Virus record (IMG/VR): IMGVR_UViG_3300005542_000010 | Coordinates: 1 to 46,919 of that record | DNA length: 46,919 nucleotides | Strand: one strand, 5' to 3' | From: a virus | Shown here: piece after piece, positions 1 through 46,919 of the stretch | Layout: each line of letters opens with the position of its first letter | Numbering within the stretch: position 1 is the first letter of the stretch | Position numbers and translations under genes: made by a program | Notes under the pieces: model-generated | The model's input: the letters and a program-made list of their open reading frames with translations, nothing else | What the model was told of the DNA's origin: nothing | Database searches by the model: none

Positions 1-419
1 GCCGCAAGGTCGGCGTAGAAGTCGTCCGATATGAGGGATTCCCACTTCTCGCCCGAGCGCCACAGTACGGCCTGCGCGATGGTGAAGTCGAATTCCGCCA
101 GCAACTTTTGCGCTTGGTCCGGTGCGTAAACCCACCGATGGATGAATTGAACCGGGATGCGTGAACCAGAAAGCACCGTGAAGGCGTTGTCCGTTGTGTG
201 CAGCCGCCCTCCGCGATCAAGAGCGAACTGCATCGCTACCGCTTTCAGTGCATCCTTACTCGCCCCGAAAATGTCAATGTCGCTGGCCTTCTCGTCTGCG
301 ATGGTAGACCGAACGAAACCGCCCGCAATGAAAAGGTTATTGTTCTGCACCATCTTCAGCACGTCGCGCGGGATGCGGCTGACGACGAAATGCAGGTCTT
401 GAATTCGCAGCGCAGTCAT
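1..419 (-). CDS. Nucleotidyltransferase-like protein (poly(A)-polymerase head type), N-terminal part, runs off left edge
   Basis: This ORF opens with ATG at 419 and has no stop before the left edge, so about 139 codons are present. Residues 30-51 contain FIAGGFVRS followed by SDIDIFG. This is the GG-x2-R plus D-x-D pattern of the nucleotidyltransferase fold, with G33-G34, R37, D48 and D50 visible. Enzymes with this fold transfer nucleotides, but the substrate cannot be told here. Its start overlaps the exonuclease stop by 4 bases (ATGA), so it is translated in the ERF/YqaJ operon. The missing C-terminus appears to be the minus-strand fragment at 46644-46919. The two join in frame if the shared 5 bases gccgc are counted once, giving about 229 aa. 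Fold assignment is fairly sure; activity is inference. Confidence 0.8.
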   Translation of the reverse strand, partial: MTALRIQDLHFVVSRIPRDVLKMVQNNNLFIAGGFVRSTIADEKASDIDIFGASKDALKAVAMQFALDRGGRLHTTDNAFTVLSGSRIPVQFIHRWVYAPDQAQKLLAEFDFTIAQAVLWRSGEKWESLISDDFYADLA

Positions 420-1126
420 TGCACAGCCTCCGCATAGTCCTTCAGCCGGGCGACCATCGCCTCGACTTCATCGGCGAACACCTTGATCTCGGCGCCGAGC
501 ATGGCGATGTAGGCGTCATCCCGCTCGATGCGCTGGCGAAAGCAGTTCAGGGGTGCGGGCAGTCTTGGATCGTAGCTCTGGAATTCCCAATACTTGCGCC
601 CCGTAATCCAAAGACCCCCTTGCACCTGGGCGCGATGTTCCTCGGGCATGGCGCGGGCCAGGATGGTTTCGAGCTGGTAGCGAGAATTGAATGGCGACTT
701 GCTCTCGAATCCGCCATCCTCGCCGATGAGCGCATCCGGGGAAGCGCCGACCCAGGGAAGCGTCGGGTGCTTGACGAACCCGCAAGGCTCAAGGATTGCG
801 CCTGTCGCGGCCTCGAAAGCCATCTTCGAGCCCTGCTCGTTGTCCGTGCCCCACTGCATCGCGGTCGAAGTCCAGTGGTCCGAAGGCGTGCCGCTCAAGC
901 GCTCGATCACGAGTTCCCACTTATAGGTTTCGCGCGCCGCGGAATACTTGCCGGATTTCAGTTTCGCAATCACGTCCTCGAACCGGCTTGCGGTGATATG
1001 CCCCACGCGCTCGAATAGCCAGCGGCTGCTACCCTGCTCTGCGGTGGGCTCGATGCGCTCCTGCGCGACCGTTTCGCCGTCGTTCCGCGCCTCTGCGCGC
1101 CGGATGAAATCTTCCATGTCGCTCAT
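416..1126 (-). CDS. YqaJ-type viral recombinase / phage exonuclease
   Basis: This 236-aa protein resembles the YqaJ/lambda-exonuclease family, which resects double-strand ends 5' to 3' to make single strands for annealing. Visible marks are the N-terminal helix with RVGHITASRF (about 40-49), E97 in the segment WGTDNEQG, the catalytic D131 in GASPDALIG, and E141-x-K143 in GFESKSP. These fit the D, E-x-K metal-binding core of the PD-(D/E)XK fold. The gene begins inside the end of the upstream ERF gene (ATGA overlap) and overlaps the following nucleotidyltransferase start in the same way. An exonuclease plus annealing protein pair is the standard two-component phage recombination system, so the neighbours support the call. 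Length is typical for the family. Confidence 0.9.
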   Translation of the reverse strand: MSDMEDFIRRAEARNDGETVAQERIEPTAEQGSSRWLFERVGHITASRFEDVIAKLKSGKYSAARETYKWELVIERLSGTPSDHWTSTAMQWGTDNEQGSKMAFEAATGAILEPCGFVKHPTLPWVGASPDALIGEDGGFESKSPFNSRYQLETILARAMPEEHRAQVQGGLWITGRKYWEFQSYDPRLPAPLNCFRQRIERDDAYIAMLGAEIKVFADEVEAMVARLKDYAEAVQ

Positions 1127-1956
1127 ATCGCCGTCGCCTCCGCTTTCTTCAGCGCCTTCGCTTTGGCGATGACTTGTTTTTTGAGTTCTTCGTAGGCCGC
1201 AACGTCGCCCGCTTTAGTGCACGCTGCGGCGATACTCGCCCACAACGCCTCAAGCTCTTTGCCGTTCGGCGCGGCCTCGATCTGCGCGGCAAATCCTTCC
1301 TGCTCATCGCTGCCCATTTCCTTGATCGGCTTATTGCCGTCGTTGTCGTCCTCGGTCGTTACGTTGAAGATCATGCAGACCAAGTAGCGCCGTGCGTAGC
1401 TGCTCGTTGATCCTGCGGCCTGTACGCCAGTCTTGTTGACATTGCCCTTCGCGCCCGCCTCATCTAGCGGTAGATCGTAGTGGTGCTTGCGCGAGTAGCC
1501 GCCTTTGGAAACGATGGCGATAGTGCGCCTCATTCCTGGCGCGGGAGCGTTGATCTCCTTGCCGTCCTTGTCGAATTCCGGCTTGTAGGAGTCGAATGAA
1601 ATGTTGATACCTTCCGCCGTATAGATGGGCGTGATTACCTTGTTGATCGCGGCGAGCTTCGCGTAACGGCTCGACGTGTGCGTGTTGAGTGCGTTATTGG
1701 CGACAGGCAGGATTTTCTGCTGCGCGCGCGCCATCGCATCGTTGAATTCGGCTTCGGCCTGCTTATGCACCATCGTCTGGTGCATGGCGAACAGACGTTC
1801 CATGTTGTCGATGTTCGTGCGCGGGTCGGATGCGGCGTGCGCGAGGGCCTGCATCAAGGACGTTGCAGCAGGGAGCTGCGCCGGTTCCTCACGACGCACA
1901 CGTTCTTCGACCACGACCAAGCCTAACTTCTCTGCGGTAGGTTCCATGCCGCGCAC
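1123..1956 (-). CDS. ERF-family single-strand annealing protein
   Basis: This 277-aa protein matches the ERF superfamily of single-strand DNA annealing proteins, used for phage homologous recombination or genome circularisation. The core is at about 60-215: EAEFNDAMARAQQ, SSRYAKLAAINK, then GSTSSYARRYLVCMIFN, the last being the characteristic ERF segment. The C-terminus is lysine- and alanine-rich. The start used is GTG at 1956; an ATG three codons downstream (1947) is a realistic alternative, with AAGG close before it. It is the first gene of the leftward operon and is followed by the exonuclease with a 4-base overlap. A TTGACA hexamer on this strand (1984-1979) lies just upstream and may drive the operon. 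Confidence 0.9.
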   Translation of the reverse strand: MRGMEPTAEKLGLVVVEERVRREEPAQLPAATSLMQALAHAASDPRTNIDNMERLFAMHQTMVHKQAEAEFNDAMARAQQKILPVANNALNTHTSSRYAKLAAINKVITPIYTAEGINISFDSYKPEFDKDGKEINAPAPGMRRTIAIVSKGGYSRKHHYDLPLDEAGAKGNVNKTGVQAAGSTSSYARRYLVCMIFNVTTEDDNDGNKPIKEMGSDEQEGFAAQIEAAPNGKELEALWASIAAACTKAGDVAAYEELKKQVIAKAKALKKAEATAI

Positions 1957-2013
1957 CTTAGCCCCTACACGGAAAACTTGTCAAGAACTATTTTTTGTGC
2001 CATCTTGCGCCCT
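1957..2013. promoter_or_regulatory. Divergent intergenic region with back-to-back -35-like hexamers
   Basis: Only 57 bases separate the leftward ERF operon from the rightward gene at 2014. The 7-mer TTGTCAA (1978-1984) supplies TTGTCA on the plus strand and TTGACA on the minus strand, so one short site could serve as the -35 of both promoters. The matching -10 elements are poor: CATCTT (2001-2006) at 17 bp on plus, and CTAAGG (1961-1956) at 17 bp on minus, which would overlap the GTG start. The position between the two early operons is the main support; strength and start points are unknown. Confidence 0.4.
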
Positions 2014-2172
2014 ATGGCAGACCTGACATTAGCACAATTCCAGGCTTGGGGACGGGAAGGCGGCAGGCAGCGCAGCCGAAACCTGACCGCGAGACGGCGC
2101 CGCGCCATTGCCATCAAAGCCTCCCGCGCCGCAGCTAAACAACGGCGCCGAAACGGCAAAAATGGCGCGTAG
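2014..2172 (+). CDS. Small basic protein of unknown function
   Basis: This 52-aa, strongly basic product (about a quarter Arg/Lys) has the pattern GREGGRQRSRNLTARRRRA followed by KASRAAAKQRRR. It resembles the short GG-R/K...LT...RRxxAxxA proteins common in phages, which look like small helical DNA- or RNA-binding proteins, but no function is established. ATG at 2014 was chosen; an in-frame TTG at 1978 would extend it by 12 residues into the intergenic region and has no ribosome site. It is the first gene rightward of the divergent region and overlaps the VRR-NUC start by 11 bases. Confidence 0.6.
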   Translation: MADLTLAQFQAWGREGGRQRSRNLTARRRRAIAIKASRAAAKQRRRNGKNGA

Positions 2173-2737
2173 GTTCTATCCGCCCAAGCTGAAAGATACG
2201 CTGCGCGCGAACGACCGCGCTCAGCGGCACTTGGCGATCATGGCGGGGATGGACGCACCGCCTGCTGAGTTAATGAACAACGTGCCGGCTGCGAAGCCGC
2301 GCTCACCGATTCCGCGACAGGGTGTCAGCACGCAGCAAACGCGCATTCGGCCTACGGCGCTCGACATTGACGCAGTGCATCGCAATCAGCCGGTGCCGCT
2401 GGAAAAAGAAATCCTGAAAGCCTGCCTGCAGGCGCTCAGACTGCACCCTAGCGTCGCCTTCGTCGGGCGCTTCAATCGCGGCGTGATGCAGTCGGAATAC
2501 AACGGCGTGCGCGGCTGGACGCAATTCAACACGGTGCCGGGATTCCCCGACATTCACGGAATGCTGCGCGGCGGCGCAGCGTTCTACATCGAGTGCAAGA
2601 GGCCGGGAGGCGTAACCAGTGAAAAACAATCAAACTTCCTCGCCACCATCAAAGCCTGCGGCGGGATCGCAGGGGTCGCAACCTCCGTTGACGAGGCGCT
2701 CGCCATCATCACGACGCGCCCTCCATCGCCCGTTTAA
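2162..2737 (+). CDS. VRR-NUC domain nuclease
   Basis: This 191-aa protein has a C-terminal VRR-NUC (PD-(D/E)XK-type) nuclease domain. The visible signature is PLEKEIL, then PGFPDIHGML, then FYIECKRPGG and a following Gln (EKQ). The Asp of FPD, the E-x-K of ECK and the Gln form the expected metal site. Residues 1-80 are Pro- and Arg-rich with no recognised domain. Phage VRR-NUC proteins are structure-specific or nicking endonucleases often placed beside replication helicases, and here the D5-type helicase follows at 2907. ATG at 2162 overlaps the previous gene by 11 bases; an upstream in-frame start at 2108 would overlap that gene far more, so the short form is preferred. Confidence 0.85.
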   Translation: MARRFYPPKLKDTLRANDRAQRHLAIMAGMDAPPAELMNNVPAAKPRSPIPRQGVSTQQTRIRPTALDIDAVHRNQPVPLEKEILKACLQALRLHPSVAFVGRFNRGVMQSEYNGVRGWTQFNTVPGFPDIHGMLRGGAAFYIECKRPGGVTSEKQSNFLATIKACGGIAGVATSVDEALAIITTRPPSPV

Positions 2738-2906
2738 AGTCGTCTGCGAACGCTGCGGGCAGGAGCAATACGTCGAGCGCGGGGCGAACTTCGGCGATCG
2801 CGATTATTACGAGTTGTGGCACGAGCACATGGCGCTCCAGGCGCTCTATAAGCGCGTCAAGCAGTTCTTTCTCGCCGTGATGCGCGCACGCAACGCGCCT
2901 CGGTAG
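2619..2906 (+). CDS. Small protein with one C-x2-C motif, long overlap with the VRR-NUC gene
   Basis: This 95-aa reading frame starts at GTG 2619 behind a clear GGGAGG site 8 bases upstream. The first 40 residues are low-complexity Ser/Pro/Arg and are encoded within the end of the VRR-NUC gene (119-base overlap). The rest is more protein-like: FKVVCERCGQEQYVERG, then DRDYYELWHEHMALQALYKRVKQFF. The single C-x2-C with a nearby W-H-E-H could bind zinc. A downstream TTG at 2688 would give a shorter protein with less overlap but lacks a ribosome site. It stops immediately before the helicase ATG. No family is recognised. Confidence 0.6.
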   Translation: MKNNQTSSPPSKPAAGSQGSQPPLTRRSPSSRRALHRPFKVVCERCGQEQYVERGANFGDRDYYELWHEHMALQALYKRVKQFFLAVMRARNAPR

Positions 2907-4838
2907 ATGGCACAGGAGGACGCAGCGGCGCAACTGCCGCAGATCATCATCACTGACAGCGAGGCGGCGCTCGGTGCCGCAAAGCGCCTCTTCCCGTCGT
3001 TCGAAGCGCGCTACGCCAACGGCGACGCCAGCACCGAATGGGCAGTGCGGCGCCGAATCGTCCTCATGCTCTCTGCGGGCCGCGCGACCGCAGCGTTCGA
3101 ACTCGCCGCGGCGCTCGCGGCCATCGCCGCCGAGGTCAAGGTGGTCATGCCGGAACCTGGGCGCCCCGTCGGTTGGTCAATCGCCGCCGAGCCCGCATGG
3201 GATACTGCGGCTGCGATCGCGTGGGCGAAGCAGAACGCGACGCTTTACGAACCTGACATTATTGACAGCATTCCAGCGCCCCAGGGTGCCGGGGCAATAG
3301 AGCCCGGCGCGGCTGAGTCCGTCCCCACCTCCTCGGATGACTCGCCTGCCCAAAACCCTGATGGCGCTGGAACCGCGCAGGAAGCGCCTAGCGAGGCGGT
3401 GCCGCTCGAAGCCTATGAGGACGAGCGGCCGCAGCAGACGCTGCCACCGCGCCGAAAACAGGCTTCCCCCGGCGAATCCGGGCACTTTCAGAAAGATCCC
3501 GACATGGAGCCGCTGCCGGCCGCCTTGTCGGACGACTCGCTCGCCAATCGACTTGCGGTGCAGCATGGGGAGGACTGGCGTTTCGTGCGGGCATGGAACC
3601 GCTGGTTCCGCTGGGATGGCGGCGGCTGGCGGCAGGACGAGGTAAACGCAATCGCTAGGCTGTGTCTGGACTTCACGCGCAAGGCGGCCAAGTGGCCGGA
3701 GGCGGCCGTGCTCTCGCCTACCGCGCAGCGGCATATCAACAGCCGGCGCAATGCTGGGGCGGTTGAGCAGAATCTATCGCACGATACGCGCATCGCCGCC
3801 CGGCTCGATCAATGGGACGTGGATCCGTGGCTGCTCGGCTGCCCAGGCGGCGTCCTTGAGCTCCAGTCCGGGAAGATGCTCGAAGCGCACCGGGAACAAT
3901 ACATCACGAAACGCTGCGCGGTGGCCCCGGAAGGCGGCAAGCCCGCGTTATGGCTTGAATTCCTGAAAACGGTAACAGCCGGGGATCAGTCGCTCATCGA
4001 CTACCTGCAGCGGCTCTCAGGTTACGCGCTGACGGGCGACACTTCAGAACACTCCCTTGCGTTCCTCTATGGCACCGGCGCCAACGGGAAAACCGTGTTT
4101 TTGCAGGTCCTCGCGGGAATCATGGGCGATTACGCGGTGTCGGCCGGGTTCGATACCTTTGCCGAATCGAAAATGGAGCGGCATTCTACCGAGATCGCCA
4201 GGCTGCGCGGGGCGCGCCTAGTCGTCACCGAGGAAACCGAATCCGGTGGCCGCTGGGCGGAATCTCGCATCAAGCGGCTGACGGGCGGGGGCAAGATCAC
4301 GGCGCGCTTCATGCGACAGGACGACTTCGAATTTACGCCACAATTTAAACTGATGATCGCGGGCAACCATAAGCCGCAGCTTCGCGCGGTCGACGAGGCC
4401 ATGCGCCGGCGTTTTCACCTAGTCCCCTTCGCGGTGACGATCGCGCCCGAAGACCGCGATAAGCACTTGGCCGAGAAATTGCGCGCGGAATGGCCTCAGA
4501 TTCTCGGCTGGATGCTGGATGGCTGCGTCGCCTGGCAGGAGTGCTCGCTAGGACTGCCGGAAGCTATCCAGGTTGCCACCGACAAGTATTTAGAGGCCGA
4601 AGATACGCTCGGCATGTGGATAGACGACTGCTGCGAACGCGAAGGCTCCTTCGTCTCGGCCGACGGATACCGCAATTATTCGGCCTGGTGCGATAAGCAA
4701 GGCGAGCGCGCTTGGTCGCGCCGCGCCTGGGCGAACGCCCTCGTTGACCGCGGTTTCGATACGGGCTCGAACGGCCTCTCACGCACGATCAAAGGGCTAT
4801 CGCTCAAGCTGCGCGACGCGCCCGCGTATCCTACCTAG
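2907..4838 (+). CDS. P4/D5-type phage replication helicase (primase-family C-terminal part)
   Basis: This 643-aa protein has a superfamily-3-like ATPase typical of phage/plasmid P4-family primase-helicases. A D5_N-like segment lies at about 210-370 (WLLGCPGGVLEL, YITKRCAV). Walker A is GTGANGKT at 389-396. ARLVVTEETESG supplies the Walker B acidic pair, and KLMIAGNHKPQL followed by AMRRRFHLVPF is the sensor and arginine-finger region. Residues 1-200 are Ala-rich then a Pro/Glu/Ser linker, with no zinc finger or primase active site that I can see, so priming may come from the host. The ATG directly follows the stop of the upstream gene. It is the likely replication helicase; its end overlaps the convergent gene at 4831 by 8 bases. 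Confidence 0.9.
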   Translation: MAQEDAAAQLPQIIITDSEAALGAAKRLFPSFEARYANGDASTEWAVRRRIVLMLSAGRATAAFELAAALAAIAAEVKVVMPEPGRPVGWSIAAEPAWDTAAAIAWAKQNATLYEPDIIDSIPAPQGAGAIEPGAAESVPTSSDDSPAQNPDGAGTAQEAPSEAVPLEAYEDERPQQTLPPRRKQASPGESGHFQKDPDMEPLPAALSDDSLANRLAVQHGEDWRFVRAWNRWFRWDGGGWRQDEVNAIARLCLDFTRKAAKWPEAAVLSPTAQRHINSRRNAGAVEQNLSHDTRIAARLDQWDVDPWLLGCPGGVLELQSGKMLEAHREQYITKRCAVAPEGGKPALWLEFLKTVTAGDQSLIDYLQRLSGYALTGDTSEHSLAFLYGTGANGKTVFLQVLAGIMGDYAVSAGFDTFAESKMERHSTEIARLRGARLVVTEETESGGRWAESRIKRLTGGGKITARFMRQDDFEFTPQFKLMIAGNHKPQLRAVDEAMRRRFHLVPFAVTIAPEDRDKHLAEKLRAEWPQILGWMLDGCVAWQECSLGLPEAIQVATDKYLEAEDTLGMWIDDCCEREGSFVSADGYRNYSAWCDKQGERAWSRRAWANALVDRGFDTGSNGLSRTIKGLSLKLRDAPAYPT

Positions 4839-5010
4839 AGGCGGCGAGCAGGTCGCGGAACATCCGGTAACGATCCGCGGCGAGTTTCTTATTGCATACC
4901 ACGCAGGCACCGCTCGTTGTGTAGCGTTCGGTCGTACCGTCCTTCTTGCATGGCTTTGCCGAGTGAAAGAATCGCTCGCCCTTCGTTGCCGCTTCGGTGC
5001 GCCTGTTCAT
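4831..5010 (-). CDS. Small zinc-binding-type protein
   Basis: This 59-aa protein has FFHSAKPCKKDGTTERYTTS, then ACVVCNKK and ADRYRMF. This is the recurrent phage pattern F-x-x-x-x-P-C-x3-G-x4-R-Y...C-x2-C...RY, seen in small proteins and at the start of endonuclease VII-like proteins. Three cysteines plus a His could hold one zinc, but the catalytic part of such nucleases is absent, so no activity is claimed. ATG at 5010 overlaps the stop of the upstream lipoprotein gene by 4 bases, giving a three-gene leftward operon (5554 to 4831). Its 3' end overlaps the convergent helicase by 8 bases. Confidence 0.7.
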   Translation of the reverse strand: MNRRTEAATKGERFFHSAKPCKKDGTTERYTTSGACVVCNKKLAADRYRMFRDLLAASR

Positions 5011-5375
5011 TGCGCGCCCTCCTGAAGATAAATCGTGCAGCCATTCGGCATCCACTGCGCGCAGCCCGCGATGTGCGCTAGGCGATGGTATGGGTCCGCC
5101 CCTTGCGCACGACAGACTGCATCCACGTCGGCCACGTTGAAATAGATCCACGGCTTTGCGCTCGCCGGGTGCGTTTTGGTCCACTCATAGCGAAACGGCA
5201 CGCCCCCTGCGGGCGGCTCGGCGTGCGCGTACCCCGAACAGTGCATTTCCTCATGCTCGCGCGCTGATTGCCCCGCGCAGCCCGTCAGCGTGAGCAGCGC
5301 GACCGCCGCGAATGCGACTGCGGCGATCACGAGCCACCACGGAATCAGAGAGCCGCGGGTGCCCGCTTGCTTCAT
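5007..5375 (-). CDS. Lipoprotein with HExxHxxGxxH zinc-protease-like motif
   Basis: This 122-aa protein starts MKQAGTRGS, followed by a hydrophobic segment (about 12-30) and the lipobox LTGC with Cys33, so it should be a membrane-anchored lipoprotein. Directly after the anchor, residues 41-51 read HEEMHCSGYAH, an exact fit to the metzincin zinc motif H-E-x2-H-x2-G-x2-H. The C-terminal half has DAVCRAQG and IAGCAQWMPNGCTIYL, a cysteine pattern I recall from small phage and plasmid metal-motif lipoproteins, where the HExxH part normally comes last rather than first. The motif is seen; protease activity is inference. It overlaps both neighbours by 4 bases. Confidence 0.75.
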   Translation of the reverse strand: MKQAGTRGSLIPWWLVIAAVAFAAVALLTLTGCAGQSAREHEEMHCSGYAHAEPPAGGVPFRYEWTKTHPASAKPWIYFNVADVDAVCRAQGADPYHRLAHIAGCAQWMPNGCTIYLQEGAQ

Positions 5376-5554
5376 GGCGTCAACTCCAGCGTAGGCTGCA
5401 GCGGCCTATCCTCGGCAATCTCCAGCAGCTCGCCGCCGGTGAAGGCGCGCACGTAGTCAGACGCACGCTGCAGGATTTGCGACGGCAGCGCGGCGAGCGA
5501 AACGTGCGAGTCCTGACCGTTCGGCCAGCGATACTTGATTCGATACAAATTCAC
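5372..5554 (-). CDS. Small protein of unknown function, first gene of the leftward trio
   Basis: This 60-aa product begins MNLYRIKYRWPNGQDSH and continues with SLAALPSQILQRASDYVRAF. No family is recognised. The start is GTG at 5554, backed by a strong GGAGG five bases upstream. Longer versions would run into the IS element and are rejected. It overlaps the lipoprotein start by 4 bases. The IS left end at 5569 lies only 14 bases upstream of the start codon, so the native promoter of this operon must now lie on the far side of the element or has been replaced by IS-derived transcription. Confidence 0.65.
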   Translation of the reverse strand: MNLYRIKYRWPNGQDSHVSLAALPSQILQRASDYVRAFTGGELLEIAEDRPLQPTLELTP

Positions 5555-5568
5555 GCGGCCCTCCGCTG

Positions 5569-5590
5569 GGGATTTATATACATGACTCCC
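5569..5590 (+). repeat. IS left terminal inverted repeat
   Basis: This 22-bp end starts GGGATTTATATACATG and ends CTCCC. It is the exact reverse complement of the right end at 7351-7372. The stop codon of the small terminal gene (5574-5576) lies inside it. The TATATAAAT stretch read leftward lies about 20 bases from the start of the gene at 5554 and could act as a -10-like element. Confidence 0.95.
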
Positions 5591-5702
5591 GCTGAACCTT
5601 TCTGCGCTTGCGCGCCCGCTTCTTCGCCTTCTTCGTCCGGGCGGGGACAAGGTAGGCCAGTACTCGGTCAGCGATCCGGTCTAGTTCCTTGGGCGGCTTC
5701 AT
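5574..5702 (-). CDS. Small basic protein at the 3' end of the IS
   Basis: This 42-aa protein reads MKPPKELDRIADRVLAYLVP followed by a Lys/Arg-rich tail (KKAKKRARKRRK). Short basic proteins with an LDRI...VLAY-type start are, from memory, found just behind the transposase in some IS1595-family elements; their role is unknown. ATG at 5702 overlaps the transposase stop by 4 bases (ATGA), implying coupled translation. The stop lies within the terminal inverted repeat. Confidence 0.6.
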   Translation of the reverse strand: MKPPKELDRIADRVLAYLVPARTKKAKKRARKRRKVQRESCI

Positions 5703-6619
5703 GCGGTCAGTTCCTTGTAGGTGATCCTGCGCTTGGCCGTGGCAGCGATCAGGCTGTTCAGCCGCTGGAAGGTATGGCGCTTCACGTTGCCCTCGTTCAG
5801 TCGGAAGGTGAACTCGTTGACGTAGCGGCCAAGGTGCTTGTCGCTGGCGTGGTGGTAGACGCCGTGCAGTCCGCGCTTGAGGACCGCCCACACGGATTCA
5901 ATGCTGTTCGTATGGACGCCATCGCGGACGTACTCGCCTGCGCTGTGGTTGACCGTCTCGCGCCCGAAGAACAAGCCACCCAAGCCACGGTAGCCAGCGT
6001 GTTCGTCGCTGTGGATCATGCTGCCGGGCTCGATGTGCGTGTGGATCGCCCGGTGCAGGTTGGCCGTATTAACGTCCTCGATAGGCATGGCGACGGTGCG
6101 ACCGCCGCGCTCACGCATTCCGAGGACGGCGGACTTTCCCACAGCGCCGCGCCCTTGCTTGAGCCGCTTGCTGGCGTGTTTCGCGGACTCTTTGCCGCCG
6201 ATGTAAGTTTCGTCCACTTCGATGATTCCGGCGAGGCTCTTGAAGTCAGAGCCGCAAGCCTCGCGCAGCCGCCCGAGGACGAACCACGCGGACTTTTGCG
6301 TGATGCCGATTTCCTTGGAGAGTTGCAAGCTGCTGATGCCCTTGCGCGCCGTGACGAGCAGGTACATGGCGTAGAGCCACTTGTGCAGCGGAACGTGGCT
6401 GCGCTCCATGACCGTGCCGGTGCGAACAGTGAAGTCCTCCGCGCACTTGTTGCAGCGGTAGTAGCCGTCCTTGCGCGTCGTGATCCGGTCCAGACCAGCG
6501 CAGACCGGGCAACGCGGACCGGAGGGCCACAGCCGCGCCTCAAGGTAGACGCGGGCCGACTCGTTGTCCGGGAACATCTTGAACAATTGGAATGTGCTGA
6601 TGGTGGTGTGGTCGTCCAT
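5699..6619 (-). CDS. IS1595-family transposase
   Basis: This 306-aa protein contains an N-terminal zinc ribbon (C37-P-V-C40 and C56-N-K-C59) followed by the DDE-type (ISXO2-like) catalytic domain. D136 lies in IIEVDETYIGGK, D205 in MIHSDEHAGY, and the third position lies in HTNSIESVW (N238/E241). The helical segment TARKGISSLQLSKEIGITQKS (about 91-110) is the usual HTH-like part. Its length is normal for the family and the ORF is intact, so it could be active. It starts immediately after the stop of the 6620-7033 gene. Confidence 0.95.
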   Translation of the reverse strand: MDDHTTISTFQLFKMFPDNESARVYLEARLWPSGPRCPVCAGLDRITTRKDGYYRCNKCAEDFTVRTGTVMERSHVPLHKWLYAMYLLVTARKGISSLQLSKEIGITQKSAWFVLGRLREACGSDFKSLAGIIEVDETYIGGKESAKHASKRLKQGRGAVGKSAVLGMRERGGRTVAMPIEDVNTANLHRAIHTHIEPGSMIHSDEHAGYRGLGGLFFGRETVNHSAGEYVRDGVHTNSIESVWAVLKRGLHGVYHHASDKHLGRYVNEFTFRLNEGNVKRHTFQRLNSLIAATAKRRITYKELTA

Positions 6620-7033
6620 TCAGCGCCCCGGCGCGTCGCAGTGGAGGGCGTCGCGGCACATGCGGCCAGCGCAGCCCTTGGAGCATCCGACCGGCCTTTC
6701 GTCGGCAAGAGGAGCGATACCGGCTGCTTCGGCCAGAATTTGCGACTCTGGAACGCTGCCTTCCCACTTCCACGCTTCGGGCAGGCGAGTAACGCCCCAA
6801 CCGGTGTTCGCCCACACGCCCTTGAGGCGGCGGCGAATCTCTTTGACGGCCTCCTTGGTCTGGTCCTTGTGCAGAACTGCAACGACTTCTCCGCTGGCGA
6901 GCTTGCCCATCGTGAACTGCCGTGCATCGCCGGTGACACTCAGTTTGCCGAGGCGAATGTCGGCAAGTTCGACCTGCCGCTTGGTTTCGTGGGCGAGTTC
7001 GGGGTACGGGTATTTCGTGATGGTGACGAGCAT
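6620..7033 (-). CDS. IS companion protein of unknown function, cysteine-rich C-terminus
   Basis: This 137-aa protein starts MLVTITKYPYPELAHETKRQ; ATG at 7033 follows the previous stop by 2 bases. The middle part (GKLASGEVVAVLHKDQ, then KEAVKEIRRRLKGVW) looks like a compact alpha/beta domain. The C-terminus carries CSKGCAGRMCRDALHC, four cysteines that could bind a metal. I do not recognise a family. Its place between the IS promoter and the transposase, in the same operon, suggests either a transposition helper or a cargo gene. It is not similar by eye to any other product in this phage. Confidence 0.7.
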   Translation of the reverse strand: MLVTITKYPYPELAHETKRQVELADIRLGKLSVTGDARQFTMGKLASGEVVAVLHKDQTKEAVKEIRRRLKGVWANTGWGVTRLPEAWKWEGSVPESQILAEAAGIAPLADERPVGCSKGCAGRMCRDALHCDAPGR

Positions 7034-7035
7034 GG

Positions 7036-7248
7036 CTACACCCAATACTCGAAACCGGCCAGCATCTTGTGCCGTTCCGCGCCAGTGCAGGCCGAGCGGA
7101 GTGCGTCTTTCATGTTGAAGAAGTCCCACTTTCGATCCGGCATCGTCGGAAGGTTTTCCAGCACCGTGCTTTCGCCGCACTGCATGGTCAGGAAGTTCTC
7201 TGCCGACTGTCCGGTTGCGCGAATGGCTTTGACGATTTCGGGGATCAT
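7036..7248 (-). CDS. Small IS companion protein of unknown function
   Basis: This 70-aa protein begins MIPEIVKAIRATGQSAENFL and ends LAGFEYWV. It is the first gene of the IS operon, with AGGAG five bases before the ATG at 7248 and a good promoter 32-61 bases upstream. No domain is recognised. The alternation of helical and polar segments fits a small soluble protein. It is co-transcribed with the next companion gene and the transposase. Confidence 0.65.
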   Translation of the reverse strand: MIPEIVKAIRATGQSAENFLTMQCGESTVLENLPTMPDRKWDFFNMKDALRSACTGAERHKMLAGFEYWV

Positions 7249-7279
7249 TTTCTCTCCTAAGTGGTTGGCCTACAACTGC

Positions 7280-7309
7280 ATTATAGGCACAAATCGGCAA
7301 GGGAGTAAA
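7280..7309 (-). promoter_or_regulatory. Promoter of the IS operon
   Basis: On the minus strand a perfect TATAAT (7285-7280) is preceded at 18 bp by TTTACT (7309-7304), close to the -35 consensus. It lies inside the right end of the element, just upstream of the AGGAG site and ATG at 7248, and would transcribe all four IS genes. Confidence 0.7.
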
Positions 7310-7350
7310 GTACTATTTTAGCTATGGAAAATACCGTTAATAATCAAGGA

Positions 7351-7372
7351 GGGAGTCATGTATATAAATCCC
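7351..7372 (-). repeat. IS right terminal inverted repeat
   Basis: These 22 bp, beginning GGGAGTCATGTATATAAA on the plus strand, are perfectly complementary to the left end at 5569-5590. The first TGCGTCA heptamer of the neighbouring array begins 7 bases outside this end (7379). Confidence 0.95.
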
Positions 7373-7378
7373 AAAACA

Positions 7379-7594
7379 TGCGTCAGCGCAAAGCATACTA
7401 TTGATACATCAACACTTTGACGCAGGCTTACGCAATGAGAGATATTCAATGCTTGCATTATGCTGACTAAATTGGACTGACGCATTGACGCAGACTGACG
7501 CATCCCGCCAATGGACTGCTCAGGCGCGCGTGCATACACCCGATAGCTAATTGACGCAGTGCTGCGTCAGTACGTCAATGTCGAAAGTTCGTCA
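7379..7594 (+). repeat. TGACGCA heptamer array (iteron- or operator-like)
   Basis: Seven exact copies of TGACGCA lie within 191 bases. Five are direct (7418, 7478, 7486, 7496, 7552) and two inverted, TGCGTCA (7379, 7563). Degenerate copies sit at 7428 (TTACGCA), 7571 (TACGTCA) and 7588 (TTCGTCA). The 7552 and 7563 copies form TGACGCAG-tg-CTGCGTCA, a near-continuous palindrome (7552-7569). By chance, about 0.02 copies would be expected in this length. Before the IS arrived this was the divergent region between the leftward trio and the late operon. A replication origin with iterons or a multi-site operator are the two readings; the sequence does not decide. Confidence 0.75.
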
Positions 7595-7774
7595 AATTGC
7601 AGGCCGGATCGACAGGCCTAAGGGGTTCGGAGCTGGCAAAGCGGTGCAGCAATCGGCGCCGGCAGCCGTCGACCATACGCAAGGCATTGATCTTCAAGAA
7701 CTGCGCATCCGATGCTAATCAATGCGCGTAGTGTGCAGAGCAGCAACGGGCGCGCCCATGCCTAGCAGGCACCC

Positions 7775-7793
7775 GGGTAGGCGCACCCTACCC
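7775..7793. other. Short perfect stem-loop before the late operon
   Basis: GGGTAGG and CCTACCC pair around the 5-base loop cgcac. There is no following T-run, so it is not a typical intrinsic terminator. It lies 51 bases upstream of the HNH gene and could be a protein site or RNA structure. Confidence 0.4.
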
Positions 7794-7843
7794 CCGCTTG
7801 GGGCTCGACCGATGCCGTAAACTTAGCGGAAAATCAAGAGGCC

Positions 7844-8398
7844 ATGTCCACCCCCGAATATCGAGCCGCGAATCGAGAACTGCTGGCCCAGCGACAGCGG
7901 GAATACCGCGCGCGAAATTTTCTGGCGATCAGTGCGCGGGGAAAATTATGGAAGCGGAAACGTAAGCCGCGGAAACGCGCTCGTGAGTACCGGCGCCGCA
8001 AGGAAGCGCATCGCTCGGCGGCATACAAAGAGCGAAAGAAGTTGTGGCGCCGAGAATGGCGTAAGCGGTATCTAGAGCGCCCTGGCCCGAAGTTATCGAA
8101 GCGATTGCGCGACAGGCTTGCGAAGATCCTACGCGGCCGGTTGAAGACTGGTTCTGCGGTTGCCCTACTTGGCTGTGCGCCGGCAGAGCTGGTTGCGCAC
8201 CTTGAGCGGCAGTTTGCGCCCAGCATGACTTGGGCGAATTGGGGTCCGGTCTGGCACGTCGACCATATCCGGCCTCTCGCAGGGTTCGACCTGACCGACC
8301 CGCAAGAACTTGCGGCGGCGTGCCATTTCACGAATCTACGCCCCTTGGCGAAAGCGGCGAACCTAGCGAAAGGGGCGAAGGCGGTTTACTTGATTTGA
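7844..8398 (+). CDS. HNH endonuclease next to the terminase genes
   Basis: This 184-aa protein has a very basic, helical first half (KLWKRKRKPRKRAREYRRRK at about 30-50) and a C-terminal HNH domain: VWHVDHIRPLAGFDLTDPQE, then CHFTNLRPLAKAANLAKG. The D-H pair and the Asn of TNLRPL are the core of the fold. HNH proteins encoded beside terminase genes can act with the packaging motor in cutting DNA (known for several phages); free-standing homing HNH genes look similar. It starts the rightward late operon. The ATG at 7844 has AGAGG only two bases upstream, so initiation may be weak. Confidence 0.85.
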   Translation: MSTPEYRAANRELLAQRQREYRARNFLAISARGKLWKRKRKPRKRAREYRRRKEAHRSAAYKERKKLWRREWRKRYLERPGPKLSKRLRDRLAKILRGRLKTGSAVALLGCAPAELVAHLERQFAPSMTWANWGPVWHVDHIRPLAGFDLTDPQELAAACHFTNLRPLAKAANLAKGAKAVYLI

Positions 8399-8431
8399 CG
8401 GGTTGCCTTCCCAGGCGCATAGTCCGCAACC

Positions 8432-8608
8432 GTGACCGACGAAGAGCGCGCCGATGTCTGCACGCAGATAGCCGCGGCGCTGCAGCGCGGGTTGGAGATT
8501 GGCGTCGCGCAGGGGGAGTTGATCGGCCGCCTTGCGATGGCGCGCGAGATCGAGGCGCAGTTCGGCCTTGAGGTGGTGATGGAGTCCGCCTCGACGAGGC
8601 TGCACTGA
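8432..8608 (+). CDS. Small helical protein upstream of the small terminase candidate
   Basis: This 58-aa protein begins at GTG 8432 with MTDEERADVCTQIAAALQRG and ends in ESASTRLH. It is predicted to be mostly amphipathic helix (QIAAALQRGLEIG, LAMAREIEAQFGLEV). No family is recognised. The stop overlaps the next ATG (TGATG), so the two are probably translated together. Its place between the HNH and terminase genes suggests a packaging or DNA-binding accessory, but this is only position. Confidence 0.55.
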   Translation: MTDEERADVCTQIAAALQRGLEIGVAQGELIGRLAMAREIEAQFGLEVVMESASTRLH

Positions 8609-9087
8609 TGGCCGGGCGCGGCGTGGAGCACAAGGATCCCGAGCGCGCCGCCGCGGTGATCGACGCGATCACGGAGCCGCCGGGCGCGTTCGATAACCTC
8701 GCGGCCGCGTTCAAAAGCGCGGGGTTGCCGCAGGCGGTGTCGCAGGCGGTGATGCGGCGCATCCGGGTCAAGTATTTCGGCGCCGTGAGCGAGGTGCGGG
8801 CGCTGAAGACCGCGGAACTCGTGAAGATGATCGGTGAAAAGCTGCATTTGGCGCTTGGCTACATGGACGACAAGGTGCTCGCGGAAGCATCCGCCCGCGA
8901 CCTGGGGCTGGTTGCCGGCATCTTGGCCGAGAAGCGCCAGTTGCTGATGGGTGAGCCCACGCAGATTATTTCCGATGGCGACCGGAAAAAACTGCACGAG
9001 TTGCTGCCAGCGTTCATCGCGGAGGCGAAGAGGCGCGGCGTGACGGTCGATGGACAGGTCACGGAGAAAACGGTGGTGGAGATATGA
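8608..9087 (+). CDS. Putative small terminase subunit
   Basis: This 159-aa protein contains an N-terminal helical part with an HTH-like stretch (FKSAGLPQAVSQAVMRRIRV, about 38-57). A second helical part follows (LKTAELVKMIGEKLHLALGY, then ASARDLGLVAGILAEKRQLL), with a charged C-terminus. The combination of an HTH, a coiled middle and a position just before the large terminase is typical of small terminase subunits, which recognise the packaging site and load the motor. The family assignment rests mainly on context. ATG at 8608 is coupled to the previous stop (TGATG). Confidence 0.6.
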   Translation: MAGRGVEHKDPERAAAVIDAITEPPGAFDNLAAAFKSAGLPQAVSQAVMRRIRVKYFGAVSEVRALKTAELVKMIGEKLHLALGYMDDKVLAEASARDLGLVAGILAEKRQLLMGEPTQIISDGDRKKLHELLPAFIAEAKRRGVTVDGQVTEKTVVEI

Positions 9088-9221
9088 AACCGCGAATCAG
9101 GCTGTGCGCTTACGGCATTGGTGCTTGGTGGATTTGCTCCACGAGATGGGATCACGGCTTCGGTAAGACGCCGCGCGAAGCATGGAATCAGTGGTTCTCA
9201 TGGCGAGCATTGTGCCGATGA
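9084..9221 (+). CDS. Tiny conserved-type phage protein overlapping the terminase start
   Basis: This 45-aa protein starts ATG 9084 (4-base overlap with the previous stop) and ends TGA 9219-9221. It shows the recurrent phage pattern CAYGIGAWWICSTRW then GFGKTPREAWNQWFSW, i.e. W-x-C...G-x-G-x-T-P-x-x-A-x-x-x-W. Proteins of this kind are frequent in tailed phages but have no known role. It overlaps the 5' part of the terminase ORF in another frame unless the terminase starts at its later ATG 9218, which would give the usual ATGA junction. Confidence 0.6.
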   Translation: MKPRIRLCAYGIGAWWICSTRWDHGFGKTPREAWNQWFSWRALCR

Positions 9222-10873
9222 ACCTCGCCGAGATCGAGCCGCGCGCTCTACGTGATTTACCTGCGGCCGAGTTCGACGCGCTTTTCAGAAGTGCGCTCAA
9301 GGTCCAGCAGGAGGACCGCAAGCAAAATCAGATCCTCTACTACGCGCCGGCATCGCCGAAAATCCAGGCGATTCACGACTGCGCGGCGAAAATCGTCGGC
9401 ATCGGAGGCGGCAACGGCTCGGGCAAGTCCGAGGCGATGATCGTCGACATGGTGATGTGCGCAACGGGCGTCTTCCCGTACTCGCAGCGCCATCTCATCG
9501 AGCAGAAGTTCCGCGGCCCGATCCACGCGCGGCTCGTCGTTGAATCGCTGACGACGACGTTGGAGACTGTGATCCTGCCGAAACTGCAGTGGTACAAGTG
9601 GTCCGGCGTGGACGCGCAGGGCGGTGAGCGCGGGCACTGGGGATGGATCCCGAAGTCGAGCCTGATCGAAGGCGACTGGCTGCGTTCCTGGTCGGCGAAG
9701 TTGCGCGTGCTGCGCGTGCTGTGCCGCGATCCGCACGACCCGGACAAAATCTTGGGCGAATCCTCGATCCAGTTCATGTCGGTCGACATGGACCCGACCG
9801 ATTTCGCATCTGGCGACTTCCAGTGGATCGGGCACGACGAGCCGCCCAAACTCCCGCAGTGGCGCGAGAACGAGGCGCGCACGATGCGGGTCGATGGTCG
9901 CATGATGCTCGCCATGACCTGGCCCGATGACCCGTCGATCAACGTCGATTGGCTCTACAACGAGGTCTACGAGCCGGGGAAATCGGGCAGCGATCCGCAG
10001 GTTGCGTGGTTCGAGCTCTGGACGACCGAAAATCGCAACTTAAAGCAGGAAGCGGTCGTCGCGCAGGTCGAAAAATGGTCGACCGAGATCGTCAATGTGC
10101 GGATTTATGGCCGTCCGATCCGGTTTTCGAACCGGATTCACCCGGATTTCACCGACAACACGAAAACCTGGTGCTTCGGCTGCGGGAAATCCGTGGTGAA
10201 AGTGCAAAATGTCGCTGGCCGCGACGCTTGCGGCGCCTGCGGCGCGGAAAAAATCGTCGATTACTGCCACGTCGCCGAATTCGAGGCATCAAGCACGTGG
10301 CCGAGCGTGTTCGTGCTCGATCCGCATCCTCGGAAACCGCACATGTGGCTCTGGGCGCAGATAGATCCGCAAGATGACTGGTGGATCGTCAATGAGGGGA
10401 AGCTGGAAGGCGATTGCACGGAGGTTTTCAAGCTGGTTCAGCGCATGGAGTCAGAATTCGGTCTGCAGGTCGCGCGCCGACTCGTCGACCCGAACATGGG
10501 CGCGAGTCCTTCCGGGCAGAAACGCGAGATTACTTGGCAGGGCGAGTTCTCGATGGCCGGATTGCACTGCGACCTGGCCGATGATTCCGGCGTCGGGCGG
10601 CAAAGAGTCAACCAGATGCTCAAGCCGGACACGATGACGCTGCGCCCGCGCATCACTTTCCACGCACGCTGCCGGGATTCGATCTACCAGATGAACCGAT
10701 TTTCATGGGCCGACTATTCCAAGAACGTCGACCGCGACCAGAAGCAGACTCCATCGGATAAATACTCGGATTTTCCGGCGATGCTGCGCTACCTGGCGAA
10801 TTCCGATCCGAGTTTTCAATTTTTGAAGATGGGCGCACCGATCATCCACCGCAAGGACGCAAGGAGACACTGA
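9182..10873 (+). CDS. terL: Large terminase subunit
   Basis: This is the ATPase and nuclease of the DNA-packaging motor. Walker A is GGGNGSGKS at about 75-83 and Walker B ends in WIGHDEPP at about 214-221. A later segment RRLVDPNMGASPSG (about 430-444) belongs to the RNase H-like nuclease domain. Between them lies a zinc-ribbon-like insert, CFGCGK...CGACG (about 332-358), not usual in the family core. At 563 aa the length is normal. In-frame ATGs exist at 9182, 9200 and 9218; the last overlaps the stop of the 45-aa gene (ATGA) and may be the true start. The coordinates given use the longest form. Confidence 0.93.
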   Translation: MESVVLMASIVPMNLAEIEPRALRDLPAAEFDALFRSALKVQQEDRKQNQILYYAPASPKIQAIHDCAAKIVGIGGGNGSGKSEAMIVDMVMCATGVFPYSQRHLIEQKFRGPIHARLVVESLTTTLETVILPKLQWYKWSGVDAQGGERGHWGWIPKSSLIEGDWLRSWSAKLRVLRVLCRDPHDPDKILGESSIQFMSVDMDPTDFASGDFQWIGHDEPPKLPQWRENEARTMRVDGRMMLAMTWPDDPSINVDWLYNEVYEPGKSGSDPQVAWFELWTTENRNLKQEAVVAQVEKWSTEIVNVRIYGRPIRFSNRIHPDFTDNTKTWCFGCGKSVVKVQNVAGRDACGACGAEKIVDYCHVAEFEASSTWPSVFVLDPHPRKPHMWLWAQIDPQDDWWIVNEGKLEGDCTEVFKLVQRMESEFGLQVARRLVDPNMGASPSGQKREITWQGEFSMAGLHCDLADDSGVGRQRVNQMLKPDTMTLRPRITFHARCRDSIYQMNRFSWADYSKNVDRDQKQTPSDKYSDFPAMLRYLANSDPSFQFLKMGAPIIHRKDARRH

Positions 10874-11181
10874 TGGCAACCTCACGCGAACGAGAGCATA
10901 AGAAGGATTCCACGCGCGGCACCAGCGCGAAGACGAGCGGCGCCGGCATCGGCATGGCGACCGGAGGCGCGCGGCCGACTGGATCCTCGCACGCACCGAA
11001 GGCCGCGCAGATGTCCAATGAGGTCAGGATGCGCGCCGAGTCCGACATGGGGACGCTGCACCGCGCGCACCAGATAATGACGGACAAGCCGCGGCACGCA
11101 GCGGCGCAAGCCCACGCGGCGGAAGTGTTCGCCGCGGCGAGCGCGCCAGGAGTCTCGGTCAGCAAGAAGGGGAAAGCATGA
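10873..11181 (+). CDS. Small basic, Ala/Ser-rich protein of unknown function
   Basis: This 102-aa protein has a disordered N-terminus (Lys, Arg, Gly, Ser, Thr) and a helical stretch around MSNEVRMRAESDMGTLHRAH. No family is recognised. Its ATG shares a base with the terminase stop (TGATG) and its end overlaps the next gene by 4 bases. It belongs to a run of six small genes between the terminase and the portal. Confidence 0.6.
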   Translation: MATSREREHKKDSTRGTSAKTSGAGIGMATGGARPTGSSHAPKAAQMSNEVRMRAESDMGTLHRAHQIMTDKPRHAAAQAHAAEVFAAASAPGVSVSKKGKA

Positions 11182-11450
11182 AATATCCGATGAATGCGTT
11201 TTCCAAGACGGTCGAAATGTTGCTTCGCACCGACGCATATCGTGCAACAAAGTTTCTCAGCGAAACGGCAACGGTCAAGGCGACGCAGAGGCATCGCAGG
11301 CGACGCCACGGCAAAACGCGGGAAGTCATCATCACATTCGGCGCACCGAACTATGCCGAGCGCGAGTTCATCAGGAAATGCAAACGCGCCGGTGAGCCGT
11401 TCCCGATCAAGCGAGTGCAACTCAAGTTCAGGCCAGAAGCGAGACGCTGA
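11178..11450 (+). CDS. Small basic protein of unknown function
   Basis: This 90-aa protein starts MKYPMNAFSKTVEMLLRTDA, then a basic patch ATQRHRRRRHGKTREVIITF and a conserved-looking end FGAPNYAEREFIRKCKRAGE. The last part, with a beta strand followed by N-Y/F and a basic helix, resembles a short nucleic-acid-binding protein, but I cannot name it. Overlaps are 4 bases upstream and 1 base downstream. Confidence 0.6.
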   Translation: MKYPMNAFSKTVEMLLRTDAYRATKFLSETATVKATQRHRRRRHGKTREVIITFGAPNYAEREFIRKCKRAGEPFPIKRVQLKFRPEARR

Positions 11451-11689
11451 TGGCTTCAGCGTTCTCCTGTGACGGATGCGGCGAAGGTGTCGCCAAGCCA
11501 AAGCGCATCGGGTTCGTAATTGTCCGCGATTATTGTGAAGCCTGCGCCAAGCACGCCAACACGTTTCTCGACGACGAGGAAGCGATGCGCGCGAGTCTCG
11601 TGGGCGCGTTCGTGTCGCAGCGAGAATTGCTGATCCAGCAGTTCGGCGCAAATTCCTTCCGCCTGCCGGACGTGCCGGATGCCCAATGA
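11450..11689 (+). CDS. Small zinc-ribbon protein (first of three)
   Basis: This 79-aa protein has FSCDGCGEGV (C7-x2-C10) and YCEACAKH (C27-x2-C30) separated by a short beta segment RIGFVIVRD, the layout of a zinc ribbon. The C-terminal half is helical. The function is unknown. It is followed by two more tiny proteins with the same type of motif before the portal gene. TGATG coupling links it to the previous gene and an 11-base overlap to the next. Confidence 0.65.
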   Translation: MASAFSCDGCGEGVAKPKRIGFVIVRDYCEACAKHANTFLDDEEAMRASLVGAFVSQRELLIQQFGANSFRLPDVPDAQ

Positions 11690-11867
11690 AATTGAGTGCG
11701 TGGTCTGGTGCCCGCGCTGCATGGTGGACAAGTTCGAAGTCTGGCGCGTGCCGCTCGATCAGAACGGGCATCATTCCCACCGCACGGTGCCCCCTGACAT
11801 TCCTACCGAGGCGCGCAAGTGGTGCGCCTGCGGCGCGGCTCTTCAACGTAAGCCGGTGAGCGCATGA
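11679..11867 (+). CDS. Small zinc-ribbon protein (second of three)
   Basis: This 62-aa protein has VVWCPRCMVDKFEVWRVP and, after a polar loop with H-S-H-R-T, KWCACGAAL. The C-x2-C and C-x-C pairs fit a zinc ribbon of a slightly unusual second knuckle. No function is known. It overlaps the previous gene by 11 bases and the next by 4. Confidence 0.6.
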   Translation: MPNEIECVVWCPRCMVDKFEVWRVPLDQNGHHSHRTVPPDIPTEARKWCACGAALQRKPVSA

Positions 11868-12133
11868 GCGGCCAGGATCGCCCGTGGGTCAAGCAGCAGG
11901 CATGGAAGACAATTTGCGAATTCTTCGGGCTCGCCGATGGACTGCCCGCGATCACGCTGCTCCCCGGTTTGGGCGCGACGCCCATCGCGCAGACCGCGAC
12001 GCACCTCTATGGCGGCAGCGGCGTGCCTTCGAATTCGAACGGCGCGAACGGGGATTTTTACCTGCGTTCGGACGGCTCGACCGGCACGTTCATCTACCAC
12101 AAGGCGGCCGGTTCATGGACGGCCTTCGCATGA
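11864..12133 (+). CDS. Small protein with a tail-type glycine-rich beta module
   Basis: This 89-aa protein has an N-terminal helix (RPWVKQQAWKTICEFFGL), then ATHLYGGSGVPSNSNGANGD and FYLRSDGSTGTFIYHKAAGS followed by WT. The segment Y-G-G-x-G-x-P...G-x-x-G-D-x-Y-x-R-x-D-G...I-Y-x-K...W is common at joints in phage tail fibres and collagen-like proteins. Here it stands alone in the packaging region. It may be a virion component, but this is inference. Both ends overlap neighbours by 4 bases. Confidence 0.65.
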   Translation: MSGQDRPWVKQQAWKTICEFFGLADGLPAITLLPGLGATPIAQTATHLYGGSGVPSNSNGANGDFYLRSDGSTGTFIYHKAAGSWTAFA

Positions 12134-12507
12134 GCGAGTATAAGATCGCCGGCCATTGCAGCCAGTGCGACAAGCCCTGCTTCGAAGTCATGCAGGTCTA
12201 CGAAGCGCATGAGCGCCTGCCGGGCGAGCCGAAGAAGCTCGGCCCTCCGCGCGCCGACGCGCTTCGCATCACGTTCATGCTGATGGACGGCACGAAAATG
12301 TCGCTGACCTTCTGCGCCTCATGCGCCAAATCGCTTTCCCCTCCCCACTACACGGCGATCTGGCGCAAGGTGTTGCGCTCGTGGGCGAGGGAACTTTCAG
12401 AGAAGCCAGTTGGCGAGCGTATGCCGGCGTGGTATCGCCCGCAGTTCGCATCTGGACTCCTATGCGAACTAGGGCGCAAGAAATGGACTGAGGTAATCAA
12501 TGGCTGA
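12130..12507 (+). CDS. Zinc-ribbon protein (third of three)
   Basis: This 125-aa protein starts MSEYKIAGHCSQCDKPCFEV at ATG 12130 (ATGA with the previous stop). A second knuckle LTFCASCAKSL lies at about 60-70 after a beta segment ITFMLMDGTKMS. The two C-x2-C pairs predict one bound zinc. The C-terminal 55 residues are Trp/Arg-rich (YTAIWRKVLRSWARELSE). No family is recognised. The portal gene begins 8 bases before its end. Confidence 0.65.
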   Translation: MSEYKIAGHCSQCDKPCFEVMQVYEAHERLPGEPKKLGPPRADALRITFMLMDGTKMSLTFCASCAKSLSPPHYTAIWRKVLRSWARELSEKPVGERMPAWYRPQFASGLLCELGRKKWTEVING

Positions 12508-14920
12508 CGAAGACGTAGCGCAGGAACCCGTATTCGAACCTGCACCGCCAGCGCCCGAAGCGCCGGAGGAAAAAACGAAGCGTGAGCGCCCGCGGCTATC
12601 GTCGCTCAAGTTCGACCGCGCCGATGTTGCCGCGCGCATTCACAGTTTCTACGAGACGGATAATCAGAATCGCACCGATGAAATAGACGCACGGCTGCAG
12701 CGGTACGCCAAATTTCGCATGTGGACTGAGGGTAAGACCTGGCCGTGGGAAGACGCGTCTGATGCCGCGATCCCCGACATGATGACCGCTTCGATGCGGA
12801 TGCAGGACACGCTTCACAACGCCGTGATGAGCCAGCGGCCCCCGATCATGGCGAAGGCACTGAAAAAAACGGACTCGGAAAAGTCCGCCACGGTTGATGA
12901 CCTGCTCGACTTCCAGTTTTTCGAGGAACAGGCGGGAGAGGAAACGGTCGGCGAGTTGGCCGATGACTTCGTGAACGAGGGATTTTTCACCGCCTACGTG
13001 CCGTGGATCAAGGAAATGCGCGCGGTGGTCGACCTGCGCGTGCTGCCGGCTATTCCTAGGGGCGTCGTTCCGTCCGATTATTTCCACCAGTTCCTGCAGG
13101 GCCTCTACCCGCAGGCGCGATTGAACCCCAGCAAAGGCGGCTGGGACTGGACCGTGGAGGTGCCGGATGAGAAGAAAAAGCACCGCGCGTCATTTTTCAC
13201 ACGGCCTGATGATGAGGTCGAAGTGGAGATCGAGAAGGACGCAATACGCTACGAGGGGCCGCGGGTTATCCGAAAGGATCTTCAGGACGTTCTACATCCG
13301 GTGCGGTGTTCCAACCTACAAATACCCGGTCCTTCGAATCCTACGGGCGCCGCGCACGTAATTCTCAAGGACGCGCCGAACATCGACGAAATCACGCGCC
13401 TGCAGATGTCGGGCTACTACGACCTGATGACGCAGGAGGATGTCGATAAGATCGGATCGGCGGTGCGCTCGCGGGTCTACGAGCAGCGCGAGCAGCAAAA
13501 GGATGTGATGCAGGGCGCGATCGACTGGAAGGATTATTCGAAAGAGGCGCAATCGCACAAGCCGCTCACGCGCCTGATGGTGTTCGACTGCTACGACATC
13601 GACGGCGACGGGCTCGATGAGGACGTGATTTTCTGGATGATCTTGGAGACGAAGACCATCCTGCGCGCACGCTACTTGACGCAGATGTTCCCCGCGCAAA
13701 CGCCGCGCCGTCCGTTCGCCGAAGCGCATCTATTCCCCGTGCCTGGCCGGCGCTTTTCCATCGGCGTGCTGGAAATGATGGAGGGCATCCATGACCTTCT
13801 CAAGCAGCAGTTCGATATTTCCTCTGACGCTGGCACGATTGCGAATGCGCCGTTCGGCTTCTACAAGGCGACTTCGAACATGCGGCCCGAGGTCATACGC
13901 CTCTGGCCAGGCGAGTTATATCCGCTCAACGATCCTAAGAACGATGTCGTCTTCCCTTCGCTTGGCAATGCGGGGCAGTCGTTCGGCTTCAACATGATCG
14001 GTCTGCTCACGCAGATGGAAGAAAAGCTGACCGCGATTGGCGATCTGCAGCTTGGCCGAGTTCCCCAGGGCAAGTCATCCGCTCTTCGCACCGTGACAGG
14101 AATGCAGACGGTGCTTGCCCAGGGGGACGCGCGCCCAGAGCGCGTGCTGCGGCGGTTTTTCATGGGACTCGCGCAGGTCTGGCAGAACATGCACACGCTG
14201 AATCAGGCATTCCTGCCGCGCGACAAGCAGTACCTCATCTCCGGGTTCAAGGAGCCGGCCAAAGACCCTTACGCCAAGATCGACGACCGCTCGAAAATCA
14301 CGGGTTCGTTCCTCTTCAAATTCTCGGCGAACGCGCTCAACACCTCGAAAGAGGCGATGCAGCAGGCGCTGCAGCAGTTGATGGGCACCTACGTATCGCA
14401 ACTCAACATGCAGCTTGGCATCATCGACCAGGATGGCGTGTACCGGATGCAGCGCGATTATGGCCGTGCGATGGGTCAGGACCCGGACAAGTACCTGAAG
14501 CCGCCGCGGCCCGGCGCCGAAATACCCAAGATCTTCTTCGAAGAGGCGCTGACCATGATCCTGAACGGCCAGTTGCCGACGCAGGATCCGGTCGAGGGGG
14601 CCGCGGCGCAGTTCCAGAAGCTGACCGATTTCATGCAGAGCGATCAGTTCGGCTTTCTCGGACCCGTTCACTTGCCGCTTTTCAAGGCGTACATGGAGCG
14701 CATCGCCAAGCAGATGGTGCAGGACCGCCAGCAGGCCGCGCTTCTTAACGCGGCGCAGCAATTTCAAGCCCAGCACCAGCAGCCGGGCCAGGGAGGGCCG
14801 CAGGGTGCACCGCAGAACGCTTCCAACATCCAGGCGCAGCCGCCCGTCCACGGTGCCGAACTCGCCGACGAGTCGCTCCCTGGCGCCGGCGGCGGCGCTA
14901 ACCCGACACCCTTGCACTGA
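12500..14920 (+). CDS. Portal protein
   Basis: This 806-aa protein forms, by family, the dodecameric ring at the capsid vertex through which DNA enters. The middle resembles podovirus-type portal proteins: DASDAAIPDMM near 90, LKQQFDISSDAGTIANAPF around 435, and the later QMEEKLTAIGDLQLGRVP with QTVLAQGDARPERVLRRFF. The C-terminal 80 residues are Gln/Pro/Ala-rich (QAQHQQPGQGG), as often in the portal barrel or tail. Size and position after the terminase support the call. It starts at ATG 12500, overlapping the previous gene by 8 bases, and ends in TGATG with the next. Confidence 0.88.
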   Translation: MADEDVAQEPVFEPAPPAPEAPEEKTKRERPRLSSLKFDRADVAARIHSFYETDNQNRTDEIDARLQRYAKFRMWTEGKTWPWEDASDAAIPDMMTASMRMQDTLHNAVMSQRPPIMAKALKKTDSEKSATVDDLLDFQFFEEQAGEETVGELADDFVNEGFFTAYVPWIKEMRAVVDLRVLPAIPRGVVPSDYFHQFLQGLYPQARLNPSKGGWDWTVEVPDEKKKHRASFFTRPDDEVEVEIEKDAIRYEGPRVIRKDLQDVLHPVRCSNLQIPGPSNPTGAAHVILKDAPNIDEITRLQMSGYYDLMTQEDVDKIGSAVRSRVYEQREQQKDVMQGAIDWKDYSKEAQSHKPLTRLMVFDCYDIDGDGLDEDVIFWMILETKTILRARYLTQMFPAQTPRRPFAEAHLFPVPGRRFSIGVLEMMEGIHDLLKQQFDISSDAGTIANAPFGFYKATSNMRPEVIRLWPGELYPLNDPKNDVVFPSLGNAGQSFGFNMIGLLTQMEEKLTAIGDLQLGRVPQGKSSALRTVTGMQTVLAQGDARPERVLRRFFMGLAQVWQNMHTLNQAFLPRDKQYLISGFKEPAKDPYAKIDDRSKITGSFLFKFSANALNTSKEAMQQALQQLMGTYVSQLNMQLGIIDQDGVYRMQRDYGRAMGQDPDKYLKPPRPGAEIPKIFFEEALTMILNGQLPTQDPVEGAAAQFQKLTDFMQSDQFGFLGPVHLPLFKAYMERIAKQMVQDRQQAALLNAAQQFQAQHQQPGQGGPQGAPQNASNIQAQPPVHGAELADESLPGAGGGANPTPLH

Positions 14921-15339
14921 TGGCCTACGACCGCGCCGAGCACGTTGCAGCCGTCCGGGCTCGGTCGGATGACAGGGCGCGGGAGATTATGCCGCTCGTG
15001 CGCCTCGTGGCAGGCGCTGCGACGGTGATGCACGGGCTGACGGAAAACGAGCACTGGAACCGCTACCTGACATATCTGCAAGGAATCATGGAAGTCTGGG
15101 GGAAGGCGCGCGACTCGGCGGCCGTGAAACTCGGCAGCTCCGCAGTCTGGTCGCACGAGGAACTGCTGAAACTGAAATGCGATGTGCTGGTGGCGAACGC
15201 GACGATTGAAGCGTTACGGCTCGCAATAGATTTGCCCGCGGCGATCATGGGCGGCAAGGGAGAGGCCGAGCGCATCATCGGCGAATTCGAAAAAAATCTG
15301 GAAAAGAAAAATGAGAATCCCGACCAGGCTCAGTCGTAA
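14920..15339 (+). CDS. Helical protein of unknown function after the portal
   Basis: This 139-aa protein is almost entirely helical by eye: ARSDDRAREIMPLVRLVAGA, HEELLKLKCDVLVANATIEA, AERIIGEFEKNLEKKN. No family is recognised. The ATG overlaps the portal stop by one base and its end overlaps the next gene by 29 bases. A virion or assembly role is possible from position only. Confidence 0.6.
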   Translation: MAYDRAEHVAAVRARSDDRAREIMPLVRLVAGAATVMHGLTENEHWNRYLTYLQGIMEVWGKARDSAAVKLGSSAVWSHEELLKLKCDVLVANATIEALRLAIDLPAAIMGGKGEAERIIGEFEKNLEKKNENPDQAQS

Positions 15340-15580
15340 CGGCGTCAAGCAGTTTTTCGAGAAAGTGCCCTCTGCGAAGTGGGACTACTGGTTTCGCCAC
15401 GAGCGCGAAAACGGCCTGCGCGACTTGCGCGTGAAGGGGCCATTCGAGAAGGCGTACTACTCAGGCGAGGGCCTCATGCAGTGGCTCTGCGCCGAAGGCA
15501 TCTACGGGCCGCGCGACTTCGATACGTCGCCCCCGAAGCGCGACTGGCTTGGCACGATCAAGCAATCGCTCGCTGCGTAA
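15311..15580 (+). CDS. Small protein of unknown function
   Basis: This 89-aa protein is rich in aromatic and charged residues (VPSAKWDYWFRHERENGLRD, then GEGLMQWLCAEGIYGPRDF). It starts at ATG 15311 with AAAAG-type purines before it and overlaps the preceding gene by 29 bases. No domain is recognised. A 107-base gap with no gene follows (15581-15687). Confidence 0.55.
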   Translation: MRIPTRLSRNGVKQFFEKVPSAKWDYWFRHERENGLRDLRVKGPFEKAYYSGEGLMQWLCAEGIYGPRDFDTSPPKRDWLGTIKQSLAA

Positions 15581-15687
15581 AAACCCCCGTAAAAATCACG
15601 TCAGCCTGAAAACGGCATAGCGTTCGCCGCTAGGTCGAGTTCCATCGCGCCGTCGACGGGCGCGTGACAACGCGAAAGAGGCGCGGC

Positions 15688-16482
15688 ATGGCTGAAGACG
15701 GCGCAGATACCGGGGATGGCGCAACCGGAGGCGGTTCGGGTGAAACCGAATCAAAGAAATTTGTACCGCCGAGTGATGGTTCTTGGATACCCAAGGTCCG
15801 GCACGATGAGGCGGTCAACGCGGAACGGGCAAGGCTCGCTCGCGTAGAAGCGGAACTGGCGGCGCTTAAACAGGCGCAGGCAAAGCCGGCCGATACGCAA
15901 GTGAAGCGGTACACCAGGGCGGAATTGAACGCCGCGGTGGCCGCGAATCAGATCACGTCGGATCAGTCCGACGAGATGTGGGCCACGCAGATCCGCGAAG
16001 ACGCCAAGCGCGAAGCCAAGGCCGAGGTAAACATAGCCGTCCGGGCCGAACGGGCACAGGAGCGCGTCGATACTGACTTGGAAGAGTATAAGCGGCTCGA
16101 TCCCACGATCATGGAAGAGGGGTCGGAGTCACGGCAGCGGGTTCAGCAGGAGTTTAATTACCTGGTTGAGCTCGGAAACCCTCGCAACACGAAGACGGAA
16201 TTACAGGCAGTACGTGCGGCGCTGGGGCCGATCGACAAACTGAGAACGGCGAAAAGTGCGCGACGGGAAACCGAATCGCACGAGGAAACGGGCAGCGCGG
16301 GTCAAGGCAGTCAGCGCCGCTCGGGACCGAAAACAGCGTGGGACGCACTGGAAAACCGCCAGAAGGCATACTACGAGTCCGCGATCAGAAACGGCTTATA
16401 CAAGGACAAGGCAGCAGTCGAAGCGGAACTGAAATTTACCCGCAAGCCAAACTCGCCGCGGAGGTCAGGAGCACGCGGGTAA
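15688..16482 (+). CDS. Putative head scaffolding protein
   Basis: This 264-aa, very hydrophilic product is rich in Glu, Lys, Arg and Ala. The N-terminus is flexible and acidic (EDGADTGDGATGGGSGETE), followed by a predicted coiled coil (VNAERARLARVEAELAALKQ, about 50-70) and long charged helices. The C-terminus is strongly basic (KFTRKPNSPRRSGARG), as in scaffolds that contact capsid subunits. The place between portal and capsid is that of a scaffold. ATG 15688 has AGAGG six bases upstream; a GTG at 15664 would add eight residues. Confidence 0.65.
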   Translation: MAEDGADTGDGATGGGSGETESKKFVPPSDGSWIPKVRHDEAVNAERARLARVEAELAALKQAQAKPADTQVKRYTRAELNAAVAANQITSDQSDEMWATQIREDAKREAKAEVNIAVRAERAQERVDTDLEEYKRLDPTIMEEGSESRQRVQQEFNYLVELGNPRNTKTELQAVRAALGPIDKLRTAKSARRETESHEETGSAGQGSQRRSGPKTAWDALENRQKAYYESAIRNGLYKDKAAVEAELKFTRKPNSPRRSGARG

Positions 16483-16851
16483 GTGTCGAAAGCGAATTCA
16501 GCGATCATCGTCAAGCAGAACTTCTCGCCCTTAGCAGAGAAGCAGGCGCAGCTCAAGGCGTCCGTCTTCAGGCCGGCGAAGGTCGCATCCAAGTCCGACC
16601 GGGTTCTGGACATGGCGGACTGCGCCAAAACGGTCTGCCTGTGTTCCAGCCATTCATCCAAGTTCGACCGGCGTGCGCAACTGAAGTACGGGTATTACAA
16701 GCAGAAGGAATACCCGCATGTCATGGCGAACTGCGATGCCTGTCAGCTATTCGACAAGTGCGACCTTTTCATCCACGAGTCCGTCCTGAAAGACGTGTGG
16801 CAAACGCGCGAGCAGCAGCGCCGCGACCGCGAGTACGCAACCATCGTATGA
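16483..16851 (+). CDS. Cysteine-rich protein of unknown function
   Basis: This 122-aa protein starts at GTG 16483, directly after the previous stop, with GGAG about 11 bases upstream. It contains seven cysteines in two clusters: MADCAKTVCLCSSHSSKFDR and MANCDACQLFDKCDLFIHES. The spacing could hold zinc or an iron-sulfur cluster, but no known family is recognised. It lies between the scaffold and decoration candidates, an odd place for such a protein. Confidence 0.6.
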   Translation: MSKANSAIIVKQNFSPLAEKQAQLKASVFRPAKVASKSDRVLDMADCAKTVCLCSSHSSKFDRRAQLKYGYYKQKEYPHVMANCDACQLFDKCDLFIHESVLKDVWQTREQQRRDREYATIV

Positions 16852-16870
16852 CTTCGACAAGGAACTGAAC

Positions 16871-17626
16871 ATGGCCTCCCTCGCCTACATGCTCTCCGGC
16901 GGTGCTCCCGTCATCAAAAAATTCCAGTTCGGCGTGACGCTGACCACTGCCGGCATCCCCTTCACTATCGGCACATCCTCGGTCGGCGGCGTCGTGATCG
17001 GCACCACGACTGGCGCAACCGACTTCGTGGGCATGAGTCTGGACAAGGGTCTTGATCGCCTTGGCCTCGCGCAGTCCACCTACACCACGACTCAGGGCTC
17101 CGGCGTTAGCTCAACCGGCAGCGCGAACAGCGCGCTTCGCACGGTGACGCTCATCATCAACCCGGATGCCTGCTGGAAGTGGGTCATGTGCCAGGGCGCG
17201 ACCAACGGCACTGCGCTCTCGACGCAGACCAATACCACGGCTTCGAGCGGCGGCACGGTCATCACGACTGGCGCCGACTGGACCTCGACCACCTACGCAG
17301 GCGGCACCACTTGGGGATACTCCGGGGCGAATACGGGCGACGCGCGGCGCGTGACCACCGTATCGTCCACCGCAGGCACGGTGCTGATCCCCTTCGACCA
17401 GGCCATCGCGGTGAACGATGTCTTCCTGCGCTGCCCATACTCGCCGATGGAGACGATAACCGTGCAACTGACGACCACGCTCGACCAAGCGGATGCTTCC
17501 ATCGCGGTCGGAACCGGGGCGCCGTTCAACTGCGTCGAACTGATCCTGCGCGATAGCACGGATGCCGGACAGACCAACTCGTTCGTGATCGCCAACGCGG
17601 CCGATCACTGGCTCTACAACTCGTAA
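16871..17626 (+). CDS. Putative capsid decoration or head structural protein
   Basis: This 251-aa, Thr/Ser/Gly-rich, beta-strand-rich protein has low charge (GIPFTIGTSSVGGVVIGTTT, then VTLIINPDACWKWVMCQGAT). It lies directly upstream of the major capsid gene, where decoration or cement proteins are usually encoded. No family motif is firm, so this is inference from composition and position. ATG 16871 has AAGGAAC eight bases before it. Confidence 0.55.
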   Translation: MASLAYMLSGGAPVIKKFQFGVTLTTAGIPFTIGTSSVGGVVIGTTTGATDFVGMSLDKGLDRLGLAQSTYTTTQGSGVSSTGSANSALRTVTLIINPDACWKWVMCQGATNGTALSTQTNTTASSGGTVITTGADWTSTTYAGGTTWGYSGANTGDARRVTTVSSTAGTVLIPFDQAIAVNDVFLRCPYSPMETITVQLTTTLDQADASIAVGTGAPFNCVELILRDSTDAGQTNSFVIANAADHWLYNS

Positions 17627-17654
17627 CCCACCGACGCTCTAAGGAGATACCAAC

Positions 17655-18572
17655 ATGGCCGTCCCGCACACCTCAGGAGCATTCGGCGATCTTCTGGATC
17701 CTCGCTTCCAAAAAATCTTCTACGAGGAATACGACCAGCTTCCCGACATGATCGGCGAGCTCTGCACCGACGTTGCGACCAACCAGCGCAACAACATGAC
17801 GTGGAGCCAGGTCGGCACGCTGTCGGACTGGACGGAGTTCACCGGCACCGTCGGCTACCAGGCGCAGAACCTGGGCTACAAGACCACTGGCACGCCGGTC
17901 GAATTCTCGAACGGCATCCAGGTCGAGCGAAAGCTGTTCGATGACGACCAGTTTCACATCATGGACCAGAAGCCGAAGGCGCTCGCGCAGTCGGCCTTCC
18001 GCACGCGCCAGAAGCACGGCGCGCGGATCCTGAATAACGCCTTCTCGGTCGACAACTACTTCTACGTCAACTCGGAAGCGGTGTCGCTGTGCTCGACTGC
18101 GCACACGACGACCTCGGGTGCGTCGACCGCGACAGGATTCAATAACAAAGTCACCTCGGCCCTGACCGCCACTGCCGTCGCTGCAGCGCGAATCGGCATG
18201 GTGCAGTACCGCGGCGACCAGGGCGAGCGTATTTCGATCAGCCCCGACGAACTGTGGGGACCGCCGGATCTCTACGAGCAGGCGTTCGAGATCATCAGCT
18301 CGATGGGCAAGGTCGACACGGCAAACAACAACCGCAACGTGCACGAGGGCGTCTACACGTTCTACGAGTGGAACTACCTGACCAGCACGAAAAACTGGTT
18401 CATGTGCGACGGCGGGATGCGCAAGCAATTCGTGTTCTGGTCCGACCGCATACCGCTTGAATTTGCGATGGCGGAAGACCTTGATACGCTGATTGCGAAA
18501 TGGCGTGGTTACATGCGGTACTTCAACGCCGTTACGGACTGGAGATGGATTACGGGAGCGTCAGTCACCTGA
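17655..18572 (+). CDS. Major capsid protein
   Basis: This 305-aa protein has the size and layout expected of an HK97-fold coat protein. The N-terminus (DLLDPRFQKIFYEEYDQLPD) is followed by GYQAQNLGYKTTGTPVEFSN and IQVERKLFDDDQFHIMDQKP. After a Ser/Thr-rich turn comes the helix and P-domain region (ISPDELWGPPDLYEQAFEII), then WFMCDGGMRKQFVFWSDRIP and a closing WRGYMRYFNAVTDWRWI. It follows the scaffold and decoration candidates and has a perfect AAGGAGAT site upstream of ATG 17655, consistent with high expression. Confidence 0.85.
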   Translation: MAVPHTSGAFGDLLDPRFQKIFYEEYDQLPDMIGELCTDVATNQRNNMTWSQVGTLSDWTEFTGTVGYQAQNLGYKTTGTPVEFSNGIQVERKLFDDDQFHIMDQKPKALAQSAFRTRQKHGARILNNAFSVDNYFYVNSEAVSLCSTAHTTTSGASTATGFNNKVTSALTATAVAAARIGMVQYRGDQGERISISPDELWGPPDLYEQAFEIISSMGKVDTANNNRNVHEGVYTFYEWNYLTSTKNWFMCDGGMRKQFVFWSDRIPLEFAMAEDLDTLIAKWRGYMRYFNAVTDWRWITGASVT

Positions 18573-18769
18573 TGCCAAGCGTATCTCCAGAGCAGGCAAA
18601 GACGATGGCCGCAATCGCCCACGGCTGGAAGCCGCCCGCGTCGAGCGGCATCAAGATTCCCGTGCGCGTCGCCAAGGATTTCAACGCCGCAGACACCGGC
18701 AGCCCTGCGCTGACCTCCCCCGGCGGCGTCGTGCAGCGCGGCTCCTACATGGGGAGGAAGCGTGGCTAG
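18572..18769 (+). CDS. Small head-region protein with PSVS...KDF...AD motif
   Basis: This 65-aa protein begins MPSVSPEQAKTMAAIAHGWK, then GIKIPVRVAKDFNAADTGS. The pattern P-S-V-S-x-x-Q...G-I/V-P-x-x-V-x-K-D-F-x-x-A-D is frequent in small proteins of podovirus-type phages near capsid genes; the role is unknown. ATG 18572 shares a base with the capsid stop (TGATG). The C-terminus, GGVVQRGSYM, resembles the next gene's GGLVRTGSYM. Confidence 0.65.
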   Translation: MPSVSPEQAKTMAAIAHGWKPPASSGIKIPVRVAKDFNAADTGSPALTSPGGVVQRGSYMGRKRG

Positions 18770-18968
18770 AGTGAAATCGTCCGCGATCCGCACCGCATCC
18801 GGTCCTTTCACCACGCCGAAGTCGCTCTCGTCGACCGGCGGCTTGGTTCGCACCGGGAGCTACATGACGCGGAGCATCAACCTGCAGAGTCGCCCGCGCT
18901 TCGTGGAGCCGCTGAAGCCCTCCGCGGTCGCCGGCAAGATGCAGAAACTGCCCAAGGGGATGGACTGA
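18762..18968 (+). CDS. Small basic protein of unknown function
   Basis: This 68-aa basic protein (MARVKSSAIRTASGPFTTPK) starts at GTG 18762 behind GGGGAGG. It carries STGGLVRTGSYMTRS, echoing the C-terminus of the previous protein, and ends KMQKLPKGMD. It overlaps the previous gene by 8 bases and shares one base with the next start. No function is known; a head-associated role is a guess from position. Confidence 0.6.
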   Translation: MARVKSSAIRTASGPFTTPKSLSSTGGLVRTGSYMTRSINLQSRPRFVEPLKPSAVAGKMQKLPKGMD

Positions 18969-19147
18969 TGGTGGGCCATCACAACTGGATTAAGGGGGCA
19001 ATCCGCCATCCCGGTGCCGAGACGCGCGCTGCGAAGCGCGCCGGCGAGTCGACGCACGACTACATGGAGAAGCACAAGAACTCTGGCGGCGTCGCCGGCA
19101 AGCGCGCTCGCCTTGGACTCACGCTGAGCAGGATGAGTAAGCGATGA
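18968..19147 (+). CDS. Small conserved-type podovirus head-region protein
   Basis: This 59-aa protein starts MVGHHNWIKGAIRHPGAETR and continues AAKRAGESTHDYMEKHKNSG, ending in a basic tail. The sequence H-W-I-x-G-A-I-x-H-P-G-A-x-T-x-x-A-K-x-A-G is one I recognise as recurrent near capsid genes in podovirus-type phages; its role is not known to me. ATG 18968 is coupled to the previous stop (TGATG), and the end overlaps the next start by 4 bases. Confidence 0.7.
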   Translation: MVGHHNWIKGAIRHPGAETRAAKRAGESTHDYMEKHKNSGGVAGKRARLGLTLSRMSKR

Positions 19148-19611
19148 TCGTCCACGAGCAGCGCCATACCTACGACGCGGCCCGCGATCCGGTTGCGACG
19201 ATGACCTTGACTGTGGAGTGCGCGCCGACGCAGGTTCAGGCCGTGCGCGAACTGCTGATCGGCACGCTCGCCGGGCAGAGCCTCTACAGCGTGGACATTT
19301 CGGATCACACGGTCGCGGTTCCTGAATCGGTTGCGCCGCAGCCTACGGTGGCAGTGACGGATACCGCTGCCCCTGTTGATGAGGTCGCTGCAGCACCCTC
19401 GGCAGGCAACCAAGAACCAACCGGAGAAGAACATGGCGAACAAGCGGTACTCGCAGAACATCTCGACACTGAAGCAGCCGTCGACGGGGAAGGGAGTCCT
19501 GCCGAAGAAAGCGGGGCCGAAGCACCTGGACCTCTCGCCGGAGAAGACAGCGGCGTGGCCTGGACTGCCGGGAGCGGCGCAGAAGCGGGACCGCTCGCTG
19601 GGAGTGCCTGA
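19144..19611 (+). CDS. Acidic protein of unknown function, overprinted by the next gene
   Basis: This 155-aa protein has an ordered-looking N-terminal half (VATMTLTVECAPTQVQAVRE, then AGQSLYSVDISDHTVAV). The second half (about 78-155) is low-complexity and acidic: Ala, Glu, Gly, Pro. The last 60 codons are read in another frame by the basic protein at 19433, so a 179-base stretch codes for two proteins of opposite charge. The N-terminal part is likely real; the C-terminal tail may simply be tolerated. ATGA overlap with the previous gene. Confidence 0.55.
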   Translation: MIVHEQRHTYDAARDPVATMTLTVECAPTQVQAVRELLIGTLAGQSLYSVDISDHTVAVPESVAPQPTVAVTDTAAPVDEVAAAPSAGNQEPTGEEHGEQAVLAEHLDTEAAVDGEGSPAEESGAEAPGPLAGEDSGVAWTAGSGAEAGPLAGSA

Positions 19612-19666
19612 AGAGAAGATTTACGCGAAGGCCGTTGGCCTGCGCGGTGGCAAGGACGTTGACTAA
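19433..19666 (+). CDS. Small basic phage protein
   Basis: This 77-aa basic protein begins MANKRYSQNISTLKQPSTGK, then KAGPKHLDLSPEKTAAWPG. Proteins with the pattern K-R...N-I-S-T-L-K-x-P-S-T-G-x-G...P-K-K-A-G-P-K occur in this position in other podovirus-like phages as far as I recall, function unknown. The ATG is preceded by a clear GGAGA eight bases upstream, so it is the better supported of the two overlapping frames. Confidence 0.65.
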   Translation: MANKRYSQNISTLKQPSTGKGVLPKKAGPKHLDLSPEKTAAWPGLPGAAQKRDRSLGVPEEKIYAKAVGLRGGKDVD

Positions 19667-19730
19667 CCGATCCGGGCCGGGGCTGCGCGGCTAACGGGGA
19701 TTCGGCAATCGTGGCAAAAGGAGATTAGCG

Positions 19731-20732
19731 ATGGGCATGTTGACGAAGTACGGCACAATTTTCGGCAATCCTCCGCAGACTGGCGGCCGGATTTTCTGGG
19801 TCGGCCCAGGTTCGAGCACGGTTACGACCGTGCAGATTGACGGTCGCGCCTACACAATGTCGGACGGCAACGACGGGCTCTCCCCGGAACGGCCGCTTTC
19901 GACCATCGCACGCGCCCTCGCGCTCGTCACCGCGAACGCAGGGGACATCATCGTGCTGTTGCCAGGCACGCATAACGCGACCACGCAGAACAACATGACC
20001 GCTGCGGCTGCGCTCGCCTTCAACGTGGCCGGCGTAACGGTGATCGGGCTGCCGTATGACGATTCCTCGTCGCATTTCAGCATGACACCTCAGGCAATCA
20101 TCACGGCGCCGGCGAGCACGGTGCCGGTTGTGCTGACGGCTGCGAACAACACTTTCATCAACTGCGGGTTCCTCGGGGTTACTGGCGGCGCAATCGCTTC
20201 ATTCACTACTGCCGTGAATTCCCTGACCATGCGGGGATGCTATTTCGACCTGACGGTTGGTGGAGCATCGACAGGCGGCCTGATTGCCACCGGCGCAACG
20301 CAGGCACCCACCAACATGCTGATCGAGGACTGCACTTTCGCCTGCGACAACACCGGCACCTCCGGCAGTTTCGCCTTCAACGCCGGTGCCGTGGTGAACC
20401 TGATGGCGCGTAACAACACCTTCCGCTTCAACGCGCAGGGCGCTAGTGTCGCCGCACATACCACGATGATTAAGTGCAACGCCGGCACGGCAGGCACGTT
20501 CGACGGCAACCGCATCGTCGCGCAAGTTTCAGGCACCGCAACGATCACGAACGGGATCTCAGGCGCCGCGCTGACCGCGAACGGCCAACTGCACCTGATG
20601 AACAACCTGGTCAGCGCAGTCGTGACCAACCCGTTCACCGGCTTCAGCGCCTCGAACGTCGACCTGCTGAACAACTACATCGGCACGGTAGCGGGCGGCA
20701 CGGGCGGCACACTCATCACTAGCACCACGTAA
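19731..20732 (+). CDS. Right-handed parallel beta-helix virion protein
   Basis: This 333-aa protein starts with a short N-terminal domain (FWVGPGSSTVTTVQIDGRAY), then the beta-helix hallmarks SDGNDGLSPERPLSTIARAL and AGDIIVLLPGTH. Repeated short turns follow (NTFINCGFLGVTGG, LTMRGCYFDL, LIEDCTFACDN, NLMARNNTFRF, LHLMNNLVS, VDLLNNYIGT). Phage beta-helix proteins are often capsid-bound or polysaccharide-directed. No catalytic triad is obvious, so a structural role is preferred. AAGGAGAT precedes ATG 19731. Confidence 0.75.
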   Translation: MGMLTKYGTIFGNPPQTGGRIFWVGPGSSTVTTVQIDGRAYTMSDGNDGLSPERPLSTIARALALVTANAGDIIVLLPGTHNATTQNNMTAAAALAFNVAGVTVIGLPYDDSSSHFSMTPQAIITAPASTVPVVLTAANNTFINCGFLGVTGGAIASFTTAVNSLTMRGCYFDLTVGGASTGGLIATGATQAPTNMLIEDCTFACDNTGTSGSFAFNAGAVVNLMARNNTFRFNAQGASVAAHTTMIKCNAGTAGTFDGNRIVAQVSGTATITNGISGAALTANGQLHLMNNLVSAVVTNPFTGFSASNVDLLNNYIGTVAGGTGGTLITSTT

Positions 20733-20741
20733 GGAGGCACC

Positions 20742-21386
20742 ATGCAAGCGCAAGCCGCAGAACGAGTCGCGCCCCTGCTCCGCAAGGATCAGGTGCAGGA
20801 CATGGAGGACGAAAAACTCGCCGCCGAGACGAAGTTGCGCTCGCCCTCATTCCTTGGCGACAAGTACGCAGTCAAGGAGCAACTGCAGGCGCTGGTGCAG
20901 CAACTCGAATCGCAGCGCCCGCGGCCATACACCTCTGCCGAGATCGACGGCGCGGTGAAGCGCGAGGCGCAACTGCGCGCCGAGATCCGCGAAGGGATGC
21001 TGTCTCAGGAAGAGATGCGCAAGTGCCCACCCGGCGCCGTCGACCGGCACCGCGCCTGGGAGAAGCGCAACGTCGGCCGGATCGAGGAATGGCAGAACAT
21101 CCAGCGCCGACTGACGTGCGAATCGGATGATGTGGAATCCGCGTCGATCGAGAACTTCCGTCCGGTGCAGTCCACCATGAACATGCACAACGCGCTGATT
21201 CCCGGCAAGGACTACTACCTGCCGCCGATGGGCGCCGGGCAGCCGGTCATCTTCTCGGCCGCGCAGATCGAGCTGCTGCGGGCGCTGAATCCTGGGCTCG
21301 CCGATACCATCGGCGCTCTCTCGAACGTCGAGCGCGGCCAGGTCAAGGACGTTCTGCAGCAAGCGGAGAAACCGAGCGCAATATGA
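20742..21386 (+). CDS. Helical virion or assembly protein of unknown function
   Basis: This 214-aa, charged helical protein (VKEQLQALVQQLESQRPRPY, VKREAQLRAEIREGMLSQEE) ends in a helix LRALNPGLADTIGALSNVER. Mid-sequence motifs CPPGAVDRHRAWEKRN and NFRPVQSTMNMHNALIPGKD look conserved, but I cannot name a family. It lies between the beta-helix gene and the next small genes with a good ribosome site (GGAGG, eight bases). Confidence 0.6.
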   Translation: MQAQAAERVAPLLRKDQVQDMEDEKLAAETKLRSPSFLGDKYAVKEQLQALVQQLESQRPRPYTSAEIDGAVKREAQLRAEIREGMLSQEEMRKCPPGAVDRHRAWEKRNVGRIEEWQNIQRRLTCESDDVESASIENFRPVQSTMNMHNALIPGKDYYLPPMGAGQPVIFSAAQIELLRALNPGLADTIGALSNVERGQVKDVLQQAEKPSAI

Positions 21387-21589
21387 GCCCAGATAACGTC
21401 TACGTCCTGAAGGGGCTCAGTGCATCGGAGCAGGCGGAATCCTCGTCAGCGAATCCTATGGCATCGGATTTGCAAATGCGGATCCTCATCGAACTCCAAG
21501 TCATTTCGATGCTGCTTGCGGCCAATACCGGGCAACTTTCAGAAGATTTGCGGCAACTGCGGCAGAACGCCGCGGACTCAATAACGTAA
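21383..21589 (+). CDS. Small helical protein of unknown function
   Basis: This 68-aa protein has a Ser-rich start followed by a helix rich in hydrophobic residues (QMRILIELQVISMLLAANTG) and an amphipathic end (SEDLRQLRQN). It may pack as a small coiled coil. ATGA overlap with the previous gene. No family is recognised. Confidence 0.5.
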   Translation: MSPDNVYVLKGLSASEQAESSSANPMASDLQMRILIELQVISMLLAANTGQLSEDLRQLRQNAADSIT

Positions 21590-21601
21590 GGAGAAAGAAT
21601 C

Positions 21602-22207
21602 ATGTTCAATGAAGGCTTGATCGGTCCGCAAAACTCCCCCGGTGACAACCAACCCACTAAGGCCCGCATGGGACGGCAGGGCGAGCAGATGGGATCCGAA
21701 CTGCATCCTCGCTATTACGAAGAAACTTACCGTGGCATCGGCTTCAACTTGCAGACACAGGGCACTGCGACTACGACTACCGCCGCTCTGGCGACGACCT
21801 GGACTGGCTTGGGGTTCGCCAATCCTGCTGGCTCCGGCGTCAACGCCGTGCTGATGAAGGTATCGGCCTGCCAGTTCGCAGTCGGTGCTGCGGCGACCAT
21901 CGGCATCATGGGCGGCTTGGGCACCATCACATCGACCCTGACGCCGCAATCGCGCCTGATCGGCAGCGGTGCGGTATCGAAGATGAACGGCTCGGCCGGA
22001 GCGACCATTTCGACACCGACGCTCATCAGCACATTCGCTTCGGTTGGGTCAGTTGCGACTTCGAGCATCCCGCTGGTGCCTGGCGCGTTCTACGACTTTG
22101 AAGGTTCGATCATCGTGCCGCCCGGATCGTTCATCTGCACCTATACTTCAATCGTGACCACGACATCTCTTCAGTTCGGATTTTTCTGGGTGGAAGTGCC
22201 GGTCTAA
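21602..22207 (+). CDS. Beta-rich virion protein of unknown function
   Basis: This 201-aa, Thr/Gly/Ser/Ala-rich, beta-strand-rich protein of low charge has stretches such as TATTTTAALATTWTGLGFAN and GAFYDFEGSIIVPPGSFICT. The final segment V-P-P-G-S-F-I...F-F-W-V-E is typical of jelly-roll-like virion proteins. AAGGAG sits nine bases before ATG 21602. It is probably a head or tail structural part; the family is not certain. Confidence 0.6.
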   Translation: MFNEGLIGPQNSPGDNQPTKARMGRQGEQMGSELHPRYYEETYRGIGFNLQTQGTATTTTAALATTWTGLGFANPAGSGVNAVLMKVSACQFAVGAAATIGIMGGLGTITSTLTPQSRLIGSGAVSKMNGSAGATISTPTLISTFASVGSVATSSIPLVPGAFYDFEGSIIVPPGSFICTYTSIVTTTSLQFGFFWVEVPV

Positions 22208-22217
22208 GGGGTAAGCC

Positions 22218-22697
22218 GTGTATATCAGTAATATCCCGATTGGATCAGTCGCGTATGCGTCGATAGGCACGAACACGACCGATGTTATCCAGTTGTGGGT
22301 CACGGATATTTTTATACCCTATAGCTTCTCTTGCAGCACCGTCGGATTCCTCCAGGGAGGCACGGCGACCACCGACAACATCCTAGTTGCGATCTACGAT
22401 GGTGGCGGGAAGCTCGTCGCAAACTCTAACCTGGCTGGCGTGGTGCTATCTGGAGCAAACACTTTTCAAGAGCAGGCGCTGTTAGCTCCCATACAACTCA
22501 ATGGGCCATCGTATTATTTCGTCGCGCTACAGGGCAATGGCACGACGGCCGGTGCGATCCAGACGATTCCGACGGCTACGTTCGTTGGAGTGCGGGCAGG
22601 TTCGGTGACGGCAGGATCGTTCGGAACAATTCCAAGCACCATCACGCCGCCGACGACGTTCACCGCAGGCAAAGGGCCGATTGTGTATCTGAGGTAG
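22218..22697 (+). CDS. Small beta-rich virion protein
   Basis: This 159-aa protein starts MYISNIPIGSVAYASIGTNT at GTG 22218. It is beta-rich (VGFLQGGTATTDNILVAIYD, NGPSYYFVALQGNGTTAG), similar in composition to the previous product and likely a virion surface or fibre-related part. AAGGGGT precedes the GTG. No named family. A 71-base gap with a hairpin follows. Confidence 0.55.
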   Translation: MYISNIPIGSVAYASIGTNTTDVIQLWVTDIFIPYSFSCSTVGFLQGGTATTDNILVAIYDGGGKLVANSNLAGVVLSGANTFQEQALLAPIQLNGPSYYFVALQGNGTTAGAIQTIPTATFVGVRAGSVTAGSFGTIPSTITPPTTFTAGKGPIVYLR

Positions 22698-22719
22698 GGC
22701 GCAGGATTACGAATTCCGC

Positions 22720-22747
22720 GGGCTCGCGGTCGCAAGGCCCCGAGCCC
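22720..22747. other. Hairpin in the gap before the connector gene
   Basis: GGGCTCG (22720-22726) pairs with CGAGCCC (22741-22747) around a 14-base loop. A short gtatttta run follows a few bases later. It could weakly attenuate transcription between structural genes, but it is not a typical strong terminator. Confidence 0.35.
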
Positions 22748-22768
22748 GAAGTATTTTAGGAGAAGCGA

Positions 22769-23770
22769 GTGAGCAGCACCGGGCAGGTCCAGACCTACGT
22801 TGACCTCTACACCGACCTGCAGAATCGCGTTCGCGTGCAGACTGGGGTGACGGCTACCCAGACGCAGGCGCAGCGATACATCAACATCGCGCTGCAGGAC
22901 ATGCACCTCGGGTTCGACTATCGCTTCCCGTGGGCTGAACGTTCGGCATTCCTGACAACGCAGGCGCAATATGTGATAGGAACCTGCACGGCTACTCAGG
23001 GTTCTACCGCGCTCAGCGGTCAGGGCACCGCATGGAACACGGCCAACTCATTCAGCGTGACTAACATGCGGGTGAACGGCAAGGTGCGCGTCGCCGGCAG
23101 CCTGTCGCCCTATACGATCCAGACGGTTTCAAGTGACACCGCCGCGGTGCTGACGGCACCCTTCGCCGAAGCCACGCAGACGGCTTCCACCTACGTCTAT
23201 TACGAGAACGAATATGCGCTGGCGGCTGACTTCCTGCGTCCGGTAGACCTGCAGCAGTTCTCCTACCAAATCCCGATTGACCTCATCAGCCGCAACGAAT
23301 TCCGGCGTCGCTACCCGACGAACTCTGTGCCTGGCGTACCGACCGTCGCCTGCATCATCGACCTGTCGCCAAGCGGAAACACGACCGCCGTGCGCCATGT
23401 GCGCTTCGAACGGCCGCCGTCGATTGCGATGAACATTCCATACGCCTATATCACCTCCAATCTGGTGACGACTTCAGCAGGCGTTGCACAGGCGCAGTTC
23501 GTGAACGATACGGACGAACCCGTGGTGCCGCTTCGCTATCGGCACGCGCTTATTTTCCACGCCCTCTACGCTTGGTATCGGGACAAGAAAGACGACACGC
23601 GCTCGCAGGAAGCGAAGGCCGAATACACCGACATAATGATGCGGATCGCCTCGGACGTGGAAGTGGGCGGCGTGCGTCCGCAGATCCGGCCGCGCATCTC
23701 AAGTTATGCCGTATCGGCCCGCAGGCCCTGGCGCGGCGGCTACGGCAGCGGCTACGGGAGGTCCAGTTGA
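22769..23770 (+). CDS. Putative head-tail adaptor / connector protein
   Basis: This 333-aa protein has an N-terminal helical part with TYVDLYTDLQNRVRVQTGVT and QAQRYINIALQDMHLGFDY, the pattern of phage adaptor proteins that sit under the portal. A beta insertion follows (GSTALSGQGTAWNTANSFSV, then MRVNGKVRVAGS). The C-terminal helical part is HALIFHALYAWYRDKKDDTR with SQEAKAEYTDIMMRIASDVE. The C-terminus is Gly/Arg-rich. GTG 22769 has AGGAG seven bases upstream. The call rests on the helical pattern and position. Confidence 0.7.
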   Translation: MSSTGQVQTYVDLYTDLQNRVRVQTGVTATQTQAQRYINIALQDMHLGFDYRFPWAERSAFLTTQAQYVIGTCTATQGSTALSGQGTAWNTANSFSVTNMRVNGKVRVAGSLSPYTIQTVSSDTAAVLTAPFAEATQTASTYVYYENEYALAADFLRPVDLQQFSYQIPIDLISRNEFRRRYPTNSVPGVPTVACIIDLSPSGNTTAVRHVRFERPPSIAMNIPYAYITSNLVTTSAGVAQAQFVNDTDEPVVPLRYRHALIFHALYAWYRDKKDDTRSQEAKAEYTDIMMRIASDVEVGGVRPQIRPRISSYAVSARRPWRGGYGSGYGRSS

Positions 23771-24138
23771 GATCGCGCGGCATCGACCGGCAGAACGAGT
23801 CGCCCATCCTGCGCGACCTCACAAGGGGGTCAGGAGGATACGGCAGCGGCTGGTTCGACATGCAGGGCGCCGATACTGCCACGCTGACCTACATCGCCGC
23901 CACTGGCACGGCGCAGGCCGGGGGTGCCAGCACCATCACGCTCGCCTCCGGGTCATCCGCCACGGACGGCTTCTACGCAGGCATGAGCATTCAACTGACC
24001 GGCGGCACAGGCTCCGGGGACGATACGAAGCAGATTTCATCCTACGTCGGCTCGACGAAGGTTGCGACGATCTATGGCGCATGGCTGACGGTGCCTGATT
24101 CGACCAGCACCTACAAGATCGTGAACCGGGGCTACTGA
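23767..24138 (+). CDS. Small tail or head-tail joining protein
   Basis: This 123-aa protein starts at TTG 23767, overlapping the previous stop by 4 bases, with GGGAGG five bases before it; no ATG fits as well. The sequence begins MRSRGIDRQNESPILRDLTR, then a beta module (STITLASGSSATDGFYAGMS, TGSGDDTKQISSYVGSTK, TYKIVNRGY). Such ASTITL...S...G...I...TGTGAGQ-type modules recur in phage tail and collar proteins. TGATG couples it to the next gene. Confidence 0.6.
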   Translation: MRSRGIDRQNESPILRDLTRGSGGYGSGWFDMQGADTATLTYIAATGTAQAGGASTITLASGSSATDGFYAGMSIQLTGGTGSGDDTKQISSYVGSTKVATIYGAWLTVPDSTSTYKIVNRGY

Positions 24139-25766
24139 TGCCTGCCGCTAAAACGACGGTAATCCGGCATTTGTTCAGCGGCGGCTGGGCGACCGACTAC
24201 GGCCCGACTGTCGACATCTCGCCTGACTACTCCGGCAAAGTCGGCGGCGTCACGGGGCGCGTGCTGATCCCGTTCCTGGTCGATGCCGAGAATATCCTAT
24301 TCGAGCTCGATGGTGGACCGCACAAGATCGGCGGCACGACGAAGATCAACTCGTCCGCCGTCGCAAGCGGCGCGCCGATCACGGGCTGCTACGACTACTG
24401 GAAGCAAGGGACGGCCGGAGCACCTTCGCGCAACCGGATCCTGCACGCGGGCACCGTCGCCATGCACGACAATAACGATGGCACCTTCGTCAACCTCATC
24501 ACGGGGCTCACCGCGAACGCTAATCCGGCCTATTCGACTTTCGATGATTTGCTCATCATCTCGGATGATTCCGGCGTAGACGTGCCCTACCAATGGGACC
24601 AGACGACCTCGCAGCCGCTGATCGGCTCGCCGCCGACCTTCGCCTTCTCCTGCACGCATAAGAATCGCACATGGGTTGCGGGCGATGTTACGCATCCGTC
24701 GCGGCTCTACTACTCCGGCAACGTCGACCCGACGGATTGGAGCGGGCCGACCTCCGGCTCAATCGACGTGGACATCAACGACGGCGACCAGATTACCGGG
24801 ATTGCGAGTTACCTGAACTCGCTGTGGGTATTCAAGGGGCCGAACAAGGGCTCGATCCACCAGATCACCGGCAGCTCGCCAACGGGTTCGGACGGCTTTG
24901 CGATGGTCAATTTCGTGGTGGGCCTGGGTGCCTGCTGGCACAACGCGATCTGCGCCTTCTCGGACGATCTTTTCTTCGTGAGCCAGTTCGGCTCTCTGCA
25001 CAGCCTCTCAGCCACGCAAGCCTACGGCAATTTCGAGGAAGCATCGCTCTCGCGGCCGATCAACATCAACTGGATTCGTGCGAACTTGAATTACAGCCGG
25101 CTGCGGCAAATCTGGCTGATTCCTGACCCATTGCGCGGCGTCATCTACTACACGGCCTCATGGAACGGCAGCACGACCAACAACACGGTACTGGCGATGG
25201 ATCTTCGCAACGCGCCGTCCATCGTCGCTTGGTCGAAGATCGCCGCCTACAGCGCGGCGAGCCTCGGGCTATTCGTGGACACGAACGGCGTGCGCCGCGT
25301 GGTCGGTGGCGGCAACGACGGCTTCCTGCGCTCGCTCAATGTATCTGATCGCTCCATCGACACGACGACCGGCATCGCCTACAAACTGACAACGCCGACG
25401 CTGAACTACGGCAATCCGATGCTTCTCAAGACGCTTGAGGGCGCCTCGGTCGGCATTGCGCCAAAGAATAACGGCACGGAAACCTTCGGCTGGTCGCGCG
25501 ACAACAACGCGCAGCAGACGTACACCTTCACGCAAGGTGGCGCGGACGTGCTAGGACCGGCTAACGCGCATCAGTTCACGCTCGGCACGTCAACCTTGGG
25601 CGGTTCGCAGTTCGTAGACGTATTTATGCAAATGGAAGAAGGCGGCGAATTCCGCGGCATCCAGTACCAGATTACGGACAATGTGAACTATCAGGACTTG
25701 GAAGTTCATAGCATCACAGCGGCGATTTCTGGTGGTGCTATGTCAACCGAATCGGGGAATTTCTAG
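24138..25766 (+). CDS. Large tail/collar protein, probable beta-propeller
   Basis: This 542-aa protein starts MPAAKTTVIRHLFSGGWATD. Repeated blade-like segments follow: NRILHAGTVAMHDNNDGTFV, FDDLLIISDDSGVDVPYQWD, CTHKNRTWVAGDVTHPSRLY, YLNSLWVFKGPNKGSIHQIT, AFSDDLFFVSQFGSLHSLSA, RLRQIWLIPDPLRGVIYYTA. The spacing and aromatic-rich strands suggest a propeller, as in podovirus-type collar or tail proteins. No enzyme motif was seen. It is coupled to both neighbours by one-base overlaps. Confidence 0.7.
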   Translation: MPAAKTTVIRHLFSGGWATDYGPTVDISPDYSGKVGGVTGRVLIPFLVDAENILFELDGGPHKIGGTTKINSSAVASGAPITGCYDYWKQGTAGAPSRNRILHAGTVAMHDNNDGTFVNLITGLTANANPAYSTFDDLLIISDDSGVDVPYQWDQTTSQPLIGSPPTFAFSCTHKNRTWVAGDVTHPSRLYYSGNVDPTDWSGPTSGSIDVDINDGDQITGIASYLNSLWVFKGPNKGSIHQITGSSPTGSDGFAMVNFVVGLGACWHNAICAFSDDLFFVSQFGSLHSLSATQAYGNFEEASLSRPININWIRANLNYSRLRQIWLIPDPLRGVIYYTASWNGSTTNNTVLAMDLRNAPSIVAWSKIAAYSAASLGLFVDTNGVRRVVGGGNDGFLRSLNVSDRSIDTTTGIAYKLTTPTLNYGNPMLLKTLEGASVGIAPKNNGTETFGWSRDNNAQQTYTFTQGGADVLGPANAHQFTLGTSTLGGSQFVDVFMQMEEGGEFRGIQYQITDNVNYQDLEVHSITAAISGGAMSTESGNF

Positions 25767-27190
25767 TGGCCGTCTCGCGCCTGCGCACTTGGTCCGCCGG
25801 CGACATTCTTCTCGCCAGCGATCTCAACGCCGAGTTCAACAACATTCTTACGAATGGAACGGCAGTCGCCTTCCCGCTGACCTCCGCTCAGTCCGCCGGC
25901 GGCTTCGCGTTCTACTTCGACGCAGCCAACACGCAGGCGATCACCTCCGGCGCGAAGGGGCTGCTGCTCTCGATCAATACCGCGCTGAACGATGCGATGA
26001 CCACCGTTGCGTCCACGACGACGCCAGACATCTGGACGACGGTTGGCGGCGTGGTGAATTACACGGGGACGAATACGGCGACCGGATTCGCTTCGGCTCC
26101 GCAGGCTGGCGCGAGGCGCCTACTGGTATGTGCTGGAGCGGCGGTATTCACCGCTGGGGCGAATGTGCTGATTGCAGGCGTAACTAGCGGAAATAATTAC
26201 ACGGCAGCTACCGATGATGTGATCGAAGTGATCGCTCTGACGACGACTCAATTTTTGCTTGAACCTCTTAAATACAACGGTACATCAATCGCTGCTGCGG
26301 TTCTGCAATCATTGGCGACGACAAAAGGCGATACGCTTGTAGCTACTGGGGCGGCAGCATTCGTCAGATTGGGGGTTGGTTCCGACGGTCAATCTCTGGT
26401 AGCAAACAGCAATGTAACCGTTGGAGTGAATTGGGCATCTCCGGTGCTGCGTAGTTATCTAACTGGATGCACATTGTCCACCGCCGGCGGTTCAGGAACG
26501 ATGTCCATCGCGGCGGGGGTCGCGGTGGACTCAACAAATGTCTCGGCGATGGTTCTTGCCGCAATAGCCAAAACGACTTCAGGATGGGCAGTCGGAACAG
26601 CGCAAGGCGGTCTGGATACCGGCTCTATTGCCAACACGACGTGGTATCACTTCTACGTCATTCAGCGCACGGATACGGGGGTGGTGGACGTGCTGTTTTC
26701 TCTCTCCGCGACCAGTCCTACGATGCCGACGAGCTACACGCTAAAGCGGCGCATCGGTTCTGGCCTCACGGACGGCTCCGCGCATTGGACCGCATTCGTG
26801 CAGGACGGGGATCAATTCCAATGGGCGGCGGTTACGCAGGATAACAGCGGAACAAATCCCGGCACCAGCGCACTTAGCGAGACAATGAATGTTCCGACTG
26901 GGGTAAGGGTCGGGGCTATCGTGCAAATGGCGGTGACGACAACCACAGCATTAGGGACGGCTTATGTTGTGTTGTTGAGCGATCTTAGCGCAAGCGATCA
27001 AGCGGCGTCGTCAAACTCCGGGAACATGGTAGTTAATTCAACTACCGGCACAGCCATAGGAATCAGCGAACTTACTATAAAGACGAACACTAACGCGCAA
27101 ATCAGGATGAGATTTTCCTTAAGCGATGCGAACACTAGCTGGAAATTGAATACTAAGGGATGGATTGACCGCCGAGGCCAGGACGCATGA
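25766..27190 (+). CDS. Tail fibre protein
   Basis: This 474-aa protein starts at GTG 25766, sharing its first base with the previous TAG. The N-terminus MAVSRLRTWSAGDILLASDL, then NAEFNNILTNG, is the typical phage-tail attachment segment (W-x-x-G-x-x-L-x-x-x-D-L-N-x-x-F). The rest is beta-rich and Thr/Ser/Ala-rich. A late segment GSLT-like repeat (TSYTLKRRIGSGLTDGSAHW, then FVQDGDQFQWA) resembles fibre modules that display receptor-binding domains. The C-terminus ends SWKLNTKGWIDRRGQDA. It is likely a receptor-binding or fibre protein. Confidence 0.8.
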   Translation: MAVSRLRTWSAGDILLASDLNAEFNNILTNGTAVAFPLTSAQSAGGFAFYFDAANTQAITSGAKGLLLSINTALNDAMTTVASTTTPDIWTTVGGVVNYTGTNTATGFASAPQAGARRLLVCAGAAVFTAGANVLIAGVTSGNNYTAATDDVIEVIALTTTQFLLEPLKYNGTSIAAAVLQSLATTKGDTLVATGAAAFVRLGVGSDGQSLVANSNVTVGVNWASPVLRSYLTGCTLSTAGGSGTMSIAAGVAVDSTNVSAMVLAAIAKTTSGWAVGTAQGGLDTGSIANTTWYHFYVIQRTDTGVVDVLFSLSATSPTMPTSYTLKRRIGSGLTDGSAHWTAFVQDGDQFQWAAVTQDNSGTNPGTSALSETMNVPTGVRVGAIVQMAVTTTTALGTAYVVLLSDLSASDQAASSNSGNMVVNSTTGTAIGISELTIKTNTNAQIRMRFSLSDANTSWKLNTKGWIDRRGQDA

Positions 27191-28101
27191 ACACGCGCAT
27201 TCCTCTGTATGCGCAGTGCTTTGGCGACACACTCATTGCGCCCACGGAATTGCAGATTCCCTGCGGCGCTGGGCCTATACCGATCATTTACGGGTTCGGC
27301 TCGCTCTGGATCGGCTGCACGAACGCACAGACAGTCGAACGTCGAGACCTGAACGGCATATTGCAGGCGACGATTGCGCTTGGCACCGGGCACCTTGCCG
27401 AAGGATTATGCGTTGGCGCGGGAAGCATCTGGATTGCGGACGCACCTGGCGCGCAAGTCCTGCGCGTTGATCCGTCCACGAACGCTGTTATTGCGTCTAT
27501 CCCGGTAGGTGCTGGCCCTCTGCACGTCTGCTTCGACGGCGCGTATATCTGGTCATCCAACAATGGCGCAGGCTCGATTAGCAAGATTGATCCATCGACA
27601 AACACGGTCAGCGGGTCGCTTGGGCCAGTTACTACGCCCTCTTACCGCATGTGCTTCGATGGGACGAATCTGTGGGTAGGCGACTGGACTGGCGACCGTG
27701 TTGCAAGGGTCAATCTCACGACCGGCGCGACAACCTACGTCACCGGAATCAGCGAGCCGTGGGGCATGTGCTTCGATGGCGCGAGCGTTTGGGTATCGTC
27801 CTATGGATCTGGGGCGCTGTATGCCATTGATCCCGTGACCTCTTCCATCATTGCCAGTGTCGCCCTTGAAACCGGCGCGGGGCCACACGAAGTAATCCCG
27901 GTCAAGGATGAGATTTGGGTCGCTAATTCCAGCACGAACCATGTCCAATGCGTCGGCGCTCTGGAATACGCGGTACGCCGCACCTTCAGCACGGCGAGCG
28001 ATCCTGCGGGGTTGTGCGATGACGGTAGCGGAAGCGTTTGGGTGACGGCTGCTTTGGGGAACACGATCATGCGCAGGCAGATCGAGACGCGCTGGACATG
28101 A
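27187..28101 (+). CDS. YVTN/Vgb-like beta-propeller protein
   Basis: This 304-aa protein has at least six repeats of about 42 residues, each with a W-V/I strand and a D-P/L turn: GSIWIADAPGAQVLRVDPST, AYIWSSNNGAGSISKIDPST, TNLWVGDWTGDRVARVNLTT, ASVWVSSYGSGALYAIDPVT, DEIWVANSSTNHVQCVG, GSVWVTAALGNTIMR. This is the pattern of YVTN/virginiamycin B lyase-type propellers. No catalytic His pair of Vgb lyases is evident. There is no signal peptide, and overlap with the tail-fibre gene (ATGA) suggests a virion part, perhaps an adhesin or fibre partner. Enzyme activity is not claimed. Confidence 0.8.
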   Translation: MNTRIPLYAQCFGDTLIAPTELQIPCGAGPIPIIYGFGSLWIGCTNAQTVERRDLNGILQATIALGTGHLAEGLCVGAGSIWIADAPGAQVLRVDPSTNAVIASIPVGAGPLHVCFDGAYIWSSNNGAGSISKIDPSTNTVSGSLGPVTTPSYRMCFDGTNLWVGDWTGDRVARVNLTTGATTYVTGISEPWGMCFDGASVWVSSYGSGALYAIDPVTSSIIASVALETGAGPHEVIPVKDEIWVANSSTNHVQCVGALEYAVRRTFSTASDPAGLCDDGSGSVWVTAALGNTIMRRQIETRWT

Positions 28102-28607
28102 CCGAATCCGCTGCCATCGTAACCACGCACCGCACCCGCGCGCAAGTCATGCGCGACAAGGTGCAGATTCGCTTTGCAACTGAAGCCGATGGAGTAGATA
28201 TTGAGCGGCTGCTGAAGAATAACAACATCGAACTGGGCGGCACGGATTGGACGACCTGCACGCCTCACTGGCTGATCGCCCAGGCCGAGGGGAAAGTTAT
28301 CGGCTGCATCCTCGTCTTGACAGCTAGGCCATTCGGCTTCCTTGAATTCATGTTCGTGGAACCGTCGGCATCGTTCAAGTTGCGCGCCATTGCGATACGC
28401 AAGCTCACTTCGCAAGGAGCGGTGACGCTCGCCACCTACGGATGTTCTTACATGCTCGGATTTGTCGATAAGGCGAACGCAAAATTCGAGGAAGTGCTGA
28501 AGAAAAACGGCATGTCCAGAACCTGTGAAGCGGTTCTCATGCGTAAGCACCTACAACCCTATAAAGAGGCAGTCTCATGGATGGCGGCGGCGGCACGACA
28601 ACAGTAG
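28098..28607 (+). CDS. GNAT-type acetyltransferase-like protein
   Basis: This 169-aa protein starts ATG 28098 (ATGA with the propeller gene). The pattern VQIRFATEADGVDIERLL, then PHWLIAQAEGKVIGCILVLT, FLEFMFVEPSASFKLRAIAI and MLGFVDKANAKFEEVLKKNG follows the beta-alpha order of GNAT N-acetyltransferases (R-x-A-T-x-x-D at the start, a central G-x-I/V-x-G strand). The acetyl-CoA R/Q-x-x-G-x-G/A loop is not clear, so activity is uncertain. Phages often carry such genes among tail genes; the substrate is unknown. Confidence 0.7.
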   Translation: MTESAAIVTTHRTRAQVMRDKVQIRFATEADGVDIERLLKNNNIELGGTDWTTCTPHWLIAQAEGKVIGCILVLTARPFGFLEFMFVEPSASFKLRAIAIRKLTSQGAVTLATYGCSYMLGFVDKANAKFEEVLKKNGMSRTCEAVLMRKHLQPYKEAVSWMAAAARQQ

Positions 28608-29560
28608 CTCCGGCTCCGATGCCGCAGCAGGAACTGGATCTGATAGGGATTCAGACCCAGCTCGCCCAGCAGCAACTGGGAGCCGCGCAGGCTGCGGCAC
28701 CGCTCAATCAGCAACTCATAAATCAGGCGAGCCAGCAGTTGACGAGCCAGAACGCCTATCAAACAGCACTAGATGCCGCGATTAGCCCGCAGCAACAGGC
28801 GCAGGCTGCGGCCACGCAATTCCAGAACGCGGGCACGTTATCGAACGATCAGATTCAACTCGCGCAGATGCAGTTGGCGCAGTTGCAGGCTGGGCCTGGT
28901 GCCACGCCGCAGGAACAGCAGCAGATAGCGCAGGCGACGCAGGCGGCGGAAACGGCCGGTGTAGGCGACATCAACACGCAGACGCAGCAGGGGCTCAACA
29001 TGATCTCCGATCAGTTGGCGAACTCGCGCGGTCTGCGGCTCTCGGACTCGCCCATCGGGAGCGAGGCGGCGCTGCTTGAGCAGCAGCAGGGGAATCAGAT
29101 TTCAAGCCTCGTGAACAACCTAGCCGCTAATCAGGCGAACGCCACGCTGAATTACCCGCTCGCCGTGCAGGGGCTCCAGAGCAGCATCAGTTCAAATCAG
29201 CAGAATTCCAACGCCGCATTCCAGGCGTTTCAGTCCCAGTTGCAGCAGCAGGCGGCGACGAACCGGCTTGCGCTCACCGGGCCTGCGATCACGAGCGGGC
29301 TGGGGCTTGCGTCCGGCAACCCGGCCGGCTCCGCGCTCGGGGCATTTAATAACGGTTCAACCACTACCGCTCCACTCTCGTTGTCCGGCCTCGGCCAGTT
29401 AGGTTCTGGAATCGGCGCAGTAGGGGGATTATTCAGTGGTAGCGGCGCTACCGCTGGCGCTGGTGCTGCGGCTGCTGCCGATGCCGCCGCTGCAGGTGGA
29501 ACGGCCGCCGCTGGCGGGGATGCCTTGGCCGAAATTGGCATGGCCGCTATGATGGCGTAG
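28577..29560 (+). CDS. Gln/Ala-rich internal virion (DNA-ejection) protein candidate
   Basis: This 327-aa protein is dominated by Gln, Ala and Asn in long helices (QELDLIGIQTQLAQQQLGAA, NNLAANQANATLNYPLAVQG). A hydrophobic Gly/Ala-rich C-terminus follows (LGSGIGAVGGLFSGSGATAG, then an alanine run). This composition, and its place before two larger proteins of the same kind, match podovirus-type internal or ejection proteins that cross the host envelope. It overlaps the previous gene by 31 bases; GAGG lies eight bases before the ATG. Confidence 0.7.
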   Translation: MDGGGGTTTVAPAPMPQQELDLIGIQTQLAQQQLGAAQAAAPLNQQLINQASQQLTSQNAYQTALDAAISPQQQAQAAATQFQNAGTLSNDQIQLAQMQLAQLQAGPGATPQEQQQIAQATQAAETAGVGDINTQTQQGLNMISDQLANSRGLRLSDSPIGSEAALLEQQQGNQISSLVNNLAANQANATLNYPLAVQGLQSSISSNQQNSNAAFQAFQSQLQQQAATNRLALTGPAITSGLGLASGNPAGSALGAFNNGSTTTAPLSLSGLGQLGSGIGAVGGLFSGSGATAGAGAAAAADAAAAGGTAAAGGDALAEIGMAAMMA

Positions 29561-29573
29561 ATATAATCAGAAC

Positions 29574-31295
29574 ATGCCGGAACTATTCGACGATCCAAAC
29601 ATTGATCCGCAGCAGCAGAGTGCGCTGCAATTAGTCCCTGGGCAGAACGTGCCAGGCGTCGGCCTGAACGCGCCTGTCGCTGACGCCTCTGCGCCAAGTG
29701 CCGGTTTAGTCGGTAGCTTCGGCGGCGCTGCTGGAAATGGCGGGGTCGGCATGGCGGCGCCTACGCAACAGGCTGCACCAGCCGCAGCGCCGGCAGTTGC
29801 TCAAGCCCCGGCTGCCGCGCCAGCGGCACCGGCAGACACCGTGCAATCGCGCTTCGCGGCGATGTCGCCCCTTCAGAAGTTGGCTGCCGCCGCCGGCGAA
29901 TTCGGCGCCGGGGTCACTGGCAGACCATCGCCCATGAAGGCTCAGATCAACGCCGACCGTGAAGCTAAGCGGCAGCAGATGGCGGATGTCAAGGACAACC
30001 TCGACACGATGACGCATGGCGTCGCCGTCGCGCAGAAACTGGATGGCGATGCGAAAAAAAGTTTCGTCGAGGATCTTTCGAAGAAACTGGATGAATCAAG
30101 CCCCGGCACAGGCGCCACATTCAAAGCAATGGCGCAACAGCCGAGCCTGCTCAGCACCTTCTCGCAATACATGCCGTACCTGCCTGCGCCGATGCAGTTG
30201 ATGGCGAAAAACGATCCGGCCGCGTTTATGAAATTTGTCGGCACCGAGGGTGGCATGAAGGAGATTGAAACCGCGCACCAGCAGTACCTTCTCAAGTCCA
30301 GCACCGATAAGGCGCGGCTCACGATGGCGAGCGTCCAAGCGCATCCTGCCGCTCTGGTGGCCGCTGGCGTGCCGCAAGAAAAGATCGCCGCCTTCCTCAA
30401 GTCCCCTTCCGCCTCTACCTTCGGCGCGATCAACGATGCGCTGCCGGCGAGCAGCCCGTCTAAAATGTCGGCGGATGAGATGCAGGCCGCGAACGCGCAC
30501 AAGCCCTTCTACCAGGCGCTCGGGATGCTGTCGCCGGAAGATGAAGCGGCGATCAAGGTGAAGCAGGGCGAAGCGACCGACACGACGTTTATGAAGGAGG
30601 CGGCGGCGCGCTACGGCAAGGACACGCCGGAATACAAGGACGCGCTATCGGCCCATGTTGCGCGCATGGACGCGCCTGCACGCACGACAATCAATACTCC
30701 GGGGGACAAATATACCAACGTCTTCGAATCGGGCGGAAAGCGGTATGGCATCAACAAGGCAGGCGTGCAGGTAGAAATTCCTACCGCTCCCGGTGCCAAT
30801 GTCGTGCCGACCAGCGATAAACAGAAGGCTGCGCTCGATCACGCAAATGCGCTGGGCGACCGCATAGACAGTCTTGTAGCGCAACTGCGGGCCGATCCTT
30901 CAGTAGCGGGCGGCGCGGGGGTAGTAAGCCGCGGCTATGAAGCTGTCGCTGGCACCCTTGACCCAAATCGCGCACCGACAGGCGCGCACCTATTCGAATC
31001 TCAGCTTACCGACCTTAAGACGGAACTCCACAACGAGAAGTTCGGCAAGCGATTCTCGAAAGCCGCGATGGACCGTATGGATGAGATTCTGCAAGGCGCG
31101 AAAATCGGGCAACCCGCGCCAGTGGCAATCGCCTCATTGCTGGCCGCGAAGAATCATTTGCTGAATTCTGTCGGCGGTGGGAGTGCAGATTCGCAGGGCG
31201 CTGGCACATCCGCAGGCCCGAAAGCCGGTGACAAGCAGCAATCCAAGAGTGGCCGTGGGATGCACTTCGACGGCGCAAATTGGGTATATGACTAA
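29574..31295 (+). CDS. Large internal virion (ejection) protein candidate
   Basis: This 573-aa protein has a Pro/Ala-rich disordered N-terminus (about 60-95), then helical segments: MSPLQKLAAAAGEFGAGVTG, KSFVEDLSKKLDESSPGTGA, AFLKSPSASTFGAINDALPA, ALDHANALGDRIDSLVAQLR. The end reads GKRFSKAAMDRMDEILQGAK and, last, GMHFDGANWVYD. No enzyme motif was seen. With the genes on both sides it forms a three-gene ejection cassette by position and composition. Its stop shares a base with the next ATG. Confidence 0.7.
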   Translation: MPELFDDPNIDPQQQSALQLVPGQNVPGVGLNAPVADASAPSAGLVGSFGGAAGNGGVGMAAPTQQAAPAAAPAVAQAPAAAPAAPADTVQSRFAAMSPLQKLAAAAGEFGAGVTGRPSPMKAQINADREAKRQQMADVKDNLDTMTHGVAVAQKLDGDAKKSFVEDLSKKLDESSPGTGATFKAMAQQPSLLSTFSQYMPYLPAPMQLMAKNDPAAFMKFVGTEGGMKEIETAHQQYLLKSSTDKARLTMASVQAHPAALVAAGVPQEKIAAFLKSPSASTFGAINDALPASSPSKMSADEMQAANAHKPFYQALGMLSPEDEAAIKVKQGEATDTTFMKEAAARYGKDTPEYKDALSAHVARMDAPARTTINTPGDKYTNVFESGGKRYGINKAGVQVEIPTAPGANVVPTSDKQKAALDHANALGDRIDSLVAQLRADPSVAGGAGVVSRGYEAVAGTLDPNRAPTGAHLFESQLTDLKTELHNEKFGKRFSKAAMDRMDEILQGAKIGQPAPVAIASLLAAKNHLLNSVGGGSADSQGAGTSAGPKAGDKQQSKSGRGMHFDGANWVYD

Positions 31296-34129
31296 TGCCA
31301 GGAGAAGTCGTACCTGCTGATGACCTTCCGAGTGGGATTGCGGTGCCACCGCATGACCTGCCAGATGAGTACCAGGCACCATCGCTAGAAGTCACGGCTA
31401 GAACTGCTGGCGCACTTGGCAGAAAGCGCGCTGCTGACGCGGCCTCGCGTGCTGCTGAAATATTCAAGCAACAGGATCCTAGCGTCGATTATTCTGGCGT
31501 AAACGATCCCGGCAACCGGGCGGTCTACTCGCTACTGTCCACACCTGAAGAAAAACTCGATTTCGTTAAGAAGAAATATGGTGCCGAAAACGTCTCAACG
31601 GATAGCTTCGGCCGTCCCGTGGTCATGCAGAACGGTAAGAAGGTCGCCTTCGAATCACGAGGCGATCAGCCAGCTACAGGTGCTGGAAATATAGCTGGAT
31701 ATGCAGGAATGGTCGGCGACGTTGCGCCAGTCGCAGGAATGATGGTTGGTGGGGCACTAGGAGCTCGCGGTGGTGTGACTGGATCAATAGCCGGGTCCGG
31801 TGCTGGCGCAGCCGCTGGAGAGGCGCTGAACAAGCTCGCCGTGCAAAGTATGGGTCTGAACAAGCAGGGTCCAACGGACGTTGCCACTGATATCGGCAAA
31901 CAGGCTGTGCTAGGCATGGGCGCTGAAGGGGTAAGTCAGGCGCTCAGGCTTGCCGGGCGCACGCTACTCGCGCCCTATGCCGAGCGGTCGCTACTTGGGC
32001 CGAACACTGAGGCAAAACCGAACTATCGCCTGCAGATGGACGCCGTGGAACAGGCGCGACAGATGGGCCTCACTCCCCATGTCGGCACCTTCGCCCCTAG
32101 CGCCGGGTTCGTCCAGCGGGCTCAGAACGCAGGCGCACGGCTCTTTGGCGATCCGATCCCGCTTCGCAACAAGGATGTGATAGCGGCCGGTCAGCAGTCG
32201 CTGCTGAATCAGGTAGGGGCGCCAGGCGAAGTCTCAGCCGATGCTGTGACCGCTCAGGGCGAAGCGACCAGCACGAAGGTCGCTGCCAAGGCAGAGAACG
32301 TCATCCAAGGCGCGCAGCAGACTGCGGACGCAGCCGAAACCTCCGCCAAGGGCGTACTTAAGCAAGCGCAGGATCGCGTCACGGCGAGCGTAGGAACGCC
32401 GAGCGGCAAACTTGCCACGAATGTCGCTAACGACATTGAGGCAGCGAAGAACGTCTTTAGCGCGAAGGCAAGCAATCTCTATGCGCCGGTCGATGCACTT
32501 ATCGGCAAGCCAGTGGTGCCTACCGCCGGCCTCAAAGCGGCGATGCAGAAAATCTTGGCCTCACTCCCCCAGACTGCGGAGGGTACGAACGCGCTTGCAT
32601 CGGATGCAACTCGGGCGTTCGCCAAGGGGATCGACAGCTTGGCCGATTTCTCCACCTTCCAGCAGATGCAGAACGCACGCATTCTGTTCCGCAACAAAGC
32701 CGCAGTCGACGCGCTCAATGCCGGACTCTCTGAAGGTCAGGCGAAACAGCTAGCAACCGCTGCCAATCAATCATTCGAAGATGCCGTTTCATCAATCACG
32801 ACGAAACGCACAACGCCTGCAGGATCGGTACTTGGCGAGGACGGCAAGCCTCTTATTCCGTCTACCACGACCACTACTACGGAACCCATTGCCGGCGTAG
32901 ATAAGGCAGTAGCGGCCCTGCGCCGCGCTGACCAGTTCTATAAAGCCGGGATCAAACGCTTCAACGATCTCAACGTCGAGGCGCTGGTCAAGGATGCCTC
33001 GCAGACTGGCTTCGTGCAGCCTGAAAAGGTAGCGCAATACATCGCTGCACCAGGGCAAGTCGATAAGCTCATGCGAATCAAGAAAGTTGTTTCGCCGCAG
33101 ACGTTCGAGGACATCGGCAAGGAAAAATGGCAGCACCTGATCAGAGGCTCCGAAGACCCGCTGACGGGGGAAGTATCAGGCAAGAAACTCGCTACGCGAA
33201 TTGCCCAGATGGGTGATTCATTGGATGCTCTCTACGGGCCAGTTCGCGCCAATCAGATGCGCAGCCTATCGCAGCATCTTGCGGCGGCCGACGGGAAGAT
33301 GGATCCTGCATTGCTCGCGCAAGGCACGCCAATGGCAACGGCGATCAACAAATCAGTTGCCGCAAAAGCTGCATTCGATAAGGTCGCCAGCAGCGATTAT
33401 CTCGGCATGATCCGCAGCAACAACGGCCCGCAGTCTCTCAAGGCCGCGGACTGGCTGACGGCGCCGGCTAATCGCCTGCAACTGCGCAACGTTATCAACA
33501 CGCTTGGACCTAACGCACCTGAGACACAGGCGTTGAAGGAATATCTCGCACGAAAGATCATGTTGAGCATGGAACAGCCAGCCGAATCAACCGAGGCGAA
33601 ATATGGCAGCACCGTGCTCATGGGGAAGCCGTTACAGGATGAACTGAAAGCCTACGGGCGCCCCTACTTGGAGGAAGTGTTCGGCAAGGACTGGTCTGAC
33701 AAGATGCACAATTTCGCCGATACGGTAGAGGTCGGCACGCGCCGCAATCCTTCCGATTCAGGCGGACTCGCGGCGGCGAGCATCGGCTTGAAGTGGATGC
33801 ACCACCTGACCGACCTAGCCAAGTATTACTCGGTTGGCTGGGCCACGGCTAAATCGCCGACGATTACTTGGATGACAAAGGGGATGCCTGGCGTGCAGGA
33901 TACCTCCGCTCTCATGGAGAAATTGCGCGGCCTGACTGTTAACGGCACCCGCGCCTACGTCGGCACCGAGGCCGAGGAAAAGACCAAGGGCGCCGCGGAC
34001 TACGCGGAAGGCGTCAAAAAGCGGTTCGAATCTGATGAAACCATGAAGGGCTACGCCCTCGGGCGCCACACGCCTGACGGGCACGAGGTCAAGGACGCCC
34101 GCGGCAACGTCGTGGGACACTACGAATAA
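31295..34129 (+). CDS. Very large internal virion / DNA-ejection protein candidate
   Basis: This 944-aa protein is the longest in the window. The N-terminal region has LLSTPEEKLDFVKKKYGAEN, then FGRPVVMQNGKKVAFE. A Gly/Ala-rich hydrophobic stretch follows (GYAGMVGDVAPVAGMMVGGA, GGVTGSIAGSGAGAAAGEAL, about 129-175) that could insert into a membrane. The remaining 750 residues are mainly helical (TKVAAKAENVIQGAQQTADA and similar). This fits the largest ejection protein of podovirus-type phages. No transglycosylase motif was found by eye. The end, GHHTPDG-type (GRHTPDGHEVKDARGNVVGH), is short and polar. Confidence 0.75.
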   Translation: MPGEVVPADDLPSGIAVPPHDLPDEYQAPSLEVTARTAGALGRKRAADAASRAAEIFKQQDPSVDYSGVNDPGNRAVYSLLSTPEEKLDFVKKKYGAENVSTDSFGRPVVMQNGKKVAFESRGDQPATGAGNIAGYAGMVGDVAPVAGMMVGGALGARGGVTGSIAGSGAGAAAGEALNKLAVQSMGLNKQGPTDVATDIGKQAVLGMGAEGVSQALRLAGRTLLAPYAERSLLGPNTEAKPNYRLQMDAVEQARQMGLTPHVGTFAPSAGFVQRAQNAGARLFGDPIPLRNKDVIAAGQQSLLNQVGAPGEVSADAVTAQGEATSTKVAAKAENVIQGAQQTADAAETSAKGVLKQAQDRVTASVGTPSGKLATNVANDIEAAKNVFSAKASNLYAPVDALIGKPVVPTAGLKAAMQKILASLPQTAEGTNALASDATRAFAKGIDSLADFSTFQQMQNARILFRNKAAVDALNAGLSEGQAKQLATAANQSFEDAVSSITTKRTTPAGSVLGEDGKPLIPSTTTTTTEPIAGVDKAVAALRRADQFYKAGIKRFNDLNVEALVKDASQTGFVQPEKVAQYIAAPGQVDKLMRIKKVVSPQTFEDIGKEKWQHLIRGSEDPLTGEVSGKKLATRIAQMGDSLDALYGPVRANQMRSLSQHLAAADGKMDPALLAQGTPMATAINKSVAAKAAFDKVASSDYLGMIRSNNGPQSLKAADWLTAPANRLQLRNVINTLGPNAPETQALKEYLARKIMLSMEQPAESTEAKYGSTVLMGKPLQDELKAYGRPYLEEVFGKDWSDKMHNFADTVEVGTRRNPSDSGGLAAASIGLKWMHHLTDLAKYYSVGWATAKSPTITWMTKGMPGVQDTSALMEKLRGLTVNGTRAYVGTEAEEKTKGAADYAEGVKKRFESDETMKGYALGRHTPDGHEVKDARGNVVGHYE

Positions 34130-34464
34130 TGGCATTCAAGCCACTATCGAAAGAAGCCGAACGCCTGCGGGCGCGCATCGCCACGCTAGAGGGCGAAGTC
34201 AAGGCTGCAAAATGGGCGCAGGCCGAAGCGCAGGCCACGCTGCGCCATGAGCGCGAGTTGCACGGCGCAACGAAGGCATCGCTCGCGGATGAACGTGCCT
34301 CGCGCATCCTGGCCGAAGATCGCCATGCCACGCTGCTGAGTCAGACGGCAAAGAAAAATGGCGCTGAGCCTAAGCATGCCGGCTACATCGTGCGCGGCGG
34401 CAAGGGTGCGGACGGCAAATGGGAGCTAGAGATGGTGCCGCGCGAACCTGAGACGAAGCACTGA
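34129..34464 (+). CDS. Small coiled-coil protein
   Basis: This 111-aa protein is a long charged helix over its first 75 residues (ERLRARIATLEGEVKAAKWA, TLRHERELHGATKASLADER). A short C-terminal beta-like end follows (GYIVRGGKGADGKWELEMVP). TAATG couples it to the ejection protein upstream. The function is unknown; a virion or assembly role is suggested by place. Confidence 0.6.
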   Translation: MAFKPLSKEAERLRARIATLEGEVKAAKWAQAEAQATLRHERELHGATKASLADERASRILAEDRHATLLSQTAKKNGAEPKHAGYIVRGGKGADGKWELEMVPREPETKH

Positions 34465-34724
34465 TGGCTGCTGGCAATTTCTTCGGCGGACAATTCTTCG
34501 GCGGCGGATTCTTCGGCGCCATCACGCCGCCCGTACCTGCGCCAGCACCATCCTATCTCGGCACCGGATCGCCTGGTGGCTCTGCAGGCCCGCACAGCCC
34601 GTTCATGTCGGAGTTCAACGGCATCAAGCAGCGGTATCCGTGGGGCAAAGCCCCCATTGCCGACACGCAGGATGATGAGGACATGGCGTATATTTTGCAA
34701 TTCATCGCCAACAGGCTGCAATGA
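34464..34724 (+). CDS. Small Gly/Phe-rich virion protein
   Basis: This 86-aa protein starts MAAGNFFGGQFFGGGFFGAI, a Gly-Phe repeat often found at the start of small phage structural proteins. A Pro-rich linker follows and then FMSEFNGIKQRYPWGKAPIA with a helical end DEDMAYILQFIANRLQ. TGATG couples it to the previous gene and the end overlaps the next by 4 bases. No named family. Confidence 0.55.
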   Translation: MAAGNFFGGQFFGGGFFGAITPPVPAPAPSYLGTGSPGGSAGPHSPFMSEFNGIKQRYPWGKAPIADTQDDEDMAYILQFIANRLQ

Positions 34725-35008
34725 GACTCGTCCGCAAATATCCGCTCTCCCTCGTCAAGCAGCAGGAAGTCTCGCTGCCCGATGGCGCCGTACCGATGCA
34801 CGTTGCGGCACCTGGCGATCTTCTCTCGCTCTGGGCGCTCGTCAATCCAGCCGCGCCACTCGTAACCTGCACGGTGCGCATCTTCGAGACAGGCGAAGAA
34901 TTCCAGGAGTGGAATGCGGAGACACCTGACGGATTCCGTGGCGACCGTATCGGCAGTGTGATTCTAGAAAACGGGCGCGAGTTGCATATCGTGTGGCAGG
35001 TGAAATAG
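34721..35008 (+). CDS. Small phage protein resembling DUF7352
   Basis: This 95-aa protein has RKYPLSLVKQQEVSLPDGAV, then HVAAPGDLLSLWALVNPAAP and VRIFETGEEF. This is a pattern I recall for a small phage family (Y-P-L-x...Q-x-V-x-x-P-x-G-A...V-x-x...G-x-x-x-L-W-A-x-V-x-P...R-I-x-x-T-G). The function is unknown. It overlaps the previous gene by 4 bases and shares the last base of its stop with the GTG of the next gene. Confidence 0.65.
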   Translation: MRLVRKYPLSLVKQQEVSLPDGAVPMHVAAPGDLLSLWALVNPAAPLVTCTVRIFETGEEFQEWNAETPDGFRGDRIGSVILENGRELHIVWQVK

Positions 35009-36183
35009 TGGTTGCACCGCTTGCATTTACTTCCGCTACTCCCGCTGATGCGACCTTCAGCGCGACGGGAGCGTTGGTTCACAACGCTGGCGTAACAGTC
35101 GCCCTCAACGGCACCGCAGGTCGAGTGCCACTAGAAATTACAGGGCCAATACTCGGTGATGATTCTGGTCTAACCTTCTCAGGCACCGGAGCAACATTCG
35201 TTCTTGTATCCAACATGTTCAGCGGGCCGATTGGCGGGACGGGCGCAACTCCTGCTGCTGGCACCTTCAGCAGCGTCACCGATTCCGCGCTGACCTCCGG
35301 TCAGGTCGTCTTAGCCGGGACCGCAGGACTGCTCAAGGGCGATACCGGCCTCACCTTCAGCGGCACGGGCGCGACGTTTGCGCTGGCGACGGGAGGCGCG
35401 TTTCTTGGCCCAGCGGGGAGCACGTCAAATGTTGCTTTCGGATTAAGCACCGCAGTAAATACTGGCTTTTATTTTCCTAGCGTAAGCGCAGTGGGATTAC
35501 ACCTCGCTGGTCAGGGGCCTGTTGAGTGGATAAATTTTGGCGGATTACTAAGATTTTCAAGCGGAACGTATCTAGCTTGGTCATCTGGAGATTCTGCTTC
35601 TACGGGAGCCGATACAAGTCAAGCGCGGCTTGGTGCTGGGCTGCTCGGAATAGGGACGGGATCAGGTGGTTTCGCCGGAAGCCTGAAGCTCACCACGCTT
35701 TCGATTAATGCGGCGGGCGCTTCTCTCGGCTCTGTCAATTCCGCTGATATGCTGACCAAAGCCGTCACCGGGATTCAGGACAACACGGCGACGGCGACCT
35801 TCACCGTGACGATTCCGAACGCAGCGCACTCTGGCGGAATCAAGGTCATTCTCACAGGTTCTATGGGCGCGGGGAATTTGGGCGCGAACGAATCAACGCA
35901 AGGCGTCGAGTACGACATCGACATCACGCGGATAGCGGGAGCTAATGCTGTGGCAGCTATCGGTGCTGCGATTGGCCTTCCCGGAGCCGCCACGGTAGCT
36001 GGGGGAGATAATGTCTCTGTCACAGCCGCGCTCTCGGCAATCTCGGGAGCGGTAGGAGCGACCAATACGTTCACGATCAACGTGACGATTGCGAAGGTCG
36101 GAGTTCACAATCAGAACAACCACACCTGCTTATGCTACGCGCTGATGATGAATGCGAATAGCTCAGGGATTACAATTTCCTAG
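35008..36183 (+). CDS. Second tail-fibre or tail-spike-like protein
   Basis: This 391-aa, beta-rich protein contains two copies of a G-D-x-G-L-T-F-S-G-T-G-A-T-F module (about 50-64 and 109-123). The middle is fibre-like (FGLSTAVNTGFYFPSVSAVG), and the C-terminal head domain has IQDNTATATFTVTIPNAAHS, GGIKVILTGSMGAGNLGANE and later CLCYALMMNANSSGITIS. The C-terminal part is of a kind common at fibre ends. GTG 35008 overlaps the previous TAG; a GTG at 34993 is also possible. It is the last virion gene before lysis. Confidence 0.7.
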   Translation: MVAPLAFTSATPADATFSATGALVHNAGVTVALNGTAGRVPLEITGPILGDDSGLTFSGTGATFVLVSNMFSGPIGGTGATPAAGTFSSVTDSALTSGQVVLAGTAGLLKGDTGLTFSGTGATFALATGGAFLGPAGSTSNVAFGLSTAVNTGFYFPSVSAVGLHLAGQGPVEWINFGGLLRFSSGTYLAWSSGDSASTGADTSQARLGAGLLGIGTGSGGFAGSLKLTTLSINAAGASLGSVNSADMLTKAVTGIQDNTATATFTVTIPNAAHSGGIKVILTGSMGAGNLGANESTQGVEYDIDITRIAGANAVAAIGAAIGLPGAATVAGGDNVSVTAALSAISGAVGATNTFTINVTIAKVGVHNQNNHTCLCYALMMNANSSGITIS

Positions 36184-36191
36184 AGGACAAC

Positions 36192-36506
36192 ATGGACGCA
36201 ACCGCATACGTAGCAGGAAAAGCAGCCGGGGTTTCAGGCGTGACGCTCCACGCACCGACTACGCTTCTCATCTCCTGTCCTCCCTCGCCGCCATTCGATG
36301 CGCTTACCGGAAAGCCTCTGCCAGCAGTCGAGCAAGGCTTTCAGATCGCGGACATCGAAGCGATGATAACGAGCGCCGAGCAGGCTGTAACCAGCGCACA
36401 GGCCGCACTCGCCACAGCGCAGACGAACCTTGCTAACGCGCAGACGCTGCTCGCCGATTGCCAAGCCGTTCTTCCTGCTATCGTCGTGCCGATTGCGCCC
36501 GCATGA
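36192..36506 (+). CDS. Small protein with a coiled-coil C-terminal half
   Basis: This 104-aa protein has an N-terminal half of mixed strand (GVTLHAPTTLLISCPPSPPF) and a Q-rich heptad helix (SAEQAVTSAQAALATAQTNL, then ANAQTLLADCQAVL). No signal peptide or membrane segment. It stands between the fibre gene and the lysis membrane proteins; a fibre-associated chaperone or a lysis accessory are both possible. The end overlaps the next start (ATGA). The function is unknown. Confidence 0.55.
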   Translation: MDATAYVAGKAAGVSGVTLHAPTTLLISCPPSPPFDALTGKPLPAVEQGFQIADIEAMITSAEQAVTSAQAALATAQTNLANAQTLLADCQAVLPAIVVPIAPA

Positions 36507-36685
36507 GCAGCGAATCACACAACATCGGCACGCTCAAGGCTCTTATGGATGAGCGCGACATTCGCTACGAGCAGAGATTCAGGGCGCAGGAGGAAGCCTT
36601 GAGGCTTGCGAAAGGTTCCATCCCGATTATCACGGTCATCAGCATTCTCGCACTTGCGACTTCTCTGATTCAAATGCTCAAATAA
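36503..36685 (+). CDS. Small C-tail-anchored membrane protein, lysis region
   Basis: This 60-aa protein has an N-terminal charged helix (TLKALMDERDIRYEQRFRAQ) and one C-terminal membrane segment at about 39-58 (SIPIITVISILALATSLIQM). The layout resembles small phage membrane proteins next to endolysins, which may be holin or antiholin components, but no family is firm. ATGA couples it to the gene before it. Confidence 0.6.
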   Translation: MSSESHNIGTLKALMDERDIRYEQRFRAQEEALRLAKGSIPIITVISILALATSLIQMLK

Positions 36686-36697
36686 AAAGGAATAACA

Positions 36698-37021
36698 ATG
36701 CCGCCCTCCGTCGCAGACTTGGCTTTGCAGCTTGAGCGGGAAACCGAGCATCGGGAGCGGGCGTTGAAATACGCGCACAACATGATGGAGGATTTGAAAA
36801 CCGCGTTCGGGGAATTCAGGGTGAGCATCGGCAGGATGCAGGGCGGCTTCGAGCAGCACATCATCGACGACCAGAAAACCTCCAAGACGATAGACCTGCT
36901 CTACCGGGACGTTAAAACAGTCACCCGGCTGGTCTACATCGGTCTGGGAGGCGTGCTGGTGCTTGGAGCTCTGATGGCGATCGTCGGTGAGAGAATACTG
37001 ACATTGCTAGGCCACGGATGA
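36698..37021 (+). CDS. Putative holin/antiholin: coiled coil plus one membrane segment
   Basis: This 107-aa protein has a helical N-terminal region (LALQLERETEHRERALKYAH, MEDLKTAFGEFRVSIGRM) and a single membrane segment at about 78-96 (LVYIGLGGVLVLGALMAIV). It lies directly before the lysozyme gene and overlaps its start by 4 bases. A holin-like or XhlA-like role is inferred from the place and shape only. AAGGAAT lies upstream of the ATG. Confidence 0.6.
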   Translation: MPPSVADLALQLERETEHRERALKYAHNMMEDLKTAFGEFRVSIGRMQGGFEQHIIDDQKTSKTIDLLYRDVKTVTRLVYIGLGGVLVLGALMAIVGERILTLLGHG

Positions 37022-37455
37022 GCTTGTCTGCGAACGGCCTAGCCTTCATCCAGAAATGGGAAACGTGCTCGCTCGTTGCGTTCAAGCCTACGCCGCAGGA
37101 TGATTGGACAATCGGCTGGGGGCATACTGAGGGCGTGAAGGAAGGCGATACCTGCACGCAGGATGAGGCCGATGCGTGGTTCGTTGAGGATACCGCTTGG
37201 GTGAATAGGACGGTTACTGACGCCGTTACGATGCTGCTCAGCCAGAACGAGTTCGATGCCTGCGGGAGCCTCTGCTACAACATCGGCGCATCCGCATTCG
37301 AGGATTCGACGCTGGTGCGGCTGCTCAACGAGGGCCGCTTCGACCTTGCGAGCCAGCAATTCCAGAGGTGGAACAAGCAGCGCGGCAAGGTGCTGCCGGG
37401 GCTGACCAACCGCAGGGCGCAGGAAGCGGCGCTTTTCAACATGGAGGCGACATGA
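37018..37455 (+). CDS. Endolysin, GH24 lysozyme
   Basis: This 145-aa muramidase of glycoside hydrolase family 24 should cleave the MurNAc-GlcNAc bond of peptidoglycan. The signature is FIQKWETCSLVAF, then DDWTIGWGHT, with catalytic E15, W30-T31-I-G-W-G-H-T. The Asp that normally follows the A-Y pair (P-D-P) appears as T25 in K-P-T-P, a variant seen in some members of the family. ALFNMEAT ends the typical fold. There is no signal peptide, so a holin is needed for release. ATGA overlaps link it to both neighbours. Confidence 0.93.
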   Translation: MSLSANGLAFIQKWETCSLVAFKPTPQDDWTIGWGHTEGVKEGDTCTQDEADAWFVEDTAWVNRTVTDAVTMLLSQNEFDACGSLCYNIGASAFEDSTLVRLLNEGRFDLASQQFQRWNKQRGKVLPGLTNRRAQEAALFNMEAT

Positions 37456-37760
37456 GCGACGACCAGACAATCCCGCCCGTAGCGGCAAAGACGGTATCCG
37501 TAGCGCCGACTGCCCGCACTGACCTTCCGCCAGATAGCCCTTGGTGGGCGCGCTGGCTCGTTGCGAACGCGAGCGAAGCGTGGAAGATGTTCTCGGTCAA
37601 TATCCCCGTGATCGGGGCCGCGCTGATCGAGGTAGACCAAGCATCCGGGGGCCAGCTCATGCAGCTAGTCCCCGCTTCATGGAGGCCGCATTTCGCAGCA
37701 GCGGCGCTCATCGGTGCAGCAGTGCTGCGACTCGTCAACCAGAAAAAGGCCGCACAATGA
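37452..37760 (+). CDS. Holin-like membrane protein
   Basis: This 102-aa protein has a polar N-terminus, then WWARWLVANASEAWKMFSVN and IPVIGAALIEVDQASGGQLM, and a membrane-like segment at about 80-94 (HFAAAALIGAAVLRLVNQ). The W-x-x-x-x-x-x-x-A-x-x-x-W...S...P pattern with a short C-terminal membrane segment occurs in small phage proteins next to endolysins, which are annotated as holins or of unknown role. ATGA overlaps both sides. The call is from place and shape. Confidence 0.6.
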   Translation: MSDDQTIPPVAAKTVSVAPTARTDLPPDSPWWARWLVANASEAWKMFSVNIPVIGAALIEVDQASGGQLMQLVPASWRPHFAAAALIGAAVLRLVNQKKAAQ

Positions 37761-38176
37761 AAACCCTGCTCGCAGTCCTCGTCATCTTCCTCGCCGGATG
37801 CGCTACCCAGCCCGCAGCGACCGCCCCTGTCGCACCGGGAGCCAAGCCCGACCTCGCGCAAGTTACGCACGCCGACCTCCTGGCAGCAGCCGCGCGCGCG
37901 ACCAAGAACGGCTATCCGGCCCGCGCCTCCATGTGGACGGCCATTGACACGCTGCTCACCGCGCAGGAGGGGCAAGCCGTAGCCTGTCTCGCGGCGATCA
38001 AGGCCGCCCTGCCGCAGCCCGGTTCAGCGCCACAGGTCGCCGGAGCGTTCGACGGGATCGAGGCCGCAGCGGAGGCAGTGGGCTCGTTCAGCGGCATCCC
38101 GGCGTCGGTCAAGATCGTCTGTGAACCGCTCCCGATTCCGAGCCTCCCCGGACTGCCTGCGATACCGAAGCTGTGA
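37757..38176 (+). CDS. Lipoprotein of the lysis cassette
   Basis: This 139-aa protein begins MKTLLAVLVIFLAGC, a clear signal peptide with lipobox and Cys15. The mature part is Ala/Pro-rich with helical segments (DLAQVTHADLLAAAARATKN, GAFDGIEAAAEAVG) and ends in a Pro-rich tail (LPIPSLPGLPAIPKL). In a Gram-negative phage lysis cassette it could be an outer-membrane spanin, but no matching inner-membrane partner of usual type is seen, so this stays open. Coupled by 4-base overlaps to the holin-like and lipase genes. Confidence 0.65.
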   Translation: MKTLLAVLVIFLAGCATQPAATAPVAPGAKPDLAQVTHADLLAAAARATKNGYPARASMWTAIDTLLTAQEGQAVACLAAIKAALPQPGSAPQVAGAFDGIEAAAEAVGSFSGIPASVKIVCEPLPIPSLPGLPAIPKL

Positions 38177-38793
38177 CCGACCTCGACGCCGCGATTGCGG
38201 CCGCAGACTGCTACCTCCCCGCGCCGCCCTTCGACCGCTGGTGGACGGACGACGACATCCATGTGGGGCTGCGGCAGGAGGGCACGGAGCATATCGTCGC
38301 CTTCCGGGGTTCGGTAGACCGGGAGGATTGGGAACGAGACTTCCGCGGCTGGCCGACCCTCGACGGCGACCTGGGCTATGTCCACGCCGGCTTCAGGGCC
38401 GGGATGGACGGGGTAGCGAACCGCGTTCAAGGCTCGCTAGGAGGGCGTTGGCACTGCGTAGGGCACTCCCTGGGCGCAGCCAGGGCCTGCATCTTCGGTG
38501 CGCTCCTAGCGTGCGTGGGCAAGCCGCCTGCGAGCCTAATCACCTTCGGGACGCCTAGACCGGGCTTTGCCAAGCTTTCCGCCCTGCTGCGGAGCAACAT
38601 TGCGACCATCCGGCACTACCGCAACGGGCCTGACCCGGTTGCCATAGTCCCGCGCAGCTTCGCCTGGTGGCCGTATCAGAAGCCGGTGCCTGATACGGAG
38701 ATCGCGGTGCCGCCGACCGGGCAAGACCCGGTTGACGTGTTCGCATGGCACTCGATGAGCCTGTACCTCGAAGGAATCAAGCGCATCGGTTGA
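38173..38793 (+). CDS. Class-3-type lipase/esterase at the end of the lysis cassette
   Basis: This 206-aa alpha/beta hydrolase of the Lipase_3 type has IVAFRGS (oxyanion region, about 41-47) and GHSLGAA with Ser99. Asp154 in NGPDPVAIVP and His193 in AWHSMSLY complete a plausible Ser-Asp-His triad in the right order. Such enzymes cut ester bonds of lipids. It starts at GTG 38173 (4-base overlap) and has no signal peptide. As the last gene of the lysis operon it may help disrupt the membrane or outer envelope, by analogy with LysB-type esterases of other phages; that role is inference. Confidence 0.85.
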   Translation: MTDLDAAIAAADCYLPAPPFDRWWTDDDIHVGLRQEGTEHIVAFRGSVDREDWERDFRGWPTLDGDLGYVHAGFRAGMDGVANRVQGSLGGRWHCVGHSLGAARACIFGALLACVGKPPASLITFGTPRPGFAKLSALLRSNIATIRHYRNGPDPVAIVPRSFAWWPYQKPVPDTEIAVPPTGQDPVDVFAWHSMSLYLEGIKRIG

Positions 38794-38805
38794 TGAGGAA
38801 GGCGA

Positions 38806-39024
38806 TCATTTGGGTGAAGTGCTGCGCTGTGATTCATGCGTCGGTTGTTCGTTGCTCGGAAACCATCCACCATGACTGTCTTGCAAAATTCTCAGATTGC
38901 AATACTTGCAATAGCTCACTAGGCTGATTCCTAGCTGCGTGATGTAGCCGTTCGGAGCGTGCCAGCCAAGCACATTGTGTGTAAACCGTCCGAACATTCC
39001 CATCGGCTCAAGAAGCGTTGCCAT
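38806..39024 (-). CDS. Small zinc-knuckle protein
   Basis: This 72-aa protein has FTHNVLGWHAPNGYITQLGI, then SYCKYCNLRILQDSHGGWF. The pattern V-L-G-W-H-x-P-N-G-Y...G-x-x-x-x-S-x-C-K-Y-C-x-x-x-I-x-x-D-S-x-G-x-W-F is common in phage small proteins and looks like a single zinc knuckle. It is the last gene of the leftward operon and lies only 12 bases from the convergent lipase end. No terminator is visible between them. Confidence 0.75.
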   Translation of the reverse strand: MATLLEPMGMFGRFTHNVLGWHAPNGYITQLGISLVSYCKYCNLRILQDSHGGWFPSNEQPTHESQRSTSPK

Positions 39025-39692
39025 TAGGCGAACATCCTTGCTTGCCTCTGCGCGTTCTCGATGCGCTCGCAGGCGATGTCGAAGTAAGGCGGTTCAATTT
39101 CCACACCGATGAACTTGCGCCCAAGCTGCAGCGCAGCTACCCCGGTCGTCCCGCTACCCATGAACGGATCGACGATCAATGCCGCTTCCCCGACCTCCTT
39201 GATAGCCCATTTCATCACCTCGATGGGCTTCTGGGTGGGATGCACTCGCGGAGTGCCTTTCTCAGAATCGCGCATCATCCCGTTCCAGTAGTGATTGATT
39301 AGCCTCGCCACGCCTCGAGCGTTCGTCCACGCTAGTTCGCAGTCGGCAAAGTCATTCCTGGTCAGATTGCACCGTTTGTCCCATACGAGCCATTTTGAGG
39401 CCGCTGGGAGCCTGTCGGCGTAGTGGTTGGCCCCGAACATGACCGCAACCGGGGCGAGCGTCAGGAATGGCGTTGGATCGAACGGGAGCGTATCTCCTGT
39501 TACCGGCACCCCGTTGAACTTGGAGACGTACCTCCCCCCTCCAATGCCATCGCCGCCCGCGCCATGCACGAATGATATGCCATAAGGCGGGTCGGTGATG
39601 ACCGCATCGGCGCGAAGCTCAGGCAGAATCTCAAGGCAATCCCCGAGATACAGCGCCGCGTTGCCTATGACTTCCTTCTTCACTCTGCGCAC
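39024..39692 (-). CDS. DNA N6-adenine (or N4-cytosine) methyltransferase, beta-type order
   Basis: This 222-aa amino-methyltransferase has motif IV DPPYGISF (34-41), HPTQKP (motif X) and the AdoMet motif FMGSGTTG (177-184), with GVEIEPPYF after it. Motif IV before motif I places it in the beta class. By family it methylates A-N6 or C-N4; the site cannot be told. No cognate restriction enzyme is next to it, so it is an orphan enzyme likely protecting phage DNA. Length is short but complete. It joins the next gene by TAATG. Confidence 0.92.
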   Translation of the reverse strand: MRRVKKEVIGNAALYLGDCLEILPELRADAVITDPPYGISFVHGAGGDGIGGGRYVSKFNGVPVTGDTLPFDPTPFLTLAPVAVMFGANHYADRLPAASKWLVWDKRCNLTRNDFADCELAWTNARGVARLINHYWNGMMRDSEKGTPRVHPTQKPIEVMKWAIKEVGEAALIVDPFMGSGTTGVAALQLGRKFIGVEIEPPYFDIACERIENAQRQARMFA

Positions 39693-39704
39693 TCCTTCAG
39701 GGAA

Positions 39705-39869
39705 CTAGCCTTCGACATAGCGCATGGTGATTTTGCCGCAGCGACGGCAAATGTCGCGCGCATACTCACCCTCTTTAGTCACGATCAGATTAAGGACGTG
39801 CTGGGAATCGTGGAAGCAAATGGCCTGTCTTAGCCGTCGCAGGCATTCCTCCAGAGGTGTTGCGCTCAT
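39705..39869 (-). CDS. Small protein with a C-x2-C motif
   Basis: This 54-aa protein starts MSATPLEECLRRLRQAICFH and ends DICRRCGKITMRYVEG. Cys18 and His20 of CFH, with C-x2-C at 41-44, could form one zinc site. No family is recognised. GAGG lies seven bases before ATG 39869, and the ATG overlaps the previous stop by one base. Small and easily missed, but well placed in the operon. Confidence 0.65.
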   Translation of the reverse strand: MSATPLEECLRRLRQAICFHDSQHVLNLIVTKEGEYARDICRRCGKITMRYVEG

Positions 39870-40048
39870 TATCTCGCCTCTATTTTTGGGCGGTCAGCAC
39901 CAGTGCGCTGACGATAAAACCGAATGTAGGCTTCCTGCTCGGCCTGTTCGCGCTCTCGCGGCATATCTGGCGGCCATAGCTTAGCCGCGTGTCGCTTTGC
40001 TTCTTCGCGGCACAACTGCGAGATAGCCTCGTAATCCAGTTCGTTCAT
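39869..40048 (-). CDS. Small charged protein of unknown function
   Basis: This 59-aa helical protein (MNELDYEAISQLCREEAKRH, then EQAEQEAYIRFYRQRT) starts at ATG 40048 behind GGAGG. No motif beyond helix and charge is visible. It overlaps the previous gene start (40045-40048) by 4 bases and the next by one. Confidence 0.6.
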   Translation of the reverse strand: MNELDYEAISQLCREEAKRHAAKLWPPDMPREREQAEQEAYIRFYRQRTGADRPKIEAR

Positions 40049-40266
40049 TTTTCCTCCGGCATCTTTGCGGCATGGGTGCGCAGGCCGGTCGGCTTGCCAG
40101 CGCCACAACGGTTTATAAATCGTTTCAGCTTCCTCAGTCGAGCCGCCGTTATCTCGGGTTTTTTCTGATAGACGTACTCGCGCTGCGCACGTTCGATCAC
40201 GGTACGCCAGTCAATGCCGACGCCGAAGATTGTGCTTCCGATCTGCGCTGGCTTCTTCAGTTTCAT
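40045..40266 (-). CDS. Small basic protein of unknown function
   Basis: This 73-aa basic protein (KKPAQIGSTIFGVGIDWRTV, then AARLRKLKRFINRCGAGKPT) has a helix of the type seen in small DNA-binding proteins, but I cannot name a family. It is coupled by 4-base overlaps to its neighbours in the leftward operon. Confidence 0.6.
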   Translation of the reverse strand: MKLKKPAQIGSTIFGVGIDWRTVIERAQREYVYQKKPEITAARLRKLKRFINRCGAGKPTGLRTHAAKMPEEK

Positions 40267-40673
40267 TCTGTGGGCACCTTCTGAGATGGAGTGCGCTTAG
40301 TGCGCTGGCGCGGAGCGGGGCTGGCGTTCAGGAAATCTTCGACGCTCTCGTATGTCGGCGCATCCCAATTCAAGCGAGCCTGAATGCGATCCTGCTCCTC
40401 GTCTGGCAGATTCTCGAACGGTACGTTGCCCTGATAGCCGTCCTTGAGGAATACGAGCAGCGCCCCGGCGCAGTGCTGCGTGTCCTTGCCGAACACAAAG
40501 CCACCATCCTCGTCATCGTCGCTAGTGTCCACGGCGCTCAGATGGCATGGGAAGCCGTGGCGATAGGCTTGTTCCTCGATGTCCTCTGCTCGCTCCCGGC
40601 AAGCGAATTTGATCCCGTCCTTCGTATTCATAAACGGGCAATTCTTGCACGGCGTTTTGAGGTCGAATCTCAT
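40263..40673 (-). CDS. Cysteine-motif phage protein resembling DUF6283
   Basis: This 136-aa protein has CKNCPFMNTKDGIKF near the start, then RHGFPCHLSA, then TQHCAGALLVFLK. The order C-x2-C-P-F...C-H...C-A-G-A is characteristic of a small phage family I know only as a domain of unknown function, resembling DUF6283. The four cysteines suggest a metal or iron-sulfur site. The C-terminus is disordered. ATGA overlaps on both sides. Confidence 0.75.
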   Translation of the reverse strand: MRFDLKTPCKNCPFMNTKDGIKFACRERAEDIEEQAYRHGFPCHLSAVDTSDDDEDGGFVFGKDTQHCAGALLVFLKDGYQGNVPFENLPDEEQDRIQARLNWDAPTYESVEDFLNASPAPRQRTKRTPSQKVPTE

Positions 40674-40810
40674 GGCTGCTTGTGAGGTACGGTGCGTTTA
40701 GTCGCCTTGCACTGACCCCATGTGCAGCCGGCCGGCGGGCAGTGGTAGGTCTTGCATTTGCGGCAATATCGCTTGCGTCCGTAGCAGGACGGGCAGTAGG
40801 CAACGCTCAT
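40670..40810 (-). CDS. Tiny cysteine-rich zinc-finger-like protein
   Basis: This 46-aa protein has seven cysteines in CPSCYGRKRYCRKCKTYHC followed by PPAGC and WGQC. The two C-x2-C pairs and the rest of the cysteines and His suggest two zinc sites. It starts ATG 40810 with AGAG upstream and overlaps both neighbours by 4 bases. No function is known. Confidence 0.6.
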   Translation of the reverse strand: MSVAYCPSCYGRKRYCRKCKTYHCPPAGCTWGQCKATKRTVPHKQP

Positions 40811-41013
40811 TGTTTTTCTCTAGGCAGCAGGGACGACCATTCGGCAGGTGTGAACCATTCCCTTGTGCCGCACGTCCGGCACTCGCCGCGCATTGTCGGC
40901 GTCTGCGGTCGCCTGCTGGACGGGCGACGTGGCACAAAGACCGGCTCCCCACCGCGCCCGGCATTCGATAGCCAGACGTGTCTGCAAAGCATCGGTCCTC
41001 CGCCTTGGCTCAT
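40807..41013 (-). CDS. Small zinc-knuckle-like protein
   Basis: This 68-aa protein has MLCRHVW near the start and GECRTCGTREWFTPAEW near the end. The C-x2-C knuckle followed by R-E-W-F-x-x-x-E-W is a plausible zinc motif with Cys/His from the first part. 4-base overlaps both ways. No family recognised. Confidence 0.6.
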   Translation of the reverse strand: MSQGGGPMLCRHVWLSNAGRGGEPVFVPRRPSSRRPQTPTMRGECRTCGTREWFTPAEWSSLLPREKQ

Positions 41014-41369
41014 GGCATTCCGTTCATAGTAGAGAGTTCAGTTTCGATAGCGGCATACTCGGCAGGCATCGCGTGTTGCAGGAACTCCCGTGCGTTATCC
41101 CACGCTCTCGGCTGGTGTGTTTCGTAGTGCGCGTCTTTACCGTACCGATCCTTGTACCTCTTGATAGTCATTAACGATAAGAGGCACCACGCAGCGGTTT
41201 TCTCTACCTCACTCTTGGCATTCCCTTCCGGGCGATGCGCAGCTTCGGCTTTGTCGGCTCGTTCGATCTCACAGGCGATACAGCGGAAGTCTGGCTTTCC
41301 AGCTTCCGGTCCCATATCGTAGAATCGGATATGGTGAGTCTTGCAATGAAACACAGAAGTTCCGCTCAC
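41010..41369 (-). CDS. Small protein with a Cys/His motif
   Basis: This 119-aa protein has FHCKTHHIRFYDM, then DFRCIACEIERADK, a C...H-H...C-x2-C set that could bind zinc. A charged helix and a C-terminal segment (YETHQPRAWDNAREFLQHAM) follow. GTG 41369 has AAAGGAG six bases upstream. No family recognised. Confidence 0.65.
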   Translation of the reverse strand: MSGTSVFHCKTHHIRFYDMGPEAGKPDFRCIACEIERADKAEAAHRPEGNAKSEVEKTAAWCLLSLMTIKRYKDRYGKDAHYETHQPRAWDNAREFLQHAMPAEYAAIETELSTMNGMP

Positions 41370-41391
41370 GCTTTGCTCCTTTCGTCACGAG

Positions 41392-41526
41392 TCAGCAGTG
41401 GCCCCAACAAGCGGTCAGGATTCGAGCTTCCGTTTCGTCGGCTATTCTTTCGTCTCCTTTGGCGTCTTTCAACACCCAAGCGCCAATCCAGCGAGCCATA
41501 TAAATTCCGAACTTGCGTTTTTTCAT
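41392..41526 (-). CDS. Tiny protein of unknown function
   Basis: This 44-aa protein starts MKKRKFGIYMARWIGAWVLK and ends ARILTACWGHC. AAAGGAGA precedes ATG 41526 with ideal spacing, and that site doubles as the last codons of the upstream gene. No known family. The aromatic N-terminal part looks like a short beta hairpin. Confidence 0.6.
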   Translation of the reverse strand: MKKRKFGIYMARWIGAWVLKDAKGDERIADETEARILTACWGHC

Positions 41527-41527
41527 T

Positions 41528-41725
41528 TCAATCTCCTTTGGTAGTTTCGTCACGAGTGCGGATATTTCGCGCTGCGTCTTTCCAAGCCGATGCCTCGATA
41601 GAACGCGCCAGCACAGAACCAACTCCAAGCGGAGACAGCCCTTCGGTATATCGCTGGATGCTGCGCGATCCTGCATCGAAGTAGGCGCTCGGCCATTCCT
41701 TCAGGACTTTTTGTTTCGGCGTCAC
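41528..41725 (-). CDS. Small protein of unknown function
   Basis: This 65-aa protein (MTPKQKVLKEWPSAYFDAGS, then RSIEASAWKDAARNI) starts at GTG 41725, overlapping the previous stop by 4 bases. The pattern W-P-x-A-x-F...A-W-x-D-A occurs in some phage small proteins, but no function is known. Its stop is one base before the next ATG. Confidence 0.6.
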   Translation of the reverse strand: MTPKQKVLKEWPSAYFDAGSRSIQRYTEGLSPLGVGSVLARSIEASAWKDAARNIRTRDETTKGD

Positions 41726-42411
41726 GGCTTCGCGCTCTTGTCAGAAGCTGCCATCGCGGCGCTCGATCCGGGGAAATAGCGCGGTTCATTCCTAAAACTC
41801 TCAACCGTTTCCAAAAGTTTGTAGGGGCTGCTCGGCCAATCTTTGAATGTTTCTGCCGGGGTAGCGCTGATAACTGCACACAGTTTTTCAATCCACCAAA
41901 AGGCACGCCCGAGATCGGCCCAAACTTTAACCCATTCGTCATTCATGGGTTCGGTTGCGGAGATTGGCAATCGTCCGAATTGCTTTGCAAGATATTCCAC
42001 GGCATTTTCCCATTGAGCCATTCCTCTGTCTCGCGTGGAAATATATTCATCCAGCCAACGGGCCAATTCCTCTATTTTTTCTCTCGTCGGCTCGGTTGGG
42101 GGAACCAGCGCAGCTCGGCGTTCCAGTTCGCGCCGAATTTCCCAGAAGCGGTTGTGCATGGTTTCCGTGCCATACATCGCAAGGCGACCAGCGATCTCCC
42201 CGAACAGAGAAATTAGTTCGAGCGTGGTTTGCTCTGTCGCAGGACGACAAGAACGCGGCTCCTTATCAGATTGACGTAGCTTCTTACCGAAGTTCCCGAA
42301 CGCTTTTTTAGCGGCTTTTTGTCCATCCAAGAACGCCTGCATTGGGCATTCTTCTTTCCGACACGGCTTAAGGTGGTCGCCGGTCTTTTTGCAATGCTCG
42401 CAATGTTCCAT
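41722..42411 (-). CDS. Cys-rich N-terminus plus helical protein of unknown function
   Basis: This 229-aa protein starts MEHCEHCKKTGDHLKPCRKE, then ECPM. The five cysteines and His in 25 residues look like a zinc finger. Two long helical parts follow (TLELISLFGEIAGRLAMYGT, then TREKIEELARWLDEYISTRD), ending in an unrelated Pro/Ser tail. The start at 42411 forms TAATG with the previous gene; a longer version from 42471 lacks support. No family recognised. Confidence 0.65.
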   Translation of the reverse strand: MEHCEHCKKTGDHLKPCRKEECPMQAFLDGQKAAKKAFGNFGKKLRQSDKEPRSCRPATEQTTLELISLFGEIAGRLAMYGTETMHNRFWEIRRELERRAALVPPTEPTREKIEELARWLDEYISTRDRGMAQWENAVEYLAKQFGRLPISATEPMNDEWVKVWADLGRAFWWIEKLCAVISATPAETFKDWPSSPYKLLETVESFRNEPRYFPGSSAAMAASDKSAKP

Positions 42412-42710
42412 TAGGCGTCCTTCGCAGTATTCGGAGAAGCAACAATCTTCCCTCCCGCAGCAGCCTCCCATTGGGGGCGATAGCGTTCCAGCACCTCCCG
42501 CGTTTCAGGCGAGTGCGAATCAGCTGGCTCTAAGCACAGCCGCAGGCAGAGCGTGATGACATCCTTCTCCGCGCTGTCCGACAGCGCCGCAGCAATGGCC
42601 GCTTCGTGCGTCTCATTGCCTTCGTGGGGCGGATTGACGCCGACTAACTCACGCCATTTGCGGCGGTATACCTGAACTGCTCTGCGCTGGCTGTTCAATG
42701 CTGAGTTCAT
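42411..42710 (-). CDS. Small helical protein of unknown function
   Basis: This 99-aa protein reads MNSALNSQRRAVQVYRRKWR, then NETHEAAIAAALSDSAEKDV and SPETREVLERYRPQWEAAAG. It is mostly helical with no motif. TAATG couples it to the following gene. The stop of the gene at 42714 lies three bases upstream. Confidence 0.55.
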   Translation of the reverse strand: MNSALNSQRRAVQVYRRKWRELVGVNPPHEGNETHEAAIAAALSDSAEKDVITLCLRLCLEPADSHSPETREVLERYRPQWEAAAGGKIVASPNTAKDA

Positions 42711-42713
42711 GTA

Positions 42714-42917
42714 TTATTTGTCCTGTGCTGCTACGTGGCGCAAGCGCGTAGAGGGAGCCTGAGTCGGGCTATCCACCCAGGAAGCAGGGATGCTGTGGCC
42801 CTGATGTTCGACCAAGGATACTGTCGGAATAGCTAACCGACCAGCACGCCACCTTCCGCCTGTGATCGGATCGGACCATTCAACGGACCATTCCGTGCGA
42901 GTAGCGTTCCTTTTCAT
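42714..42917 (-). CDS. Small beta-rich protein of unknown function
   Basis: This 67-aa protein starts MKRNATRTEWSVEWSDPITG and continues GRWRAGRLAIPTVSLVEHQG. The first part resembles a short beta sheet. GAAGGAGAAGAA before ATG 42917 is a strong ribosome site. No family is known. A 45-base gap separates it from the HNH gene. Confidence 0.55.
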   Translation of the reverse strand: MKRNATRTEWSVEWSDPITGGRWRAGRLAIPTVSLVEHQGHSIPASWVDSPTQAPSTRLRHVAAQDK

Positions 42918-42962
42918 TTCTTCTCCTTCACAACCCGATCATGGAGAATCCTAGTAAAGGTT

Positions 42963-43364
42963 CTAGCGACTGAGAAGGTTCCGTCCTTGATCAGTTAGTT
43001 TGGCTCGTCCACTTCTTTCCCCCTTCGTGCTGCGCCCGCTAGCGACCATATCCGCGCCGTTCTCCTTGTACCCTCCTAGGTACAGGTGGGACGGCCTGAC
43101 GCAGCCCTGGTGCCCGTTAAAGCAGCGGTGAAGGACGAAGATGCGGCTGCTCTCAATCGGGCCGTTCACGATCAGCCACGCCGCACGGTGAGCGTGGATA
43201 TTGTGGCCGTTGTAGCTGAACATCCCGTAGCGCGTAACGCTGCTGCGAGCGCCCTTCCATGTCCAACAGCCCTTTCCTTTCCTAACCTTGGCCCAGAAGC
43301 TGGCGGCAGTCGCCTCCGGGGTTTGGAACCAGGCTGCCTTTGGGCTTATTGTGCGATGCGCCAC
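42963..43364 (-). CDS. HNH endonuclease, homing type
   Basis: This protein of about 133 aa has the order of phage HNH proteins: FWAKVRKGKGCWTWKGARSS, then GHNIHAHRAAWLIVNGPIES, LHRCFNGHQGCVRPSHLYLG, and RSGRAKLTDQG. The central H-R-C...C-x-x-P-x-H-L is the HNH core. Between Cys and Cys it carries F-N-G-H-Q-G, longer than usual. GTG 43364 was chosen because the gene at 43372 ends just before it; an ATG at 43541 would overlap that gene almost fully. The C-terminus stops early compared with related proteins that extend beyond A-K-L-T. Probably a mobile homing gene. Confidence 0.75.
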   Translation of the reverse strand: MAHRTISPKAAWFQTPEATAASFWAKVRKGKGCWTWKGARSSVTRYGMFSYNGHNIHAHRAAWLIVNGPIESSRIFVLHRCFNGHQGCVRPSHLYLGGYKENGADMVASGRSTKGERSGRAKLTDQGRNLLSR

Positions 43365-43371
43365 GCTGATA

Positions 43372-43611
43372 TTACCTACTGTTGCGCTGAGTCTGAAGCA
43401 CGCGGCGAGCGCATTCCTTCGCGCCCTGATGCGGCGTGTACTTCCCGGCCGGATTTCCAAATCGCTTTGAGGGGGTTCCGCGCCCCTTCCCGCGTGCTCT
43501 GTACTGGCCGATGCGCCCCATCGCGTCCTTGCGCTCTCCAATGCCTGCCAGAGACATTGCAGCGGCGATAGCGGCGAAGATCATCTTGGAGCGTGCGAAC
43601 GGTTCAGCCAT
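43372..43611 (-). CDS. Small basic protein of unknown function
   Basis: This 79-aa protein starts MAEPFARSKMIFAAIAAAMS with AAGGAG five bases before ATG 43611. A hydrophobic helix is followed by basic segments (QYRARGKGRGTPSKRFGNPA). The Y-R-x-R-G-K-G-x-G pattern is seen in some phage small proteins, but no role is known. The HNH gene begins 7 bases downstream. Confidence 0.65.
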   Translation of the reverse strand: MAEPFARSKMIFAAIAAAMSLAGIGERKDAMGRIGQYRARGKGRGTPSKRFGNPAGKYTPHQGAKECARRVLQTQRNSR

Positions 43612-43644
43612 GAAAACTCCTTCGTGGTTTACCTAAACGATGCG

Positions 43645-44373
43645 TTAAGCCGTGACGTTCTTCTTCGCGTAATCGCGGTTCTTCAGCCATTCCAGGGCCG
43701 CGCCATCGCCGACGAAGAAAATTCCTGATCCCGCCGCTGCGGGCGCGAGCTTCTGCGCTGCATCGAGCGGTTCCATCGACCGCACATCCTTGTCGTCGCA
43801 AAGCGCCTGAAGCCAGCCTGCGATGCAGTGCGCAGAGCCGCACTTGTGTTCTTCTTCCGGCGTGTGGTCTGGATTCCAATTTTCGGAATGCCAGCCGCCC
43901 ATATTGAGTCGTTTCGGCTTCTTGAGAACGATTTCCCGCACTTCATCGAGCCGCAGGATTTCCTGCGGCTCCGCTTCGCCGTACACCCGCGCTTTGCCGG
44001 ACACCTGCGCTTTGCCGTACACCCGCGCTTTGCCGTACACCCGCGCTTCGCCGTACACCCGCGCTTCGCCGTACACCTGCGCTTTGCCGTACACCCGCGC
44101 TTCGCCGTACACCCGCGCTTCGCCGGACACCCGCGCTTTGCCGTACACCCGCGCTTTGCCGTACACCCACGCTTCGCCGGACACCCACGCTTCGCCGGAC
44201 ACCCACGCTTCGCCGGACACCTGCAAATTTTCTTCTTTTTCAAGCCAACCGCCGAGTTCGCCTTTGGCGACCACGCCGTACATGGTTTTAAAAGAAGCCT
44301 TTGCGCGGATGCGGTTCAGCGTGATTCCGAAAACGACTTTCTGCTCTCCGGTGAATTCAAATTTCGCGTTCAT
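43645..44373 (-). CDS. Hexapeptide-repeat (beta-solenoid) protein with conserved C-terminal domain
   Basis: This 242-aa protein starts with a globular part (residues 1-51, ending GELGGWLEKEENLQ), then 14 hexapeptides of the form V-S/Y-G-E/K-A-R/W/Q (52-135). Residue-for-residue regularity and the V at every sixth place predict a left-handed beta-helix or similar solenoid. The C-terminal 107 residues hold NMGGWHSENW, then KCGSAHCIAGWLQALC and GAALEWLKNRDYA. C-G-x-x-H-C-x-A-G-W is a motif I recall beside such repeats in phage and host proteins. The function is unknown. The 18-bp DNA repeat is open in all frames. Confidence 0.8.
   Translation of the reverse strand: MNAKFEFTGEQKVVFGITLNRIRAKASFKTMYGVVAKGELGGWLEKEENLQVSGEAWVSGEAWVSGEAWVYGKARVYGKARVSGEARVYGEARVYGKAQVYGEARVYGEARVYGKARVYGKAQVSGKARVYGEAEPQEILRLDEVREIVLKKPKRLNMGGWHSENWNPDHTPEEEHKCGSAHCIAGWLQALCDDKDVRSMEPLDAAQKLAPAAAGSGIFFVGDGAALEWLKNRDYAKKNVTA
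43969..44220 (-). repeat. 14 tandem 18-bp repeats inside the hexapeptide-repeat gene
   Basis: The 252 bases consist of 14 copies of an 18-bp unit, on the minus strand GTGTACGGCAAAGCGCGG or close variants (S/Y at codon 2, E/K at codon 4, R/W/Q at codon 6). Variation is at fixed codon places, as expected from selection on a protein repeat and from recombinational copy-number change. The three units nearest the start (GTG TCC ... TGG) are a distinct subtype. Confidence 0.9.
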
Positions 44374-44391
44374 TTCATCTCCTTCGATTGA

Positions 44392-44408
44392 TTGGCACTA
44401 CGTGCCAA
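44392..44408. other. Perfect hairpin at the 3' end of the integrase gene
   Basis: TTGGCAC and GTGCCAA flank tac (loop 3), overlapping the integrase stop (44398-44400) and the short gap before the repeat-protein gene. No T-run follows, so it is not a clear terminator. It could be an RNA stability element or, less likely, part of an attachment core. Confidence 0.4.
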
Positions 44409-45366
44409 CACTCTGTTGGATCTTGCTCATCACGGCGAATCCATCGGCCGGGTTCGTCGCATCGTAGACGCGCGCAAGCATCGTATCGTTGTCGTGCCCG
44501 GTGAAGAAGTGCCTCACCTGGTGCGGCGTCATCGTCTTGAGGCGCTCCGTAGCCCCCAGCCGGCGCGAATCATGGAAATGGAGCCCCTCTATGCCGAGCT
44601 GCTTTTTTAGTTGCGTGTAGCGGGCGCCGACCGACTTCGCGTTGTAAGGAAAGAAGCGCGTATCGGTCGGATGCTCCGGCTGGCGGAACAGGATCTCCGC
44701 GAGGTCGGGGAATAGCGGGAACCATTTTTCCTTGTTCCGTTTCTTCGGGTCTTTCATGTTGCGCACGCGATACATCGGTGTCGGATTGCCGAAGTCGTCT
44801 TTGCGATCTAAGTCGATGTCCAGCTTACGGTCGATGCGGCAAATCTCGCTGATGCGCCGCGTAGACTTGATGGCGAAGTCGATGATGTCCGGCATCGCCT
44901 TGATGAACCTGGCGTGCTTGATCTTGGGCGGCATCGCGGCCAGAGCCTTCAGCCGCAGGATCTCATCCTCGACCGGCACTCTTGTCCGCGGCACGCCCTT
45001 ACCGACGTAACCGTTCTTCGATAGAAACAGCTTGGCCTTTTTAATCGGCTTGTAGGATACCTTCTCGCAATCCTCCCAGGCACTTTCAGCGTACTTGATG
45101 ACGCCATTCAGGTAGCCAATGCGCGAGTTGATCGTCGCGGGGCACACGCCCTCTATCAGCCGCTTGGCGTAGGCGATGATGTCGTGCTTGGTGAGCGCGG
45201 CCGCGATAACGGCGCCCAACGGATCGCGCTGCAACTGGCGAAGCGTGCTCACGTGCGACTCGCCGAGCGGCGCGTGATTCGGCCGCGCGTTCATGGTCGC
45301 AATGTAGCGTTCGATCAGCGCGGCGATTGAGCCCGGCGCGTACCATTGAATACGGGGCTTAGCCAT
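44398..45366 (-). CDS. int: Tyrosine recombinase / integrase
   Basis: This 322-aa protein has an N-terminal SAM-like part (residues 60-105, ATINSRIGYLNGVIKYAESA) and a catalytic domain. R170-R171 lie in KSTRRISEICRI and a basic beta-hairpin in NMKDPKKRNKEKWFPL. H265-D-S-R268 in HFHDSRRLG, H291 in TGHDND and Y301 in ARVYDA complete the set. Together they form the R-K-H-R-H/W-Y set of tyrosine recombinases, used by temperate phages to integrate. ATG 45366 overlaps the previous gene by 8 bases. It lies inside the leftward early operon rather than next to a clear attachment site. No excisionase or repressor was recognised nearby. Confidence 0.92.
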   Translation of the reverse strand: MAKPRIQWYAPGSIAALIERYIATMNARPNHAPLGESHVSTLRQLQRDPLGAVIAAALTKHDIIAYAKRLIEGVCPATINSRIGYLNGVIKYAESAWEDCEKVSYKPIKKAKLFLSKNGYVGKGVPRTRVPVEDEILRLKALAAMPPKIKHARFIKAMPDIIDFAIKSTRRISEICRIDRKLDIDLDRKDDFGNPTPMYRVRNMKDPKKRNKEKWFPLFPDLAEILFRQPEHPTDTRFFPYNAKSVGARYTQLKKQLGIEGLHFHDSRRLGATERLKTMTPHQVRHFFTGHDNDTMLARVYDATNPADGFAVMSKIQQSVGT

Positions 45367-45724
45367 AGGTGCAGAACCTGTGATTCCACGGCTCGTTCGA
45401 CCGCTCCTGATGGCTGATGCAGTAGAGCGGGCGCCGATGCTGCGGGTCCGCCTTCTGTCCCTCGTCCATGCTGGCCGGATAGCGCGCATCTTCAAGCAGC
45501 ACCGTCCAGTGCGTGCTTGCCTGCGCTTCATTCTTGCTGATGATCCAGGCGAAGGCGAATACGAGCGCGGCAAGCAGCGCAAGGTCAGCCACGAATCTCA
45601 GGATGCGGCGCCTGAGCATGGGCCGGCGCAGCCACGATTTGTCCGCCCAATCACGGCCGGTATCCGCCAGCGACCGGCCACGCTGCGGGCTTGCGCCTCT
45701 CCAGTAGGGGAGCGGATTGCTCAT
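45359..45724 (-). CDS. Small inner-membrane protein of unknown function
   Basis: This 121-aa protein has a basic N-terminus (RRPMLRRRILRF, positive inside) and one membrane segment at about 43-63 (FVADLALLAALVFAFAWII), then a polar C-terminal half of about 55 residues with two cysteines (YCISHQERSNEPWNHRFCTYG). The topology is probably N-in, C-out. ATGA overlap with the gene before it and 8 bases with the integrase. No family recognised. Confidence 0.65.
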   Translation of the reverse strand: MSNPLPYWRGASPQRGRSLADTGRDWADKSWLRRPMLRRRILRFVADLALLAALVFAFAWIISKNEAQASTHWTVLLEDARYPASMDEGQKADPQHRRPLYCISHQERSNEPWNHRFCTYG

Positions 45725-46647
45725 ATTGCCCTCGCAAAGTGGTTATCAATCGCCACGCAGATGCTGCCGAATTCATCGCGCGCCCCGAACTTCTGCCGGA
45801 AGTTGCGCAGTATGTTGTTCCCGTCGGCGAGTTCCTGAGCGGCGAGCCAGATTTTACGCTCCGCGGCTTCCTTTGCCTCGCGTTCTGCCTTTGCTTTCGC
45901 TTCGGCTGCGTCGCGGATCGCCTTCTCTTTCGCGTCAGCCTCGGCCTGCGCCTTCCTCTTGGCCGCTTCCTCAGCGTCTCTGAGCGCGCGGGCGGCATCT
46001 TCGGATTTGCGGCGCTCAAGCTCGATCTTCGCCCGCTCCTGCTGGATGCGCAGTTCCTCGGCGTCGCGCAGTTTCTTAGCCTCCGCGTCGGCCTTCGCGC
46101 GGGCCTCGCGCGCTAGGCGTTCGGCTTCCTCGATCTTCGCACGGGCTGCGCGTTCCTCAAGCTCGATCTTCAGCCGAGCCTCGCGTGCGATGCGCTCCTG
46201 CTCAAGCTGCGCCTTCTTTATTTCCTCCTGCTGGCGGGCGAGCAGTTCACGCGCTGCCTTGAGTTCCGCCTGTTCGCGCTCGCGCTGCGCCCGCTGCTCG
46301 GCTTCGATGCGCTCCTGCTCGGCCTTGATTGCGGCCTCACGCTCGCGCTCAACGCGCTTCGTCTCGGATTCAATCTGCTCCTTGATCGGCAGACGCACGC
46401 TATCGAGTTCCTGTTCGATTGACGATGCTTCGGAATTGACGCGGCGCTGGTAGGCGAGTGCCTCCGCGCCCTCGTCCTTGCGCGCCTTTTCCAGTGCGAT
46501 GTTGTACTGGTTGATGTCCTTGTAGGCCGCTTTCGCATCGGCCATCCCCTTGTCGGTCTTGACATCGAACACGACGCCGCGATAGCGCGTGGTCAGGTCG
46601 GCAAGCACGGCCTTGATCGGGTTATAGCGAACGATCTCCTGATTCAT
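45721..46647 (-). CDS. DUF1351-like coiled-coil early protein
   Basis: This 308-aa protein begins with a short domain (EIVRYNPIKAVLADLTTRYR, then FDVKTDKGMADAKAAYKDIN) that matches my memory of phage DUF1351 proteins, usually next to recombination genes. It continues with a very long charged helix (about 80-270, Glu/Lys/Arg/Ala), predicted coiled coil. A C-terminal helical end (FRQKFGARDEFGSICVAIDN) follows. The role is unknown; DUF1351 is thought to work with phage recombination functions. ATGA overlaps the nucleotidyltransferase C-terminal part upstream. Confidence 0.75.
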   Translation of the reverse strand: MNQEIVRYNPIKAVLADLTTRYRGVVFDVKTDKGMADAKAAYKDINQYNIALEKARKDEGAEALAYQRRVNSEASSIEQELDSVRLPIKEQIESETKRVEREREAAIKAEQERIEAEQRAQREREQAELKAARELLARQQEEIKKAQLEQERIAREARLKIELEERAARAKIEEAERLAREARAKADAEAKKLRDAEELRIQQERAKIELERRKSEDAARALRDAEEAAKRKAQAEADAKEKAIRDAAEAKAKAEREAKEAAERKIWLAAQELADGNNILRNFRQKFGARDEFGSICVAIDNHFARAI

Positions 46648-46919
46648 GCTGGCACCTCGTGTTCGTCAATCAGGTCTACGCCATCAACGATCCTCATGGG
46701 ATCAACCTCTCGCAGCAAGCCGCACAGAACTTTCGTAACCCATTCTTCTTCCCAAACACCATCTTCCTTTCGCACCGCCATGAACAGGCGCGCTACCACC
46801 CCGGCGAGACTCTTGGGCTGAATGGAATATCCCTTGGCGAGAAACTTTCTGACGCGCAGGAGCGAGCCGCCTGCATCCTCGGCGCGTTGCGGATGCGTAT
46901 AGACCAGCCTGCGCGCCGC
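46644..46919 (-). CDS. C-terminal part of the nucleotidyltransferase-like protein, runs in from right edge
   Basis: The frame is open from the right edge to TGA at 46646-46644, giving 91 residues: RRLVYTHPQRAEDAGGSLLR, then VRKFLAKGYSIQPKSLAGVV. No start is inside the window. The pattern L-V-Y-x-x-P...D-A-G-G-S-L-L-R-V-x-K-x-x-x-x-G-Y-x-I is what I expect after the head domain that is cut at position 1. It joins that fragment in frame if the 5 bases gccgc present at both ends are counted once. The stop overlaps the next ATG (ATGA). Confidence 0.7.
   Translation of the reverse strand, partial: AARRLVYTHPQRAEDAGGSLLRVRKFLAKGYSIQPKSLAGVVARLFMAVRKEDGVWEEEWVTKVLCGLLREVDPMRIVDGVDLIDEHEVPA

Follow-up and report, generated by a model that had tools for sequence, protein, structure and literature searches.

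Textbook models expect a replication origin to open at an easily melted A/T-rich element. Replication of the satellite phage P4 involves two separated sites, and the record of Streptococcus phage Sfi21 annotates as its origin of replication a non-coding stretch (34487–34784) directly behind a putative primase, in which 18-nt inverted tandem iterons with CTTTAGTTACTTAGTTAC arms surround an A/T tract. The iterons bound by SaPI Rep and by SCCmec Cch2 lie a short way downstream of the respective gene; Cch2 binds through its C-terminal domain, and the iterons of SaPI Rep are likewise read by the C-terminal domain (PMC7581432). In a Gram-negative PICI the rep-ori segment replicates a plasmid, and two iteron sets flank the presumed melting region (PMC6092414). 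The origins of pRN1 and BIP-1 have been described as stem-loops with inverted arms of about 21 nt and a 58-nt loop (PMC4234260), and the same paper cites the winged helix of the P4 alpha protein as binding repeats.

We analyzed an array of TGACGCA heptamers in a viral stretch of 46,919 nucleotides, hereafter the window. Judged from sequence comparison, the array is very probably the origin at which the phage's own primase-helicase starts replication. The initial annotation had considered an origin and an operator equally possible; the comparative evidence strongly supports the former, and a master operator of the late operon was left unsupported.

The heptamer array and its surroundings

Across the 46.9-kb window we counted seven exact copies of TGACGCA within 7379–7569, five forward and two reverse (Table 1), where 0.038 are expected per 191 bp. 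The probability of at least seven copies is ~2e-14, or ~1e-9 once multiplied by all start positions. Three degenerate copies extend the array to 7594, and only five copies lie outside it, at 2368, 13428, 13677, 30010, and 43097. No other heptamer exceeds four copies per 200 bp anywhere in the window, an 18-bp tandem repeat at 43.97–44.21 kb excepted; this repeat (CGTACACCCGCGCTTTGC and variants, 43970–44215) falls within a leftward ORF at 43645–44373. The excess over chance, the two orientations, the degenerate copies, the palindromic pair at 7552–7569, and the single copies elsewhere had all been recognized in the initial annotation and were borne out. Its A+T-richer left half is also real (40% G+C in 7373–7477 vs. 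54.5% in 7478–7600) but is not the conserved part. Megablast and blastn searches of the window and of the array gave no matches among GenBank phages.

The repeats sit in an intergenic region, and opposed iteron sets, 7478–7502 and 7563–7594, flank a central region. The 16-nt arms at 7478–7493 and 7562–7577 are 88% complementary; the arms are less perfect than in most relatives, the exact inverted match being only 9 nt long. The spacer between the arms holds 16 nt of alternating purines and pyrimidines, a run longer than any other in the window; it had been overlooked, as had the IS1595-type element on the left of the array.

Table 1. Features of the array, its insertion-sequence neighbor, and the primase-helicase, in window coordinates
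Feature	Position	Strand	Evidence
P4-family (D5_N + SF3 helicase) primase-helicase, putative replication initiator	2907..4838	+	TIGR01613, Pfam, alignment
C-terminal winged-helix domain (~residues 567–629), putative iteron reader	4605..4793	+	AlphaFold + Foldseek
IS1595-family insertion sequence between proposed origin and primase	5569..7372	-	transposase + terminal inverted repeats
IS1595 transposase	5699–6619	-	NF033547 201 bits vs. cutoff 75; Pfam DDE_Tnp_IS1595
Second ORF inside the insertion sequence, 226 aa, possible passenger gene	6620–7300	-	
Outlying TGACGCA iteron	7379..7385	-	exact match
Outlying TGACGCA iteron; degenerate TTACGCA follows at 7428–7434	7418..7424	+	exact match
Proposed minimal origin of replication (opposed iteron arms with core between)	7478..7600	n/a	
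Left arm: three direct TGACGCA iterons at 7478, 7486, 7496 (spacing 8 + 10)	7478..7502	+	arrangement as in L003
Alternating purine/pyrimidine core GCGCGCGTGCATACAC between arms	7524..7539	n/a	kept between arms in relatives
TGACGCA iteron, palindromic partner of 7563–7569	7552..7558	+	exact match
Right arm: inverted iterons TGCGTCA 7563, TACGTCA 7571, TTCGTCA 7588	7563..7594	-	

To the right of the array, a gene resembling endonuclease VII is found at 7844 and one resembling terminase at 9182. The genes of the window include portal, capsid, amidase, and terminase-like genes, and their content is not that of a satellite island. To the left, the insertion sequence is bounded by perfect 22-bp terminal inverted repeats (5569–5590 and 7351–7372), and the second ORF inside it had no significant Pfam or PHROG match. 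Beyond it come small leftward genes and then the primase-helicase, so the array is parted from the primase by 2.5 kb holding the insertion sequence and three small genes, an unusual arrangement. The left neighbor being a mobile element, the proposal that this was an ancestral divergent control region finds no support.

As the array begins 6 bp beyond the right end of the insertion sequence, it might be a regulatory or recombination sequence of that element. This reading is largely refuted, and we consider its chance negligible. The array lies outside the 22-bp terminal repeat, and in other loci, L003 among them, it stands beside the primase where no 22-bp ends are present. The 22-mer end itself recurs in 23 other viral (IMG/VR) stretches, often near transposases 65–98% identical, and the outer flanks of these copies are unrelated. 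In one other contig an 8-bp target duplication, AAAGAAAA, surrounds the same ends; the window copy has none (CTCCGCTG on the left vs. AAAACATG on the right), which suggests a later rearrangement at the left side of the element.

Arrays behind the primase genes of relatives

The first search found relatives of the primase in 14 viral loci. The closest (L003, 57% identity) has seven TGACGCA at 9864–10000, beginning at the primase stop codon, and another (L004, 50% identity) has six TGACACA ~130–290 bp behind the primase; other relatives carry different heptamers in the corresponding place. The initial annotation had proposed looking for the array in relatives, and heptamer arrays are indeed found there, just 3′ of the primase genes. 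A scan of genomes and another of viral sequences yielded 110 homologs, which fall into 50 clusters when grouped at 90% identity. Most 3′ flanks are built alike, with one to three iterons in tandem, then a spacer, then inverted copies of those iterons, and the array adjoins the 3′ end of the primase gene, a position that the window array does not occupy. Over the 50 clusters the inverted arms in these flanks measure 12 nt vs. 6 in controls (P = 2e-22); arms no shorter than 8 nt enclose a spacer of ~68 bp in 47 of the 50 clusters, although a few pairs may be due to chance. The longest alternating run has a median of 19.5 nt vs. 8 in controls drawn from 1,864 same-locus stretches (P = 4e-23), and shuffled sequences gave 9 nt. 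In 38 of the 47 clusters this run lies between the arms, though the loop makes up only ~20% of the region.

The inverted iteron plan is also seen in AcaML1, the Methylobacterium plasmid pMNOD03, and the Listeria phage B025, and in AcaML1 and pMNOD03 the core is of the alternating C/G type. The 3′ flanks of the distant P4-family genes of phiC31, Sycamore, pGEOTH02, and a Thermaerobacter plasmid had no such array. An actinobacterial locus (L037, Demequina flava) has iterons of the window's type, TGACGCA/TGACGCT, downstream of its primase stop codon (7404), despite a primase only 35% identical.

We also searched IMG/VR from the array itself, with the pattern TGACGCA-N1..4-TGACGCA-N30..60-TGCGTCA. 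It occurs once in the window, where 0.00 are expected, leaving no second array of its kind, and in 32 stretches of the database. In nine of these (three of them near-identical) the end of a P4/D5-type primase gene falls between −9 and +37 nt relative to the array, and in five more the 3′ end of a PriCT, VapE, or PrimPol type helicase-primase lies beside it, so that a primase or helicase gene ends next to the array in 14 of the 32 loci altogether. About half of the loci have no recognized primase adjoining, and TGACGCA arrays can therefore have other uses. Four loci without a recognized primase (L129, L142, L145, and L148) carry a different type of TGACGCA array, ATGACGCA..TTGACCGC..ATGACGCA, which looks like an operator or promoter array.

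Such loci lend some weight to the alternative that a phage repressor or activator, bound at the heptamers of the window, controls the late operon from 7844. The array does precede this rightward operon, and one promoter-like match (7417–7446) overlaps it, but a single match is what chance provides (0.7 expected). Relatives of the terminase at 9182 (L017–L021, 48–68% identity) share the late genes and have no array upstream, whereas three loci with primase and array plan (L003, L004, and L043) have no match to the window terminase within the stretch examined. The array thus travels with the primase and not with the terminase or late genes, which speaks against the master operator of the initial annotation. 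An operator array would also leave the conserved alternating core and its flanking inverted arms unexplained, and we regard this reading as very unlikely. GC skew was rejected as evidence for an origin, since it follows gene orientation.

Putative initiator, core, and proposed mechanism

For the origin reading that we favor, the window genome has a gene for a putative cognate initiator of the P4/D5 family. Its product matches TIGR01613, "phage/plasmid primase, P4 family," with 290 bits (cutoff 108.7), and the Pfam families D5_N (2e-22) and DUF5906, and its Walker A motif GTGANGKT is intact. An AlphaFold model of the C-terminal 144 residues (500–643; mean pLDDT 88) predicts helices and a winged helix in the order H-E-H-H-E-E, the best Foldseek matches being the RFX winged helix 1dp7 (E 1.3e-3, probability 1.00) and the C terminus of AsfvPrimPol, the primase-helicase of African swine fever virus. 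The similarity of iterons tracks that of initiators (Mantel P = 0.0005). Once the remainder of the protein is allowed for, the C-terminal domain shows no excess covariation (partial correlation 0.11 vs. 0.13). The iterons thus track the helicase part at least as well as this domain, and covariation does not single out the putative reader domain. The window primase has neither recognizable TOPRIM acidic motifs nor the N-terminal zinc ribbon, which L003 has, so that priming may need another enzyme. The TOPRIM region (2907–3300) looks degenerate, with TDSEAALGAA and MLSAGRATA in place of VEGEKAADAA and WPDNDTPG of L003. A VRR-NUC gene lies immediately upstream of the primase gene.

We propose that the primase-helicase reads the heptamers by its C-terminal winged helix and that two opposed SF3 hexamers assemble, one per iteron arm. 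The initiator would then melt the spacer, aided by weakly stacked pyrimidine–purine steps or, alternatively, by a supercoil-driven B-to-Z transition, and bidirectional theta replication would start from the melted spacer. In an ancestor the primase gene may have been followed immediately by the origin; an IS1595 element would then have inserted at a distance of 6 bp and, together with a rearrangement at the left end of the element, shifted the array to its position 2.5 kb away.

The same displacement might have left a relic, a former origin that is now inactive while replication starts elsewhere. The 2.5-kb separation, the less perfect arms, the lost TOPRIM motifs, and an insertion-sequence flank whose lack of a matching target duplication points to rearrangement are what one would expect of it. 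Against this stands the integrity of the core and of all seven heptamers, which does not suggest long neglect, and the window holds no further array of this kind. A displaced pRN1 origin still worked when moved away from its gene, so distance from the primase is not disqualifying (PMC4234260). A relic has little probability in our view.

Iteron Rep systems are often autoregulated. The window array could accordingly combine both roles, as an origin whose initiator also regulates neighboring transcription, a reading that overlaps with that of a plain origin. The copies at 7379 and 7418, outside the conserved arms, would fit such a role, but the promoter of the window primase is not near the array, and we think the combination unlikely, if worth keeping in mind.

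The spacer of the window has 59% G+C, and an A+T-rich center of the SaPI/PICI type is absent. In the relatives the core tracts (e.g., ACGCGCGCGCACACACG) are mostly CG/CA repeats of up to 40 nt; their loops have a median of 57.5% G+C vs. 62% for the locus, and the alternating tracts 67%. One contig of 66% G+C (L023) has an alternating A/T core, ATATACATATGTATA, no more than 300 bp 3′ of the primase stop, suggesting that alternation and not base content is conserved. It is possible, if somewhat less than an even bet, that these loci represent a large undescribed class of phage origins opening at an alternating tract between inverted iterons and not at an A/T-rich element, the conserved trait of the class being alternation (pyrimidine–purine steps, Z-DNA propensity) in place of A/T content. 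Alternation itself may then be the opening element. Given the textbook expectation of an A/T-rich element, a conserved, mostly C+G-rich core bears directly on how SF3 initiators open the duplex.

Relatives of the primase-helicase occur in more than 1,000 sequenced phages (1,109 records), few of which have an annotated origin. The rule that an alternating tract lies between inverted iterons, close behind the primase gene, would permit origins to be predicted from sequence, and the same rule would yield the cognate heptamer of each initiator.

Comparison with known origins

The Sfi21 origin resembles the window in that it follows a putative primase whose helicase domain is homologous (E 8e-10 between the two primases) and has inverted iteron arms and a central tract; it differs in the A/T core and in an iteron based on AGTTACT. 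In the SaPI and PICI replicons (pri-rep-ori; SaPIbov1, EcCICFT073), as in the window, two sets of short iterons flank the melting region (PMC6092414, PMC7581432). Their origins lie directly behind the initiator gene, whereas the array of the window is 2.5 kb away; their center is A+T-rich, whereas in the window a mostly C+G tract of alternating purines and pyrimidines takes its place; and they are satellites, whereas the window belongs to a phage. The alpha protein of the satellite phage P4 (ori1/crr) belongs to the same primase family, TIGR01613, as the window primase. SCCmec Cch2 is likewise an initiator helicase whose C-terminal domain acts on direct repeats downstream of its own operon (PMC7581432), but its iteron is AAGTG, its partner is a polymerase-primase, and no alternating core has been described.

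In pRN1 (ORF904) and the Bordetella phage BIP-1 the origin is also found 3′ of a replication protein with SF3 and winged-helix domains (PMC4234260); unlike in the window, the protein has a prim-pol instead of a TOPRIM primase, and the stem-loop was described without iterons. The published dimensions of these stem-loops (PMC4234260) match those of the inverted iterons here, and they might be reread as iteron pairs. The layout of the proposed window origin is of a kind already known from SaPI/PICI and Sfi21. Its alternating, mostly C+G core looks new, as it is kept across most of the 50 clusters and the open-access literature that could be searched holds no report of a core of alternating sequence or Z-DNA at phage origins linked to a primase.
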